The notes under the pieces were generated by a model. It was not told the origin of the DNA. It did not search any database and saw only the letters and a program-made list of their open reading frames with translations. DNA of 64,000 nucleotides, taken from positions 186,001 through 250,000 of the forward strand of contig JAIXMF010000022.1 of NCBI GenBank assembly GCA_025201365.1. The letters run 5' to 3'. The DNA is from Syncephalis plumigaleata (lineage: Eukaryota; Zoopagomycota; Zoopagomycetes; Zoopagales; Piptocephalidaceae). A program made the position numbers and the translations under genes. Shown here in pieces: positions 1-64,000 of this stretch. How positions within the stretch are numbered: position 1 is the stretch's first letter; the number at the start of each line of letters is the position of its first letter.

Positions 1-621
1 CTACAGCAGACTGTCCTTGACATTATAAGAGGTTTGGAGTGGAGCTGTCAATGCTTCAACATCGTGCTATCTATGGCCACATTTGTCACGTCAATGTGGC
101 GTTGCATCAAATTATCCAGTATTAGGTATGTACTGTAGTGGTTATTTCAAGTTCTGCCAATACCAATTTGACACATTTTGTCGCATGTACTTGCAATCCT
201 TGTTATGACTGCAATGGATGTTTCATGTTGTACATGTACTCCTCAAGAGTACCTTTACCATTTGTTCGTATATTGATGCATCGTGCTTGACATATATTTA
301 TTGGTCCAACCTGTAACATAAACCAGTCATTCTTCCATTCATCATACATATTTGTTCTATATCTATTGGTAAAGGAACTGTTAATGGACTCATGGTGTTT
401 ACTTGATATTTGTTCTTGTGAAATCACTAGAGCACTATTAGTGAAGCAAGAGCATGCTTGTTTTCAGGACTGTTTAAACTATTCCGTAGATGATGTTACT
501 TGTACTCGTATCTCCTGCTTAATGATTATTATTGGATAGTTGCTTGCTTATACTCATTGCTATAGCATCATGAATGTATTTAATAAACATAAGCGATATT
601 GAAGAAAATTTACATTTATTA
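1..621. other. intergenic, no gene seen
   Basis: AT-rich sequence downstream of the glycosyltransferase gene that ends at 622. No reading frame here has a recognisable domain or splice-linked partner. The short minus-strand frame at about 203-427 has no family resemblance and is probably chance. An AATAAA-like signal for the minus-strand neighbour would lie in this stretch, but I cannot fix a polyadenylation site. Confidence 0.6.
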
Positions 622-2464
622 TTATGCTTTTTTCTGTTTCACTTGCGTGGATTTAACAAATGAAATGTACATATACTGAACGGTCTTTACACCTCCATAG
701 ACGAATGCGCCAAGTAGGGCGATAGCAAAAGCGTATAAATCATAATTGTTGGCCTTCCACCATGGCATACGCCAGTCGGCACTTTCGTGTGCTTTAATTG
801 CACCTGGTACCGCGGCTAGCTCAATTATATCGGCACCACGTTCACGAGCACGATCGGCAATTCGAATCATTTTCTGCACATTAAGCATATTAGTCCGGAA
901 CTTGGACGCATCAGGTGAATCATGAGCAAGGAAACGACGAAGCTTCTCGTTAAGTGTATTCTGATTAACCATAGATTTACGTATCCATAGGCCGTATCCT
1001 TCTTCGGTTATAGTAATTGCGTTATTCGGTTGATCGGCGAAAACGGGAATACCCAGTATTGGCACGGCAGCGAACATACTTTCGAAGATGGATGCCACAC
1101 CACAATGACTAATGAATAGACGAGTGGCCGAATGTTCCAGTACGGCACGTTGCGGTGCTTTGCTGAGTAGACGAATTACCGGATGCTTACCGGATTGCAT
1201 ATCCTTAATACTATGAACGACCTCGTCAACCACGATAGTTTCAGGTAGGAGGTCGTCCCTTCCCGACATGCGCATCAATCCCCATACCGCACCATCGAGT
1301 AATCCATCTTGATGGGCTATTAGCAGTGAAGTAATGATATTTGTGAATAGATTACGCGAGATAACCGTGTGACTACCGAATCCAACGTAGACAACGCGAG
1401 AACGAGCATCCATGAATTCGCTTAGATCCTTGGGAAGTGGCTTGTACTTGTGAGGGATTGCCGGTCCGATCATATATACATTAGATGGCAGTTGACGGGG
1501 AATCTACAAATATACACGTAAAGTTAGCTTGATTATTAGTTGTTACAATAAATAAAATAGTACTTGCCTCGAATCCAAAAAAGTTATTCACCAATATTAG
1601 GCCATGTCTCCAGCGATCTGCTACAAACGTGTATGGCTCCTTGCCCACTTCAGCGTAGGCCGCCTTCTGCGCTTTAATGATTGGCTGAACATGCCATATC
1701 ATGGATAGAGGGTGTACAACCTTATCGTAGAACCTTGCAAAGAAACCGGAGAATTCGTGCGTGGTTGTACTAGGATCCATTGGATCCGGGATGTAAGGCT
1801 GAGTTGCGAAACCTGCAATAATCAAACAAGAGAGAGATACATTAATGGAAAGTATTCAATAAAAAGTAATTTACTTACCTCTAAACCCGAATGCAGACAT
1901 AGTAATGACGAATGGTGTGTTTGTTTCATAGGCAGCGTCGAAGCAGCCGTCCATGAAAAAGTCACACACGATGACGTCGACCTTACGCGTGGTAAGCCAA
2001 TTGTAAAAGAACCTGTACTGACTCGGATAATCTTTTAGGGAACTCGTGAAAAGTGCCACACCCATGTCGAGTAAACTGGCATCCTTATCGCCAGTAATCA
2101 GTTTATGGAATAGTTTCAGTCTATCTTCCGCGAGCATTGGATTCGGACCAAGCGACACAGGCTCGACATTAGGATGGTCGGCCGTCCAAGCGGTAACATC
2201 TTTGTCGGCAGAGATAAATGTCACCTTATGACCACGCTCCACTAGAATATCCGCTAATGATAATTGTGGTGCAGCATGAGTTCTTCCGTAGAAAGCGGCA
2301 CAGAATGCGATATTCAATGGTGTATCAGATTTTAAGGATGTTGTTGAGTCCGACGAGCTTTTACTGTTTGTCCTAGCAGTTGATGCTGATGTATGACTGC
2401 TAGTACTGCTCGCTAGTAATAGCACTAAAGCACCTAAATAGGCGGTAATCGATAATAATCGCAT
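622..2464 (-). CDS. UDP-glycosyltransferase, ER membrane (UGT family)
   Basis: Three exons, join 2464-1879, 1812-1568, 1503-622, giving 570 codons before the stop. The product is a GT1-family enzyme that should transfer sugar from a UDP-sugar to a small lipophilic acceptor. Seen: an N-terminal hydrophobic signal segment (about residues 1-20); the UGT donor-site signature at about 409-435 (SHCGVASIFESM, then a VP segment and DQ at 434-435); one C-terminal transmembrane helix (about 530-550); and a basic tail ending KQKKA, which fits the KxKxx ER-retrieval pattern. The start at 2464 was chosen over an upstream ATG at 2491 because it opens directly into the signal peptide. Intron 2 (1567-1504) has a GC donor, GAG|GCAAGT, and is needed to keep the frame. 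The acceptor substrate cannot be read from the sequence. Confidence 0.88.
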
Positions 2465-3183
2465 TGTAAGCGTGTTATATTGATAGAACAAATAAGCAAC
2501 AAGATAGGATGATCAAATGGTAAAATGAATAACGGCGTGAACTGACATGCTAGCTGCACAATGGATTGCTTTTAAGTAGTAGTTCGGTAAATCGGCTAAT
2601 TGCCAGCGCGGTAAGCAAAGGTAAGAGTCATCGTATATCACGCTGTTTATGCTTGTCCATAGCGATAGAACAAGTTAGCATATGGTTTTCCGAAATTAGC
2701 CGAAAGCATGGTACACAAACTATGGGCAATTCATCAGTGGAACATCATGCAACGAATACGAGTTGCTGTATCTGATATACGTAGCCTGATTATATCTTAC
2801 TGTGCATATCATGCCTCTGTTATGATTACCATAATGCTTTCTATAAGATAAACATCTCGTATATAACTACAGGGATTTTCCAACCAGTTGACATAGTTAA
2901 ACATTTATTAATAAATGTGTAGAATTTTGTAATGAAATGTTAATAAATTTATTGAATTTTATTAATACCTTTCATTATAATTTCTTCTTACCTTTTGTTG
3001 ATGTTCCCATTAGTAAATTTATTAATGCTTCCATTAGCAATTGCTAGCTAGTATGTCAAAATTATTTATTAATAAGAACAAAAGTTAAAGGCTAACTGCG
3101 CAAATTGGATGGAAATAGCCTGTATTGTTTCTTAGCCTTTATTTTTCTCTCTTTTTTACCTATTTAAATTCCTCTATTAAATA
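2465..3183. other. AT-rich intergenic with TTAATAAA-like motifs
   Basis: Between two divergently transcribed genes, so it should hold both promoters. From about 2880 to 3080 it is very AT-rich, with repeated pieces resembling TTAATAAATTTATTAATG. The same flavour of motif recurs at 36.2-36.7 and 37.4-37.7 kb and briefly near 53.99 kb. No coding frame is supported; the frame at 2566-2775 has no recognisable domain. Confidence 0.5.
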
Positions 3184-5591
<2,408 letters not shown>

Positions 5592-5748
5592 TAGTAATGG
5601 TTACATTTAATACAAGACTCTTTATTAGAGGAATCATACACATACACACATATCTGTCATAGAAAGCGTGATATCAATAATGTAAACTTATCTTTCCTTT
5701 CTATCTTTCCTTTTCAACAACATTCACTGCTACTACTACTACAATAAA

Positions 5749-7783
5749 ATGTGGTTTGCCTATGTAAAACGACCTATTAGTCGAGCAATACTACCTAATA
5801 GTACTACTGCTATTACTACTGGTAGTAGTGTGTCTCATTTAAGACTATGTAAGTAATAGTTGTCGCGTATGTTTATTTGCTTGTTATACATAACAGTAAT
5901 GCTACTAGTTCAATCGTCCGCCACATCCACTGGTTATCGTCCACTCGATGGGATACGCGTATTGGAAGTTGGCCAGGTACCTGTTTTCTTTTAAGCTGCC
6001 ATAGTTATGAACTAATGAATAAATGACGCGGCATATTAATATAGCTCATTGCTGGTCCTTTTACCGGTACACTACTCGGGTAAGTACTATTAGTACTATT
6101 GGCATATGTATTCACTTCAGTAAACATGATGCTGATATTCGACGATATCCCGCTATTAGCTATTATGGTGCAGGTTAGCTATACGTAATACGATGGCAGT
6201 AGGGATGCATACTAAGCGAACATTTGTTTATTTGACATGGTTCATTGATTGATAGAGGTGGTAAGCTATCCTGTATTGTAACTATTGCATGAACCATAGT
6301 AGTTACTATTGTTATTTGTGCTTCGATGGTATAGATCAAAGTAGAAGCACCCATTGGTGGTGATCCACTACGAACATGGCGTGCCGTAGACGATGATGGC
6401 GTATCGCCGTGGTATCGTTCCCTTGGACGTAATAAAAAGTCATGTGCCATTGACATGCGACAAACTGAAGGGCAAGCGTAGGTTGCGACAGAGTAGATGC
6501 TATATAACCAATTGACATTGTCAACTCTCCTCTAGATTAGTACGTGAATTGGCCGCTGTCAGTGATGTTATCGTAGAAAACTTTCGACCTGGTACAATGG
6601 AGAAATGGGGTCTAGGTCCAGGTGAGTATAGTCATCATCATACTTCCTATTACTATTGTATGTGACAGAGTTTAATTGACATGACTACAGACATATTATG
6701 CGCGGATAATCCTAAACTTATCTACACGCGTGTTTCCGGTTATGGTCAGACAGGTCCTTATGCAAAACGACCAGGTTACGCGTCAGTATGCGAGGTAATA
6801 AGCCAGCTAGTTAGTTAATACATTTCATACTGATCATGTACATTGATATCCTTGATAGGCTATGGGTGGACTTCGTTACGTGACAGGATTCCCCGGAGAA
6901 ACACCCGTACGATCGAATATCAGTCTAGGAGATTCGTTGGCTGGATTACACTCTGCATTCGGTGTCTTGCTTGGTCTACTTGCTCGCAATCATCCTAATC
7001 GCACTGATAAGCCCGGACAGGTGGTTGATGTGTCCATCTATGAAAGTGTATTCAACATGATGGAGGGTATCGTACCCGAATACGATCGTATGGGTATCAT
7101 ACGAGAACCCTCGGGTACATCGATTACAGGTGTCGTGCCTACCAATGCTTATCGATGCAAGGATGGCAAATACATTATTATCGGTGCTAATGGCGATTCC
7201 ATCTATAAACGATTAATACTTGCCATTGATCGAGCAGAACTAGTAAGTGAATGAGCAACGCACGGTACAAGATGGATAGAATGGCTAACAAGATGTGTTA
7301 TTATTATTATTTCCATAGACTACCGATGAGTATGGATCTAATCAGAATCGTGTTAAACATGCTCAAGTAATCGATGATGCCATTACCAATTGGACGATGC
7401 AGTATACGACAAAGGAAGCATTAGAGAGGTTACATCAAGCCAATGTACCAGCTAGTGCCATCTACGATACTCGTGATATTGTGACAGATCCACACTATCA
7501 AGCACGCGACATGATTGAAGAGGTAGACGTGCATGGTCGACCACTTAAGGTAAACTAGCATCTGTAATAATGTCTACGTATGATGTAGATCGTTAATGAT
7601 ATCTCGTTTATTTGAATATAGATACCGGCCATGTCTCCGAAACTAACCGATACGCCTGGTCGCTCGGAATGGGCCGGCTCGGATCTTGGTGCACATACAC
7701 GCCAGATATTAACCGGTTTATTGAGCAAGTCAGACCACGTAGTAGAGGCATTAGCGGAGAAGGGTATCATTTATATGAATTAA
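5749..7783 (+). CDS. family III (CaiB/BaiF) CoA-transferase, SUGCT-like, mitochondrial
   Basis: Eleven exons: 5749-5848, 5897-5976, 6045-6079, 6160-6173, 6256-6260, 6335-6477, 6536-6621, 6691-6794, 6859-7242, 7319-7549, 7622-7783; 1344 nt, 447 aa. Family III enzymes move CoA between carboxylic acids through an Asp-bound anhydride. The animal relative SUGCT uses succinyl-CoA and glutarate in mitochondria. Seen: a basic, hydroxylated N-terminus like a mitochondrial presequence; [40 protein letters not shown]; and VVDVSIYES, in which Asp246 matches the catalytic aspartate. Exons 4 and 5 are only 14 and 5 nt. The 5-nt exon (AGGTG) is flanked by perfect AG and GTAAGC, and without it the highly conserved GAEVIKVE block cannot be made. 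The exact substrate is inferred. Confidence 0.85.
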
Positions 7784-8275
7784 TGCGATAAAACTACAAC
7801 TACTTATTGCGTATTCTAACCAATATATACGTATATACGTGTATATCAATTAGAATGAATGGAATGCCATCTCATAATGAATGACGAATGTACATATATT
7901 ACTTCTAATCACGTGATTGTAAATCGGCTTTCTTTTTTTCTATGCCTAACAACCGAGCATTATCACATATCGTTCCGGTTCTCTCGCTTTCTCGCTTTCC
8001 TGCTTTCTCACTGTTTTCTTTTTACAGTATTGCACACATACACTTGACGGTGTATGTGTCCATGTATGGTCATACCTTATTTCAACCTTGTAGTTGTGGA
8101 CGATAACGCTTGTAGTATCAGACCTGTGCGTGTACGCGTGTTTAAAGTCTCATTGTAGTTGTGCGTACGTGCGTACGTGTGTGTTACTTCTCCATTGCCA
8201 TTGAGTCGGTCAGAATTAAGCAACGAGTACTCTTCTACTCTCTCTCTCTATACATTACTTCTTCACTACTTCAAT
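7784..8275. other. intergenic / promoter of the PRPP synthetase gene
   Basis: Contains TG- and CA-rich stretches (around 8040-8190) and a pyrimidine-rich run (8230-8270) just before the start codon at 8276. Pyrimidine-rich leaders precede several genes in this window. The reading frames that run through here continue into the downstream exon by chance and carry no domain of their own. Confidence 0.5.
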
Positions 8276-9843
8276 ATGAGACGAACCAAGATTTTCGCCG
8301 GCTCCTCCCATCCCGAGTTAGGCCGACTCATATCTCAACGACTTGGTCATCCGCTTTCCAACTCTGATCTACGCTCGTTTGCCAACCATGAAACTAGCGT
8401 GCAATTGGGCGTATCTGTCCGTAATGAAGATGTGTTTATTATCCAGAGTGGTAGCGATACCGTTAATGACCATTTGATGGAGCTACTTATCATGGTAAAT
8501 GCTTGTAAAGGTAAGAATAAGTCAGGGTCGCACCTTGCAAACAATACTGATGCACCACATGATAAAATTAGGCGCTAGTGCCTCGCGTATTACCGCCGTA
8601 ATACCCTATTTCCCCTATTCGAAACAATGTAAGCGTAAGAAGCGACGTGGAGCCATTGCCGCCAAGTGTAAGTGGTAAACATATAAACAACTATGAGCTA
8701 GGTCTAATGTAACATACACTAATGATCCTATAGTGGTAGCAAATATGCTCTCGGTAGCGGGTGTCAATCATATTATCACTATGGATTTGCATGCCTCACA
8801 GATGCAAGGATTCTTCAATGGACCAATTGATAATTTATTCGCTGAACCAAGCATGGTATGCTGGGTTCGTGAGAATATACCCGACTGGCAAGAAGCAGTA
8901 GTAGTAAGCAAGAATGCAGGCGGTGTTAAACGGTAAGCCTTTTTCTTTGTATACATGTATATGTATATGAGCGTGATATTTAGTCGTTCTCCATGAAACT
9001 TGCATATTAACTGCTATGATACTCTATTACATACTATGTTATTAGTGTGACATCTTTAGCGGATAAACTTCACATTAACTTTGCGTTAATTCATACGGAT
9101 CGTAATCCACATCGACAAGGTGCATGGAGTGCCATGTCGTCGCGTGCCCCTTCTCGTGTTCCATCGGATAATGAAGTGGAAGACGACGAAGACGAAGAGG
9201 AGGAGGAATCCGATGAAGATAATGAAGATCAAAAGATCGTAGAGGAAGCAGATGAGGAGGGAACAGCGAATGAGACAAGCAACGAGACGAAATACGAGCA
9301 ACGACAGAAACAAGTACACATTGCAGCATTACAACGAGCAGTCGGTGAACGAGTACGACCCAATGGATTACTAGGTAGACGACGAGTGCCAAAGACACCG
9401 AGTACACCTGAACCCTATTCGTACACGACACGCGGTGAACGTATCTCACTTGTGGGCAGTGTACGTGGTCGAGTGGCAATACTAGTAGTAAGTATACGAT
9501 ATACACTGATAGCAATAATACTCATCATTCATATTAGGATGATATGATTGATGGTACTCGATCTTTCCTTCAAGCGGCCGATCATCTAGTGAATCAATGT
9601 GGCGCCAAAGCAGTTTATATCCTAGCCACGCATGGTATTCTATCGGGTGATGCCTTGCATGACATTGAAATGAGTTCAACCGTGGATCGTATTGTAGTCA
9701 CAAATACGATTCCTATCTCATCGGCGAAACGTCAATTAACCAACAAATTAGACGTGATTGATATTAGTGCCGTGTTAGCCGAGGCCATTCGTCGTACACA
9801 CAATGGTGAATCGGTATCGTTCCTGTTTGATCATGCTTTATAG
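8276..9843 (+). CDS. ribose-phosphate pyrophosphokinase (PRPP synthetase) with acidic insertion
   Basis: Five exons: 8276-8510, 8572-8667, 8734-8932, 9046-9487, 9538-9843; 425 aa. It makes PRPP from ribose 5-phosphate and ATP for purine, pyrimidine, His, Trp and NAD synthesis. Seen: the N-terminal [15 protein letters not shown] block, [19 protein letters not shown], the family signature [11 protein letters not shown] from Asp128, the flexible catalytic loop NAGGVKR (Lys176), and the PRPP loop DDMIDGTRS (325-333). Between the loop and the last exon lies an insertion of about 100 residues (roughly 205-305) with a long Glu/Asp run and a basic stretch. Yeast Prs1 and Prs5 also carry non-homologous insertions, and Prs subunits act as hetero-oligomers, so this may be one subunit of several. 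The start at 8276 was chosen because it begins the conserved RTKIFAGS block. Confidence 0.9.
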
Positions 9844-10109
9844 GTAGTTTTATATAAAGAAAGAAACAGACAGACAAACAAACAATATGAAGATGAAGAT
9901 GACTTAAAATTCCCCCCCTCCTCCAACTATTCTCTAGTAAAATGAACGATGATAAGAACAAGAATAGTTTAATGAATTAGACACATGTATACAATCTATT
10001 TAGTTCGTTGTTAATTAGTTAAACTTGAGTAGAGTTTATTAAGAAGGCGTTGCATTTCATAACAAGCGTAAATAGATAGATAGATAGATATAGTTTAATT
10101 CATTCATTA

Positions 10110-11442
10110 CTACAAACTAGCCGATGATGACAATTCACCAACTTTAACCAGTAATTTACCACGATTTTTACCATTGAATAGCATGAGTAGTGCCTCGGGT
10201 GCTTGTTCTAGCCCATCCACCACATGTAGGGAGACCTTCATCTTACCCTCCTGTTGCCAACGAGTGAGATCTTTAATGGCCACCGGGTACTGCTTTTCAT
10301 AATCGAACACGACGAATCCTTCCATTTTAGCCCGTTGTGCAATGAGCGTCATGTAATTACGAGGACCTTGAGGCTTTGCCGTGTTATACTGACTGATACT
10401 GCCGCACAATACGATACGTGCACCTACGGCCAATCGACCGAGTACAGCGTCGAGTACATCGCCACCTACATTGTCGAAGAAGACGTTAATGTACTTTGGT
10501 GTGACTGCTATCAAATCCTTGAAAAAAGTGGGCGAGCGATAATCTACCGCGGCATCCAGACCGAGTTCCTCGGTTAGGTAGCGACACTTTTCGGGACCAC
10601 CGGCTATGCCAATAACACGACAACCTTGTGCCTTTGCAATTTGAGCTATGGCATAACAATAATGAGTAACTAAACAAATAGCGAATAATAATGAATAGTT
10701 ACCTGCTAAACTGCCAGTAGCACCGGCAGCACCGGATACAACTACTGTTTCACCGGCTTTAGGTTTACCGACGTCTATATTGTCATCATCATAGTATTTA
10801 GTAAGTATAATGTAAAGTACTGCCACTATTTACCATTCACTTACCAAGTAGACCGAAATAGGCAGTCATACCAGTGCCACTTAATAGATGGAATGCCTCC
10901 GGTATGGATAGACCGCGTGGAATGCTATTTGTTTGTATATCCATTGTATTAGCGAGATATAGAATTAAACAACGACAATACACGATGAACGATTGCTACT
11001 ATTATTTACCTTAGTGGAGAGGCTTGCTTCTCATCAACTACACCATATTGTTGCCAGCCGACAAAGCCCGTGACAATGTCACCACGCTTAAACTTGCTAC
11101 TCTGTGACTCGATAACTTCTGCTACGGCACCACCACGCATCACCGTATTAAGATCTATATTATTGATGTGATAGCATATGAAATAAGCAATAACGGTTAG
11201 TACGTGTCATTACTATTGCAACAAGTGTTTCTATTATACTTACCCATGGGTGGTATATAACTGCGTACGTTATTCATCCAGCCACGCATAGCAGGGTCGA
11301 GTGAAAGGTATAGCGTGCGTACGAGTATTTGGCCAGCAGCAGGTTTCGGTATAGGTGTTTGCACCGTACGAAACACCTCATTAGGAATGATATTGGCCGT
11401 AGGCCGTTTAACAAAGAGAATCTGCGTATTCTTGGCTGACAT
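10110..11442 (-). CDS. NADPH-dependent zinc-free oxidoreductase (prostaglandin/alkenal reductase type)
   Basis: Five exons: 11442-11244, 11154-11010, 10924-10845, 10774-10703, 10645-10110; 343 aa. It is a medium-chain dehydrogenase/reductase of the PTGR/leukotriene-B4-dehydrogenase group, which reduces the C=C bond of enones and alkenals with NADPH. Seen: the N-terminal block QILFVKRPTANIIPNEVFRT; LSLDPAMRGWMN; the dinucleotide loop SGAAGATGSLAG; VIGIAGGPEKC; NVFFDNVGGDVLDAVL; VLCGSISQYN; and QGPRNYM. No zinc-binding cysteine cluster is present. A paralogue lies at 23286-24768 on the other strand. Both genes have an 80-nt exon followed by a 72-nt exon at matching positions and phases, so the intron pattern predates their duplication. 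Confidence 0.9.
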
Positions 11443-13406
11443 GATAAAAGAAGAGAAGTGAGAGAAGAGAAACAAGAAAGAGTAGTGCGGTAATGGTTAG
11501 TGATAGACCAGAACAAATGGCCGTATATAAGTATCCGATGACTCGGATGAAAAGTGCCGATTACCCAGTCACCATCACGGCTACAATGAACCGATGCCAA
11601 CCACCGCCACCACCACAGCTATTATTATACCATATGAGCATTGACTACTATTACAACAGTATGCTTTATTTGATATAAATAAATAAACTAAGGTATGACT
11701 AATTAGACTATATGATGATTACGCAAAATAGTAATAGATAAAACGGTAAAGCAATATGCTAGATCATGTTACCACATTATGAGCAAATCTATCATTGTTA
11801 TAGTAAAAGCGACGTTATTGCATTGTCTATTTGCGTCAGCATCAATCTCGTGACTATTCATTCCCATAGAGCGCTATATTGATTGTACTTCTTGACGTGA
11901 TGCAATTTTGATCAAGTAGAGCTGACAATGTTATTACGGCTACTTCCCATAGATAACCGGTTACTGCCTACTGTTAAACTATCGTATGGCCAGTATGTGG
12001 CACCAGCATGAACGGGTAGGCCTTGTCGTGAATGTATGACTGAAGTAGAATCATCATCCTACGGGCACGCAAGCAAATTGGATAGCTAGGCAGGTAGACA
12101 GACAGAGAGATGCACAAGCACACATGTAGACACGCTTGCGCATACCGCATCATGCACCTACACACAAACTATTGATGATGATAATACACTGCTTCTGTTT
12201 TAAAATAGAAGACCAAAATCTTGATTCCTTTCTTTCTTTCTACTTGTTCGTTCGTTCCGTTTTTTTGTCCATTTGTTTCTATTCATTGTCGCTGGACGTC
12301 CGAGTTATCAGCTTCTTTCTTACTGTTAACTCTATTTGTTTCTTTAGTTGTTTCTTTCTTTCCTATTCGTATTCGTATTCATCTAGGACACGTCTGTTCC
12401 GTCTAGTGTAGTTCACCAAAAGTATACGAAGAAGAATAGTGAAAGAAACAGTCAACCTATCATAGTGTAGGATTCTACGTTTCTATTCTCGTTTGGCTGC
12501 ACACGCTCACTTGCAGCATATTGTTTCAATCTCGCACCAAGTACACACACTACCCATTTTATCTCTACTTTGTATATTTAAGCACGTAAACCAGTACTCA
12601 CCGTGCAGTAGCATACACACGCCTGGTTGTGTGTGTTTGTGTTTCCATTCTATCGTTCTATCTTTTACTCGCTCACTCCATACCTATTCCTATTTCTAGT
12701 TCCAGTTTATCGACCTTGCACTCCTCATTTACTTTTCCTCACTTCTTTGCTCATTCTCGTTCAGTACTCTTGATTGCTGTTGCTACTGCTGCTGCTATCG
12801 TGATTGTTTACTTTGATTACTCTATTTCATTTCGTAACTTTCCTTCTTTTTTGCCAATACTTACTTATCTTGCTGTGCATGCACACACGTTGTTAGTATT
12901 TTTCTTTCCTTCTTTCTATTAGTAATCTCATTTATTCCAGCGTCTTATTCAAATAGTGTTCTATTCGCCGCCACTCTATTCTATTGTTAATCTTTTTGTA
13001 ACTAATAATCCATTTCTCTTGTCTTTTTCGTTATCATACGCATATAAGCAATTCATTAGTCTTTGCTTTACTGCATCATCGTCATCACTAGCACTGGCAA
13101 TATCTTCTATTCAATTGTGTACGTCGCGTTACTACTACCAGCGCAACTCGTATCCTGGACTGTGCGTTATCATATCCGCTTACTTGTCTATTAATACTTT
13201 ATTTCAGTGTTCGGAGTATTAAAAAATACCATAGCATATTAGTGGACTATTTGCAATTTCACGCTCAGTTTAGCGCCTAAGCAGATTCGTTTTTTGCTCG
13301 TTCATTTTAGTGCATTACCTTTATTCTCACACCTTGCCGTTACCAGTCCGTGTTTGAGGAGGGACATATACCGCATAGCTCCGACACTCCTTGGATATTG
13401 TGATTC
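11443..13406. other. 2-kb gene-free stretch, pyrimidine-rich toward the FKBP gene
   Basis: Lies between divergent genes. From about 12200 to 13350 the plus strand is rich in TTC/TTT runs with few purine stretches, so several long frames appear that read as Ser/Phe/Leu-rich nonsense with no domain or consistent splice partners. I take this as promoter plus a long 5' leader of the gene starting at 13407, possibly with leader introns. Nothing else is supported. Confidence 0.5.
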
Positions 13407-15784
13407 ATGCCAACCTTCAATAAAACCGATTACGACAACCAACATCAGCATTCGCATATGATGACAGGCAGTCTCACTATCCCGTCTGAAGATAGGCGTC
13501 GTTCTGCTTCACCAACGCCTAACATAGCATCAGCACTACTTGAAGAGGGACTACTGAAGACGGTGGACGTACCAGGCTATGACATTGGCGAGGATTACAA
13601 TACCAATGAGACGTTGACGGCTAATTTGACCCATGACAACGAATCGAACCTGCCGATAGTGTGGCAAGACGATACGCTTGCCGTGTTTCACTTTTCTTTG
13701 TACACTCTCCGTCCAGGCAATAAGAATGTAGCAAACTCACCTGCTGCACCTATATTGACTGAAACCATTGATAATACGATCGAGGAGGAGGAAGAAAACG
13801 ACACTCACAATGCTGTGCCTAATAATGTTGCCATTAATATAACCGAGAATAATGGAAATGGCGTATATGAAGAGCAAGCGTTAAGCGAAGAAGAGGAAGA
13901 AGATCATGACGAAGACGAAGAAGACGAGGAGGATGATGATGATGAAGTGGAAGAAGATCAATTCCCTGCTTATGCTATGGCTGCACTACAACGACGTATG
14001 AGTGCATTCTCATTGGAACCACCATTGACCATAGCGGCACAGCCTGATAGGAGCTCATTTGATGCCGGAAGCAATAATGGCAATAGCAATAGCGATTATG
14101 AATCAACCGAGGTAACAATGCGTGGATCAATGGATAGCGGTGTGTCAGGTGTTCAAGTAGAATCTGAACAAGAATACGAGACTACTAGTGCTGATGCATC
14201 TGGTGCCGCAACATTATCAGAACGAGTGGTTATTCGTGAATTAGTACGTGATACACGTACCACACCACATGGACGTCCATTTGAGTTGCGTATTGGTCGA
14301 GGATTCACTGCCGCTGCATTGGAGATTGCCATCAAATCAATGCGAGTCGGTGAACAATCACGATTCCTACTTCGACGTGAATGTACAGAGGTAAGTAGTA
14401 GTATTACTAGTGTATATACCAATAGAATTTGTTATGAGCTGTTATTTATATTGATTATATAATGTAGGGATTTGCACAATTGGAACGAGCACTTCGCCTA
14501 CAAGACTCGCATAGTTCAAGTAGACGTGGAAGTTTATCGGGTACACTATTACAGCATGCGACGGCCTCTTCATCGACACAAGGCTCACCGGTCCTTCCTA
14601 GTTCAACGTTGAATGTAGGCAATGGCACGTCATCCTGCCTGCATCAATTGCATCAGCATCATCTTCGACAAAGATCTATCGATCCGGCTGATGCAGCAAT
14701 AATGCATGACTTGGAAACACTTCCATTGGAGTTACACATTCATTTATTGGAGAAGAGAGCGCCCACAAGGACCGGGGAACAATGGTGGCGATGGTCAAGG
14801 GGTAGACGATTACAGGAGGCACTCGTGCTACGTCAATTGGGCAATCGACTATACGCAGATGGTGACTGGCTAGGTGCCACGGCTCGATATGAAATGTGTC
14901 TAACGCTACTTGAACCGATGCCGGACGATCAGCACCTTTCGAATGATGATCTTCTCGAAAGTATTGCCGAAGATGCCGAGGATGTAGACGAGAAGGAACT
15001 GCAACATGTTTGCCTACTCAATCTAGCTGCATGTGACCTTAAACTACGACGCTACGCTCAGTGTATTAAACATTGCGATATGGCACTTGCTCAACGTCCT
15101 GGCGATGCGAAGGCACACTATCGACGAGCAACGGCACGTATTGCCCTAGGCGAGGAATTGCCACGAGCTCGTGAAGACTTGGAAGCAGCCCGATCGTTGA
15201 TGATCTCCGAATTACGTCGTCGTGGTCGTAGAATGAGTGGTGTACCAGGGCTTACACCGGGATTCCCTAGTAGTGCTACACCATCCTTGCCTATTCCACT
15301 TCTTGGTGCTTCTAGCGATACGAATAATGGCGCTATCTCCGGATCACCAATCAATACTGCCGGACTATTGGGCATTCCATTCGGATCCACCGGTCGTACT
15401 GACTCGGGCATCAGTTGTGTAGGTGTGCCAGAATTCTATACTGGTGATACCGATGCAGCTAATCAAGTCTACGACACTGATGTGATTGGCGATGACGATG
15501 ACGACGACAACAATAACAATAATGCCACCACGCAGTTATCGCATAGTTCTGCCTCTCCCGTAGCTGCCGTAAATATTCTATCGTCGATGCGATCATCGGT
15601 CGGTAATACTACGGTGTCGGCTCATCCATGTCAGACATTCAGCGCTGAACCTGTTTCCGACAATCCCGACCCGCATGACAGCAAGAGTATCGAGTTGCAG
15701 CAAGCTTTTCAACAGTTAAGACGCGCTGAACAAGCGGAAGAAAATCGGGCACGCCTACTATTTAGGCCAGATAGTGTAGCATAA
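13407..15784 (+). CDS. FKBP-like / TPR co-chaperone-type protein
   Basis: Two exons: 13407-14390 and 14468-15784; 766 aa. Seen: a low-complexity N-terminus; a long acidic run (about 150-190, mainly Glu/Asp); an FKBP-like segment at about 274-340 (PFELRIGRG, then AIKSMRVGEQSRF, the pattern of FKBP6/AIP-type domains); and TPR repeats from about 445, with LRQLGNRLYADGDW, LLNLAACDLKLRRY and DAKAHYRRATARIALGE. The long C-terminal tail is Ser/Asn/Asp-rich. Large FKBP-TPR proteins bind the C-terminal tail of Hsp90/Hsp70 through the TPRs. The FKBP part here looks partial and may lack rotamase activity. Its strongly acidic tract resembles nuclear or nucleolar FKBPs. Whether any earlier exon exists in the pyrimidine-rich leader is not clear. 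Confidence 0.75.
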
Positions 15785-16287
15785 CCTGTTGTTGTACCGA
15801 TGAACAGTGTAGTAGCTACCACATCATCCTCCTACATGTACACCAGTATTAGTTCGTATCTCATTTTCATATAAGTGTGTATGTGTGTAATTTGGCAATG
15901 TCCTTTTGTTGTCCTTACGTTTCCTCCTACCATTGCATTGCATTGCATTGACTTGTTTATCTGTCCGTTCGTTAGTTTGTCTGTTTCTGTACATTCACAG
16001 CAACCCATGCAAGTCGTATTAATTAAGCAATGGTGGCATCTTTATTCTTTTCCAAATGGTGTTTCGATTGTTCTTTGTCTATTAAATAATACTATTTCGT
16101 GTTTTATATCACATCATAAGTGTATCCATATGTGAATGGCAACGTATGATTAATGTTTGTTTATTCAATAAATGATTGAATGATGATCTTGTAGATATAT
16201 TTCTTGGTCTAAGGAATAATGACTTGAATGGCATGGACACTAAAGGGTCTTGCACCAATCCATTCTTGACTTGAATACCTATAATAT
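15785..16287. other. intergenic between convergent genes
   Basis: The 3' ends of the FKBP/TPR gene (+) and the single-codon-exon gene (-) face each other here. It contains a short tandem CATTG run near 15930-15950 and pyrimidine-rich sequence. From about 16154 it resembles the 3' region of the small secreted-peptide gene at 22.6 kb, with an AATAAA on the minus strand near 16165. No gene is seen. Confidence 0.55.
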
Positions 16288-16330
16288 CTACTTGATGATG
16301 TCCTTGTCTTGTCCTGTAATCATAATGGAT
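16154..16330 (-). repeat. 3'-end segment shared with 22605-22725
   Basis: The terminal exon and 3' flank of the single-codon-exon gene align with the 3' flank of the small secreted-peptide gene at 22.6 kb. Both have ACAAGACAAG-ACAT, then GTATTCAAGTCATTATTCCTT, then AAATATATCTACAAGATCAT, and then a tail ending in TTGAATAAA. The match is on the same strand and interrupted by a few indels. It indicates a duplicated or captured 3' end. Confidence 0.75.
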
Positions 16331-19300
16331 TAGTATGGGTATGATGATTGTGGATTGTTACTTACCGCTTGCTTTTCTTTGCTATTTAATCGATGTATAT
16401 CGCATTGTGATTAGATCGATGTATTAATGTTAACAACGCTAGCTTACATCCTAGTATCCATGATCATACGGGAGTTGTATGTTACACTATGATTAATGCT
16501 TCATGTCTACAAGCTGGCACGTTCAGCTTACAAGCTATCATGTGGCCATACGTTCATTATTTGTCATACTCCGATTAGTATACCGTAGATTGTAGTAGTG
16601 ACATCAACCTACATGTTGATTCGCTTCTTTCAACTAGGACACGCAACAGCGGTTTAGTTTTACAAGATGCTTGACCAAATCAAACAATAAAACTTACTTC
16701 TTTCTGTACATGATTATATGTAGATTGTACATTCCATTGTAATGAGTGCATGGTGCATCATTGTTCAAATACCAACTTACTTCCTATTATAATAATAATG
16801 ATACAAACACATATAGTATTATGATTAGTATACCGTAGATTATAACCAGAATGCTGGCTTACCCTCTGACATTTGTAGTTTTATGTGAATCATTCAATGG
16901 CATTACCATTAGCGTATCACATCTTGTAATCAGCATGTCAGCTTACCTCCTATTACATGTAATCATACACGAAACATAGAGCATTTTGCAATTAGTTCAT
17001 CCAGTATGAGTATCGAATAATAACTTGCCTCCTATCATTTGTAATCACATATGGATTGTATCCATGACGATTAATGTATCGCATACTGTAATGATAATGC
17101 TAGCTTACTATCTGTTATATGTGATCATACATCAATTGCATACCAGCCTACAATTAGTTCATCGTATGAAATGACCATTACTTTAGCTTACCCACTGATG
17201 CGCATAGGCGTAAGTGAATTGTATACCAATTACGATTAGCTCATCGTATACGGTAGTCATTATTTCGGCTTACTTTCTGTTACGTTCAAGTATAAGTAGT
17301 TGCATACCAATTTACAATTAGTTCATTGCGTGCCGCGACTGCTGTGCAAACTTACTCCCTGTTACATGTAACAATACACGAATTCCATACCAATTTACGA
17401 TTAGTTCAACGTACGCTGTAGTCGCTATTTTGACTTACTCTCTGTCACATTCAAGTATTAGTGAATTATGCACCAATTTATAATTAATTCAACGTATGTT
17501 GTAATCACTACTTTGGCTTACAAACTGATGCACATAAACTTGCAATTAGTTCAGCGTATGTTGTAATTGCTATTATGACTCACGAACTGATGTGCATAAG
17601 CGTAAGTGAGTTGCACACCCATTACGATTAGTTTGTCGTATGATGTAGCTGCTATTCTGACCTACCGGCTGATGTGCATAAGTGTAAGTGAGTCGTATAC
17701 CAATTACGATTAGTTCACCGTATGCAATAATTGATATGCAAACTTACTCTCTGTTACATGTAGTCATAAGTGAATTATTTACCCCTACAATTAGCACATG
17801 ACGTGCTATCATTATTATTATGACTCACGAACTGATGTGCGTAAGTGTAAGTGAATTTCATACCGATTACGATTAGTTCACCGTATGATGTAGCTGCTAT
17901 ATCAACTTACATCCTGTCATAAGTGAGCATAGGTGAATGGTATGCCGATTTATAATTAGTTCACTGTATGCTATAGTTGCTATATAAACTTACTGACTGA
18001 GACACATAAGCACAAGTAATTGCACACCAGTTTACGATTAGCCCGTTGTTTGCTGTAACCGCTCTTCTGACTTACCACCTGATATGCATAAGTATAAGTG
18101 AATTGTACAGCAATTACGATTAGTGCATCGTATACGGTAGCCACTGTTTTGGCTTACTTTCTGTTATGTGTAATGATAAATGGATTGCACATCGATTATG
18201 ATTAGTTTATTGTGTGCCGCGACTGCTGTACAAACTTACTCCCTGTTATACGTAATTATAAGTGAATTGTACACCAATTTACGATTAGCACACGACATGT
18301 TATAATTGATATGCAAACTTACGTTCTGTTATATGGGATCATAGATGAATTGCGCATCAATTACAATTAGTTCAGCGTATATTGTAATTGCTATTATGAC
18401 TCACGAACTGATGTGCATAAGCGTAGGTGAGTTGCACACCCATTACGATTAGTTTGTCGTATGATGTAGCTGCTATTCTGGCTTACTGCCTGATGCGCAT
18501 AAACGTAAATGAGTCGTATACCAATTTACAATTACTTTACCGTATGAAATAGTTATTATGTTAACTTACCTCCTTTTATATGTGATCATACATGAATTCC
18601 ACACCAGCTCACAATTAGTTCATTGTATGTTGTAATCGCTATTTTAACTTACTCTCTGTTACATGTAATAATAAATGGATTGCACACCAATTTGCTATTA
18701 GTTCATTGTATACCGTAGGCATTATATCCACTTACCCACTGCCATTCATAATCATACGTTAATTCCACATTACAATTAACGCATCACTCATTGTCATTAT
18801 AATAAAAACTTACTCCTCGCTGTACGTTTTCGTATGTGGATCACATGCCACACCCTAATTAGTGCACTGTCTATTGTCATTATAATGCTAGTTTACCTTC
18901 TGTTGTACGTGATAGTACATGGATTGTATTCCACACTCCAATTAATGTCTCGTATGCTTCAATCGAAATAATAACTTACGGCCTATTGTATTCCATAGTT
19001 ATAGGTGAGCTACATTTTGGGATTGTAGTCCACGTGTTAACTTACCGTCTATGTTGTGTGATCATCATACACACACACACGTATATGAATTGTATGTTGC
19101 ATTATGATTATTGTGATTATTATTGGAATGCTAGCTTACTTGCTTCTGCATGTGGTGTTACAAGTCAATCATGTATCATGCTACAATCAGCATACTGTAT
19201 CCTATAGTCATCATAATGACTTGCCTCCTATTATTCGTAATAATGAATAAATACTATGATTAGTATACCGTATACTGACACTAGCATGCCGACCTACAGT

Positions 19301-20497
19301 CTATGCCGTGTAATCATCCATCATGGACCATGTTCCTCATTTCGATTAACACATCACATATCACGATAAGAATGTCTAGTTACCCTCTGTTACATGGATG
19401 CATATGTGAATCACCAATCAATTTGTAATTAACCAATCGCACACTGCACTGATCATCACTTACATACTATTAGTCGTAATCATATGTGAATTGTATGCCA
19501 TAGGGTAATGAGTATATTGACTAGTATGACTGGAATGCTAACTTCTTACAATCTATTATGTATATGTGTGTGTGATGCATTGCTATTAACACGTTATGCA
19601 TTAATATGGAAATGTCCACTTACATACTAGTCCAATCATATGCGAAGAAAATGATGATGATTGTTGTTATTAGTGCATTATACGATGATGCTAGACAAGC
19701 AACTTACATCCTGTTACAGGTCATCGTACACGTATCATGACATGTCAACTTGTAATGAGCACATCATAGACTATGATTGAAATGATCACCTACATGCTAT
19801 CATATGTGTGTGTGGAATGACAAGTGAAGCAATTGTGCCATTGCAATTAGTATGACGTATACTGCAATCAGAATACCGCCCACTTACAATCTAGCACACA
19901 TCATCATCGGTCAATCGAATGCCACATTCCAACGAGTGCTCGCTTACCCACTAATACATGCAATCATACGTGAATCAAATGGCTCATTACAATGATACTA
20001 GTAGCTTACGTGTTCCTATGCATCATAATCATACGGGAATCGATTGCCACATTTCAATGAGTGTATGGCATAGTATTATCGTGATTCACAACTCACATCC
20101 TATCATACGAGTATTGCAATTAGTACGTTGTATGTTTATTTAGACAGAATATCAACTTACGGCTGCTTCTATAATAGGAACATATGATTTTGATTTACAT
20201 TCCAGTCAACACGACATATGCCATGATCACTCGTTGTTTAACTCACCAGCTATGATTGACAGCATCGTATGTGGCATCATCATCAGTATCGCAATCAATG
20301 TCATACGATATAGACTTACCATCTATTGATTGTCATTAGAAAGACCATTAGATAGTAGTATTACGATTAGCATGTTGACTAGTATCGATGATAATGATGA
20401 TGATGATATAAATACCAGGAGAATTTGATGATATGGATGCTGTAGCATTGACTATAGGCTGGCTAATATTGTTATTGTTATCAGCAGATGATTCCAT
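16288..20497 (-). CDS. gene of about 52 exons, 44 of them a single codon; 100-aa protein of unknown function
   Basis: Model, minus strand. Exon 1 is 20497-20416 (82 nt); the last is 16313-16288, ending TAG. Between them are 50 micro-exons, 44 of 3 nt. 3-nt exons, upper coordinate: 20322, 20249, 20099, 19950, 19890, 19796, 19710, 19626, 19552, 19466, 19386, 19300, 19227, 19142, 19048, 18982, 18899, 18738, 18655, 18572, 18489, 18407, 18325, 18242, 18160, 18078, 17996, 17913, 17831, 17750, 17668, 17586, 17524, 17441, 17358, 17276, 17194, 17111, 17031, 16949, 16865, 16783, 16534, 16450. Others: 20168-20161, 20015-20010, 18819-18814, 16703-16698, 16633-16613, 16381-16366. All are bounded by AG and GTAAG-type donors (GC after 19225 and 17029). 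The sum is 303 nt with no internal stop. The product has an Asn/Ser-rich start (MESSADNNNN), a Trp/Arg/Phe-rich middle (GWREAFNGKV, FRPFFRGKW) and a charged C-terminus (IEEREKELKEANQ). No signal peptide; family not recognised. Exons at 19142, 16534 and 16381 have alternative sites. Confidence 0.72.
16366..20415 (-). repeat. array of about 50 related introns, period about 82 nt
   Basis: Each unit on the minus strand starts with GTAAGT-like sequence, carries a recurrent core close to GAACTAATTGTAA followed by ATTGGTRTRCAATT, and ends near TACATGTAACAG. From 16.4 to 19.0 kb the spacing is 81-83 nt almost throughout; from 19.0 to 20.4 kb it varies between about 60 and 96 and the units are more diverged. 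Within a unit the flanks are related across the array, but the three exonic nucleotides are not, which is the opposite of what a neutral satellite would show. Blocks are duplicated: about 17552-17657 and 18370-18478 are nearly identical, and a third relative lies near 17820-17905. Confidence 0.85.
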
Positions 20498-21171
20498 GTT
20501 GATATTGTCCTAATGGAAGAGCAAGAGAAACAAACAAACGAAATGGAGTAATGAGTATAGAATAGAATAAAAAGAGGGATGTGATCAAACAGTATGATAG
20601 TTCTAGGGAAGTAGTGCAGGCACCTTTGATTAATTTAAATGACACCGCATTGACACCTTGCCACTACTGCATTTCTTTACCGTGTTTCTTCTTCGTGTTC
20701 TTTTTCGTGTTTCTGTACGTTTTCTATGCATATACATATTCAGTTTGCGTTGTATTCCTTTGTGCCTTCTACACTTTTGTACTCCCACTAGCTTACGATA
20801 GTAATTACTCATAGCATATATTCTACTCTACTCTGCATAGTTATCCATACTATTGTGTACACTTTTACTGCTTGTAAACTACGATTACTGCAGAGAAACA
20901 CTTTCTTCCGTAGCACTTGATCTTGCCACGATCTACTCCTGTCTAACTAGTTTAGTCGCTATTTCTTTCTATACAACAAAGTCGCACACCCTGCTGTACT
21001 CATTGCCGTTGTATTTATCGTATTTCTCCTACAAGTACACGCTATTTTTATTCGTTTATCTCGTCATAGTCATAGTAAGTGCTTTTACCTTTCATCGTGC
21101 TAATAACCGTTATAGCAAGTATACTAACGACTATATGCTATGTTGTAGGTATAGTTACATTTCTCGTAATC
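20498..21171. other. divergent promoter region
   Basis: Lies between the minus-strand exon 1 starting at 20497 and the plus-strand gene at 21172. On the minus strand, the roughly 70 nt before 20497 are pyrimidine-rich and lack ATG, like other leaders here. On the plus strand a very good intron, donor at 21075 (ATA|GTAAGT) and acceptor ending about 21149 (TTGTAG), probably sits in the 5' leader of the next gene, because the frame it would join contains no ATG. The frames at 20581-20814 and 20853-21218 are not supported as genes. Confidence 0.45.
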
Positions 21172-22182
21172 ATGGCTTGTGTTTATACTGTGCACCCTTC
21201 TATATTCGTAGGTCATAGCGCTCATAACCCCGCAAGCGTGCCACTCCGCACAATTGCATCGCCGGTTCAAACGAATTCGGTTGCAGCCGCTACATTCTCC
21301 CGACAAACTTGCTGCGCGAAATACTTACTAGACAGTATTGTTAGCGTAGTGAGCAAGCGACTACACCAACGGTTCTTCAATGCGATTGTATCGCTTTTCT
21401 ATTGCATTAGCGGCAGTTATCAGCAAGCAGCCCTACAAGACTGTTGTGCCAAACATTTCCTATCAGCCATTCTTGATCCGGTGAATAAGGTGCTTTATGC
21501 GGGTGCACCATTTAAAAGCAATGAAACGAAGACGCTGGTGTCACGTTTTCACGATATCACGACTATGCCTCGTAACCGAGCAGCGAGACCATCGCATATT
21601 GCACCACCACCAATCCAGCGCACTCTTTACGTGATAGAGGAATCGCCACTCGAATCAGATAGCATCCAACACTCGCTCAACTCGATAGAAGCATTGCCAC
21701 TCGAATCAGATAACGACCAGCACGCATCCATGCTGCCAAGTACACCGGAAGAAGAGCTGATATTTGTAATCGAGGACTACACGGATAAGGTGGCATCCAA
21801 TCCGCGTAAACGACCTGTAGAGGATGAAGCTGATCTCGCTACGAGCGGCATGCCACGAACAAAGAAGGGTCGATTGCAAATCCCGGTCAATACGTGCCAA
21901 TGGCCACGAACACGTAAACGCACAGCCATACGACGTCGTATGCAGCCCTCATTCAAACTGCCCGGCTTAGTACTCGTCTGCCCACCAATGGATGTAGACG
22001 ATGACTATATGCTTAATACACCAACTACGCCAAATGATGCGCACCTTTCGATAATGTCATTCTCTCTGACTCAAGGACTACCGTGGATGACCACAGCCAA
22101 ACAGGATTGGGCCAAGCAGCACATGTTGTCGATGCCTTCATTTGATTTAACGAAAGATGCTATGCTACTTGATACCTACTAA
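21172..22182 (+). CDS. orphan protein with N-terminal hydrophobic segment and basic C-terminal half
   Basis: One exon from the first in-frame ATG (21172) to 22182, 336 aa. Codon usage and length suggest a real gene, but I recognise no family. Seen: a short hydrophobic start; two related Cys-pair segments about 45 residues apart (TCCAKYLLDSIVSVV and DCCAKHFLSAILDPV); a second internal duplication (EESPLESDSIQHS and EALPLESDNDQHA); then basic clusters RKRP, RTKKGR and RTRKRTAIRRR that could be nuclear-localisation signals; and an acidic VDDDYM patch. A 5' leader intron (about 21075-21149) is likely. It shares its promoter region with the single-codon-exon gene. Function unknown. Confidence 0.6.
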   Translation: MACVYTVHPSIFVGHSAHNPASVPLRTIASPVQTNSVAAATFSRQTCCAKYLLDSIVSVVSKRLHQRFFNAIVSLFYCISGSYQQAALQDCCAKHFLSAILDPVNKVLYAGAPFKSNETKTLVSRFHDITTMPRNRAARPSHIAPPPIQRTLYVIEESPLESDSIQHSLNSIEALPLESDNDQHASMLPSTPEEELIFVIEDYTDKVASNPRKRPVEDEADLATSGMPRTKKGRLQIPVNTCQWPRTRKRTAIRRRMQPSFKLPGLVLVCPPMDVDDDYMLNTPTTPNDAHLSIMSFSLTQGLPWMTTAKQDWAKQHMLSMPSFDLTKDAMLLDTY

Positions 22183-22760
22183 TCCAATTCAAGATCCATA
22201 TACAACCACGCATAGAATGGAGTATTACCACATGGCTCCATGGACATTTACAATAGCAACAATTCGAAATTACAAAAATATCATTCAGTATTATTCAGTG
22301 CCATAGTTAGTTTAGCGATCATTTTTTGTATACAAGCTTATTTGTAATCTGTATTCTAGTAAACATGTTAGCATTTTCATGCTCACTATGTCAAATCTTT
22401 AGTGTTCATCAATGGCAGTGTATTCTTCAATCTAATATAATTGCTTATTAATATTTGACTAGTGTCCTTCATTATTGTCTGAATCTACACATCATCATCA
22501 TTTCAGAATACTTCATCAATAATGACGCGTACACCTGTTACAACCATCATGGCTGGCTATATTCTATTGAAATGATTGTACTGAACATTATGTATTGAAT
22601 ATAGATTGACATATTTATTCAATAGATGATTGAATGATCTTGTAGATATATTTGTTGTACCAAGGAATAATGACTTGAATACCAATATATATTTATTTGA
22701 CATGTTCTTGTCTTGTTTGCTTAAGCGTTGCCAAGCAGTTTGTCCTCAAAACTGCAATAG
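22183..22760. other. intergenic, convergent 3' flanks
   Basis: AT-rich 3' sequence of the orphan gene (+) and of the secreted-peptide gene (-). The part from about 22605 to 22725 is the copy of the 3' segment also found at 16154-16330. No other feature is seen. Confidence 0.5.
22605..22725 (-). repeat. 3'-flank segment shared with 16154-16330
   Basis: This is the partner of the 16.15-kb copy, here lying downstream of the secreted-peptide stop codon. It includes the minus-strand TTGAATAAA tail, which may supply the polyadenylation signal for both genes. Confidence 0.72.
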
Positions 22761-22904
22761 CTATAAGTGGATCGCCGGCATTCTGTTAAGAGAATTATCA
22801 GCTTGAGAAGCACGACGATCCAGGGCGGGACCAGCTTCAACGGCGACCAGACTGGTGAGAGCGACAACGGCGACGGCAATAGCAATAACAGTAGAGAACT
22901 TCAT
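22761..22904 (-). CDS. small secreted peptide, 47 aa
   Basis: A single short frame, ATG at 22904 (context AGCATGA) to TAG at 22761-22763. The first 24 residues are a textbook signal peptide: MKFST, then an alternating Ile/Ala/Val core, ending VAVEA. The remaining 23 residues (from GPALDRRASQ) contain a dibasic RR that could be a Kex2-type cleavage site and no cysteines. Codons are strongly C-ending and GC-rich compared with neighbours, a sign of high expression. It could be a processed signalling peptide, an effector, or the first exon of something longer, although I found no good downstream splice. Its 3' flank is shared with the gene ending at 16288. Confidence 0.6.
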   Translation of the reverse strand: MKFSTVIAIAVAVVALTSLVAVEAGPALDRRASQADNSLNRMPAIHL

Positions 22905-23285
22905 GCTGATATTAATCTAGTGGAATAGATAGACAGATAAGTTGACTGGAACGAGAATATAAGGCAGTGGTATATACGAGTAGTGATATAGTAAAAGAAC
23001 AAGGATATCTGCACATGGTGATGACGTGTGATATGATTGGTACTGCACTGGCGAATGGTTGCACAACAGCCTCAGAACAAAGGAAGCAATGGCACGAATA
23101 ATTTATCCGAATGAAGCAGGGAAGACTGATGATTTGATTTGCACTGCCAACTTTGTCATGTTCTAGTTAAATAGAGCAGATTAGCATGAGTATAGCACGC
23201 GAAGCATACATACTTTCCTTTACAATTGTCTACATTTTATTCTATCCTGTCGTACACACACACACACACTCATATCATTGTCAAT
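22905..23285. other. divergent promoter region
   Basis: Between the secreted-peptide gene (-) and the oxidoreductase paralogue (+). A short CA repeat occurs at about 23255-23269. No gene is supported. Confidence 0.45.
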
Positions 23286-24768
23286 ATGGATTCCATCAGT
23301 GATAATACACAAATTCTCTTTGTTAAACGGCCTACCGATCGATTAAACGCCGAAGAAACCTTCAAAGCGGTTAGTCGAGCTGTGCCGCAACCAGAGGATG
23401 GCCAATTATTACTACGTATCATCTATCTGTCTATTGATCCAGGCACTCGATGTAAATAATAATGCATACTAGTTAATTATACTGATCGAGTACTAATTAT
23501 CATTTCACGGTTATTTATATATTCAAGCATGGATGGAAGATAAGCGTAACTATGTCAGTCCATTGGGTAAGTGATAATAGCGACATAATATTGGCATTAC
23601 AATTGACTTCTTATACGCTTGATTAACGTTTACACTAGTACTCAATGAAGTTATGCGTGGTAGTGGTGTAGCGGAAATCATCGAGTCCAAGTCGCCTCAG
23701 TATAAGGTTGGCGAGATTGTCATCACATCTACTGGTAAGAAGCGGCTATTCCGCCTATGATTAAGATGACTAATATGACAACGATATATGTTAGGCTGGC
23801 AAGAATACGCGGTAGTCGATGCAAGTCTCGTTAGTCGTCTCTCGTAAGTAGCAGTACTCGTCATGATGGCAGCAACAACAGAACAATACATTGACAATAA
23901 TGTATAATGCACGAACTAGTGTGCCAAAGGGAGTGTCATTGCCCGCGGCATTTGCTGGATTGCATATTGCAGGTTTGACCGCTTATTTCGGCATGCTAGG
24001 TAAGGAGTGTGCTATCATCATAACTCGTATATATGGCTTGCTGATTCATTCATACATGTGTATAGATATTGGACAGATTGAAAAAGGACAAACGGTGGTT
24101 GTATCAGGAGCAGCTGGTGCCACTGGTAGTATAGCAGGTAATATACACACATAACCAATAACATATTATATATGTACTCATGCTTATTATTTACATATTT
24201 ATATTGAATATGGGTATCATTAGCACAAATAGCCAAGGCTCACGGATGTCGCGTCATTGGCATTGCCGGTGGACCAGACAAATGCGATCATTTGATGAAT
24301 GTTCTCGGTCTCGATGTCGCGCTTGATTATCGTTCCGAGACATTTGAAAAGGATCTAGTGGCTGCCACGCCAAATTTCGTGAATGTATTCTACGATAATG
24401 TCGGTGGCGACGTACTCGATGCCGTATTACTCCGTTTAGCCAAGCGTAGTCGTATCGTGCTGTGTGGCGGTGTCAGCCAGTATGATCGAAGCGAGGCACG
24501 TGGTCCAAAGAACTATTTGGAAATCATCAAACAATCCGTATCAATGATAGGTTTCGTGCTCTACGACTATAAGGAGCGTTATCCAGAGGCAACAGCCGCA
24601 CTGGCCCAATGGATTGCCGAGGGAAAGATCAAGGTATGCGTGGACGTTCAAGAGGGTGGTGTTAGCAAGGCACCCGAAGCATTGACGCGCCTATTCGCGA
24701 GTAAGAACCTGGGCAAGCAACTGGTAAAAGTCGGACCAGAACCTGCTCATATTAATGTGCAAGCATAA
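23286..24768 (+). CDS. NADPH-dependent zinc-free oxidoreductase, paralogue of the 10.1-kb gene
   Basis: Seven exons: 23286-23451, 23528-23566, 23639-23734, 23795-23843, 23920-23999, 24066-24137, 24224-24768; 348 aa. Same enzyme group as the gene at 10110-11442 (reduction of alpha,beta-unsaturated carbonyls with NADPH). Seen: TQILFVKRPTDRLNAEE, YLSIDPGTR, VSGAAGATGSIAG, VIGIAGGPDKC, NVFYDNVGGDVLDAVL and LCGGVSQYD. It keeps the 80-nt and 72-nt exons of its paralogue but has extra introns in the N-terminal third. The two copies are clearly diverged, so the duplication is not recent, and they now point in opposite directions 12 kb apart. The start at 23286 matches the paralogue's N-terminus. Confidence 0.9.
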
Positions 24769-25137
24769 TCAGCCTACTATATGCACCTATATATCCAACA
24801 TAAATAAATAGGACTGACATGATCAATATGTATATTTCCTATATACAATTGCTTCTATTATTGCTATTGCTTTTACATGTCCATGTCCAAACCATCACTT
24901 ATCATTGGTGCGTTATTTGTAGACTGAACGAGTACAGATTAAATGCAAGTTCGATTTAAATTATAATAAGCTAATGACACTTTGCCATTTTTACCTCTTC
25001 ATCCATCATCGTCAGTGTAGCTGCTACGTAACTTTTACTTATCTCTCCTCTTCCATATCGATCTATTCTTACAGTGTCTGTTTATTTCTTTTTTGCTACT
25101 ACTTGGCATCTCTTTGTACCGACAAATCTAATCGATA
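24769..25137. other. intergenic between oxidoreductase and CCT8
   Basis: AT-rich 3' flank with AATAAA near 24803, then a pyrimidine-rich leader before 25138. Nothing else is recognised. Confidence 0.45.
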
Positions 25138-27582
25138 ATGGCGCTTCGTATTCCAAAACCTTCAGCACCCCAGCTATTCAAGGAAGGCTACAAGGTAAAG
25201 ATGAATAGCGCGAATAACAGATAGAAAGATAGATAGATTGTATGCAAAGCACTGATCAAAACTACGCGAGCATTGATCCGTGTCTAATCGTGTATACTTG
25301 CTATTGCCAGCTATTTGATAATACAATTAGTGATGATGATGATACAAACACGCTAACAACTTTTTAATCTAGCTGCTACAAGGTGTAGATGAAGCAGTGC
25401 TACGTAATATTACAGCATGCCGTGAACTGACAGAGATTACTCGTACTTCCTTTGGACCCAATGGTAAGTTGATATAGTCTAGCGACTAGCATGATGACTA
25501 CTAGACCATGTAATACACGCTTACACACACGATATGATGTGATGCGATGTGATGTAATCAACGATGTAGGTCGTAATAAAATGGTCGTGAATTATCTGGA
25601 GAAACTATTTGTCACTAGTGATGCTGCCACTATTATTCGTGAACTTGAAGTGGTACATCCCGCTGCCAAGATGCTCGTAATGGCTAGTCAGCAACAAGAA
25701 TCGGAAATGGGCGATGCCACCAATCTTGTGATTGTTATTGCGGGCGAGCTACTCAAGCAAGCCGAGTATTTGCTACGCATGGGATTGCATCCAAGTGAAA
25801 TCGTGCAAGGATACGAGATTGCAATTCGTAAAGCAGAGGAAATCATTCAAGGTAAGTGGGTATCATTCATCATAACAATCGACGTGTATCAGCTGCCTAA
25901 CCGAGTATTCTATACATCTATTATAGAATTGTCCGTTGATGCAGTTACCGATCTACACAATCGTGATCAACTACGCAAGGTCGTACGTTCTGTAGTTGCC
26001 TCCAAGCAGTATGGACATGAAGAACTACTCGCTGACCTTGTAGTGGATGCGGCACTCACCATTATGCCAAAGACTGCGACCAACTTTAGCACCGACTCGG
26101 TACGTGTTGTTAAAGTAATGGGCGGCAATGTTTTCGACTCGCGTGTCGTACGTGGTATGGTGTTCAACCGTGAACCAGAAGGTAAGTAAAGCTTATATAA
26201 TAATAATGATAACAATGATATTAGTATTATGAAGATGGCCATTAACATTTATACTACGCGATGATATAGGTCATATTCGTAAGGTGGAGAATGCCAAGGT
26301 TGCCATCTTCTCGTGTGCATTGGATATCTCGCAAACTGAAACGAAGGGCACCGTTCTTATCCGTAACGCCGAAGAGATGTTGAACTTTTCACGCGGTGAA
26401 GAGTTGTCACTCGAGCGTGCCATCAAGGAATTGGCCGACGCCGGTGTCAAGGTCGTGGTTAGCGGCAATGCCATTGGCGAATTAGCGTTGCACTACTTGA
26501 ATCGTTTCAACATACTTGCCATTAAGATTCTTAGCAAATTCGAGCTACGTCGTTTGTGCCGTGTGTGTGGTGCCACTGCACTATCACGCTTGGTAAGTGT
26601 AATCAAGCGTCACCATTTGTAATATACCAATGACTTCCTTAATGCAGGGTGTTCCAATGGCCGAGGAAATGGGCTACTGCGAAATGGTCGAGACAGTAGA
26701 GATCGGCGGTGATCGTGTTACCGTATTCCGTCAAGGTATGTATACAATTGGTCATTTCCACAATGTACTCGATGTATTTAGCAGAAAAGAAACAAACAAG
26801 GACTAATGATAACGCATAAGATGTCGAGACCACCAAGACGGCCACCATTGTATTGCGAGGTGCTACACATAATCAATTGGATGATTTGGAGCGTGCCATC
26901 GATGATGGTGTCAATGTTATCAAGGCACTCACCAAGGATGGTCGCCTAGTCCCAGGTGCCGGTGCATCTGAAGCCGAACTATCCAAGCGTCTATTTGCCT
27001 TTGGCGAGGTAAGTCTATGATTTGTATAATCCATGGCAAGACATATATACACGGTAATACTTACAAACACGTGTGTATCCAATTTATTATACTTAGAAAA
27101 CACCTGGTTTGAATCAACATGCGATTAAAAAGTTTGCCGAAGCATTAGAGGTTATTCCACGTACTTTGGCCGAGAATGCTGGCATGGATGTAAGTGGATA
27201 TCGATTCTGTTTATAATATATATATATATAATTAATACGATATTGGTAATAATAGGCTACCGAATTCTTGTCACGTCTTCGTGCCGCACATCACCAATCA
27301 GACAGTGGAACTGCCGGCGTGAATATCGAGAGCGAAACACCAGAAACGCTTGACGCCGTCGAACATGGTATTCTCGATGTGCTTTCGATAAAACAATCTG
27401 CTCTACAACTTGCTGCCAACACTGCATTAACTATTCTTCGTGTGGATCAGGCAAGTATTCTAGTCATTGATTATCTCGCTCTTTTACATCTACTAACCAA
27501 TCTACATCATTAGATTATTATGAGCAAGCCAGCCGGTGGACCAAAACCACCAAAGGGTTCTCAGAACTGGGATGAAGATTAA
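25138..27582 (+). CDS. CCT8: T-complex protein 1 subunit theta (cytosolic chaperonin)
   Basis: Ten exons: 25138-25194, 25373-25463, 25570-25851, 25927-26181, 26270-26592, 26648-26735, 26821-27008, 27097-27189, 27256-27450, 27514-27582; 546 aa, normal for the family. CCT8 is one of eight subunits of the TRiC/CCT ring that folds actin, tubulin and WD-repeat proteins with ATP. Seen: [27 protein letters not shown] (usual GDGTN); [12 protein letters not shown]; the apical and equatorial segments in order; and the theta-type C-terminus [15 protein letters not shown] with a terminal WDED. The last intron (27451-27513) starts with GC, CAG|GCAAGT, and is required for the frame. Confidence 0.94.
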
Positions 27583-28468
27583 ATTCATAGCATGCACGAA
27601 TGGCCAGACTACTTTTTCTACACATCATTCTCGCTAACCTGTTTGTTAGTGAATAACGAGGGAGAAAAAGTGGAGAATAAAAATATTCTGTGGATTTTTA
27701 CTAAGAAAAGATAAGCACATGTGACTCGTCAACGCTTTAGTACTTGCAGTGCAGTGTAATGCTATCGAATAGAACAACCCAATATCAAGTATGTTATGCC
27801 CACCTCTCGTTTATAACAGTAACATAGGCTGGCATTCTATTCTATTCTATTCATCATCATTGTTGTTGTTGATGTTATTGTTCAACGTGTATCAACAAGG
27901 AGTATTGTGCCATAACACGTTCTGCATATTCCTTCTATTTGTATCAGTTTAAGCGTATTGGTCATGTGTAAATACTAAAAACGGTTATATACCTGTTGAA
28001 CGGGAATCTATCATGTCTCAATACCCGAAACATGACGTACGACCGTAGTGTAGTACACGGCTCATTAAAGTAATGTTTTTTTCTTCTACATTTACTGATA
28101 TTTAACCAATAACTAAACAGAATTAATACATTGACTGTAGATGTAAATGCATGTGATAGTAAGCGGCAATAGAATTTACATAGATGCTGGTGTGCACCAA
28201 TAATCTTCATTGTTACTCTGGCCAATCCTTCTCCCTTTCTCTTGTCAAACCATCATGAAGCAATAACGCAGATATAAAGAGATGCATCTGACGACAATTA
28301 CGAAAAGGAGAGGTTCCATAAGGACTTTTGACTCCCCTATTCTCTTACCTGGTATACTCTATTTATTGCGCGATTTTCCGTTTGTTATTCGCCAACGTCA
28401 AGTCAGCCAGTCAACTCTTTCTATCATCCAAGTAGTTAGTACTCCATACTTCAGCAAGAACGATAAAC
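27583..28468. other. intergenic, no gene seen
   Basis: About 0.9 kb between two plus-strand genes. AT-rich, with an AATAAA near 27677 for CCT8. Short simple repeats (TTCTATTCTATTC around 27836-27851) are present. No frame here has a recognisable domain. Confidence 0.5.
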
Positions 28469-30321
28469 ATGCTTTCTAGTCGTATCGGTAATGGATCATT
28501 GCGTGATCATGCGCTCTCCATCTATCGTCAGTATATTCACGACTCACCTTTACTCAATCCGTATCAAATCGATTATACGCGCGATGTTCATCGCGGCATG
28601 GTCAAGGAGGCGTTACAAGCATTGCCGAAGCAATTGATGGTGTTTAATCCGGCTCAAGTCACCATGGCCATCATGGACTACCTACGTAATGGACCTGCAC
28701 AACCCAGTTGGACGTTGCACACTCACGTGATTGTATATCTACTACGCAATCTATTGACCAATGGAATTGGCACCATATGTGAACGACAGGAAGTGGGATC
28801 GTTCCGCGCGGTAACAGACGGAATATCCGCAATGCCAACACCATGGCGTGCCAAGACAAAGGACGTCTACGTGGACGAGAGTTATCGTAGGAAAGCTATC
28901 AAGTTTATTGCGGGATTAGGCGTAGACGTCTCCCTGGTGAAACAACCGAGTCGGACCGATGACTGTGATCTAGGCTGCGTTGACGAGACACTACCGCCAT
29001 TACACGGTGAATGGATACGATGGGTCGAGAACGATGAGGATATGGATGATACGAGTATATCTGCACCGGGTGTCGTTTTACATTTACACGGTGGTGCCTT
29101 CATCATTGGTTCATCGGCATCACATCGTCCTATGGCATGGAGATTAGCACGGGATACGGGCAGTCCTGTTCTCTGTTAGTAATAGCACGGCTAATACAAG
29201 ACAAGACTAATGGCTAACTGTTTATGTATTTACCTATTTACCTATTTACATACATATATGTTGTAGTGCTCAATTATCGATTGGCACCGGAACACGCATA
29301 TCCATCTGCATTGGTCGATGCACTCGCCTGCTATCTATGGCTAACTGATACTACACCACAAGGAGCTGGATATCATCATGAACAATTGGTTCTAGGAGGA
29401 GATAGTGCGGGTAAGAAGAAATGGTCAATTGGCTACCACACACCCTTATCTACAATGATTAACAATGGCTAATTTCACATTTGACAATAGGTGGATGCAA
29501 GTAACCGTAGCTTTTGTCTACAACTAATAATGTTCATCATGCATGCATACTAACCATGTCAATATATATGTATATATATATAGGTTTAGCAGCTGCCTTG
29601 CTTTGCATGCTACGTGATGGTAATTTACGACAACCAGCCGGTGCTTATCTTTGGAGTCCATGGGTAACTAACCAGAGTTGCTTTCATAATGTCGTTTTTT
29701 TACTAACGTGGAATTACTTCATCTTAACAGCTTGACCTGACCCATTCATCCGATAGCTGGCGTACCAATAATGTTGGCGATTACATACCAGATCCGGATA
29801 ATATGAATATTATGCGCGTCCAGCCATTCGATGGACGTGATCACTTTTACGTTAAATCGCTCGACCTCCTACGTAATCCCTATGTTAGTCCTCTATTCGG
29901 CAATTATGAAAACCTCCCACCTTTGCTTGTGGTAAGTTTGCCGCGTGTTTCCATCCTAGTCGCTATAGTGCTAATCATGTCTGAATACATATATACATAC
30001 GTGTATGATCATTAGCAAACCGGAACGGCAGAACGTCTATTTGATGAATGCGTTCAATGCGCAAAGAAACATCGTGCTGCCAATCGTAACAAAGATGTGC
30101 CAACACGATTGGAGATTTACGAGGAGATGCCACATGTCTGGCAAGCACTCACTCACTTGCCAATGGCGAAAGAAGCAACGCAACGCACCTCGCTATTTAT
30201 CCTTGATGTTTGGCAGCGAGCCTCCACCGGTAACAATAACGGCGCCAATCTGAACAACAAAATGAAGGACTGGCATTTAAACATCGATATCAATGGTAAA
30301 GCCAAGGCAACAGCCTGGTAA
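28469..30321 (+). CDS. alpha/beta-hydrolase, hormone-sensitive-lipase-like esterase
   Basis: Five exons: 28469-29174, 29267-29410, 29584-29663, 29731-29931, 30016-30321; 478 aa. The HSL-type fold hydrolyses short-chain or steryl esters. Seen: the oxyanion motif HGGAFIIGSSASH (about 209-221), LNYRLAPEHAYPSAL, the nucleophile elbow GGDSAG (Ser about 281), the downstream QTGTAERLFDE block that normally holds the acid residue, and a candidate catalytic His417 in EEMPHVWQAL. The triad is therefore intact by inspection. The N-terminal 200 residues are a cap-like region with no clear signal peptide. The start at 28469 gives the longest frame and lies after a short leader. Substrate unknown. Confidence 0.87.
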
Positions 30322-30579
30322 ATCATTATTTATATTATGATTATGCTTATCATCACGTAGTAAATAGTTTTGTCTCCTTAACAAGTTTAATTATGTCCTA
30401 TTAACTGCATAATAATCCTCAAAATCTACTGTATCAATGTGTGTGTGGTATAGCTCATGTTCATTCTAATTGAACTAATATAGATGATTAACAAATACCT
30501 ATAAGTGCATACGTTAATATACAAAGCATTACATAATTGCTACTACGCAATAATTACCAGTTTATTCTACTTATTTACA
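30322..30579. other. intergenic between convergent genes
   Basis: Short AT-rich stretch between the hydrolase 3' end and the decayed CFA-synthase gene. No feature is seen. Confidence 0.45.
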
Positions 30580-32019
30580 TCATATGGATGTGCTGCTTTT
30601 CGCCGCAACAAACTGGTAGTTTGGCATTGTTCCTTGCTTAGTTACCGCGGCTGCCCATGCCAAATAAACGGCCCATATTCTCCAGCGTCGTTCGCCGTAT
30701 TTCGCAACTATCTGATCGCGATTCTGCTCCCAGTTCCAATACCAATGGACAAAAGTTGTCGCGCAATGGGCACTCACGTTCTCGGTATGTCGCACGCTGA
30801 ATCCGGCCGTTTCCAACTTTTGTATATACCAATGAAGCGGCTTGCTATACCCTTGATGCGCCAATATGTTGTTTTCCAGAAAGATGGCCCATTCCAATCT
30901 TCTAGTTGCCACGAATAGCGTAGTCCTCCCGCTTGCAGGAATAATAATCCATCGTCCGTTAGCATGCCTTGAATATCTTGCAATAGCTTGCCGAAACTCT
31001 CCTCCTCCAATGGATTCGGCACATTGACCCAGGTGATTTTGTCGTATTGCGACTTTGCCACCGTCGAATAGTGAGCGCAAATAAAAAGAACTTGACCACG
31101 CGATAGATTATGCTTCTCGGCTAGCTCGGTAGCCAATTCCAATGCATCCGAATCAATTAGAATTGCCGTCGACGAGGATCGATGATTACGCGCGGCATGA
31201 ATGGCTAGATGCGCACCGTCACTCCCATGTCGAGATGTCGATCACCGGGCGCTAACTTTAACTTCTTACAAATAAGTCGAAGCGCGTTGTCCTGCATCTG
31301 TTCTAGTGTCTCGTCCGACTCGGTATCATTGAGTCTACCGTAGAGTTGACCGGATGTATTTCCCAAATAACCACGATAGAATGCTCTCTCTAGCTGTATA
31401 GAATCTTGGGATCCAGTTCGCGGCCATAGCTTGTCCATCCAGGGCAATCTATCCAACCAGTGGCGTAGCAGAGTATGCGCCTGCGACAATGGCGGTAGAA
31501 ACGTGGCCCATTCATGCCGCTCTTCAAAGATATCAAGTAGACTATAGGCTTGACTAGGCGTGATCCTACCCGATAAGTATTCATCAACAAACGATAGTAT
31601 CGGTATGGAGCCACGAGCACGATAGAAACCGGCAAGCTTAGGATCGCTGAACGTGAAATATTTGCTAACCGCTGAATTAGTGCCGCGTTGCTGTAGTCGA
31701 GCCGACTCTGACAAGTAACTAAAGGCGTAAGAAAGATGAGAAAGACGGGTGACGTTAAGATGATAGCAAGTAGAATGAACGAATGAAAGCTGTAACCGCC
31801 TATCAATGCGAAATAGCCTGGAACACCGACAACAATAGCAAACGCCAAGGATAAAGGAAAGGTTCCACGTCCAGCAATATCTGGTAAGGCTCTATCATAA
31901 TGTTCTTGTCTAAACGAATGGTTTAAATACTCGGAATCCCTTGCGAGATTCGTCTCTAAAGCGGTATCGCTTTGCGAAAGAGCATACGGCTGCTCAACAC
32001 CTGCGGATAAAGTGCTCAT
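30580..32019 (-). pseudogene. decayed cyclopropane-fatty-acyl-phospholipid synthase gene
   Basis: Intronless. It covers the family almost end to end but in three reading frames. Readable parts: an N-terminal membrane-associated segment from 32019 (hydrophobic stretch around 31740-31860); SAVSKYFTFSDPKLAGF and RARGSIPILSFVDEYL (31.69-31.57 kb); GQLYGRLNDTESDETLEQMQ; and a C-terminal block with WAIFLENNILAHQG, FVHWYWNWEQNRDQI and AKYGERRWRIWAVYLAW. Frame changes occur near 31.72, 31.22 and 30.90 kb without intron signals. The SAM-binding loop, normally GCGWG, is unrecognisable (GSDGAH in the shifted frame). Working relatives methylenate membrane lipids with S-adenosylmethionine. Absence of introns in this intron-rich genome hints at horizontal gain or retroposition. 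Sequencing error could mimic one shift, hardly three. Confidence 0.75.
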
Positions 32020-32239
32020 CGACGAAATGGTAAAGCACTATAGACATATACAATATACTGAGAAAAACAAATAACACGAATAAGCTGTACTTCTACTTGT
32101 TAACCAGAAAATCACTCATCATCACGAGTGGTTCACCTGTGCCAACTAGCCAATAAACTGCGAGATAAAGCCTGCCTTTGTCCATGTCGTAACTATTTTG
32201 TTTAGATTAATTGCACGTAAGCAAGACTGACAGAGCGAC

Positions 32240-32850
32240 ACTAGATAGATGCAAAAGACTAGCTCCATTTATTAAAGATAGGCATGTTGCATTGCAATGA
32301 GTCCTGGATATCACTAGGTCATAATAGAGTTATGATAGAAACGATGGCTAGACGCGTATTGACAATGACGCATGAACATTTGCCGACTAGGTGCATCCAC
32401 GGGTGGTAAAGGACCAAAAGAAAGTTGGTATAAAGTAGCAAGTGGCAATGGTGGTGTTAGCTGTGCCTTGCAATACAGAAATAAAGATCGAGCGTTTGTA
32501 AATGGCCTAATCGTCCGTGTTACAACTGTTGCTCATCGTCAATTGTACAGCAACATCATATCGATGATTGTATGTAGTAGTTATGCGAGCTAGTTCTTGC
32601 TTGTGCCAATACTTGCCAGAATCGTGTAAATTGAAAAAGAACTCAAACAGCTTCTACTCGTCAATAGCTTGCTTGCTCAGGTTTGCTCGACGTTTCCACC
32701 TCACAACACGCAAGTAATTCTTACCAATAGAAGATGGAGTAGGCCACCTGCTTCATAGATTGATACTCGACTACAACGGTCAAATATGCTAGTCTTCGCT
32801 ACGACGGTAATGCATATTGATTATCAAGCCGTACACTTACATCTTGAATC
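32240..32850 (+). repeat. left inverted repeat (about 611 bp)
   Basis: Matches the reverse complement of 38445-39059 with roughly a dozen differences noticed by eye, mostly transitions near the inner end. It contains a 74-codon frame (32372-32593) with STGGKGPKESWYKVASG and SCALQYRNKD. The same frame is open in the other copy. Whether it is translated is unknown. Confidence 0.85.
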
Positions 32851-34334
32851 GGGCTCTTACTATCAGTTAACCTTCGGTATGATTGCATCTCCCATTACGA
32901 GATCCTTACGGTAATTGCAATGAAGACAACGATTGATGGTACGTATCGTACTGTCTATTCATATTCATTGTGCCACCATGGAATACGTTGAATGTCCTTC
33001 GGGAAAAGCTATGCAAAATACCGTAATCATGCTAATTCGTTTGTAGCTTGACGGGTGACGTGCGCTATTCAACAAGCTGCTACTCGTATACCATACAAAT
33101 ACTGCATGCTAACAATTTGCGGGCGGATTATCTAATGGCCGCTAACTACCGTTTAATGACCTGTTAATAATGTAGCAATTTCAAATACTAATACTAATAT
33201 TAATAATGACGAATACGTTGCCGAATGCGGCTAATGCCTGCTTGTAGGGTGGCGAGAATCTACCAAACATTAGTCGATAGAATAATAATCCATCATAGCA
33301 ATGTCTTAAGGTAATATAAATGCCAGTATAATCATCGGTTAATTAGTAGCCCTGATAAACGTAGTAAGCTATACACATGTAGTCTATTAATAAGGTTTTT
33401 TTTCCTACTATAGTGAGCTAATGGCTTATCGGCCACTTCAGCAGATATCATTGATTAGCAACATCACCTATTAATAAAACGGTTTGCTTACGTGCGGCAC
33501 TTGTTATTGTTACGTTCAAGCCATTGGTGCAAGTGAAATTAGTAGCACATTAGCACGCTCAACATCCACCTGTAACCGATATGCACGATAGTGTTGTAAT
33601 ATTATAAGGCGCACTAATAGACTAAGCAAGCTGGAAGGAAGTTACAAACAGCTAATTGCTTTTCATATCACTTCATTGTTATTGTAAGTTGTGGTATATA
33701 TAATAGGTTAAATCATCCTAAGCAATCAATAAATGAATAAACAATTTTATTAACGAGTATACTATTGGCATTTATACGGCCTATCAATGCCGCGCTTAAG
33801 TAATAATACGGTAAACATGAGCAGCAGTAGCAGCAGTAGCAGTAGCTAGTGAATAGAGTGAATACCGCGTATACATCACTTACCGTGTAGATTACAAATA
33901 AACAATAGAGATACGAGTGTATGAATAGAGTAATGGACGAGTAAGCGAACGAGTTATCAGTACAAGCAACAAGCAGTGCTATCAATGAACTATTGAGAAG
34001 CAGTGTTCGTTGTGAGTGATATTAACCAAACAATATGCTTTAGCAAGTGGCATACTGCCGGGAGAAGCTATAGCAGTATATTCCTGGTCGACTAACCTGC
34101 ATGTATGCATATAAAGCTACTCTTAGTAGTCAATACAGACTGATGACGATACGCATACAAACTGGTAAGCAAACAGTGTGAGCATCCCATAGGAGCATAC
34201 AGTGATAGAATACGGGTAAATGGTACGGATCTGACGAGAGTGCAGTATCGTAGTTTGATAAACAAGGGAGAGGGTCAACAAGTAGCAGTAGTATCGTGCA
34301 CAGGTACAAGCACCAGACTAGAATACAAATAAGT

Positions 34335-34640
34335 AGTGTAGCCTTATCGTGTACGAGTGCTATAGAGTGGAGGACAAACACAGCGGAATAAAGTGCGTAT
34401 AACGTGTAATTGCAGTGGTTGTCCGTAGAAAAGCACTACAAGCTGCAAATAAGTAAAGGCAATAGAGAAACGAATAGAACGCGTAAACGTATGACGTGAC
34501 GTTGACCTATTGCTAGAGCAGCAGCAGCAACAATAGGAATAGGAATATACGAATAGTGAAGGTGACCGAGAACAACAAACGAGTAATGAGAAGAGGAGTA
34601 CAGGTATGGGAGTGTATTCAGGTAAGAGACGTGTAGTGTT
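34335..34640 (+). repeat. diverged direct repeat, copy 1
   Basis: Resembles 37950-38260 in the same orientation. Shared anchors are TCGTG-AC-AGTGCTA, GCGGAATAAAGTG / GCAGAATAAAGTG, and CGTAGAAAAGCAC-ACAA followed by CAAATAAGTAA / CAAAGAGGTAA. Spacing is conserved over at least 150 bp and then fades. The repeat lies inside the inverted-repeat block. Confidence 0.6.
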
Positions 34641-35900
34641 AGCGTAGCGAGGAGCAGATGGAGAGTGGCTAACGGGGAAAGACGGGTAGAGGTGGAAGAG
34701 TAAGCAAAGAATCAAGGGAAGCAGGAATGATGATTGGCAGATCAAATAGTGAGAGGAATAAAGAAGTAACGCGTAAACAAAGCAAGTGTGTTCACAAGTG
34801 CACTAGTGAGTATATCCACCTCCTACGAGTGTCACGGTGATAACTACGCGGTAACGAGTGAGCGAGGAGATCGAGCAGGAAACAAGTATAGTGAATAAGA
34901 GGAATAAATAAAGCGCGCAACGAACTAAATCGTGCAAGAGGAGTGAGCTTAAGCGAAAGAAGTGAGTAAAAGGACAAGATCGAGCGAGAGGAATGAGTGA
35001 AGCGCACGAGAAACGAGCATAGTGGGTAGATTGTATAGGGAAGCGAGTAGAACACGAGAGAAAGGAGAGTAAAGCGCGCAACGAGCGAGTAGGTTGAGCG
35101 GGAACGTGTAGATGAGCAAAAGGAACGGGATCAAGCGGAAGGAGTGAGTAGTATGACAGAACGCGCGTGTAATGAGTAGATCGTGCAAGAGAAACGAGAT
35201 CGAGCGAGAAGAATAGTTGCTGTAGTAGTGTGGTTAGTTAATAGTAACGAATGCATACACGTATAATAAAAGAATATATGTGAACGTTAATTAGTTCGTA
35301 TGCAATAGAAAGCGTTTGAATGTAATGAGTATAGCACACGACGAATGAATAGAAGTGCAAGAGAAGTGAGTAGAACGCGCGACGAACGTAAGAGTGATTA
35401 GTAGAACGGACGAGGAAGTGAGTGAAGGAGTAGAACGCGCGAGGAGTGAGTATAGTGACAAGATCGAGCGAGAAACAAGTAGAATAAGCGAGGAACGTAA
35501 GACGAATGCGTGAGTGTAATGAGTATAGTGAGTAGATCCGAGCGAGAGGAGTGAGTGTATGAGTAGAACACACAAGTAATGAATAGAACGAGTAAGAAAG
35601 AGTAAAGCACGCCGCGAACGAGTAGATCGAGCAAGAGGAGTGGATATAGTGACGAGATGAGCGAGATGAGTGAGTATAGTAAGTATAAAGAACAAGATGG
35701 AGTGAGAGAGTGAGTAGAACGCACGATGAAAGAATAGAACGTGAGAGGAAGGAGTATAGTGACAAGATTATGCAAGGAATGAGTAGAACGAGCGAGTGAG
35801 TGAATGAGAGTAATGAATATAACATGCGAGGAAGGAGCGGGATTAGTAAAGAAATGAGTATAGCAACATTGAATGAATGCAATAATGTATAATAAATCGA
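34640..35900 (+). repeat. GA-rich degenerate tandem repeat
   Basis: More than 1 kb built from variants of GAGTAGAACGCGCGAGGAA and GAGTATAGTGACAAGATCGAGCGAG. Units are irregular, so no single period stands out by eye. The strand bias (purines on plus) leaves long open frames on the minus strand that read as Leu/Ser/Tyr-rich hydrophobic nonsense; these are by-products, not genes. Confidence 0.7.
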
Positions 35901-36239
35901 GTAACAAAGCTACAGCATGGTAATGGAGAACATGGTGGTATTTATTAAAACATATAGGAAGCATACTAGAGGAGGTAGCGACATGGGAGTCATGTGTATA
36001 GTGAACATGTCAATTACACTCGCCATTTTTCATGACATGGGTAATGAAGCGAGAACACTACAAGTGCATTCATGCAATCATATTGAAATGAGGAACATGC
36101 TGGTATGTGTTGTATTATTATTGAAGGGATATAGAAGGAGGTATAGTCATGAAGGCCAGAGTGTATGGTCATCGTCATGCATATGTCTCAGTATTGAAAC
36201 AATAATGAATGTTGACATGATCACCATGGCTATACCTAT

Positions 36240-36660
36240 AGACCCATTAATGTGAGCCATTGTTATTAATAAGTGTTAATAAAAGTCAGTTAGCTTACTA
36301 ATACCCATCGGATTGCTTTGTTGTCTCTTGCTAATAGTATAGCCATGACTACATGTTAATAAAGCTAATAGGCCAATGGGGGACCATTGCGACTCATGGA
36401 GGACCAGGTCATTTTTCTGGTTAATAAAAGTTAACAAAATTACTAATAAAAAGTGAATGAATTTATTAATAAAAGTTAATAGTTATTGGGCTCTTCTGCG
36501 GCTCTTCTGCGGCTCTTGAGGGTACCGGGTCCTTGTCTGGCTAATAAAAGCTAACAATTACTAATAAAAAGTTAACAAAATTACTAATAAAAGTTAACAA
36601 ACTTATTAATAAAAGTTAATGGCCCATTGGGGCCCTTGGAGAATCAGGTCATTTTTCTGG
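36240..36660 (+). repeat. AT-rich TTAATAAA repeat, first tract
   Basis: Many imperfect copies of TTAATAAAAGTTAACAAA. Embedded in them are two copies, about 240 bp apart, of a CCAATGGGG...GGTCATTTTTCTGG segment (near 36371-36420 and 36610-36660) and a short GCGGCTCTTCT tandem near 36490-36515. Confidence 0.65.
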
Positions 36661-37377
36661 TATATCCATTTTTCTCGCTCAATTCTGGTCTTCTGGAGGT
36701 AGTATTGCGTCTATTGAAGTCAGAAGGTCCGTCCGGACCAGAATATGCTACTAACATTGAGAAATAACGCCATTTGAGCAAAATGAAAAGGACCGGACGA
36801 CCAAATAACGCGATTTGTATGGGAGAAATAGACTATTTGCGATTTATTGCCTGGAAATGCATCGATTGTAGCCAACTCGCATATCAATCAACTCGCTATT
36901 GCGGTCTGGACATGCGAAATGCACTATTTGTGCATGCTTTCAAGTGCGTTATGGCAATAGCATTGAAAAACACGGTATTATAGGGAAACTACCATACAAA
37001 TTCAAGAATCATGGCGATTTCCGCGGCTTTACTCGCCATACTACTAAGCAATGCTGGGTTCAGCGAATAAGTAGACTTGTGCACTCTGTGATGCCCAGCA
37101 GAATGGTAGCACCCGCATGCCGATCTGATGGATATCGGGGAGGAAAACATGGATACTGGAAAGCACAGCCAAATCAAGAATCACGACAACTATCGGCATT
37201 TTACTCGCCCTATTTGTCATTTATTTAGGCAGCAGGTACATATTCTGGTCCGGAAAAGCGAGATACGTCGAATGAGTGCACAAACAGCGAGATTGGACCA
37301 CAACAACGATAGTTAATGGGTGGAAAGTAAAGCGCCATACAAATAGCACTGTGACTGCGTTTCTATTAATAGCTATA
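36661..37377. other. unique-looking segment inside the inverted-repeat block
   Basis: More balanced in composition than its surroundings. It has repeated AATAACGC-ATTTG pieces (near 36765 and 36803) and several GGTCCGGAC-like palindromic bits (near 36727). Short frames exist on both strands, but none has a domain. No function can be assigned. Confidence 0.4.
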
Positions 37378-37394
37378 TAGGGTTAGGGTTAGGG
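37378..37394 (+). repeat. short interstitial TTAGGG tract
   Basis: TAGGG followed by two perfect TTAGGG units, 17 bp. TTAGGG is the telomere repeat of most fungi and animals. At this length chance or old repair are both possible; it is not a chromosome end. Confidence 0.6.
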
Positions 37395-37700
37395 CCGTTA
37401 ATAATGGGGATAGGTGTTAATAAATTTGTTAACTTTTTGTTAACTTTTACTAATGGGTTTATTAGTAATATTTTACTAGTTCTAAATTGGCAATTTATTA
37501 ACTGTTAACATTTGTTAATAAATTTGTTAACATTTATTAATGGGTTCATTAGTAACTTTTTGCTAGTTTAAGCTGCTAACCCTTGTTAATTTTACTAAGG
37601 GCTATATTAATAATTTATTAACACTTTATTAATACCATACTAATGGCCAATTAGTAGGTGTACTAATAGCTTTATTGCTTTTTATTAATAAACGGCTTAT
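37395..37700 (-). repeat. AT-rich TTAATAAA repeat, second tract
   Basis: Imperfect copies of GTTAATAAATTTGTTAAC and ACTAATGGGTTTATTAGTAA, mainly in the orientation opposite to the 36.2-36.7 kb tract. The two tracts flank the unique segment and the TTAGGG tract, so the interior of the block has some inverted symmetry of its own. Confidence 0.6.
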
Positions 37701-37949
37701 ACGAGTGTAATGAGCATAGAAAAGTAAACAAACGGAACTTACTTGAAGCCTACACAGTATGCAGAACAGCATACAGAATAGCGTTAGACGCGCAAGCAAC
37801 ACCCGTAACTAGTGCACAGTAGAAATCTAATAAACAGACGGCAGCTTACCTTGCAATATAAAGAGTAGCAGATGAGCACCGTTAGCGTACAAAGGAATAA
37901 ACGCGCGAGTGGATCATGACGCAATGACAGCTGTAAGGCACTCGCAGGA

Positions 37950-38260
37950 ACAGTACGGTAGTCTTGTCGTGCACAAGTGCTACAGGCTGAAGGGGAGGCG
38001 ATTACAGCAGAATAAAGTGAGTATGAACGCGTGATCGTAGTGAGCGTGCGTAGAAAAGCACCACAAACTACAAAGAGGTAAGGACAATAGGCAGGATGAA
38101 TAGATCGCGTAGATGATGACACGAACTAACGTTAGATCAACGACAACAACAACAAGAAGCGGTGAACAGCGAACGCGAGTAAAACATAAACAAGCGAGAG
38201 AGGAGAAAGTACAAGTACGCGAGTGTGCTAAGCAAAGGTGAGCGTATACAAGATGAAGGA
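37950..38260 (+). repeat. diverged direct repeat, copy 2
   Basis: Partner of 34335-34640, in the same orientation, so it does not follow the symmetry of the flanking inverted repeats. It is followed by GA-rich sequence up to about 38370, including a short (GA)n run near 38351-38363. Confidence 0.6.
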
Positions 38261-38444
38261 ATAGGAGAAACAAAGAACAGGTACAGCGAGCATCACGAAT
38301 ACGAGTAGTGAACGACGAAGAAAAAGAGAAAGGAAAGAGTAATCAATAGAGAGAGAGAGAGAGAACGTGTAAAGCAGGTGGTATTCACCAATAGCCAAGA
38401 ATGATTAGGAACTATTAATCGCCAGGTACATGTAACCATGCTCT

Positions 38445-39059
38445 GATTCAAGATGTAAGTGTACGGCTTGACAATCGATATGCATTACCGTCGTAGCGGA
38501 GACTAGCATATTTGACCGTTGTAGTCGAGTATCAATCTATGAAGCAGGTGGCCTACTCCATCTTCTATTGGTAAGAATTAATTGCATGTTGTGAGGTGGA
38601 AACGTCGAGCAAACCTGAGCAAGCAAGCTATTGATGAGTAGAAGTTGTTTGAGTTCTTTTTCAATTTACACGATTCTGGCAAGTATTGGCACAAGCAAGA
38701 ACTAGCTCGCATAACTACTACATACAATCATCGATATGATGTTGCTGTACAATTGATGATGAGCAACAGTTGTAACACGGACGATTAGGCCATTTGCAAA
38801 CGCTCGATCTTTATTTCTGTATTGCAAGGCACAGCTAACACCACCATTGCCACTTGCTACTTTATACCAACTTTCTTTTGGTCCTTTACCACCACCCGTG
38901 GATGACACCTAGTCGGCAAATGGTCATGCGTCATTGTCAATACGCGTCTAGCCATCGTTTCTATCATAACTCTATTATGACCTAGTGATATCCAGGACTC
39001 ATTGCAATGCAACATGCCTATCTTTAATAAATGGAGCTAGTCTTTTGCATCTATCTAGT
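38445..39059 (-). repeat. right inverted repeat (about 615 bp)
   Basis: Reverse-complement partner of 32240-32850. The small open frame is conserved here too (38908-38702), differing by a few residues and by a slightly different start. The near-identity points either to recent origin or to ongoing gene conversion between the two arms. Confidence 0.85.
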
Positions 39060-39493
39060 TTTTCTCATATCACTTTAGAAGACCTATAAATACATTGCTC
39101 ATTTCATGGTTATCCAGCTATAAACAAACGTTTATTAAACATATACAACAATAAAACGACATGGCACTTTCTTTGTTCGAAAGGCTCGCGCTGATCAAAA
39201 AGCGAATAGCAACGACCAAGGCACCACCCATGTGACCAAGTGTTGTCATTATACCTTTGCGGCAATGCAGCTATCTAATGGCCATATATAATTATAATAG
39301 TAATAATACTAAAGGGCAAAGGAATAAAGAAGGCAATGGCCTATGTCGTGTCGTGTAACCACTTGTGAACTATCATTACAGGTAGAGCATACCCTATAAA
39401 TCGTCACTGACTTGTATACCAAGAATAAAAGAAGAAGCTTGCGCGCAACATTGTACTCCATTCGATTTTTAGCATAGCATATTCATAAGCATT
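39060..39493. other. promoter region of the secreted-protein gene
   Basis: Immediately outside the right inverted repeat. Contains an AT-rich stretch near 39280-39310 and a 23-codon frame opening at about 39161 that I do not support as a gene. No other feature is seen. Confidence 0.4.
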
Positions 39494-40216
39494 ATGGCAT
39501 TCCTTTTTCCTCGCATTCTTGTACCATTATTGGTGATAATCAGCGGGATTATCGCCGTCATAGCCGCGGAGAACGAGCCGCTCGACACAAGCAACCTATC
39601 TGCCAGTTGCAAGCAAATCATAAACGATAAAATAAAGAACATGCCATGTGTTCTAGCAGTAACTGAAGGAAGCACGAGTACCTTATATCAACCAGCAAAG
39701 CATTGTCCTCTATACGAGGATGGCGGTATTTGTCCGAGCAATGTAACAGTAACCGCATTCAAAGAATTGGACACGAATTGCAAGGACGAAATCACTAGAA
39801 ATGACAAGACGGTTCTTAAGGTTTACGGATTTTTTATCAATGTTGATCATAGTCGCCAATTGTGTACCAAGGAAGATAACGGTAGCTACTGTAGTTATAA
39901 AACAGCGAATAACACAGATAGAACAGAAAGTTGCAAACCGTGTGTTATTCAAGGAGCTACAAATATAGTGAAAAAATGGAATCCACCTCTTTCTCCTCTG
40001 CATGATTTTACCGCTGACTATAGGAAGATACGAAGTAAAGGTAGTGCTGTTCTTACTGCGTGTAATGTAGATGATAAGGATTTAAGTAGCAATTCTACCA
40101 CAAAGTCAAATCCTACTACTACTACTACCACTACCAATATGTCAACTTCATTAGGCAACAATCTGTTCTCTACAATTATAGTAGTAGTCGTCATTGCAAT
40201 GATCGTTGTCATGTAA
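39494..40216 (+). CDS. secreted Cys-containing, probably GPI-anchored surface protein
   Basis: One exon, 240 aa. Seen: an N-terminal signal peptide (MAFLFPRILVPLLVIISG, cleavage probably after VIAA); a mature part with about a dozen cysteines (SCKQIINDKIKNMPC, HCPLYEDGGICPSNVT, QLCTKEDNGSYCSY, ESCKPC, LTACNV); several NxS/T sites; a Thr-rich spacer; and a C-terminal hydrophobic tail ending at the stop codon (VVVVIAMIVVM) preceded by small residues (about 212-215). This is the layout of a GPI-anchored wall or surface protein. I do not recognise the cysteine-rich family. It lies directly beside the inverted-repeat block. Confidence 0.8.
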   Translation: MAFLFPRILVPLLVIISGIIAVIAAENEPLDTSNLSASCKQIINDKIKNMPCVLAVTEGSTSTLYQPAKHCPLYEDGGICPSNVTVTAFKELDTNCKDEITRNDKTVLKVYGFFINVDHSRQLCTKEDNGSYCSYKTANNTDRTESCKPCVIQGATNIVKKWNPPLSPLHDFTADYRKIRSKGSAVLTACNVDDKDLSSNSTTKSNPTTTTTTTNMSTSLGNNLFSTIIVVVVIAMIVVM

Positions 40217-40347
40217 ATAGCACATTCAATAAAGCATTCTCATAGCAATAACATCATATACTATAGCATCAATGTTGCTTATACTTCTTGTAAATGTATA
40301 TTAGTTTTATTCAATGGTAATCAAGACTGACGCTGTTTACTCATATT

Positions 40348-43300
40348 TCAATTATTATTCTTATTACCACTTGTACGTCCCACCATTGTTACCTGAGCCG
40401 TGAGCACGGGTAGTTCTTCACGCGACTCGGACGATTCACCTGGTTGTAGCGGTGGCGGTGTAGGTAGGAATCCCACCTTGACTAGGAATGCAAAATACAA
40501 TCCCAGTAGCGATTCCATACGGGGACATACGATATCCGTGCCTTGCAATATGTAATTGGTATTTCTCGTGTCTAGTTCGGGTGCTTTGGTCGATGTTGGC
40601 AAATCATCGAGTACAAAGTGAAGCAATGGATAGAGTGCATTATCGGCCGCATTAAGAGTGAGATCCATCAATTGTTTACGCCACACGATATATTCAACCG
40701 CATCGACCTTGTAACCGAATCGTGGTAATGCCTGGAACAAGTCACTGAATCGGAATCTAAACAAGTTTACAATTACATAGATGGAGGTATAGGAGGAGGA
40801 TCATCAGTATACGCTAATTGATCCACTATCTGTTTACATACCGTTGCGTATTAAATACGTGGTAAATGCCACGTTCGACACCTTGCGGCTTTGAGGCGAT
40901 CTCTATGGTGATATCGGCCACATAATCCACAGGACACATATTAACCACATTCGACATAATGGGTACGTGGCCCAGTTGTAGGCATCCTTTAACGAGTCGC
41001 CAGATAAAATCGTCGGAATTGGTGACACCAGTGCGTGATTCGCCTAGGATATAGCCGGGTCGTATAATGGTTGCCGGTAGGCCACGTCGTCTCGCTTCCA
41101 TGAGCAACTTTTCCGCGACCCATTTCGATTGACCATAACCGCTGTGAAGACCTGTACGACTGCCCTCGAGCGAGTCCTCCTCTAGTACACCGCCATCACC
41201 ATTACCAAGACGAATCTCTCCTTCGTGTACGTAATGCGCAGTATCAAGCACGGATGTCGATGACACGAAATGGAACGGCTTAATATGATGTTCGGACGCC
41301 AATTTGAGCGCCTCCAATGTACCAATGACATTGGGTGCACGTAACTTTTGGTATGGATATACCCAATGTACCTAACATGATTACATTGTTAGTTTAGTTG
41401 GATTACTGAATCAAACGTGCCAATATGTAATCGACTACTTACGAGAGCACCATTATGAATGATCACATCAACTGATTCACTTAGTTGTTTCCATTCCGTA
41501 TCATTGATGCCAAGGTGAGGTTCGGCTAGATCGCCCACTACCGCTACAATACGTTTATCGGTAGCCCATGTCTCGTCCCATACCAAGTGTGCCTGGCAAT
41601 TCTTACGGATACGCTCCATGGCAGATGTCGCGTCCTTACCACGTACCAGACAATAGGCACGGCTTGATGGTAGTTTGTTGAGTAAGCGTGCGAGTAAGAA
41701 AGCACCCAAGAATCCAGTGACACCGGTGAGGAAGAAGCTAGACGACGACGACGACGACGACTGATCTCCTTGTTTATCCAGCGGGAATTCGGCTAATGCC
41801 GGATAGCTTGTCAATAGTTGATCGCAAAGTGACTGTAGATCGGATGCATAATCGACTACTCCTCCATCGGAAGTAGTGGCAATGCTCGCCGATTTATCGT
41901 CGGTAGTACTCGTCGTTTCAGCGGAAGCAAAGTTGAAATCGCCATCACGTATCTGGTCGATCTCTTTACTCATGCCACGTATTGTTGGCACGGAGAATAC
42001 AAGTCCCAATGGTATGTCGACGCAGCACTCCTTGCGTACCTCGAATATCATACGCGTGGCTAATATGGAATGGCCACCCAAGTCGAAAAAGTTATCGGTT
42101 ACCGATATGGCACTTTGATCCAGGCAGCGTGCCCAAATATCGTGTACCACCTGTTCGGTCGGTGATAACTGCTGCTTCCTGTGTTTACCGCTACGACGTC
42201 CTGTCAATCGAGCGGTATCCGGGAAGGGTAGTGCTGGCTTGTCTATTTTACCATTCGGTGTTAATGGCATTTTAGCCATAGGTACAAATACTAGTGATAA
42301 TATTAAACAATAAAACAATCATTAGCATGTGATCATTAATGCTAATAAGATGAAGTAACTTACAACTTGGTACGCTATAACTTGGTAGTTTCGTCTTTAG
42401 ATATTCTCGAATATTACGAATTAGTCTATAGTAGTGTCGTTCACCGCCTGGTAGCATATCTTCATCCATACTACTCATGCCACTTTCGCTTATACCGCCT
42501 GCCTCAGAGTCATCACCGGCTGGATCATCTTCCGGCAAGAGTGGAACGAAATAGGCCACCAATGTCTGTTCCTCGTTCTTGTCACGACGTACGAGCGTGA
42601 CATTCTCGCGTACTCGTGGATGTTGCGATAAATGCGTGTCGATCTCTCCTAATTCAATGCGGAAACCACGAATCTTTACCTGATCATCTGCTCGGCCGGT
42701 GCATTCCACTATAGCATCAATCATGCCGGTTAGTAATTATCATTATCTTTTTTCTATATATATATAATCTTTACCATTGCCATCAGGTCGATATCTTCCT
42801 AGATCACCGGTACGATACATGCGATCGCGTAATCCTTTGTAGAACTCGTCGGGTGCCGGTGCCGCGTCGTCCGATACATCACGCTCGATTAGCCAGTTCG
42901 TTAGGAATTTCTCCTTTGTTACTTCCTCCAGTTTTAGGTATCCCTCGGAAAGACCGCTACTTCTCACGTAGATCTCGCCTACTTCGCCTACAGCGCACGT
43001 TTTACGACTAGTTCGATTGACGACTAGTAGTTGCACGTCCTTCATACCACGTCCAGCAGGTATTACCTCTTTGCATGCCGTAAGGAATAGGGAATCCTCG
43101 GAGAGAGCTGGAATGGTAAAGTAGGAAACGGCACGTTGTGTTTCCGTAGTGCCGTACATATTGACAATACGACAATTCTGCGCCAAATGCTGTAATCGAT
43201 GACAGTCGCGCTTAGTAAGAATGTCACCCACGAAGAACGCCGCTTTCAACGAGGGAATCGCCGTGTTGGCATTCGCTGATAATAGCTGACCCATAGCCGG

Positions 43301-45187
43301 TGTCAGATGCGTGACGGTTACGGCCTGTTTAGCCATCCATTGCGAAAGTCTACCCGGTGTACCGATATCATCGGCGGTAGGAACATGGAGTTCCGCGCCA
43401 AAGAAGAGCGGTGTAAAGATGTCACGCTGAATAGGATCGTGCGCGATACCCGACAACATGGTGAATCGATCCAATTCACTAATACCGAACTCTTGCGACA
43501 TCCAAGGGTAAAAGTGAGTCAGCGAGAAATGACGACCACGAACACCTGTAATAAACAAATAATAACAATAGTATTAGTGCTATGCTTGTTTTTATATTGC
43601 TTGATCACACTTACCTTTAGGAACACCAGTACTACCACTGGTAAAGGAGAGAGTACCGATCGAATCGATACCTACTGGGCGCATGGCGGTATTATCATTG
43701 CCAAATGTACCATCTAGACAATCCGTGCCATCATCGGTAATACTACCACCTACTAGTACGCCATTGTCTAGTAGTTGGAGTGCCGGTATCTCACAGTGTA
43801 GCGATAGTTCCTTATTAATGTAGGCGCGCACTTCTGGATCTATTTTACCCGCTTGCTTCAGCATGATTACCGCACGAGGCTTCGCTACTGTCAAGTAGAT
43901 GTTTTGTCTAGCGGGTGGATAGGCAGGATCTATACAGCATTCGAGTAAGTATCTCGTTGCAATCTATTACTAATGTATATATATATATATGTATGTATGT
44001 ATGTATTTACCAATTACGCTAAAGGTAGCGCCAGCCATCAGTACACCCATAATAGCTACCACTAGATCGACACCACGATAAGCGTAAATGACGACCACAT
44101 CTTCGCGTTCTACACCGCTACGAATCAAGTGTTCACACACTCGTAATGATGCTTGACGTATATGTCCATAGGTGAATACACGCTTCACCATTGCAGCAAT
44201 GACATTGTTGCCGTCATTTCTAGTACGATTGATCGATTGATCCTCTTGGTGTTCAATGACGCATGGTCTATCCGGATGCGTGCCAGCATTGTCGAGGAAC
44301 TTTTGCGTAATTGATCCGGGCCATACACGCCAGTTTAGATCGGTAACGGGATTGGGCACCACTTCACTGCATAGACTGGTGACTAGGTTCAAATAGCCGA
44401 TACGTTCACCGGAACCATGTTCAATAACCTGTGTCAACTGAGCCATCAAGTGTTCGATACGTTTCTGCGAGAATAACACTTGGTTATAGGCTAGTTGCAC
44501 CTCCACTTGTGGCCATAGCTGATGCGTTGTCGAGGGATGAGTATGAATGGTAATGGTAAGATCGGTCATGGTAGTTTGCGCGAAGGTGTCTGGATTCGTG
44601 TCTGTACGATCGAAGAAACGCACTTTAAATGGTGGAGTAGGCGCGGTGGCACCTGTCTTCTTGTGATCACGCTTCCATAGTCCATCGAGTAGAAGGGCAA
44701 ATGGAATCTCGTCGCTTGCCGCCTCCTCTTCAACCTAGCAATAAATAGCATTAATGACAATATATATATATATATACATTAACAAAGCGTTACTTACCTG
44801 TTGCACTTTACGGATGACATCCTCCAGGGTATCTTCAACAGTTAGACGCACGCGAAGTACCAATGGATTGGCGGCAGACGATGAACTACCAATGACCACA
44901 TCCTCATCACCCGTGTATCTATGCAATAGCACGATAAATGCCGCCAATATCACCGTGAATGGCGAGGGTGGCATCGCTTGCTCGCTGGTTGCCGTAGCAT
45001 TGAGCGACAATCGAATAAGTGCCAGTCCGGTTTCCTTACGCAACGGCACTGAGTGAACGGCTTCCACTACCTTAAACGGCGTAGGTCGCGGGTAATCAGT
45101 AGGTAGTTGTAGCTCGGATAACCCGGATAAACGAGTGAGCCACCGTTGCAGTAGTGCATCATTATCGGGCACGTTACTAGGTGACAT
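40348..45187 (-). CDS. LYS2: L-2-aminoadipate reductase
   Basis: Eight exons: 45187-44798, 44734-44011, 43929-43615, 43545-42775, 42708-42364, 42290-41443, 41371-40842, 40756-40348; 1443 aa. It activates alpha-aminoadipate with ATP, loads it on a phosphopantetheine arm and reduces it with NADPH to the semialdehyde, a step of the fungal lysine pathway. Domains: condensation-like N-terminus (about 1-290, [18 protein letters not shown]); adenylation domain ([15 protein letters not shown] about 463-477, [40 protein letters not shown]); carrier domain with [10 protein letters not shown] (pantetheine Ser923); and thioester-reductase domain with TGVTGFLGA (1036-1044) and the YxxxK pair Tyr1210/Lys1214. 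All active-site motifs are intact. It needs a phosphopantetheinyl transferase (Lys5 type) from elsewhere. Confidence 0.95.
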
Positions 45188-45609
45188 TGTAGCAGTAGTA
45201 GTAGTAATAGTAATCTCTTTCTCTCTCGTGTTGTCTATTCTATGCGCACAACTAGAAAGTGAATAATATACGGTAGTACACGTATGAATACAGCGTAGTA
45301 TCAATAGTAACTAGGCTTGTAGTATAACGGTTATCGCAGTGAGAATATAGTAATTTGCACGCAAATAAGAGGAGAATGTATGCGCGGAGAACAACAAGAA
45401 AGAGTTATGAGCGATGGATAATGGTGTGGTGGCGATGGCAGTGAAACAGTGACAACGTTACGAACAAATAAGCCTGTCCAAATTGGATTCAGTGTGCTAA
45501 ACATGGAAAGATCCGGTATCGGCGGATAAGATGAAGATGATGAAGATGAAAGATGATCAATTATTATCGTTATTGTTTTTTAACATAACCTAATTTACAT
45601 TCCTTGATC
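45188..45609. other. divergent promoter, LYS2 / EF-Ts
   Basis: Roughly 420 bp between start codons. No TGACTC-type Gcn4 box was seen on a quick read of either strand. No other feature is seen. Confidence 0.4.
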
Positions 45610-46729
45610 ATGCTGCAATTCGCTCCTGCAGTACGCGCTGCTTTTAACGCGAGACGTGCCGGTTTCTCCACGTCTGCAAGAGTGTTTTCCGCTGCTTCGC
45701 CAGCTAGTGGCAAGCCTAGTCTTGCTCAGATCGTGGGTCGTTTGCGACGAGAGACACAGGCACCGATAACGCGTGCACGCACAGCGGCCGAGAAGTTTCC
45801 CAACGATTATGAGGCTGCTCTCCGTTGGTTGCAAGAGGAAATGGGTCGTGTGGGTCGCGAGAAGGCGTCTAAACTATCGGAACGTATCGCCAACGAGGGT
45901 CTAGTTGCGGTGTTGGCCGGTCCTGGTGCACGCGGTGTGTTAGTGGATGTAAGTACCGATATTGAGTAAGAGGGAGAGAACAACTATAACACTAGTACTT
46001 ACTCTATATGACTGTAATGCTGTATGGTAGATGGCTTGTGAAACGGATTTTGTAGCAAAGAACACGGTATTCCGTCAGCTCATCGATCGTACGGCCATTA
46101 CTGCTATGCTTGCTGGTGATTTCTCGACTACCTCCACCTCTACTTCGGTTAATGGTTTAGCACAGTGCATTGAACCTAACGTACTACTTGAAGCACCGCT
46201 ACTCGAATTACCCGAGGCTGCTCCACTCGTTGATCCAACCACTGCGCCTAAGAGTGTTAATGACGGTATACTTGATGCTGTATCAAAGTTAGGCGAGAAG
46301 ATTGCACTACGCAATGTCATTCTACTAGATGGTGAAACGGATACATCATCCAATAGCGTGCGTCAGGTCATTGGATATGCTCATGGCGGTACGGATGGTG
46401 GAGCAGGTCGTCTAGCCTCGCTCGTACTCGTAGAAGCAGAGGCAAATCCCGCAAATACACAAGCGATTACTACGCCTGCTTTCAATCAAGCATTGACGGT
46501 GTTGGGCCGTAATCTAGCACGTCAAATAGTTGGATTCTCCCCTACAAGTGTTGATGTGGCACCGAATGAAACGAACGAGGAAGTAATCGGTACCGCGCTA
46601 CTTCGACAACCATCACTAGGCGGTAATGGCACGGTAACTGATACGTTAAATGAATTTGCCAACGAGCAGAACATTGAAGCTGTTCGTGTTATCGATTTCA
46701 TTCGCTATGAAGCAGGCAGTAAGCAATAG
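45610..46729 (+). CDS. mitochondrial elongation factor Ts
   Basis: Two exons: 45610-45948 and 46031-46729; 345 aa. EF-Ts recycles EF-Tu-GDP during mitochondrial translation. Seen: an Arg/Ser/Ala-rich presequence (MLQFAPAVRAAFNARRAGFS); a UBA-like N-domain (ALRWLQEEMGRVGREKASKL); EGLVAVL; the hallmark MACETDFVAKN at the exon 1/2 junction (Asp-Phe of TDFV contacts EF-Tu); then the core and a C-terminal dimerisation-like module (GTALLRQPSLGG). The ATG at 45610 follows a short leader and starts the presequence. Length is normal for fungal TSFM. Confidence 0.92.
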
Positions 46730-47179
46730 GTTACGTTCTAATGATTAAACGAATAAAATACTATCATAAACCACTACAACTACTACAATCTGGCATAACT
46801 GCTAATATGTTACTAATGTAAATATCCTTTTTATGGCAATAATAATTTATAATATACTTGTAGTATTATAGAATAGAGTAGATCAACAACACTTGATATA
46901 ATTACTACGATAGATATGATATTAATTTGCTATTTGAATCAATATTTAGATTGAAAATGAAGAAAAGAGTACGAGATACGCTGCAAGACAATTGTCTACT
47001 CTTTGTGTGTGTACGATCGAATGGTAGCCCACGTAATTGAACGTGTAATCAACCAAAGACAATGTCTCCGAACAGAGAAAATTGAATCAACTCCTGTCGA
47101 TTGCGTATAAACTATAATTGCATTGTAGATAGATGTGTGTGTGTTTGCTGGGTGTGTGTATTTGTATGTATGGTCACTG
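46730..47179. other. intergenic between convergent genes
   Basis: AT-rich 3' sequence for EF-Ts and, from about 47120, TG-rich sequence at the 3' end of the membrane-protein gene. No further feature. Confidence 0.45.
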
Positions 47180-48060
47180 CTAGCATTCTTCATCATTTGA
47201 TGGATGCATGCCCGGCATCACTTTACGATAGTCAAGAGGAGATGCCAATGGTGCCATATCACTGCTACGACCTGTTGTACTGTTAAGCAGATCAAATACA
47301 ATAATACAGGTTAATATCACTATAATTTATTCGACATCTCAATTGACTATCAATCATTACCACTACTACTTACTTGGCACGTAGACTTTCTACAAAAAGT
47401 TGACCTGCTGATAATGATAGTATCTAAATAAAAGTAAACCACATCATCATTAGAAATGTGTATATGCTATACTTGATATCCATCTATTTCATGCTTACCA
47501 CTGCAGTAAATACACCAGGTAGGAAACTCATAACAGACAACATTACTACGTAACGTAGAATGGTATTGATCGAGTAGAGACCTGTTCTATATAGTATTTG
47601 TCGTCGATGCACGGGATAACTAAAATACGATCGGAGTTATTAATAAATGATTTCATTTGGACAACGTGACAATATGGTGTTTCGTTTCTAGGAAGCAAAA
47701 GAAAGAAAAGAGAAAGAGAAAGAGAAAGAGAAAGAGAAGAGCAGGAAAAGCTTACCGGTAAGGATATCGTTCTAACATGTAGGTGGCCGCTCGTTCCGAT
47801 AAGCATATAAACACGACAACAAAGTAGGTCAATACTTGTTGGAGTATCGTTTCCATTGGTAGTGTCATAATTAACAGTTTGAGTTCCGCTATTCATAGAT
47901 TGATATTAGTCAAAGCAAATGGAACCATAAAGCAGCATGGAATAATAATAATAATAAACAGAGAAATATTAGCGAAATTACATGCTATCGCATAGCTTTA
48001 CTTACCATGGTGGGTGCTTGCGTCATCTCCCATACTTCGTCGAACTTCGCCCATATTCAT
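47180..48060 (-). CDS. small three-helix membrane protein, Ctr-type copper transporter-like
   Basis: Five exons: 48060-48006, 47888-47756, 47619-47499, 47423-47374, 47279-47180; 459 nt, 152 aa. It was pieced together from splice sites because no long frame shows it. Seen: a short N-terminus with Met and His (MNMGEVRRSMGDDASTHH); helix 1 (about 33-52, LTYFVVVFICL); a basic loop; helix 2 containing MLSVM (residues 89-93), which matches the MxxxM copper motif of Ctr proteins; helix 3 (about 97-115); and a tail ending DEEC. Ctr transporters work as trimers moving Cu(I) across plasma or vacuolar membrane. The usual GxxxG of helix 3 is not clear, so the family call is tentative. ATG 48060 is the first ATG after about 400 pyrimidine-rich bases. 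Confidence 0.5.
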
Positions 48061-49571
48061 GGTGAATAAGTAGGTATTAAGGAACTAATTAGAAAGAAGC
48101 GGAGGAGGAGAAGTACGAGTTATAGAGTGGATAGACAACTCAATGGGATTGGCTAGTGTGGCAACGAGTAATATGGTAGAGTAAGAAAGGGAGAAAAGCT
48201 TGCAAGTTGAAGTAGTAGTAAGAGATGAGTTGCTGGTTAAAGAAGAGAATGCCAAGAAATAAGAATAAGAAGTGCAGTAGCAGTAGTGGTAGTGGTAGTG
48301 GTAATGGTCCTATACTACTAATATGAACTACAAGGTGAGCGACGTATGAAACAATACTGAAATACGCTGTAACTCCTGGCGGGAAAGTACAGCAATGGCA
48401 CAGTTGAGGGGTGGCGTTGCCGTTATTGTTGTTGTTGTTGTTGGCGACGTTTCTTGCTTTCTTTCTTATTTACTTTATTCCGATAAGACAGAATATCTAC
48501 GAGTCACGACTACCGTACAATAGAATAGTATATAAAACAGAATAGAATAGAATGTAGTATGAAGACGTTGAATAATCGAGAGGGAGAGAGAGAGAGAGAT
48601 GAATAGAATATTGTTTAATAGCTGCTCTATTGAACAAAAGAGAACCGTATAAAGAACAAAGATAGAGAAAGGATACAGCGAGGGTTGAAACGGCGAATGA
48701 GGGGCATGTGTGTGAGTGAGTGGAAGCAAGGCAAACGACGTTGTAGAAATGGTACTTCACAATGAAGACATTCATCATTGTAGAAGGCAAGTCTCCGCAC
48801 ATACGCACACACACACGTATACCATCATCTGTAACAATTGTGTTGCCATATAGCACTTTCTATACCGTTAGCATTGTATGCAGCTCTAGTTACGTCTTTC
48901 TTTTTTTCTTTCTTTCTTTCTCGCTCAGTATGGGTGTGAGGTATCAATAGTCATAGTAGTAAATGGTATGACAGGATAAACTATATTCATTCATCTGTAA
49001 CATACAATAAGCGTGATTTATCATTGGATAGGCTTCTGGATAAACTGCACAATGCCGCCAATACGTGTGCTCTTGATGTGAGTAATTCATTCTTATAGAT
49101 TGTTTCTATCATATTACTTTATTTGGTTATTGATGTCACTCAATAAGAAAGGAGGACTATAGCACGGCAATAGTGTTGGCTTGCACGCATGGATAAACGA
49201 GTATTTACTACACTGCTAGCTATCTAGTAATTACAAGTAAATGATGGATCTTTTATTGATCTTATCGTAGGAATGATGATAAAAGTAAAAAAAGAAAAGA
49301 TATAAATGATGTATATGAACGTGTATATACTATGGCGATTATTCGTAAAACTATTGTAATGACAATTATAAATGAATTAATGGGTTAAAGTTATTTTACA
49401 TGGGCTATAAGGAAGAATGATAAATGAGTAAAATGAATCTACGTAAGATGAAATGAGGAAGTGTAGATAATCAAGTAAACAGACAGACAGACGGATAGAT
49501 AGATAGATAGACAGACAAATAGATAGACAGATAAATAGAAGGATGGTAAAGCGGTGGTGCACAATGGTCAA
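48061..49571. other. 1.5-kb gene-free stretch
   Basis: Divergent leader of the Ctr-like gene (pyrimidine-rich on minus) and 3' flank of the RhoGEF. Simple repeats: TTG runs near 48426-48443, GA run near 48580-48598, TTTC runs near 48899-48922, and GATA/GACA runs near 49484-49530. No coding frame with a domain is seen. Confidence 0.5.
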
Positions 49572-52500
49572 TTAGAAGAAGGTGAATTCGCTATCAGGTG
49601 TGACAGGTGATCGGCCAGCTTTTAAATTGGCCGAATTGGAACCTAGTCATAATAACCATTAGTTATCTGGCAAGTTTATGTTATCAAGAGTACTCACCCG
49701 CTGCCGTGATAACTTGTGGATTGCCTAGTGTCTCGTTAAGATTGTAGATCCATTGACTCCAAAAGATCGGCGTTTCCGCTTGAAAGTAGAACGAACGATC
49801 CACCTTGTCCATAATGACGAAGGCATTCTCCATTTGATCCGTGGGCAACTCGAGTACACTGGCCATCTCCAAATCGATATGACCCTTGTAGTGCAGTTGG
49901 CCGTTGTCCTTTTCTTTAGCGAACACGAGCATGTCGTTGAATAGGAAGCACACGCGTTGTTTCGACTTGCCCGTAAGGATAATCTGTTGGGATAGACTAC
50001 CCTGATAAATAAGTTGACGAGTGGGCGTGACGAGTGGGAACGTCAATCCCTTGAGCGATGCTTGCACCTGTTTCACCTCTTCCGCTTGTCGAACGGCACG
50101 AGCACTATACCACATAGACAACATCATAAAGCGATTAGAATGCATTACTTTATCTCTTATACGAACGATATCGACCAGTGCGCTACTTACAGTTTAGTCG
50201 ATTCCGATTTGATTTGTCGGATTTGCTTGATACATTGCATGAATCCCTGATACTCTGGGTCCTCGAACGAGTAGAGTTCCAGGATCTTTTGCAAGAATGT
50301 ATGATAGTGAGCAATGTGTTCTAGAGGATTGCCAAGTAATGCGCGAACATTAATGTGTTCAACTTGTTCGGCACATTCCTAAACAAACAATTGATTAGCA
50401 TAAATCGTCATTGAATTAAGAATTATTACGTATTTCATTTACTTACCTCTAGAGTACGTCGGAAATGAAGGTTATTGGCGTATAACTCGTCAAAGGTGCT
50501 CATCATCTCTGGATATCGTTTCATGTAGTGTAGATAGAAACGGAATCCTGGCATCTAATGACAGCGATAGTAATAGCAATGATCAGTCAATCGGCAAATA
50601 TTGATATCCATCTATTCTCTCTACTTACATGACTACTAAATGCCGTGAATGCACTTTCTAATGTACCAGTCTGCGCATGCTCTTTAATCCTATACAACAT
50701 ACATTATTAGTATCAATCATCTACTAGTCGGATAGGATGACTACGAGTCATTATCACGTACGATCGATCGAGGTCGCGTAGGAACATCTTGTGGAATTGT
50801 ATCATCTTAATGGCACATCCAAAGATGATATCAAGTTTATCCGTGTCGAAGATGGGCGTGCCAGCTGCCTCGGCATCCACCGCTGCCGTACGTAATGGAT
50901 CGGCAAAGGCACCCTTGAGTAGGACTAGACCACGTAGATGTTTCTGCTCACATCGGATAAGACTAAACACGGCCTTTCTACGATCCATTTCAAGTTGTTC
51001 CAATTCTACGATCGATACCATTAGTTATATGCATTGATCATCATCATCATCATCATTGTTGTTGTTGTTTTACTTACCATCATCCTCGAACCATTCAATG
51101 TCGTGTGTGTTGATGGCCGATGTATGGAATAGCGTTACATGTTCCGTGGCCAATTCCTCGGTGGAGGAGCGTACCGATTCAGCTGTCGGTGACAATGGCG
51201 AGTGTTCCGGCATACTAGGCATGGTGGCATTGCTCTCGCGCACCTTCCTTGCTATGTAGTCCTTTCGCAATTGTGCTGCCTCCGAGGGTAGCATTACATG
51301 CTGATAGTCGTGTAGATTAAGACCGGAACCTTGCACCGACCAACGTGCCTTGTTGGCCCTACTACCCTGTTTACTATTCGATTGCATATTACGTTCATAG
51401 TCGTTGATCTCCGTCAATGGATCCATGGATGATTGCAACTTTTCAGTAAATCCACCGGGAATCGATTCCGAACGATCACGTAAACAATCTATTCAACCAG
51501 ATAGATAGATAGATAAGTACATTGTAGTTAATAAACATAATTATATGGCTATGATTACTATTTCACTTACAACTATCATTATTATTCGTGTTATTATGTT
51601 GCGATACACCTTCTGGGTGTTGCCGATGCTTTCTACCGGTGAATATTCGTTTGATCATTGATTTCTTCTTGAATATAATGCCATTACCATCGGAGAACAC
51701 ATCGACGGGCGAGTCATTATTATTAGTTGGTTTCAATCTAGATGATTCGGCTATCGCTGCTGCTGCTGCTGCTGCTGCTGTATCCTTCCTTGAAGTAAAC
51801 ATTTCCGAGATCTTATTAATGGCCCTTTCATGATGTTGACCACGATTCGCTGATACCATCGAGGCCATCTCCCTAGTGGTAGAGACAGATCGACTACGAC
51901 CACGTAGCATCGGTGGTTTCGACATGTCATCTGTCGCTTTATTATCCGTTGACTCCTCGAGTATATCGGTATAATTGGGACTATTCGGTGCCGTGTGTCT
52001 TGGTTCCGCTTTAGTCTTTCTGATGAGTGATTTAGCATTCCACGTAATGAATCTAGACGAGGCACTCGGTGATTTCTTAATCTTTTCACTGGTAGGAGGC
52101 GTGCTTAGTTTAGTCGTTGCATTCGGTGTCACCAGTATGGTTGGACTCTTCAGGTTGAACGGCATGGTAAGCTCGTAACTAGTAATGGGCCGTATACTCG
52201 ACACTTGACTAGCACGACGTCTGGGAGTGATAGCATTAGCACTGGTCGTAGTTGTAATCGGTACTAAAGGTGGTGGTGCCGTAGACGACCACAAGTCTGT
52301 TGTCACATCATCGCTGTAACGATGTTCACGATGACTCGTTAATGCCAGGACACTTTGTGGTCTTGCACCGTCCAATGCCAAACGACTAGCATTAACATTA
52401 CGGAACCAATCTTGATCTGGTGCCAGGAATGCATCCAGTAGCTTATTGCTATCTGTAGCCGATTCACTCTCGCGTGGTAACTCTTCCTCTTCCTCTTCCT

Positions 52501-53182
52501 CTTGCTCATGATTGCTGTTACTATGATTATCATCCCATATATTGGTCATGGTATTATCCATTGCCAATATACTAGCAGCAGCAGCAGCAGCAGTGCCACC
52601 ACTAGTATGAATGTCTTTTCTACTATTATTCAACAGTAATGACAATCGATAGTCAAGTTTCAACGTGTCACTCGTGTTAGTAGCCGGCTCAATCTCCTCC
52701 CAGAATGATAACAGCTCTTTCGTCATTTGGCTCAATCCACCATTATCGTCGTTGTCATTATCGACGTCGTCATCATTGGTGATCATCGGTGTTCTAGGTG
52801 TTATCGGCATACTCATACAATCCATGACGTGATTCGTTGGCAATGAGCTGTCTGTCTCCATGAGTGAGTGTACACTACTGGGCGACAAGCATGGTGAAGG
52901 TGGTGGCGGTGATGGTAATCCCTCTAATAATTCGGCATTACCATTACCACTAGCATTGCCATTGATACTGTTACTGCTACTGCTGGCCGTACTACTGGAG
53001 GGAAACACTGACACGCCCGTGTATACCTCGGATAGATGTCGTGACTTGCGAGCCATTTCGTTCGTCACCATCGAGTGAATGTTCTTAAATCGCATCAACT
53101 GACTTGGTTCCTTGGCTAATGGCACCGATTCCGGTTGTACTGCAAGCGCCACATTCGGTATCATCGGATTGAATGAAGCCAT
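49572..53182 (-). CDS. Rho guanine-nucleotide exchange factor (DH-PH)
   Basis: Eight exons: 53182-51571, 51488-51078, 51005-50762, 50689-50629, 50554-50447, 50378-50191, 50104-49698, 49642-49572; 3102 nt, 1033 aa. RhoGEFs swap GDP for GTP on Rho/Cdc42-type GTPases, driving polarity and wall growth in fungi. Seen: a long disordered N-terminus (about 1-640) rich in Ser, Asn and Pro with Ala and Glu runs; the DH domain from about 680 (MDRRKAVFSLIRCEQKHLRG, FHKMFLRDLDRS, IKEHAQTGTLESAF, PGFRFYLHYMKRYPEMM, GNPLEHIAHYHTFLQKI); and the PH domain at about 895-1005 (VCFLFNDMLVFAKE, VIMDKVDRSFYFQAE, WSQWIYNLNETLG). The tail after the PH domain is short. The GTPase partner is not readable. Confidence 0.88.
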
Positions 53183-54619
53183 ATTCTATTATTATAATAA
53201 ATGGATATTTCGAGTAGTCGTCAGTAATAACTGACTTGTTATTATGATTAATATGATTATGATTAATGTGATGAAATTAGATATAAACAATCAATCGTAC
53301 TAAATGTATAAGCGGGAATAACGACAACAAAGATAAAGAAAGAGAATAAGATACGGGTGAATGAAGAAGAAGAAGACGGCGACGACGACGACGACGAGGG
53401 CATTGACAACTCAACCACAGGCCATATGCACTTTGTGCGTTAAATGAAAGAAATGCTGGCCACCAGTTGCATGCTAGTTCATGCCACTCCATCAGCATGT
53501 CAAGGACATGTGCCTCCCCCTCTGTATGCGTGTGCGTGTGTGTCCGTGTGTGCATACTTGGGGATGTACGTGTGGATGTACGTGTGCTCATAGGAGGCAT
53601 TGTAACCATATGTCGTTTTTCTTTCCCTCATTACCACATGAATGTTTTGTGTAACACATGTTCATTCTACCTCTTGTGCAACTGACCGTTTAATCATTGA
53701 CTTTATTAAGCAGGCGTACAATGGTAATCGTAAATGTCACCGTTAGACGACATATAGAGTTACGCACACAACTGCCGGTATGTTTTACGCTTCTTTGCGA
53801 TCATATTCATTACTCCATGTAAACCTAATCAACTTTGTTGATATCGCTCATTATAATAGAGCTTGTCTCCCTCTATCGAATGATATAAAAATGTTTTGTG
53901 TTAATTAGTAAACTGTTTACTTATTTGCGCTTCAACTATCATGACTGCATTCCGTCAGTTGTGCGATGAAATCCAATTATTTTCTAATAAACTTGTCAAT
54001 ATTTTGTAATAGAATGTTAATAAATTATGTCGAATTAGAGTGTAGACATGTATGTATTGCTGTTACGATAGCTATATTGATGTACATATATCTCATGATA
54101 AGTCACGACACTTGTAAATATGTCAGCAGATCTTACCTGACCAGATCACGACAACATCAGTTGATCTCGGCTATGACGACAACATTCGCCGTCATTCTGT
54201 AAATCTATTAATACTACAAATCAGCCGAGCAGTCATAAGAGAATCTTGTGATTCTATATTGCTATTACTATTATATTTCTACTTATCTAATTATTATTAT
54301 AAATACTTCACCATTATCTTGTAAATAAAGAAAAAACGAATTAACTATCAATTTCTCTCTCTGTGTCTACTTGTGTTTTAAAAGTGTTTATTCAAATTGT
54401 CTTACTTTCTCTCTATCGTTAGCAACAACGTTAACATTGCAACACAGAAATAATGGACATACAAAGTTAGTAAATGATGCTCGTGCTACCGATGATCACC
54501 ATCTAAATAGAGATGTAATCATATTGTTCATATTGATTAAATAGGACAAGTTATTATTAGTATAGTATTACTACGGATAATGCTATTTATTTAGTTATTT
54601 AATTTAACATCACATCCTA
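53183..54619. other. 1.4-kb gene-free stretch
   Basis: Promoter side of the RhoGEF gene plus 3' flank of Sec18. Contains a GACGAC run near 53375-53396 and TG/TGTGCG-rich sequence near 53520-53590. Around 53990 is one short TTAATAAA-type piece like those at 2.9 and 36-37 kb. Frames here have no domains. Confidence 0.5.
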
Positions 54620-57600
54620 TTATAATGGACTGTTTGGATCATCACCATTATCGTTGTTATTGGTCGGTGCATCCATGGCATAGGCATCGTACATGTAATT
54701 GTCATTGCTAGTCGGTATAATGAAATCCGGTCCTGATAGTAGTTCGACAAATCGCGTCACCTTGTCCGTGTCTTGTCTCGCCGTTTCAGCGATGGTGATC
54801 AATTTCTTAATACCGATGTTAAGGCGTTCTTCTATGTTATTCTGGTGTAGGAGTTGCATCGCCATGAAGATCTCCTCATCCGTGAACAGTCCCAATTCCT
54901 AAATGGTCGTAGGATTAGTGAGTACGTGTACACTCGTGCTACTATAATGTATTGAACTAATACTTACCGTAATCACCGTCTCTACTTCATCTAGTTTTCT
55001 AACATTATACACGCATATATCGGCATCGAATGTATCCATCATGTTCATATTACTAATAACTGCTCGCTGTGAAGTAGTAGCTAGAATTAATAGACGACGA
55101 TTCTATGGATTGATTACTCGTTAGTATACGCTTCTTATGCCATGTGTGCTGCCACATCTAGTTGATAGATGCGATTACCTTGGGTGGTCTCTTTTGGAAT
55201 AGTACTAGTAATGCCTGAAGCACACCATTAGAGAATCGATTATTGATAGGCACCCAGTCTACAATTGATAGTTAGTCAACTAGCAAGTAAAACAAAACGA
55301 AGCAAACACTTACCAAGTAATCGTTCAATATTGTCAACAACAATGACACTTTGCGGTGATTTGTATGCATCATTAAAGATCTAAATTGTATCATTAGTTA
55401 ATGTATATAGATGAACTAACTAACTATCGGCTATATCTAGCTACCTACCTTAGTGATGGCATTGATTTTAGCAGTCTCCGAGTAGCCGACCATTGCCTCC
55501 GGTGAGACTAGTTTAATAAACGGGAAATCACTAGCCATGGCCATTGTCGCTGCCAATGCTGTCTTTCCGCTACCCGGTGGACCTGTATTCATTAATGAAA
55601 TAGATAATTGTGACAGCGTCAATAGACTATCATTACATTATATCATGCTAATTAGTTACCGTGTAGGAGAATACTCATCACAGGTGTTCGTGCACTTGTC
55701 TTGACTTGTTCAATGTACAATTGAGCATCTTTAATGATACGCTATAGGATACATATGTTAGCTAATACAAGCATATCTGTCTATTGCATACGAGCTACTT
55801 ACCTCGATATGACTATTGAAATGAATAATACTATTCATGACACACTGTCCCAATTCATCATCAGAGACACCAAAGCTCGGTTTCACTTCATCGAGTGCAG
55901 CGATAAAGTCATCCCGTTCAATACGCATCGATTCAACATCAGTCGATACTGATGCCAGTGTACCGACCTTATAGATATATATATATATTCAATAAGTACA
56001 CTAATGATGATCATTGAATAGTAGTACACTTACCTTGACATGTCGATTGAATGCAAATGACGCAGCACTCTTTACAATACCTATATGAAAAGTAGACGAG
56101 TACATACATCAGTCTATTAGTAGGAAAGATCTCTCTACTTGTTATATCATCAAATGGATTACCATTAATCTCGGCACCACTATAATTCTTGGTAAGTGCG
56201 GCCAATTCATGAAGATTAACATCCTCGCCCATAATATTATTGTCACGCATCTAATACCATTATTATTATTACTATTAGTATTATTACACTCGCTATTATT
56301 ATTACTACTACTAATATGATTACCTTTGCTGTGTGAATGGTAAGAATTTGATATCGACCATCTTCATCCGGTAGACTGATCTCCATATGCACTTCTAGAC
56401 GACCCGGTCGAAGTAATGCTTCATCGATCATGTCCAATCGATTGGTCATACCGATAATAAGAATATTATTAAGCTGATCGACACCGTCCATCTTTGATAG
56501 CAATTGATTGACCACGGAATCACCTACACCTGTTCCGTCATTGCGTCCACCACGTTGTTTGCATATGGCATCGAGTTCATCGAAGATGATAATATGCAAC
56601 GAGCTTTCCTCGCCCTTCTCCTTATACTATACCAGCAATTGATTGAGTATAACTAAGCAAATAAACTATACTTGCTGATTTCATTCACTTACTTCAGCTT
56701 CAGCATCCTTGAATAGATTACGAATATTCTCCTCGGATTGACCGACATACTTGTTTAGAATCTCTGGCCCATTGACAATCTTTGGCTCTTGCGCATTAAG
56801 CATACTGCCAATCTGTCGTGCCATCAATGTTTTACCCGTTCCAGGTGGACCATACAATAGAATACCTAGTAAATATTGAATGATTGTATATCAGTATCAT
56901 CGATGATATCACACTGCACCCGATGTGTATTCACCTTTAACATGAGGAATACCCAATTTCTCAACAAGTGAAGGTGGAAAGATACGCGATGCAAATGCTC
57001 GACGGAAGATGGAGCTGAACTCCTTATCCAGACCACCTACGCCCATGTCTTCGAAGCGGAAGTTGGGATCAATAATAGCTTGAGCTCGTCTAGTAATAAT
57101 CATGTTATAGTTATGGTTACTATTCTAGACTAATTACTTACTGTTGTGCAGTACCCTTGAGTCGAATAGGCGAACCAGCCGCTTTACTAAATGTAACAAT
57201 GGTCTCTGGTACAAGTACACCACGGAATGGTCTTGCTATTTATGTATATAGATATATGTTAGATTTATAGTATTAATGAATGATCATATCAATTACTTAC
57301 GTCCTTTCTTATTACGTTCTTTCTGTTCCAAATCCAACATGTCCACCGAGGTAACTACTCCCACTAGATTAACACCATGGAAATCGAATACAATTTGCTA
57401 ATTCACCAGGATTAGTAACTAATTAACTGACTAACTAGTAATAGACTGTATATTACCTGTTGAACCGAGAATATCTGATGTGCATAAGTCTATGTATTTA
57501 CCGATTGATATAGTACAAGAGTAAGTAATTGTATGGTGATTATAAGCTTATTGGTCGATTACCTGTGTAAATAGTTTGCTCATCTCTTGCACATCGAAAT

Positions 57601-58127
57601 GTTCCGCTTGCTCTTCTTTTCCTTTTAGGAATCCAACCTACACGATATAAATAATCTATACCATAGAATCTACACTGAATACTATACCTCTAGATACAGC
57701 GAGTCCAGTATATAATGATCTGATTCCATGCGTGGATCGTATGGCTCAACATCAACATCTTGATTAAGTGAGAGCATTGCCCAACGACGTTGTAACTTCG
57801 ATGAACCTATCTGACCACTTGGAAATGTATGGTCATGACTGGATATGTATGTATAGTTTATACGTGTTATTACTCTACTCTACAGTATACTAAGGATAAC
57901 TTTACTACTTACTAGACGGTGAATACAAACTGGCCATTAATAATAACATATTGCACTTTCTGGTCAAAGTCGCGTGGACTAACGGCTAAGCGATTGGTCA
58001 ATGCCAGTGCTTCACTTGGACTCTTTGCCACTTTCATCTGTCGACGTGTTGCTGTCGGTCTTCCTTGTCCACCTGATAGCGGACTAGAGTTATCATTGTG
58101 ATAGTCACCTAGTAGAGGGCGGTTCAT
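54620..58127 (-). CDS. SEC18: vesicle-fusion ATPase, NSF/Sec18
   Basis: Eighteen exons: 58127-57913, 57838-57688, 57637-57563, 57474-57457, 57397-57301, 57235-57142, 57089-56935, 56865-56693, 56626-56324, 56250-56163, 56080-56034, 55967-55803, 55741-55660, 55582-55449, 55380-55314, 55258-55179, 55102-54968, 54898-54620; 785 aa. NSF disassembles SNARE complexes with alpha-SNAP. Seen: N-domain; linker [14 protein letters not shown]1 with [35 protein letters not shown] and [10 protein letters not shown]; and D2 with [11 protein letters not shown] and [13 protein letters not shown], the degenerate second site expected in NSF. Exon 4 is only 18 nt and is needed to join the two halves of the N-domain. 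The C-terminus is a short Asn/Asp-rich tail. Confidence 0.94.
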
Positions 58128-58679
58128 GGTAACAAATAAAGGAGGTAATAAGCAAGAGCGTTTAGAGTGATGACGAGTATAAGCAAGTAGATGAGTTAGT
58201 TAGTAGCTTATTACAAAAATAGGACAGTGATAACCCTTTCACATTCGCATAACACGTATGCACAACGATCATCATAATTAGCATGTCTAATGTTGATTGG
58301 TCTAATCCAAATTGATTATAATTTAATGATTTCAAATGATCCGGATTAGACCGGAGTGATTCACTCAGTTATCGGAAGAAAAATTTGCATCATTTTCGCG
58401 GTATCGGAAATACTGATCATTTACTATGTCAAAGTATCATCATCGCTATCATCACTATCATTATCACTATCATTATTTGCCATATGCCTGGCGGAAAAGT
58501 GAAAAATGCCGATGGAACGCGACACACACACACACACACACAGACGCACGCATCCTTGTTCCGCGCCGACCTTTTCCTTCTTCGTCGTCGCTTCTTTACT
58601 TTCTCTTTTAGCACACACACGTTGCTGCTCGTTTGTTCACTCGTAGTAGTAGTAGTACTAGTACTAGTAATAGTTAGCC
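58128..58679. other. divergent promoter, SEC18 / phosphate carrier
   Basis: Contains an ATC/ATT repeat (58436-58482), a (CA)n run near 58521-58542 and a pyrimidine-rich leader with GTAGTAGTAGTA near 58643-58657, just before ATG 58680. Several overlapping frames here are made by these simple repeats and are rejected as genes. Confidence 0.5.
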
Positions 58680-59910
58680 ATGTCTCTATACCCATCAAAG
58701 GATGCGTTGAAGGCGCTATCGCCTAATGGTTTTGTGGCCGCGTCTCCCGTGGAGAAGAAGGCTACACCTTTCGTGGCTGCTTCCGCCATCGAGATGTACT
58801 CGCCAGCCTTCTACTACACTTGTGCCGTGGGTGGTGCTATGGCTTGCGGTCTTACGCACGCATTTGTAACACCACTTGATCTCGTTAAATGCCGTCGTCA
58901 GGTAAGTTATGATTACTATGCAACAATAGCTATTATGCATACTTACCATGATCAATATGACACTTGATTAGGTTAATCCCGCTCTCTACTCGGGTATCTT
59001 TGATGGCTGGAAGAAGATTGGCAAGGCTGAAGGTATTAGCGGTTTGTACACTGGTTGGGGCCCTACCTTGATTGGTTATTCGATGCAGGGTGCCTGTAAA
59101 TACGGCTTCTACGAATTGTTCAAGAAGAAGTACACCGATATCGCCGGTGAAGAGAACGGCTACAAGTACCGTACCGCGTTGTACCTCGCTGCCTCCGCTT
59201 CCGCCGAATTGATCGCCGATGTCGCCCTCTGCCCCATGGAGGCCGTTAAAGTCCGTATGCAAACGTCCACCACGCCATTCGCCACAGGTACCGTCGCCGG
59301 TTTCCAAAAGATCATCGCCACCGAAGGTGCCAACGGTCTCTTCAAGGGTCTCGCTCCACTTTGGATGCGTCAAATCCCTTACACCATGATGAAGTTCGCC
59401 TCGTTCGAGAGCATCGTCGAAGCCATCTACAAGAACTTCTTGTCCCGCCCCAAGGATGAATACAACAAGGGTCAACAACTCGGTGTCTCCTTCGTGGCCG
59501 GTTACGCTGCCGGTGTCCTCTGCGCTATCGTCTCCCATCCCGCTGATACCCTCGTGTCCAAGTTGAACAACGTCTCCAAGGCTGAAGGCGAGTCCACCGG
59601 TGCTCTATCCATGCGCATCATGCGTGATCTCGGTTTCACCGGTATCTGGCGTGGTTTGGGCGCTCGTATCATTATGATCGGTACGCTCACCGCTTTGCAA
59701 TGGGGTATCTACGATTCCTACAAGGTCTACGCTGGATTGTAAGTAGTCATATTCATTTAGTCATCATTATCATTGATGACTTGTAATCTAATATATGTGT
59801 ACATATTTACTAATATGCAATAATCTTCATTACCATTTGTATTTATCCTTTTAATTAGGCCAACCACCGGTTCCACCGCCCCAAAGAAGGAAGAGCAAAC
59901 TCTTAACTAG
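58680..59910 (+). CDS. mitochondrial phosphate carrier
   Basis: Three exons: 58680-58901, 58972-59738, 59859-59910; 346 aa. It is an inner-membrane carrier importing phosphate with protons for ATP synthesis (Mir1/Pic2/SLC25A3 type). Seen: three carrier repeats with [20 protein letters not shown] and the divergent third [43 protein letters not shown]; and [20 protein letters not shown], all typical of phosphate carriers. A short N-terminal extension precedes the first repeat. Exon 2 has strikingly C-ending, GC-rich codons unlike its neighbours, consistent with very high expression. Mir1 and Pic2 cannot be separated by eye. Confidence 0.93.
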
Positions 59911-60185
59911 TTTCTCTTCTACATCATCAATATCCTCACCATCATTAGATGAACTATGAATATATACGCACAAATAATCATTCTATGTTATGTATTATTT
60001 TGTATACATTCATAGTTGTGTTTATTAATGAAAATAATAAACATCTTGCTAACTAATCTAACTAGGCATAATGTTAAAATGATGATGTTTATTCATAATG
60101 ATAAGCATATACTAAAAGTGAACGAGAGAATGTGCAAATAATCGTAGCAAGATAAATGATAAAATAGATAATGAGCTTAGCCTTG
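59911..60185. other. intergenic between convergent genes
   Basis: AT-rich, with AATAAA near 60035 for the carrier gene. No other feature. Confidence 0.4.
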
Positions 60186-62212
60186 TTATTTGGTCTGTCC
60201 CACTAGATCGACCAAGGGTGGACGTGGATCTATCGCCGATGGCAATGATAATGACATCGCCTTGAATCCATCAGCTAGCGTACACGTCCAATTGTGTACA
60301 TACTCACTGACACTGATGATACACGCACGTATACGCTGTATGAACTCGGGTAGACGAGCAAGTACACGCTCCCTCTCCTGTTGTTGTTGCTTCCATCGCT
60401 CGGCAGCCAATCTATCCTGGTAGATACCGCGGAATCGTTCAACAGCCTCTAATGATTCCGAGAATCGAGCCAGCGTATTAATAAGCGTGACCAACTCGTA
60501 ATGACTTAGTAGGTCGCGTCGGGTATGTGGCGTGAAACTATCATCACTATACGAGAATAGAATCTTCAACGCGGTACCAATACCGGATGTCTGTATCTTG
60601 CCCCATAGTCGACACTTTTCACAGCCCACACAATCCATAATACGTGAGATGTTACGGAAATGATGCTTGAACTCGTCCTTTAGCGTTAATGTTCTCGTAT
60701 TTGTGAACATGGTCTTCTCATCAAATGTTCTAGGACATGACATGGTTGTCTCCACTACCGTATCGATTAATTGCTACGAGAGATAGATAGACGAGTAGAT
60801 AGAATGATATGTTAATTCGATATAAGCATTGTGAATAGCATCCTACTCCATAGAGAACTTACCCTAATACTAGCATTCTCTTGCTTACTACCCGCATCAA
60901 AGTTGTAATTCTCCAGGAATGGTGCCATCTTAGTCACGGCTCTTAGTAATAGCACGTAGTTAAAGTAGACATTCTGTAATCGTTCAGGATGCTGTCCAAT
61001 ACGAGTGATGAAACAGTCCAGATTATGCTCCCATTGATCTGTCTCCTTGTTATAATGTTGATCACAAATATGAATAGAAATGGAAGCATGCAATCCTTAA
61101 TATTACAATACAATAATAACGATTAATACACTGTTTGCAATAGCAACTAACTAATATGCTTACCCGATAGTATACGATAGAATATACGTTTCTCAGTGCA
61201 CACTTCATTGGCACCTTGATCCTGATCACTTCCTAGCGATTTTAGTAAGGGTGGTAGTAGGTTTGCCTTCTTTGGTGTCTCCACAAATGGTCCCTCAGTA
61301 GTACTACCACCTGCCTCGGTTACCATACCGAAACAATTCTCCTGATAGATGGCACTCCAAATACGCCATGATCCTTCACCAGCATAGCCTGTAAATCGTT
61401 CGGGATTCTTGGTTAAATCGATATAGTCTCCCTCTAATCATCAATTAGTGAATCAATAATAATCTAGTATGTTTCCATTCATGTAAATTACCCGTTGATT
61501 GCTCATCTTCTAATACGCAAAAATCCTTCTCTGGAATAGTACATCGTTTAAATGGTAATAAACGCTATTTCAATAATGATTTAATAATCTATCTATCTAT
61601 CTATCTATCTATAACTTACATTGGCAGGTGTTACCTCGGCAATATCCACCACTGAACTTGACCATTTGTCCGGTTGGTTATTCTATTAGTATTATTATGA
61701 CTATTAATACACTATTATCTAGTATACTTTATCTAGTATATACATACTTACCTCTACTTTGACATCGCAATTACGCTCATTGCATTTATCGTCTTTATCC
61801 CAAAATGCACATCCTTTATTCAGATTCATCTAATGAGGTGAGTATAGATGAATGATACATTAATAAGCCATTTCCTACATAGATAAATAAGATACACTAC
61901 CTTGACGTATTTGAAAAATGGTTTATGAGCAAGTTTATAGAGTGCGGGTGCTAACTTGTTGCTAATATCCTCGACTGTCTCGTAATCACAGCAAGTCTCA
62001 CTAATTTGACCTGAAGGCTACAATAGAATGAACATGTTAGTCCGTGTCTATATATCTATCTATCTATCTATATCTCTACTTACACTACAGTATTCGCGAC
62101 CTGTTTTTTCCATTACTTTCTCGAGGAATTCCTCAGGAGGTGCAAAGAATGCTTGCACATGATGAATAGCCAATAAGGCTAATAACCCGCTAAATAGCGT
62201 AGAACGACGCAT
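60186..62212 (-). CDS. ERO1: endoplasmic reticulum oxidoreductin 1
   Basis: Eight exons: 62212-62084, 62017-61901, 61829-61752, 61682-61620, 61564-61492, 61433-61164, 61095-60863, 60773-60186; 1551 nt, 516 aa. ERO1 is the FAD enzyme that reoxidises protein disulfide isomerase and passes electrons to O2. Seen: signal peptide ([21 protein letters not shown]); the shuttle-disulfide region with a CC pair and [11 protein letters not shown]; the FAD-binding block [33 protein letters not shown]; and the active-site CxxCxxC at Cys369, Cys372 and Cys375 ([14 protein letters not shown]), followed by [11 protein letters not shown]. All key cysteines are present. No HDEL-type tail; fungal Ero1 is held in the ER by other means. 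The small N-terminal exons were found through splice sites. Confidence 0.93.
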
Positions 62213-62707
62213 GCTGTTATGTTGTTACTGTTGCTAATAGATGAAACGACGGCTATGCTACGATAACCTTTAATGCTGCAATAATAGTGTAATTGCTGTT
62301 TAAGAATGCACAGCACTCGAGTAAAACAAGTAATGCCAAAGGTAGAACAACTAGGTTTGAAGATAGAAAGAGATAGAAAGAGATAGAGATAGGGAGATGT
62401 TGCAACGGGCTGAAACTAAAGTATTGAGGTGTGTAATAGAATAGGTAAATAATAACAAGTCAGCCTACTCCAATATATATAGGCAAGAAACGAGCTAGTC
62501 TGCGTTAAAAGGAAACAAAAATGGACATCGGCATAATCGGCATGATACAGGATATTCAATGCCAATAATCACATTATCAATTCGTATTCCTTAGTAATCG
62601 TGATACACTGTTATTATTTTTTAGACACGTTTGCTCTTTTTTATTCCCGAATATACCTTGATTACTCATACACGAAATAGCAACTATCCCGTTTAGATAG
62701 AGAAACA
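62213..62707. other. divergent promoter, ERO1 / MBIP-like gene
   Basis: Contains a GATAGAAAGA-type run near 62363-62392. An unfolded-protein-response element upstream of ERO1 would be expected here, but I could not point to a convincing one. No gene is seen. Confidence 0.4.
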
Positions 62708-63934
62708 ATGGCAAACAACGAGGAATCTATTATTGTTACGAGTAAAGAGGATGAAGAGAACGATATTAGTGAGAAACAAGATAAACGAAAGCAGTACGGT
62801 ATAGATTCATGTCATAGTGGATCACTACGGAAACGTACACTTTCCTTGTCTACAAAACATGACGAACAACCACCAGGTAAGTTGCTGTATATCATCTATA
62901 TACAGATTTATAAACTATGTTGATGTAGAAGCATCGATAGCCAAAAGATACGCGGAACAAGATGCTGAACAAGTGCAAGTACGCGAGTCAAAGTCTCAGG
63001 TAATTGATAGAACATACACACACACACACACATTATCTGTGATGATATCCAATGACATAACTCAATCTAACTATGAATGTTTATTCACTACAAGGTGGAG
63101 AAGCGTATTGTTGGATTAATGCAACGTAAACGAGCCGATATTGATAAAAGTAATTGTACGGAATTCGTAGCACCACCCGAGCATCATGGTCAGTATACAC
63201 AGCATTAGTAGTAGTAGTAATAAGCATAGAATTAAATACTGAGACTATCATACTTCCTCTATTATCAAAATGATAGATGATCCATATAGTGCACGTACAC
63301 ATCCAGCAGAACTTAATCGTACAATTCAAATGAAACTTGATATTGCCGATAATGGTGGTGAAGCATTGGCACGCTTAGTAGCTAATCCTGCATCATTATC
63401 ATCTACTGCTACTACTAATCCTGCTTCTACTACTACATCTATTGCATCGAGTAAGGCTGGTGCTGCCACTTCTCCATGGTTAGTACCGCGTAGTGGTAGT
63501 GGTGTAGAGGAACGATTCCGTAATATTGAACAACATCTTAATGTGAAATACAGTAAGCAAGATAGAACGATGATGTATATACTCGAATACTAACGTTTAT
63601 TAGCAACATCTGTATCATTAGATGTTTACGAACGACTCAAAGTACTCGAAGATAAGATTATTCAACTGGAACGAGATCATCCAACATGGGCGGCCATTCA
63701 CTTTAATCAGCCACATCGTACTGTAAGTAATCCTTCATATTTACTATAGCTACATGACAAGTAGATTGATATCTCCTCCTCTTTTACTAGTATCCTCCAC
63801 CACCACCTCCAACTTTGATAAAGAAATCAGTTCGTGGTGACATTACCGTAGTTAGTAATGGTCATCCAACAGCATGTACACTACCATCTGATGAGACACC
63901 CGTATCTTCATCATCTGCATCTCTATCCAATTAA
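62708..63934 (+). CDS. MBIP-like protein (possible ATAC/histone-acetyltransferase cofactor)
   Basis: Six exons: 62708-62876, 62929-62999, 63095-63188, 63277-63552, 63604-63722, 63791-63934; 873 nt, 290 aa. Seen: a charged N-terminus; EKRIVGLMQRKRADIDKSN followed by EF; YSARTHPAELN; WLVPRSGSG; a short coiled coil (YERLKVLEDKIIQLERDHP) followed by WAAIHFNQPHRT; and a run of prolines. This order of pieces (the RKR-x-D/E-I block, the ART block, then a coiled coil ending in HPxW...HFNQP) resembles MAP3K12-binding inhibitory protein 1, a subunit of the ATAC acetyltransferase complex in animals. The resemblance is from memory of the family, so treat it as a hypothesis; the gene structure itself is consistent throughout. 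A short stretch of 66 bases follows to the window end. Confidence 0.68.
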
Positions 63935-64000
63935 CAATATTAGTAAGATGTTGTATAATCAATAAAAGTACATCATAATCATCGTTCCTATTTTAACACA

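Follow-up and report, generated by a model that had tools for sequence, protein, structure and literature searches.

Introners, or introner-like elements, are families of related introns that occur across many genes of one genome. Animals and plants have isolated 3-nt micro-exons, which can be spliced and lie between normal exons. In Schistosoma, the micro-exon genes (MEGs) contain 10–20 short exons of 6–81 bp, mostly 15 bp (3–81 in the abstract), separated by introns that can reach almost 5 kb, and their products are secreted [PMC10526429, in excerpt]. The bicycle genes of aphids have ~17 exons on average, nearly all internal ones in phase 2, and the aphid megacycle gene uses >100 micro-exons to encode ~2000 aa [PMC9168663, in excerpt].

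Here, we describe a locus in a 64,000-nt stretch of DNA (hereafter, the window) from Syncephalis plumigaleata, a fungus of the Zoopagales, that very probably represents a real protein-coding gene with almost every codon in an exon of its own. While the 3-nt micro-exons of animals and plants are isolated, here dozens follow in succession. As with introners, a related intron family is spread through many genes of one genome [PMC9860276, PMC4457414, both in excerpt], but here the introns lie only 3 nt apart in particular gene families and show no transposon hallmarks by eye. Like the Schistosoma MEGs, these genes contain numerous very short exons whose lengths are mostly divisible by three, and they form a family with variable products [PMC10526429, in excerpt]; however, the 17 that were parsed have 33–63 exons of exactly 3 nt and ~80-nt introns of one family, and the window gene, unlike the secreted MEG products, has no signal peptide by eye. 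With the bicycle and megacycle genes they share effector-like families, many micro-exons, and fast evolution, whereas the megacycle gene, as described in the excerpted text, does not have one codon per exon [PMC9168663]. In searches of open PubMed Central, a collection that holds few subscription papers, neither single-codon exon arrays nor such Syncephalis genes appear in the titles or beginnings of abstracts of the papers listed, and the main text of PMC9860276 contains no "Syncephalis," "Zoopag-," "microexon," or "tandem." The window gene is best read as more extreme than the known micro-exon genes found in this comparison.

Structure of the window gene

The gene occupies positions 16288..20497 on the minus strand, as do all features given below. 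A rebuilt model (20497 to 16288), most of whose introns are also found by a frame-blind parse, has 52 exons and 51 introns and yields a 303-nt coding sequence (CDS) for 100 aa plus TAG, with the protein MESSADNNNNISQPIVNATASISSNSPDAEAADEHWIHDYIYRTEQTAKRGWREAFNGKVSDFRPFFRGKWIEEREKELKEANQHLDQRKASGQDKDIIK*. The exon and intron counts, CDS length, and terminal TAG reproduce those of the original prediction, which had been made from the letters alone. The first exon has 82 nt and the last has 26 nt. Of the 50 internal exons, 48 have a length divisible by three (44 of 3 nt, three of 6 nt, and one of 21 nt), and the other two have 8 and 16 nt; this is the architecture of micro-exon genes, in which very short exons, most with lengths in threes, follow one another in large numbers. 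The introns are 52–93 nt long and end in AG in 51/51 cases. Their donors are GTAAGT (23), GTAAGC (13), GTGAGT (5), GTAGGT (4), and GCAAGT (2), plus one each of GTATTT, GTAAGA, GTAACT, and GTAAAC. Both GC donors follow GAG, as predicted, and over 17 parsed copies of the gene, GAG or AAG precedes 37 of 40 GC donors, many of these being the same position in different copies; the remaining three comprise two donors after GAT and one misparse. Three exons of the model (the first, the last, and the 16-nt one) were set by hand, as in the original prediction. The frame-blind parser places 48/51 introns identically, choosing other acceptors for the last two and missing intron 1, which has the atypical donor GTATTT.

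Exon 1 (20416..20497; 82 nt, 3n+1) encodes an Asn-rich N-terminus, MESSADNNNNISQPIVN, in which no signal peptide is seen by eye; by this judgment, the gene differs from the MEGs with their secreted products. The flank before it (20498..20576) is conserved among copies, from CTCTTTTTATTCTATTC... to ...CAATATCAAC before the ATG; transcription probably starts here, because differing upstream sequences join the conserved flank. Exons 2–19 (18980..20322) form the conserved N-terminal part of the array and read ATG CTG AAGCAGCC GAT GAACAC TGG ATT CAT GAT TAT ATT TAT AGG ACT GAG CAA ACG GCC, which is comparable to W[IV]Q[DN]YIV[RK] of intronless paralogues. In this part, phase is 1 up to the 8-nt exon and 0 afterwards, as in the original prediction, where that exon and exon 1 offset each other in phase. 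Exons 20–47 (16698..18899) make up a hypervariable middle, with a period of mostly 82–83 nt and block duplications.

Downstream of the middle, the 21-nt exon TTGAAAGAAGCGAATCAACAT (16613..16633) encodes LKEANQH, which corresponds to LQAANQH in two intronless paralogues (L029/L030) and LKLANQH in another (L028). It is followed by exons CTT and GAT and the 16-nt exon (16366..16534). The exon matching this region in eight other short-form copies (L009, L012, L013, L017–L020, and L033) reads NNN TAA GCA or GAA GAT TAA GCA, and the frame ends there. The last exon (16288..16313) ends in QDKDIIK-TAG, and a similar sequence lies at the 3' ends of three other array genes, L041, L043, and L044. The 3' flank or UTR (16140..16287) contains AATAAA at about 16165–16160, and a 251-nt query of the 3' end (16150–16400) matched at 40/40 scored places, among 217 candidates. 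A neighboring intronless mini-gene of the signal-peptide branch (22761..22904; MKFSTVIAIAVAVVALTSLVAVEAGPALDRRASQADNSLNRMPAIHL*, translated by eye) has a similar 3' UTR behind it and no array.

Each intron appears to carry signals of the common type: a donor that is mostly GTAAGY, a CTAAT branch-point-like motif, and a YAG acceptor. With such signals, the spliceosome could excise the short introns (52–93 nt) one by one through intron definition, leaving the 3-nt exons joined in the 303-nt frame, and we infer that this happens in vivo. A comparison of splice signals with ordinary introns is circular, as candidates in other window genes were picked by array-trained weights and judged by eye.

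Applied to the window-gene segment, the parser finds 50 introns with a score of 1110. Among 50 dinucleotide shuffles of the segment, the top five score 22–33 with 2–3 introns, and the median shuffle scores 18 with 2 introns. From the reversed sequence the parser obtains 2 introns (score 27), and from the opposite strand 1 (score 24). The rest of the window holds one further chain of at least 4 introns, with 5 introns and a score of 27. At E up to 0.1, a sequence model of the unit matches the window 45 times, always within 16395–20161 on the minus strand. Because the arrays used to train the splice weights and the unit model include the window gene, these scores are not blind to it. Searches of the window for structured RNA gave no Rfam match at gathering score, and a tRNA search with the bacterial code setting gave none.

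Array copies and intronless paralogues

The window gene belongs to a family of 28 copies, conserved at the ends and hypervariable in the middle, and this family is part of a wider group of array genes, some of which seem to begin with a signal peptide. The copies were found by an N-terminal query: 27 are near-complete (one cut by a contig end) and one is split in two. All 17 that were parsed contain arrays, with 33–63 exons of 3 nt per gene. Exon 1 is 3n+1 in 11 of the 13 copies where it is readable, the exceptions being L011 and L019. Arrays also occur at seven other loci with different proteins. The signal-peptide-like start MKFSA... is found in array genes L041, L042, L052, and L053; L041 also has either a 2-nt exon or a lost base.

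The conserved segments spelled by the joined triplets are present in intronless paralogues. Five intronless loci, encoding four distinct proteins, have a continuous frame through W[IV]Q[DN]YIV[RK], and L029/L030 also match the long form up to its end (ANQHLDLFGA.AFEK.QKD...RR.I.KF). An earlier reading of the long-form C-terminus as EHKEKDQEIL was dropped: the 8-nt exon AATAAAGG shifts the phase, giving SIRRKIKKF, which matches the intronless ORF. In Pfam searches at E up to 1, intronless L029 matched no family and L028 had four matches, all below their cut-offs.

Coding signature

The match to the intronless proteins depends on the order of the triplets: the 3-nt exons of 8 of the 17 loci were shuffled and compared with three intronless proteins (24 tests, 2000 shuffles each), and the observed score was reached by 0/2000 shuffles in 18 tests and by 1–8/2000 in the other six. 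Stop triplets are nearly absent. In the family arrays, 1 of 303 non-redundant triplets is a stop, against 18.4 expected, and the one is a misparse; the seven other arrays have 0 in 228, against 5.3 expected.

The original prediction held that the triplets are diverse while the sequences around them are related. This stands for the variable middle, where triplets differ 2.3–3.1 times as much as the flanking introns in four of five bins (intron identities 0.80–0.97) and the ratio is 1.00 in the most similar bin (63 pairs), with the caveat that the pairs in these rate comparisons are mutually non-independent. It fails for the C-terminal block, where triplets change at 0.33–0.94 times the rate of introns in four bins and at 1.61 times in one bin of 6 pairs. 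In the N-terminal block, triplets are no slower than introns (ratio 0.96–2.36). Differing triplet pairs in the middle are mostly non-synonymous (584 vs 16 synonymous), and codon position 3 is slowest. On the shuffles, stop counts, and codon-position rates, we reject a chance or satellite origin of the array.

These data also bear on whether the array could be a satellite-like repeat or a dead gene with splice-like motifs, the intronless paralogues working and the arrays being unexpressed. The units are indeed tandem and related, and joined automatic parses have internal stops in 8 of 17 copies, traced in part to a visible misparse (L021) and to damage by single-base indels (L011, L019). Some copies may be dead. 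The other nine parses (the window gene, L009, L012, L013, L015, L016, L018, L033, and L034) are open to a terminal stop or to the end of the parse. A satellite or dead gene, however, does not account for the scarcity of stops among the triplets, for a middle whose changes depend on codon position and are mostly non-synonymous, alongside a conserved C-terminal block, for the conserved 5' and 3' gene ends and an exon 1 of 3n+1 in most copies, or for the recurrence of arrays in genes with other proteins. We therefore consider it very improbable. The reading of the locus as a spliced protein-coding gene, with an open joined frame, splice signals, conserved ends, and coding-type evolution, is supported, because the paralogous arrays with their triplet order conserved at the ends, intronless paralogues, few stops, and codon-position rates all fit it, and we found no alternative that explains all of them together.

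Existing gene models and protein products

NCBI models already splice many array exons, albeit noisily. Two of them, made independently of our parser, are spelled out completely: 92/92 residues of BDF22DRAFT_685685 by 42 exons, 39 of them 3 nt, and 130/130 residues of BDF22DRAFT_655023 by 44 exons, 29 of them 3 nt. Standard annotation nonetheless breaks such genes. All eight retrieved NCBI models of the window-gene family lack some codons of WIHDYIYR: the one that follows WI and the one for the R behind IY are missing from every model, the next two codons are also missing from five, and five retain a piece of intron 1. Because of these omissions and retained pieces, the family models look like ab initio predictions rather than transcripts, and we did not accept them as transcript proof.

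The dropped units could instead mean that arrays are spliced into a mixture, in which units with weak donors (GTAGGT, GTAACT, GCAAGT) are often skipped and each gene yields many in-frame peptides. All internal exon lengths but two would permit this, and the NCBI models do drop such units. Two of the dropped units (CCT in L052 and TGT in L053) have consensus donors. Since the omissions are much alike between models, as expected from a gene finder with a narrow donor model, and the dropped positions are kept in the intronless paralogues, we regard frequent skipping as unlikely. A profile search of 5.8 billion proteins returned 8 matches, all named S. plumigaleata; no homology to schistosome MEG proteins was found in this search, which was limited to relatives with shared 5-residue words.

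Intron family and origin of the arrays

The sampled array introns of different genes belong to one sequence family (446 pattern matches vs 0 in the control), and this one family at many loci is what is seen in introners. The arrays could well have arisen by mass intron gain, with introner-like copies inserted between the codons of an intronless gene, perhaps by measuring 3 nt from an existing junction, although we give this somewhat less than an even chance. In its favor, in five signal-peptide arrays introns from different genes resemble each other as much as introns from the same gene do (0.70–0.72 for both; shuffled baseline 0.63). In a tree of the N-terminal part, built on 50 columns and with the bootstrap not settled, a single branch (100/99) also sets 12 array copies apart from 5 intronless ones; the intronless proteins are more diverse (0.44–0.58, one identical pair aside) than the arrays (mean 0.80). 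Against it, insertion does not require exon lengths in threes, yet nearly all internal exons have them; the window-gene middle introns are closer to each other (0.69) than to other arrays (0.65); in 3 of 7 arrays, the similarity of neighboring introns slightly exceeds the chance level (p 0.01–0.04; differences up to 0.013); the unit alignment shows, by eye, neither target-site duplications nor terminal repeats; and the unit sequence model found no intron of the family outside the array within the window.

Exon lengths in threes would follow automatically if, instead, the unit of one 3-nt exon plus intron was duplicated, singly or in blocks, and then diverged, with the intronless genes having lost their introns, e.g., via cDNA; this origin is credible, if a little short of an even bet. 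The window gene does contain block duplications: numbering introns from 0 for the one after exon 2, introns 22–24 match 32–34 at 83, 96, and 80%, and 26–27 match 37–38 at 80 and 84%. L052 and L053 likewise have runs of like introns in common. However, similarity is nearly flat with distance along the arrays, and recent local tandem expansion as the sole source of units is thereby unsupported. The single split between array and intronless copies likewise leaves repeated retroposition in that branch of the tree unsupported, and inspection of the intronless copies by eye showed neither a poly(A) tract nor a target-site duplication, an absence that means little if the events are old.

Implications

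Because a unit is one codon plus one intron, its gain, loss, exchange, or splice-skipping would keep the reading frame, and the middle could thus change one codon at a time between constant ends. This frame neutrality may be the reason that the design persists, and the products may act at the interface with the host fungus. We tentatively suggest, as a possible though doubtful extension, a genome-wide class of host-facing genes written in single-codon exons. In these, an intron family that spreads itself in 3-nt steps would have turned codons into movable, frame-neutral cassettes; adding, dropping, swapping, or rapidly mutating units, and perhaps skipping them in splicing, would then produce new proteins while cysteines and gene ends stay fixed. 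If true, this would be exon shuffling at one-amino-acid resolution.

If spliced as read, many S. plumigaleata genes would require ~40–75 introns to be joined in order, mostly with 3-nt exons between them, a harder task for the spliceosome than in any gene we found described. The array genes would then offer a direct test of how the splicing machinery recognizes exons below the size for exon definition, of how intron families spread, and of whether recombination between introns can diversify a gene codon by codon.

Gene model and genomic copies

We rebuilt the single-codon-exon gene of the original prediction, and the reconstruction agrees with it: the minus-strand model (20497-16288) has 52 exons separated by 51 introns, each 52-93 nt long, and a 303-nt CDS. 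Forty-four exons are exactly 3 nt long, three are 6 nt, and there is one each of 8, 16 and 21 nt, between a first exon of 82 nt and a last one of 26 nt. Three of them (exon 1, the 16-nt exon and the final exon) were entered manually, following that prediction. All 51 acceptors are AG. Donors are GT in 49 introns and GC in two, and both GC donors directly follow GAG, just as had been claimed. A chain search blind to frame, whose splice weights came from training on arrays (runs of units, each a 3-nt exon plus its adjoining intron), recovered 48 of the 51 introns at identical places, missed intron 1, and gave the last two different acceptors. The gene scored 1110, versus 22-33 for the best five dinucleotide shuffles (n=50), and the rest of the window held a single other chain of at least four introns (5 introns, score 27). 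Elsewhere in the window, 34000-36000 has strong purine skew (GC skew 0.41, AT skew 0.33) and includes imperfect 29-31-nt repeats near 35363-35451.

The source assembly of Syncephalis plumigaleata, a fungus of the Zoopagales, comprises 32.6 Mb in 383 contigs. An N-terminal 1.56-kb query found 27 near-complete copies, counting the window's own and one that ends at a contig edge, plus one split copy; some of these 28, which are 89-100% identical to the query with introns counted in, are possibly haplotype or assembly duplicates. The split copy lies in two parts about 5 kb apart (contig C318:149336-155868). Of the 28 copies, 17 were parsed, and every one is an array of 39-74 chained introns that has 33-63 exons of 3 nt, some fetched stretches stopping within the gene. 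Their 5'-end triplets are near-identical (TGG ATT CAT GAT TAT ATT TAT AGG ACT/ATT GAG) and their intron lengths vary; the array middle varies from copy to copy, and long-form copies share an additional triplet block at the 3' end. Different promoter-side types meet the same gene start, CTCTTTTTATTCTATTC: one in the window gene and loci L009, L015, L016 and L020, another in L011-L014, L018, L019 and L021, and L017 separate. The 3' flanks diverge shortly past AATAAA.

Triplet order and intronless paralogues

Six weaker matches of the N-terminal query were limited to the 5' UTR and exon 1; three more short ones fell in other query parts or next to a copy. Five of the six weaker loci were read, and they have no array, with an ORF starting directly after the match; the sixth, C223:1257136, is known as a protein match only. 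The intronless paralogues (L026-L030) read straight through segments that array triplets spell. L029 and L030, identical as proteins, read ...AEQPWIQDYIVRVRKKSAK...ELQAANQHLDLFGAAAFEKRQKDRSVRRRIMKFFHIEE to the stop codon, and joining the triplets of the long array, L016, gives ...EEHWIHDYIYRIEKDSA...LEKANQHLDLFGTIAFEKKQKDNKGSIRRKIKKF. The 8-nt exon shifts the frame, and the joined codons then match the intronless protein to its end. In L011 and L016, placed by hand on the alignment, the last short exon runs on to a stop TG/A, split by the last intron; L010, L014 and L021, also placed by hand, have TAA just ahead of that position. The N-terminal segment of L029/L030 recurs in L026, L027 and L028, whose C-terminal parts are shorter or diverged, with L027 stopping ahead of its ANQH.

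We shuffled triplet order, with exon 1 excluded, in 8 of the 17 loci against three intronless proteins. No shuffle among 2000 reached the observed score in 18 of the 24 tests, and 1-8 did so in the remaining six. For the window gene, the result was 0/2000 in all three tests, narrowly against L029 (73 vs 69 for the best shuffle). This order-dependent match to intronless proteins is our strongest evidence, short of RNA, that the triplets would be read as exons.

One intronless relative is NCBI protein BDF22DRAFT_742100 of S. plumigaleata (P0001), a model that seemingly merges L030 and the following gene's signal-peptide exon. A candidate tRNA gene, judged by eye, lies 3' of the L026 ORF. A search of public proteins that needs shared 5-residue words found no relatives from other species: among 13 matches, 12 are named S. 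plumigaleata and one (P0002) is nameless.

Coding signature

Joined automatic parses keep an unbroken frame to the terminal stop or parse end in nine of 17 copies. Internal stops in the other eight are what a dead array would give, a reading that we consider very improbable. Some of these stops come from a misparse in L021 or single-base indels in L011 and L019. The indels, relative to sister copies, lie in exon 1 and may represent sequencing error or decay. Across the window-gene family, one of 303 non-redundant triplets is a stop, versus 18.4 expected from column composition, and that one is a misparse of exon CGAAGA. Seven other arrays have 0/228, versus 5.3 expected.

We also compared similar units of different loci, region by region (793 units, 17 loci); unit pairs have common ancestry, and the ratios are descriptive rather than tests. 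In the middle, triplets differed per site 2.3, 2.6, 3.1 and 3.1 times as much as introns at intron identities of 0.94-0.97, 0.90-0.94, 0.85-0.90 and 0.80-0.85, with a ratio of 1.0 at 0.97-1.01 (63 pairs). Across the five bins together, 584 differing pairs were non-synonymous versus 16 synonymous, and codon position 3 changed slowest. The ratios were 0.62, 0.94, 0.33 and 0.43 in the C-terminal block (1.61 in a 6-pair bin) and 2.36, 1.78, 1.11 and 0.96 in the N-terminal block. The C-terminal block therefore does not evolve as the middle does, and the middle resembles a protein segment with pressure on it to change.

NCBI gene models

Array exons spell several NCBI models of S. plumigaleata: BDF22DRAFT_685685 (92/92 residues by 42 exons, 39 of 3 nt), the partial BDF22DRAFT_685769 (79/82 by 40 exons, 37 of 3 nt), BDF22DRAFT_655023 (130/130 by 44 exons, 29 of 3 nt) and BDF22DRAFT_657508 (113/113 by 32 pieces, 21 of 3 nt, including a retained intron). 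BDF22DRAFT_658225 (P0013), which ends DQRKASGQDKDIIK, appears to be a model of the window gene: 18 of its pieces, down to 18158, coincide with window-gene exons, and 126/143 residues were placed, the end of the placement being unreliable. Exon placement in the window-gene family covered four of its eight NCBI models (all but P0008, P0009, P0011 and P0012), among them P0007, for which 77/105 residues were placed. The codon after WI and the R that follows IY are missing from all eight models, and P0006, P0007, P0010, P0012 and P0013 are also without the two codons that come next. The window donors of the four omitted codons are GTAGGT, GTAACT, GTAGGT and GCAAGT, and the intronless paralogues keep these positions. 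We take the NCBI models of array genes to be ab initio output, and rejected them as proof of transcription.

Other array genes

The unit pattern also clusters outside the window-gene family. We read seven such loci (L041, L042, L043, L044, L052 with L045 inside it, L053 and L054), and each has between 19 and 43 exons of exactly 3 nt at steps of about 80 nt. In L041, L042, L052 and L053, the loci whose 5' ends were read, exon 1 encodes a signal-peptide-like start, MKFSAVIAIAAAVVALTSLVAVEA in L041. The L041 array has one 2-nt exon, from either sequencing error or decay. L041, L042, L044 and L053 look like distant members of one family because their products have a Cys-Cys pair and the adjoining introns are 86-94% alike between loci. 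L041, L044, L054 and the window gene have last introns that are 87-93% alike, and the last exons of L041, L043 and L044 are similar to the window gene's.

Of 169 candidate places for the signal-peptide exon, 150 were scored and all 150 matched; long open frames follow some of them. L058 and L059 resemble intronless members, and in L055 and L057 the signal-peptide start joins 3'-end sequence directly. An intronless 47-aa signal-peptide mini-gene, with no array, adjoins the array gene in the window (22904-22761, minus strand), and its 3' UTR is similar to those of array genes. Judged from the genome sequence, these putative single-codon-exon arrays are a genome-wide style, not one gene.

Intron family and origin

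Sixty-five units from eleven arrays, sampled for good splice scores and an intron length of 74-86 nt, align end to end as nnnGTAAGTTATCATTnTGATTGTAATnnATGAnGTACTAATTATAATATGGCACACGATnCACnTATGTTTnTGTATGATAG, with 54% mean column identity. A stricter unit pattern had 446 genome matches versus 0 for the reversed control, and matches of the unit model within the window were confined to the array. Intron similarity is modest throughout, against a shuffled baseline of 0.63: 0.70-0.72 both between and within genes for five signal-peptide arrays, and, for the window gene's middle introns, 0.69 among themselves versus 0.65 to other arrays. Mass insertion of one intron family would account for the common intron pool, the near-flat similarity and the single array/intronless split; we hold this origin quite possible, somewhat short of probable. 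Unit duplication, for which our expectation is also a little less than even, would account for multiple-of-three lengths in every phase (phase 1 for the first introns, 0 along the body and 2 at the long-form end). Neighbouring introns are more alike than chance in three of seven arrays (p<0.05), and block duplications are present.

Splicing and biological role

Each intron would be short enough for recognition across the intron. Donors across the 793 units include 345 GTAAGT and 191 GTAAGC, and GC donors have AG directly before them in 37 of 40 cases; reliance on intron positions +1 to +6 may replace the missing exon context. As each unit carries a single codon, the frame would be kept if one were gained, lost or skipped. 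S. plumigaleata is a mycoparasite. The fast-changing middle, the signal-peptide relatives and this lifestyle suggest that the design may have been retained owing to its frame-neutral unit and that the products may act on the host fungus. Micro-exon genes are already known, and single-codon arrays are an extreme that we did not find described in the openly accessible literature. If the unit-by-unit mechanism is true, these genes would merit status as a new kind.
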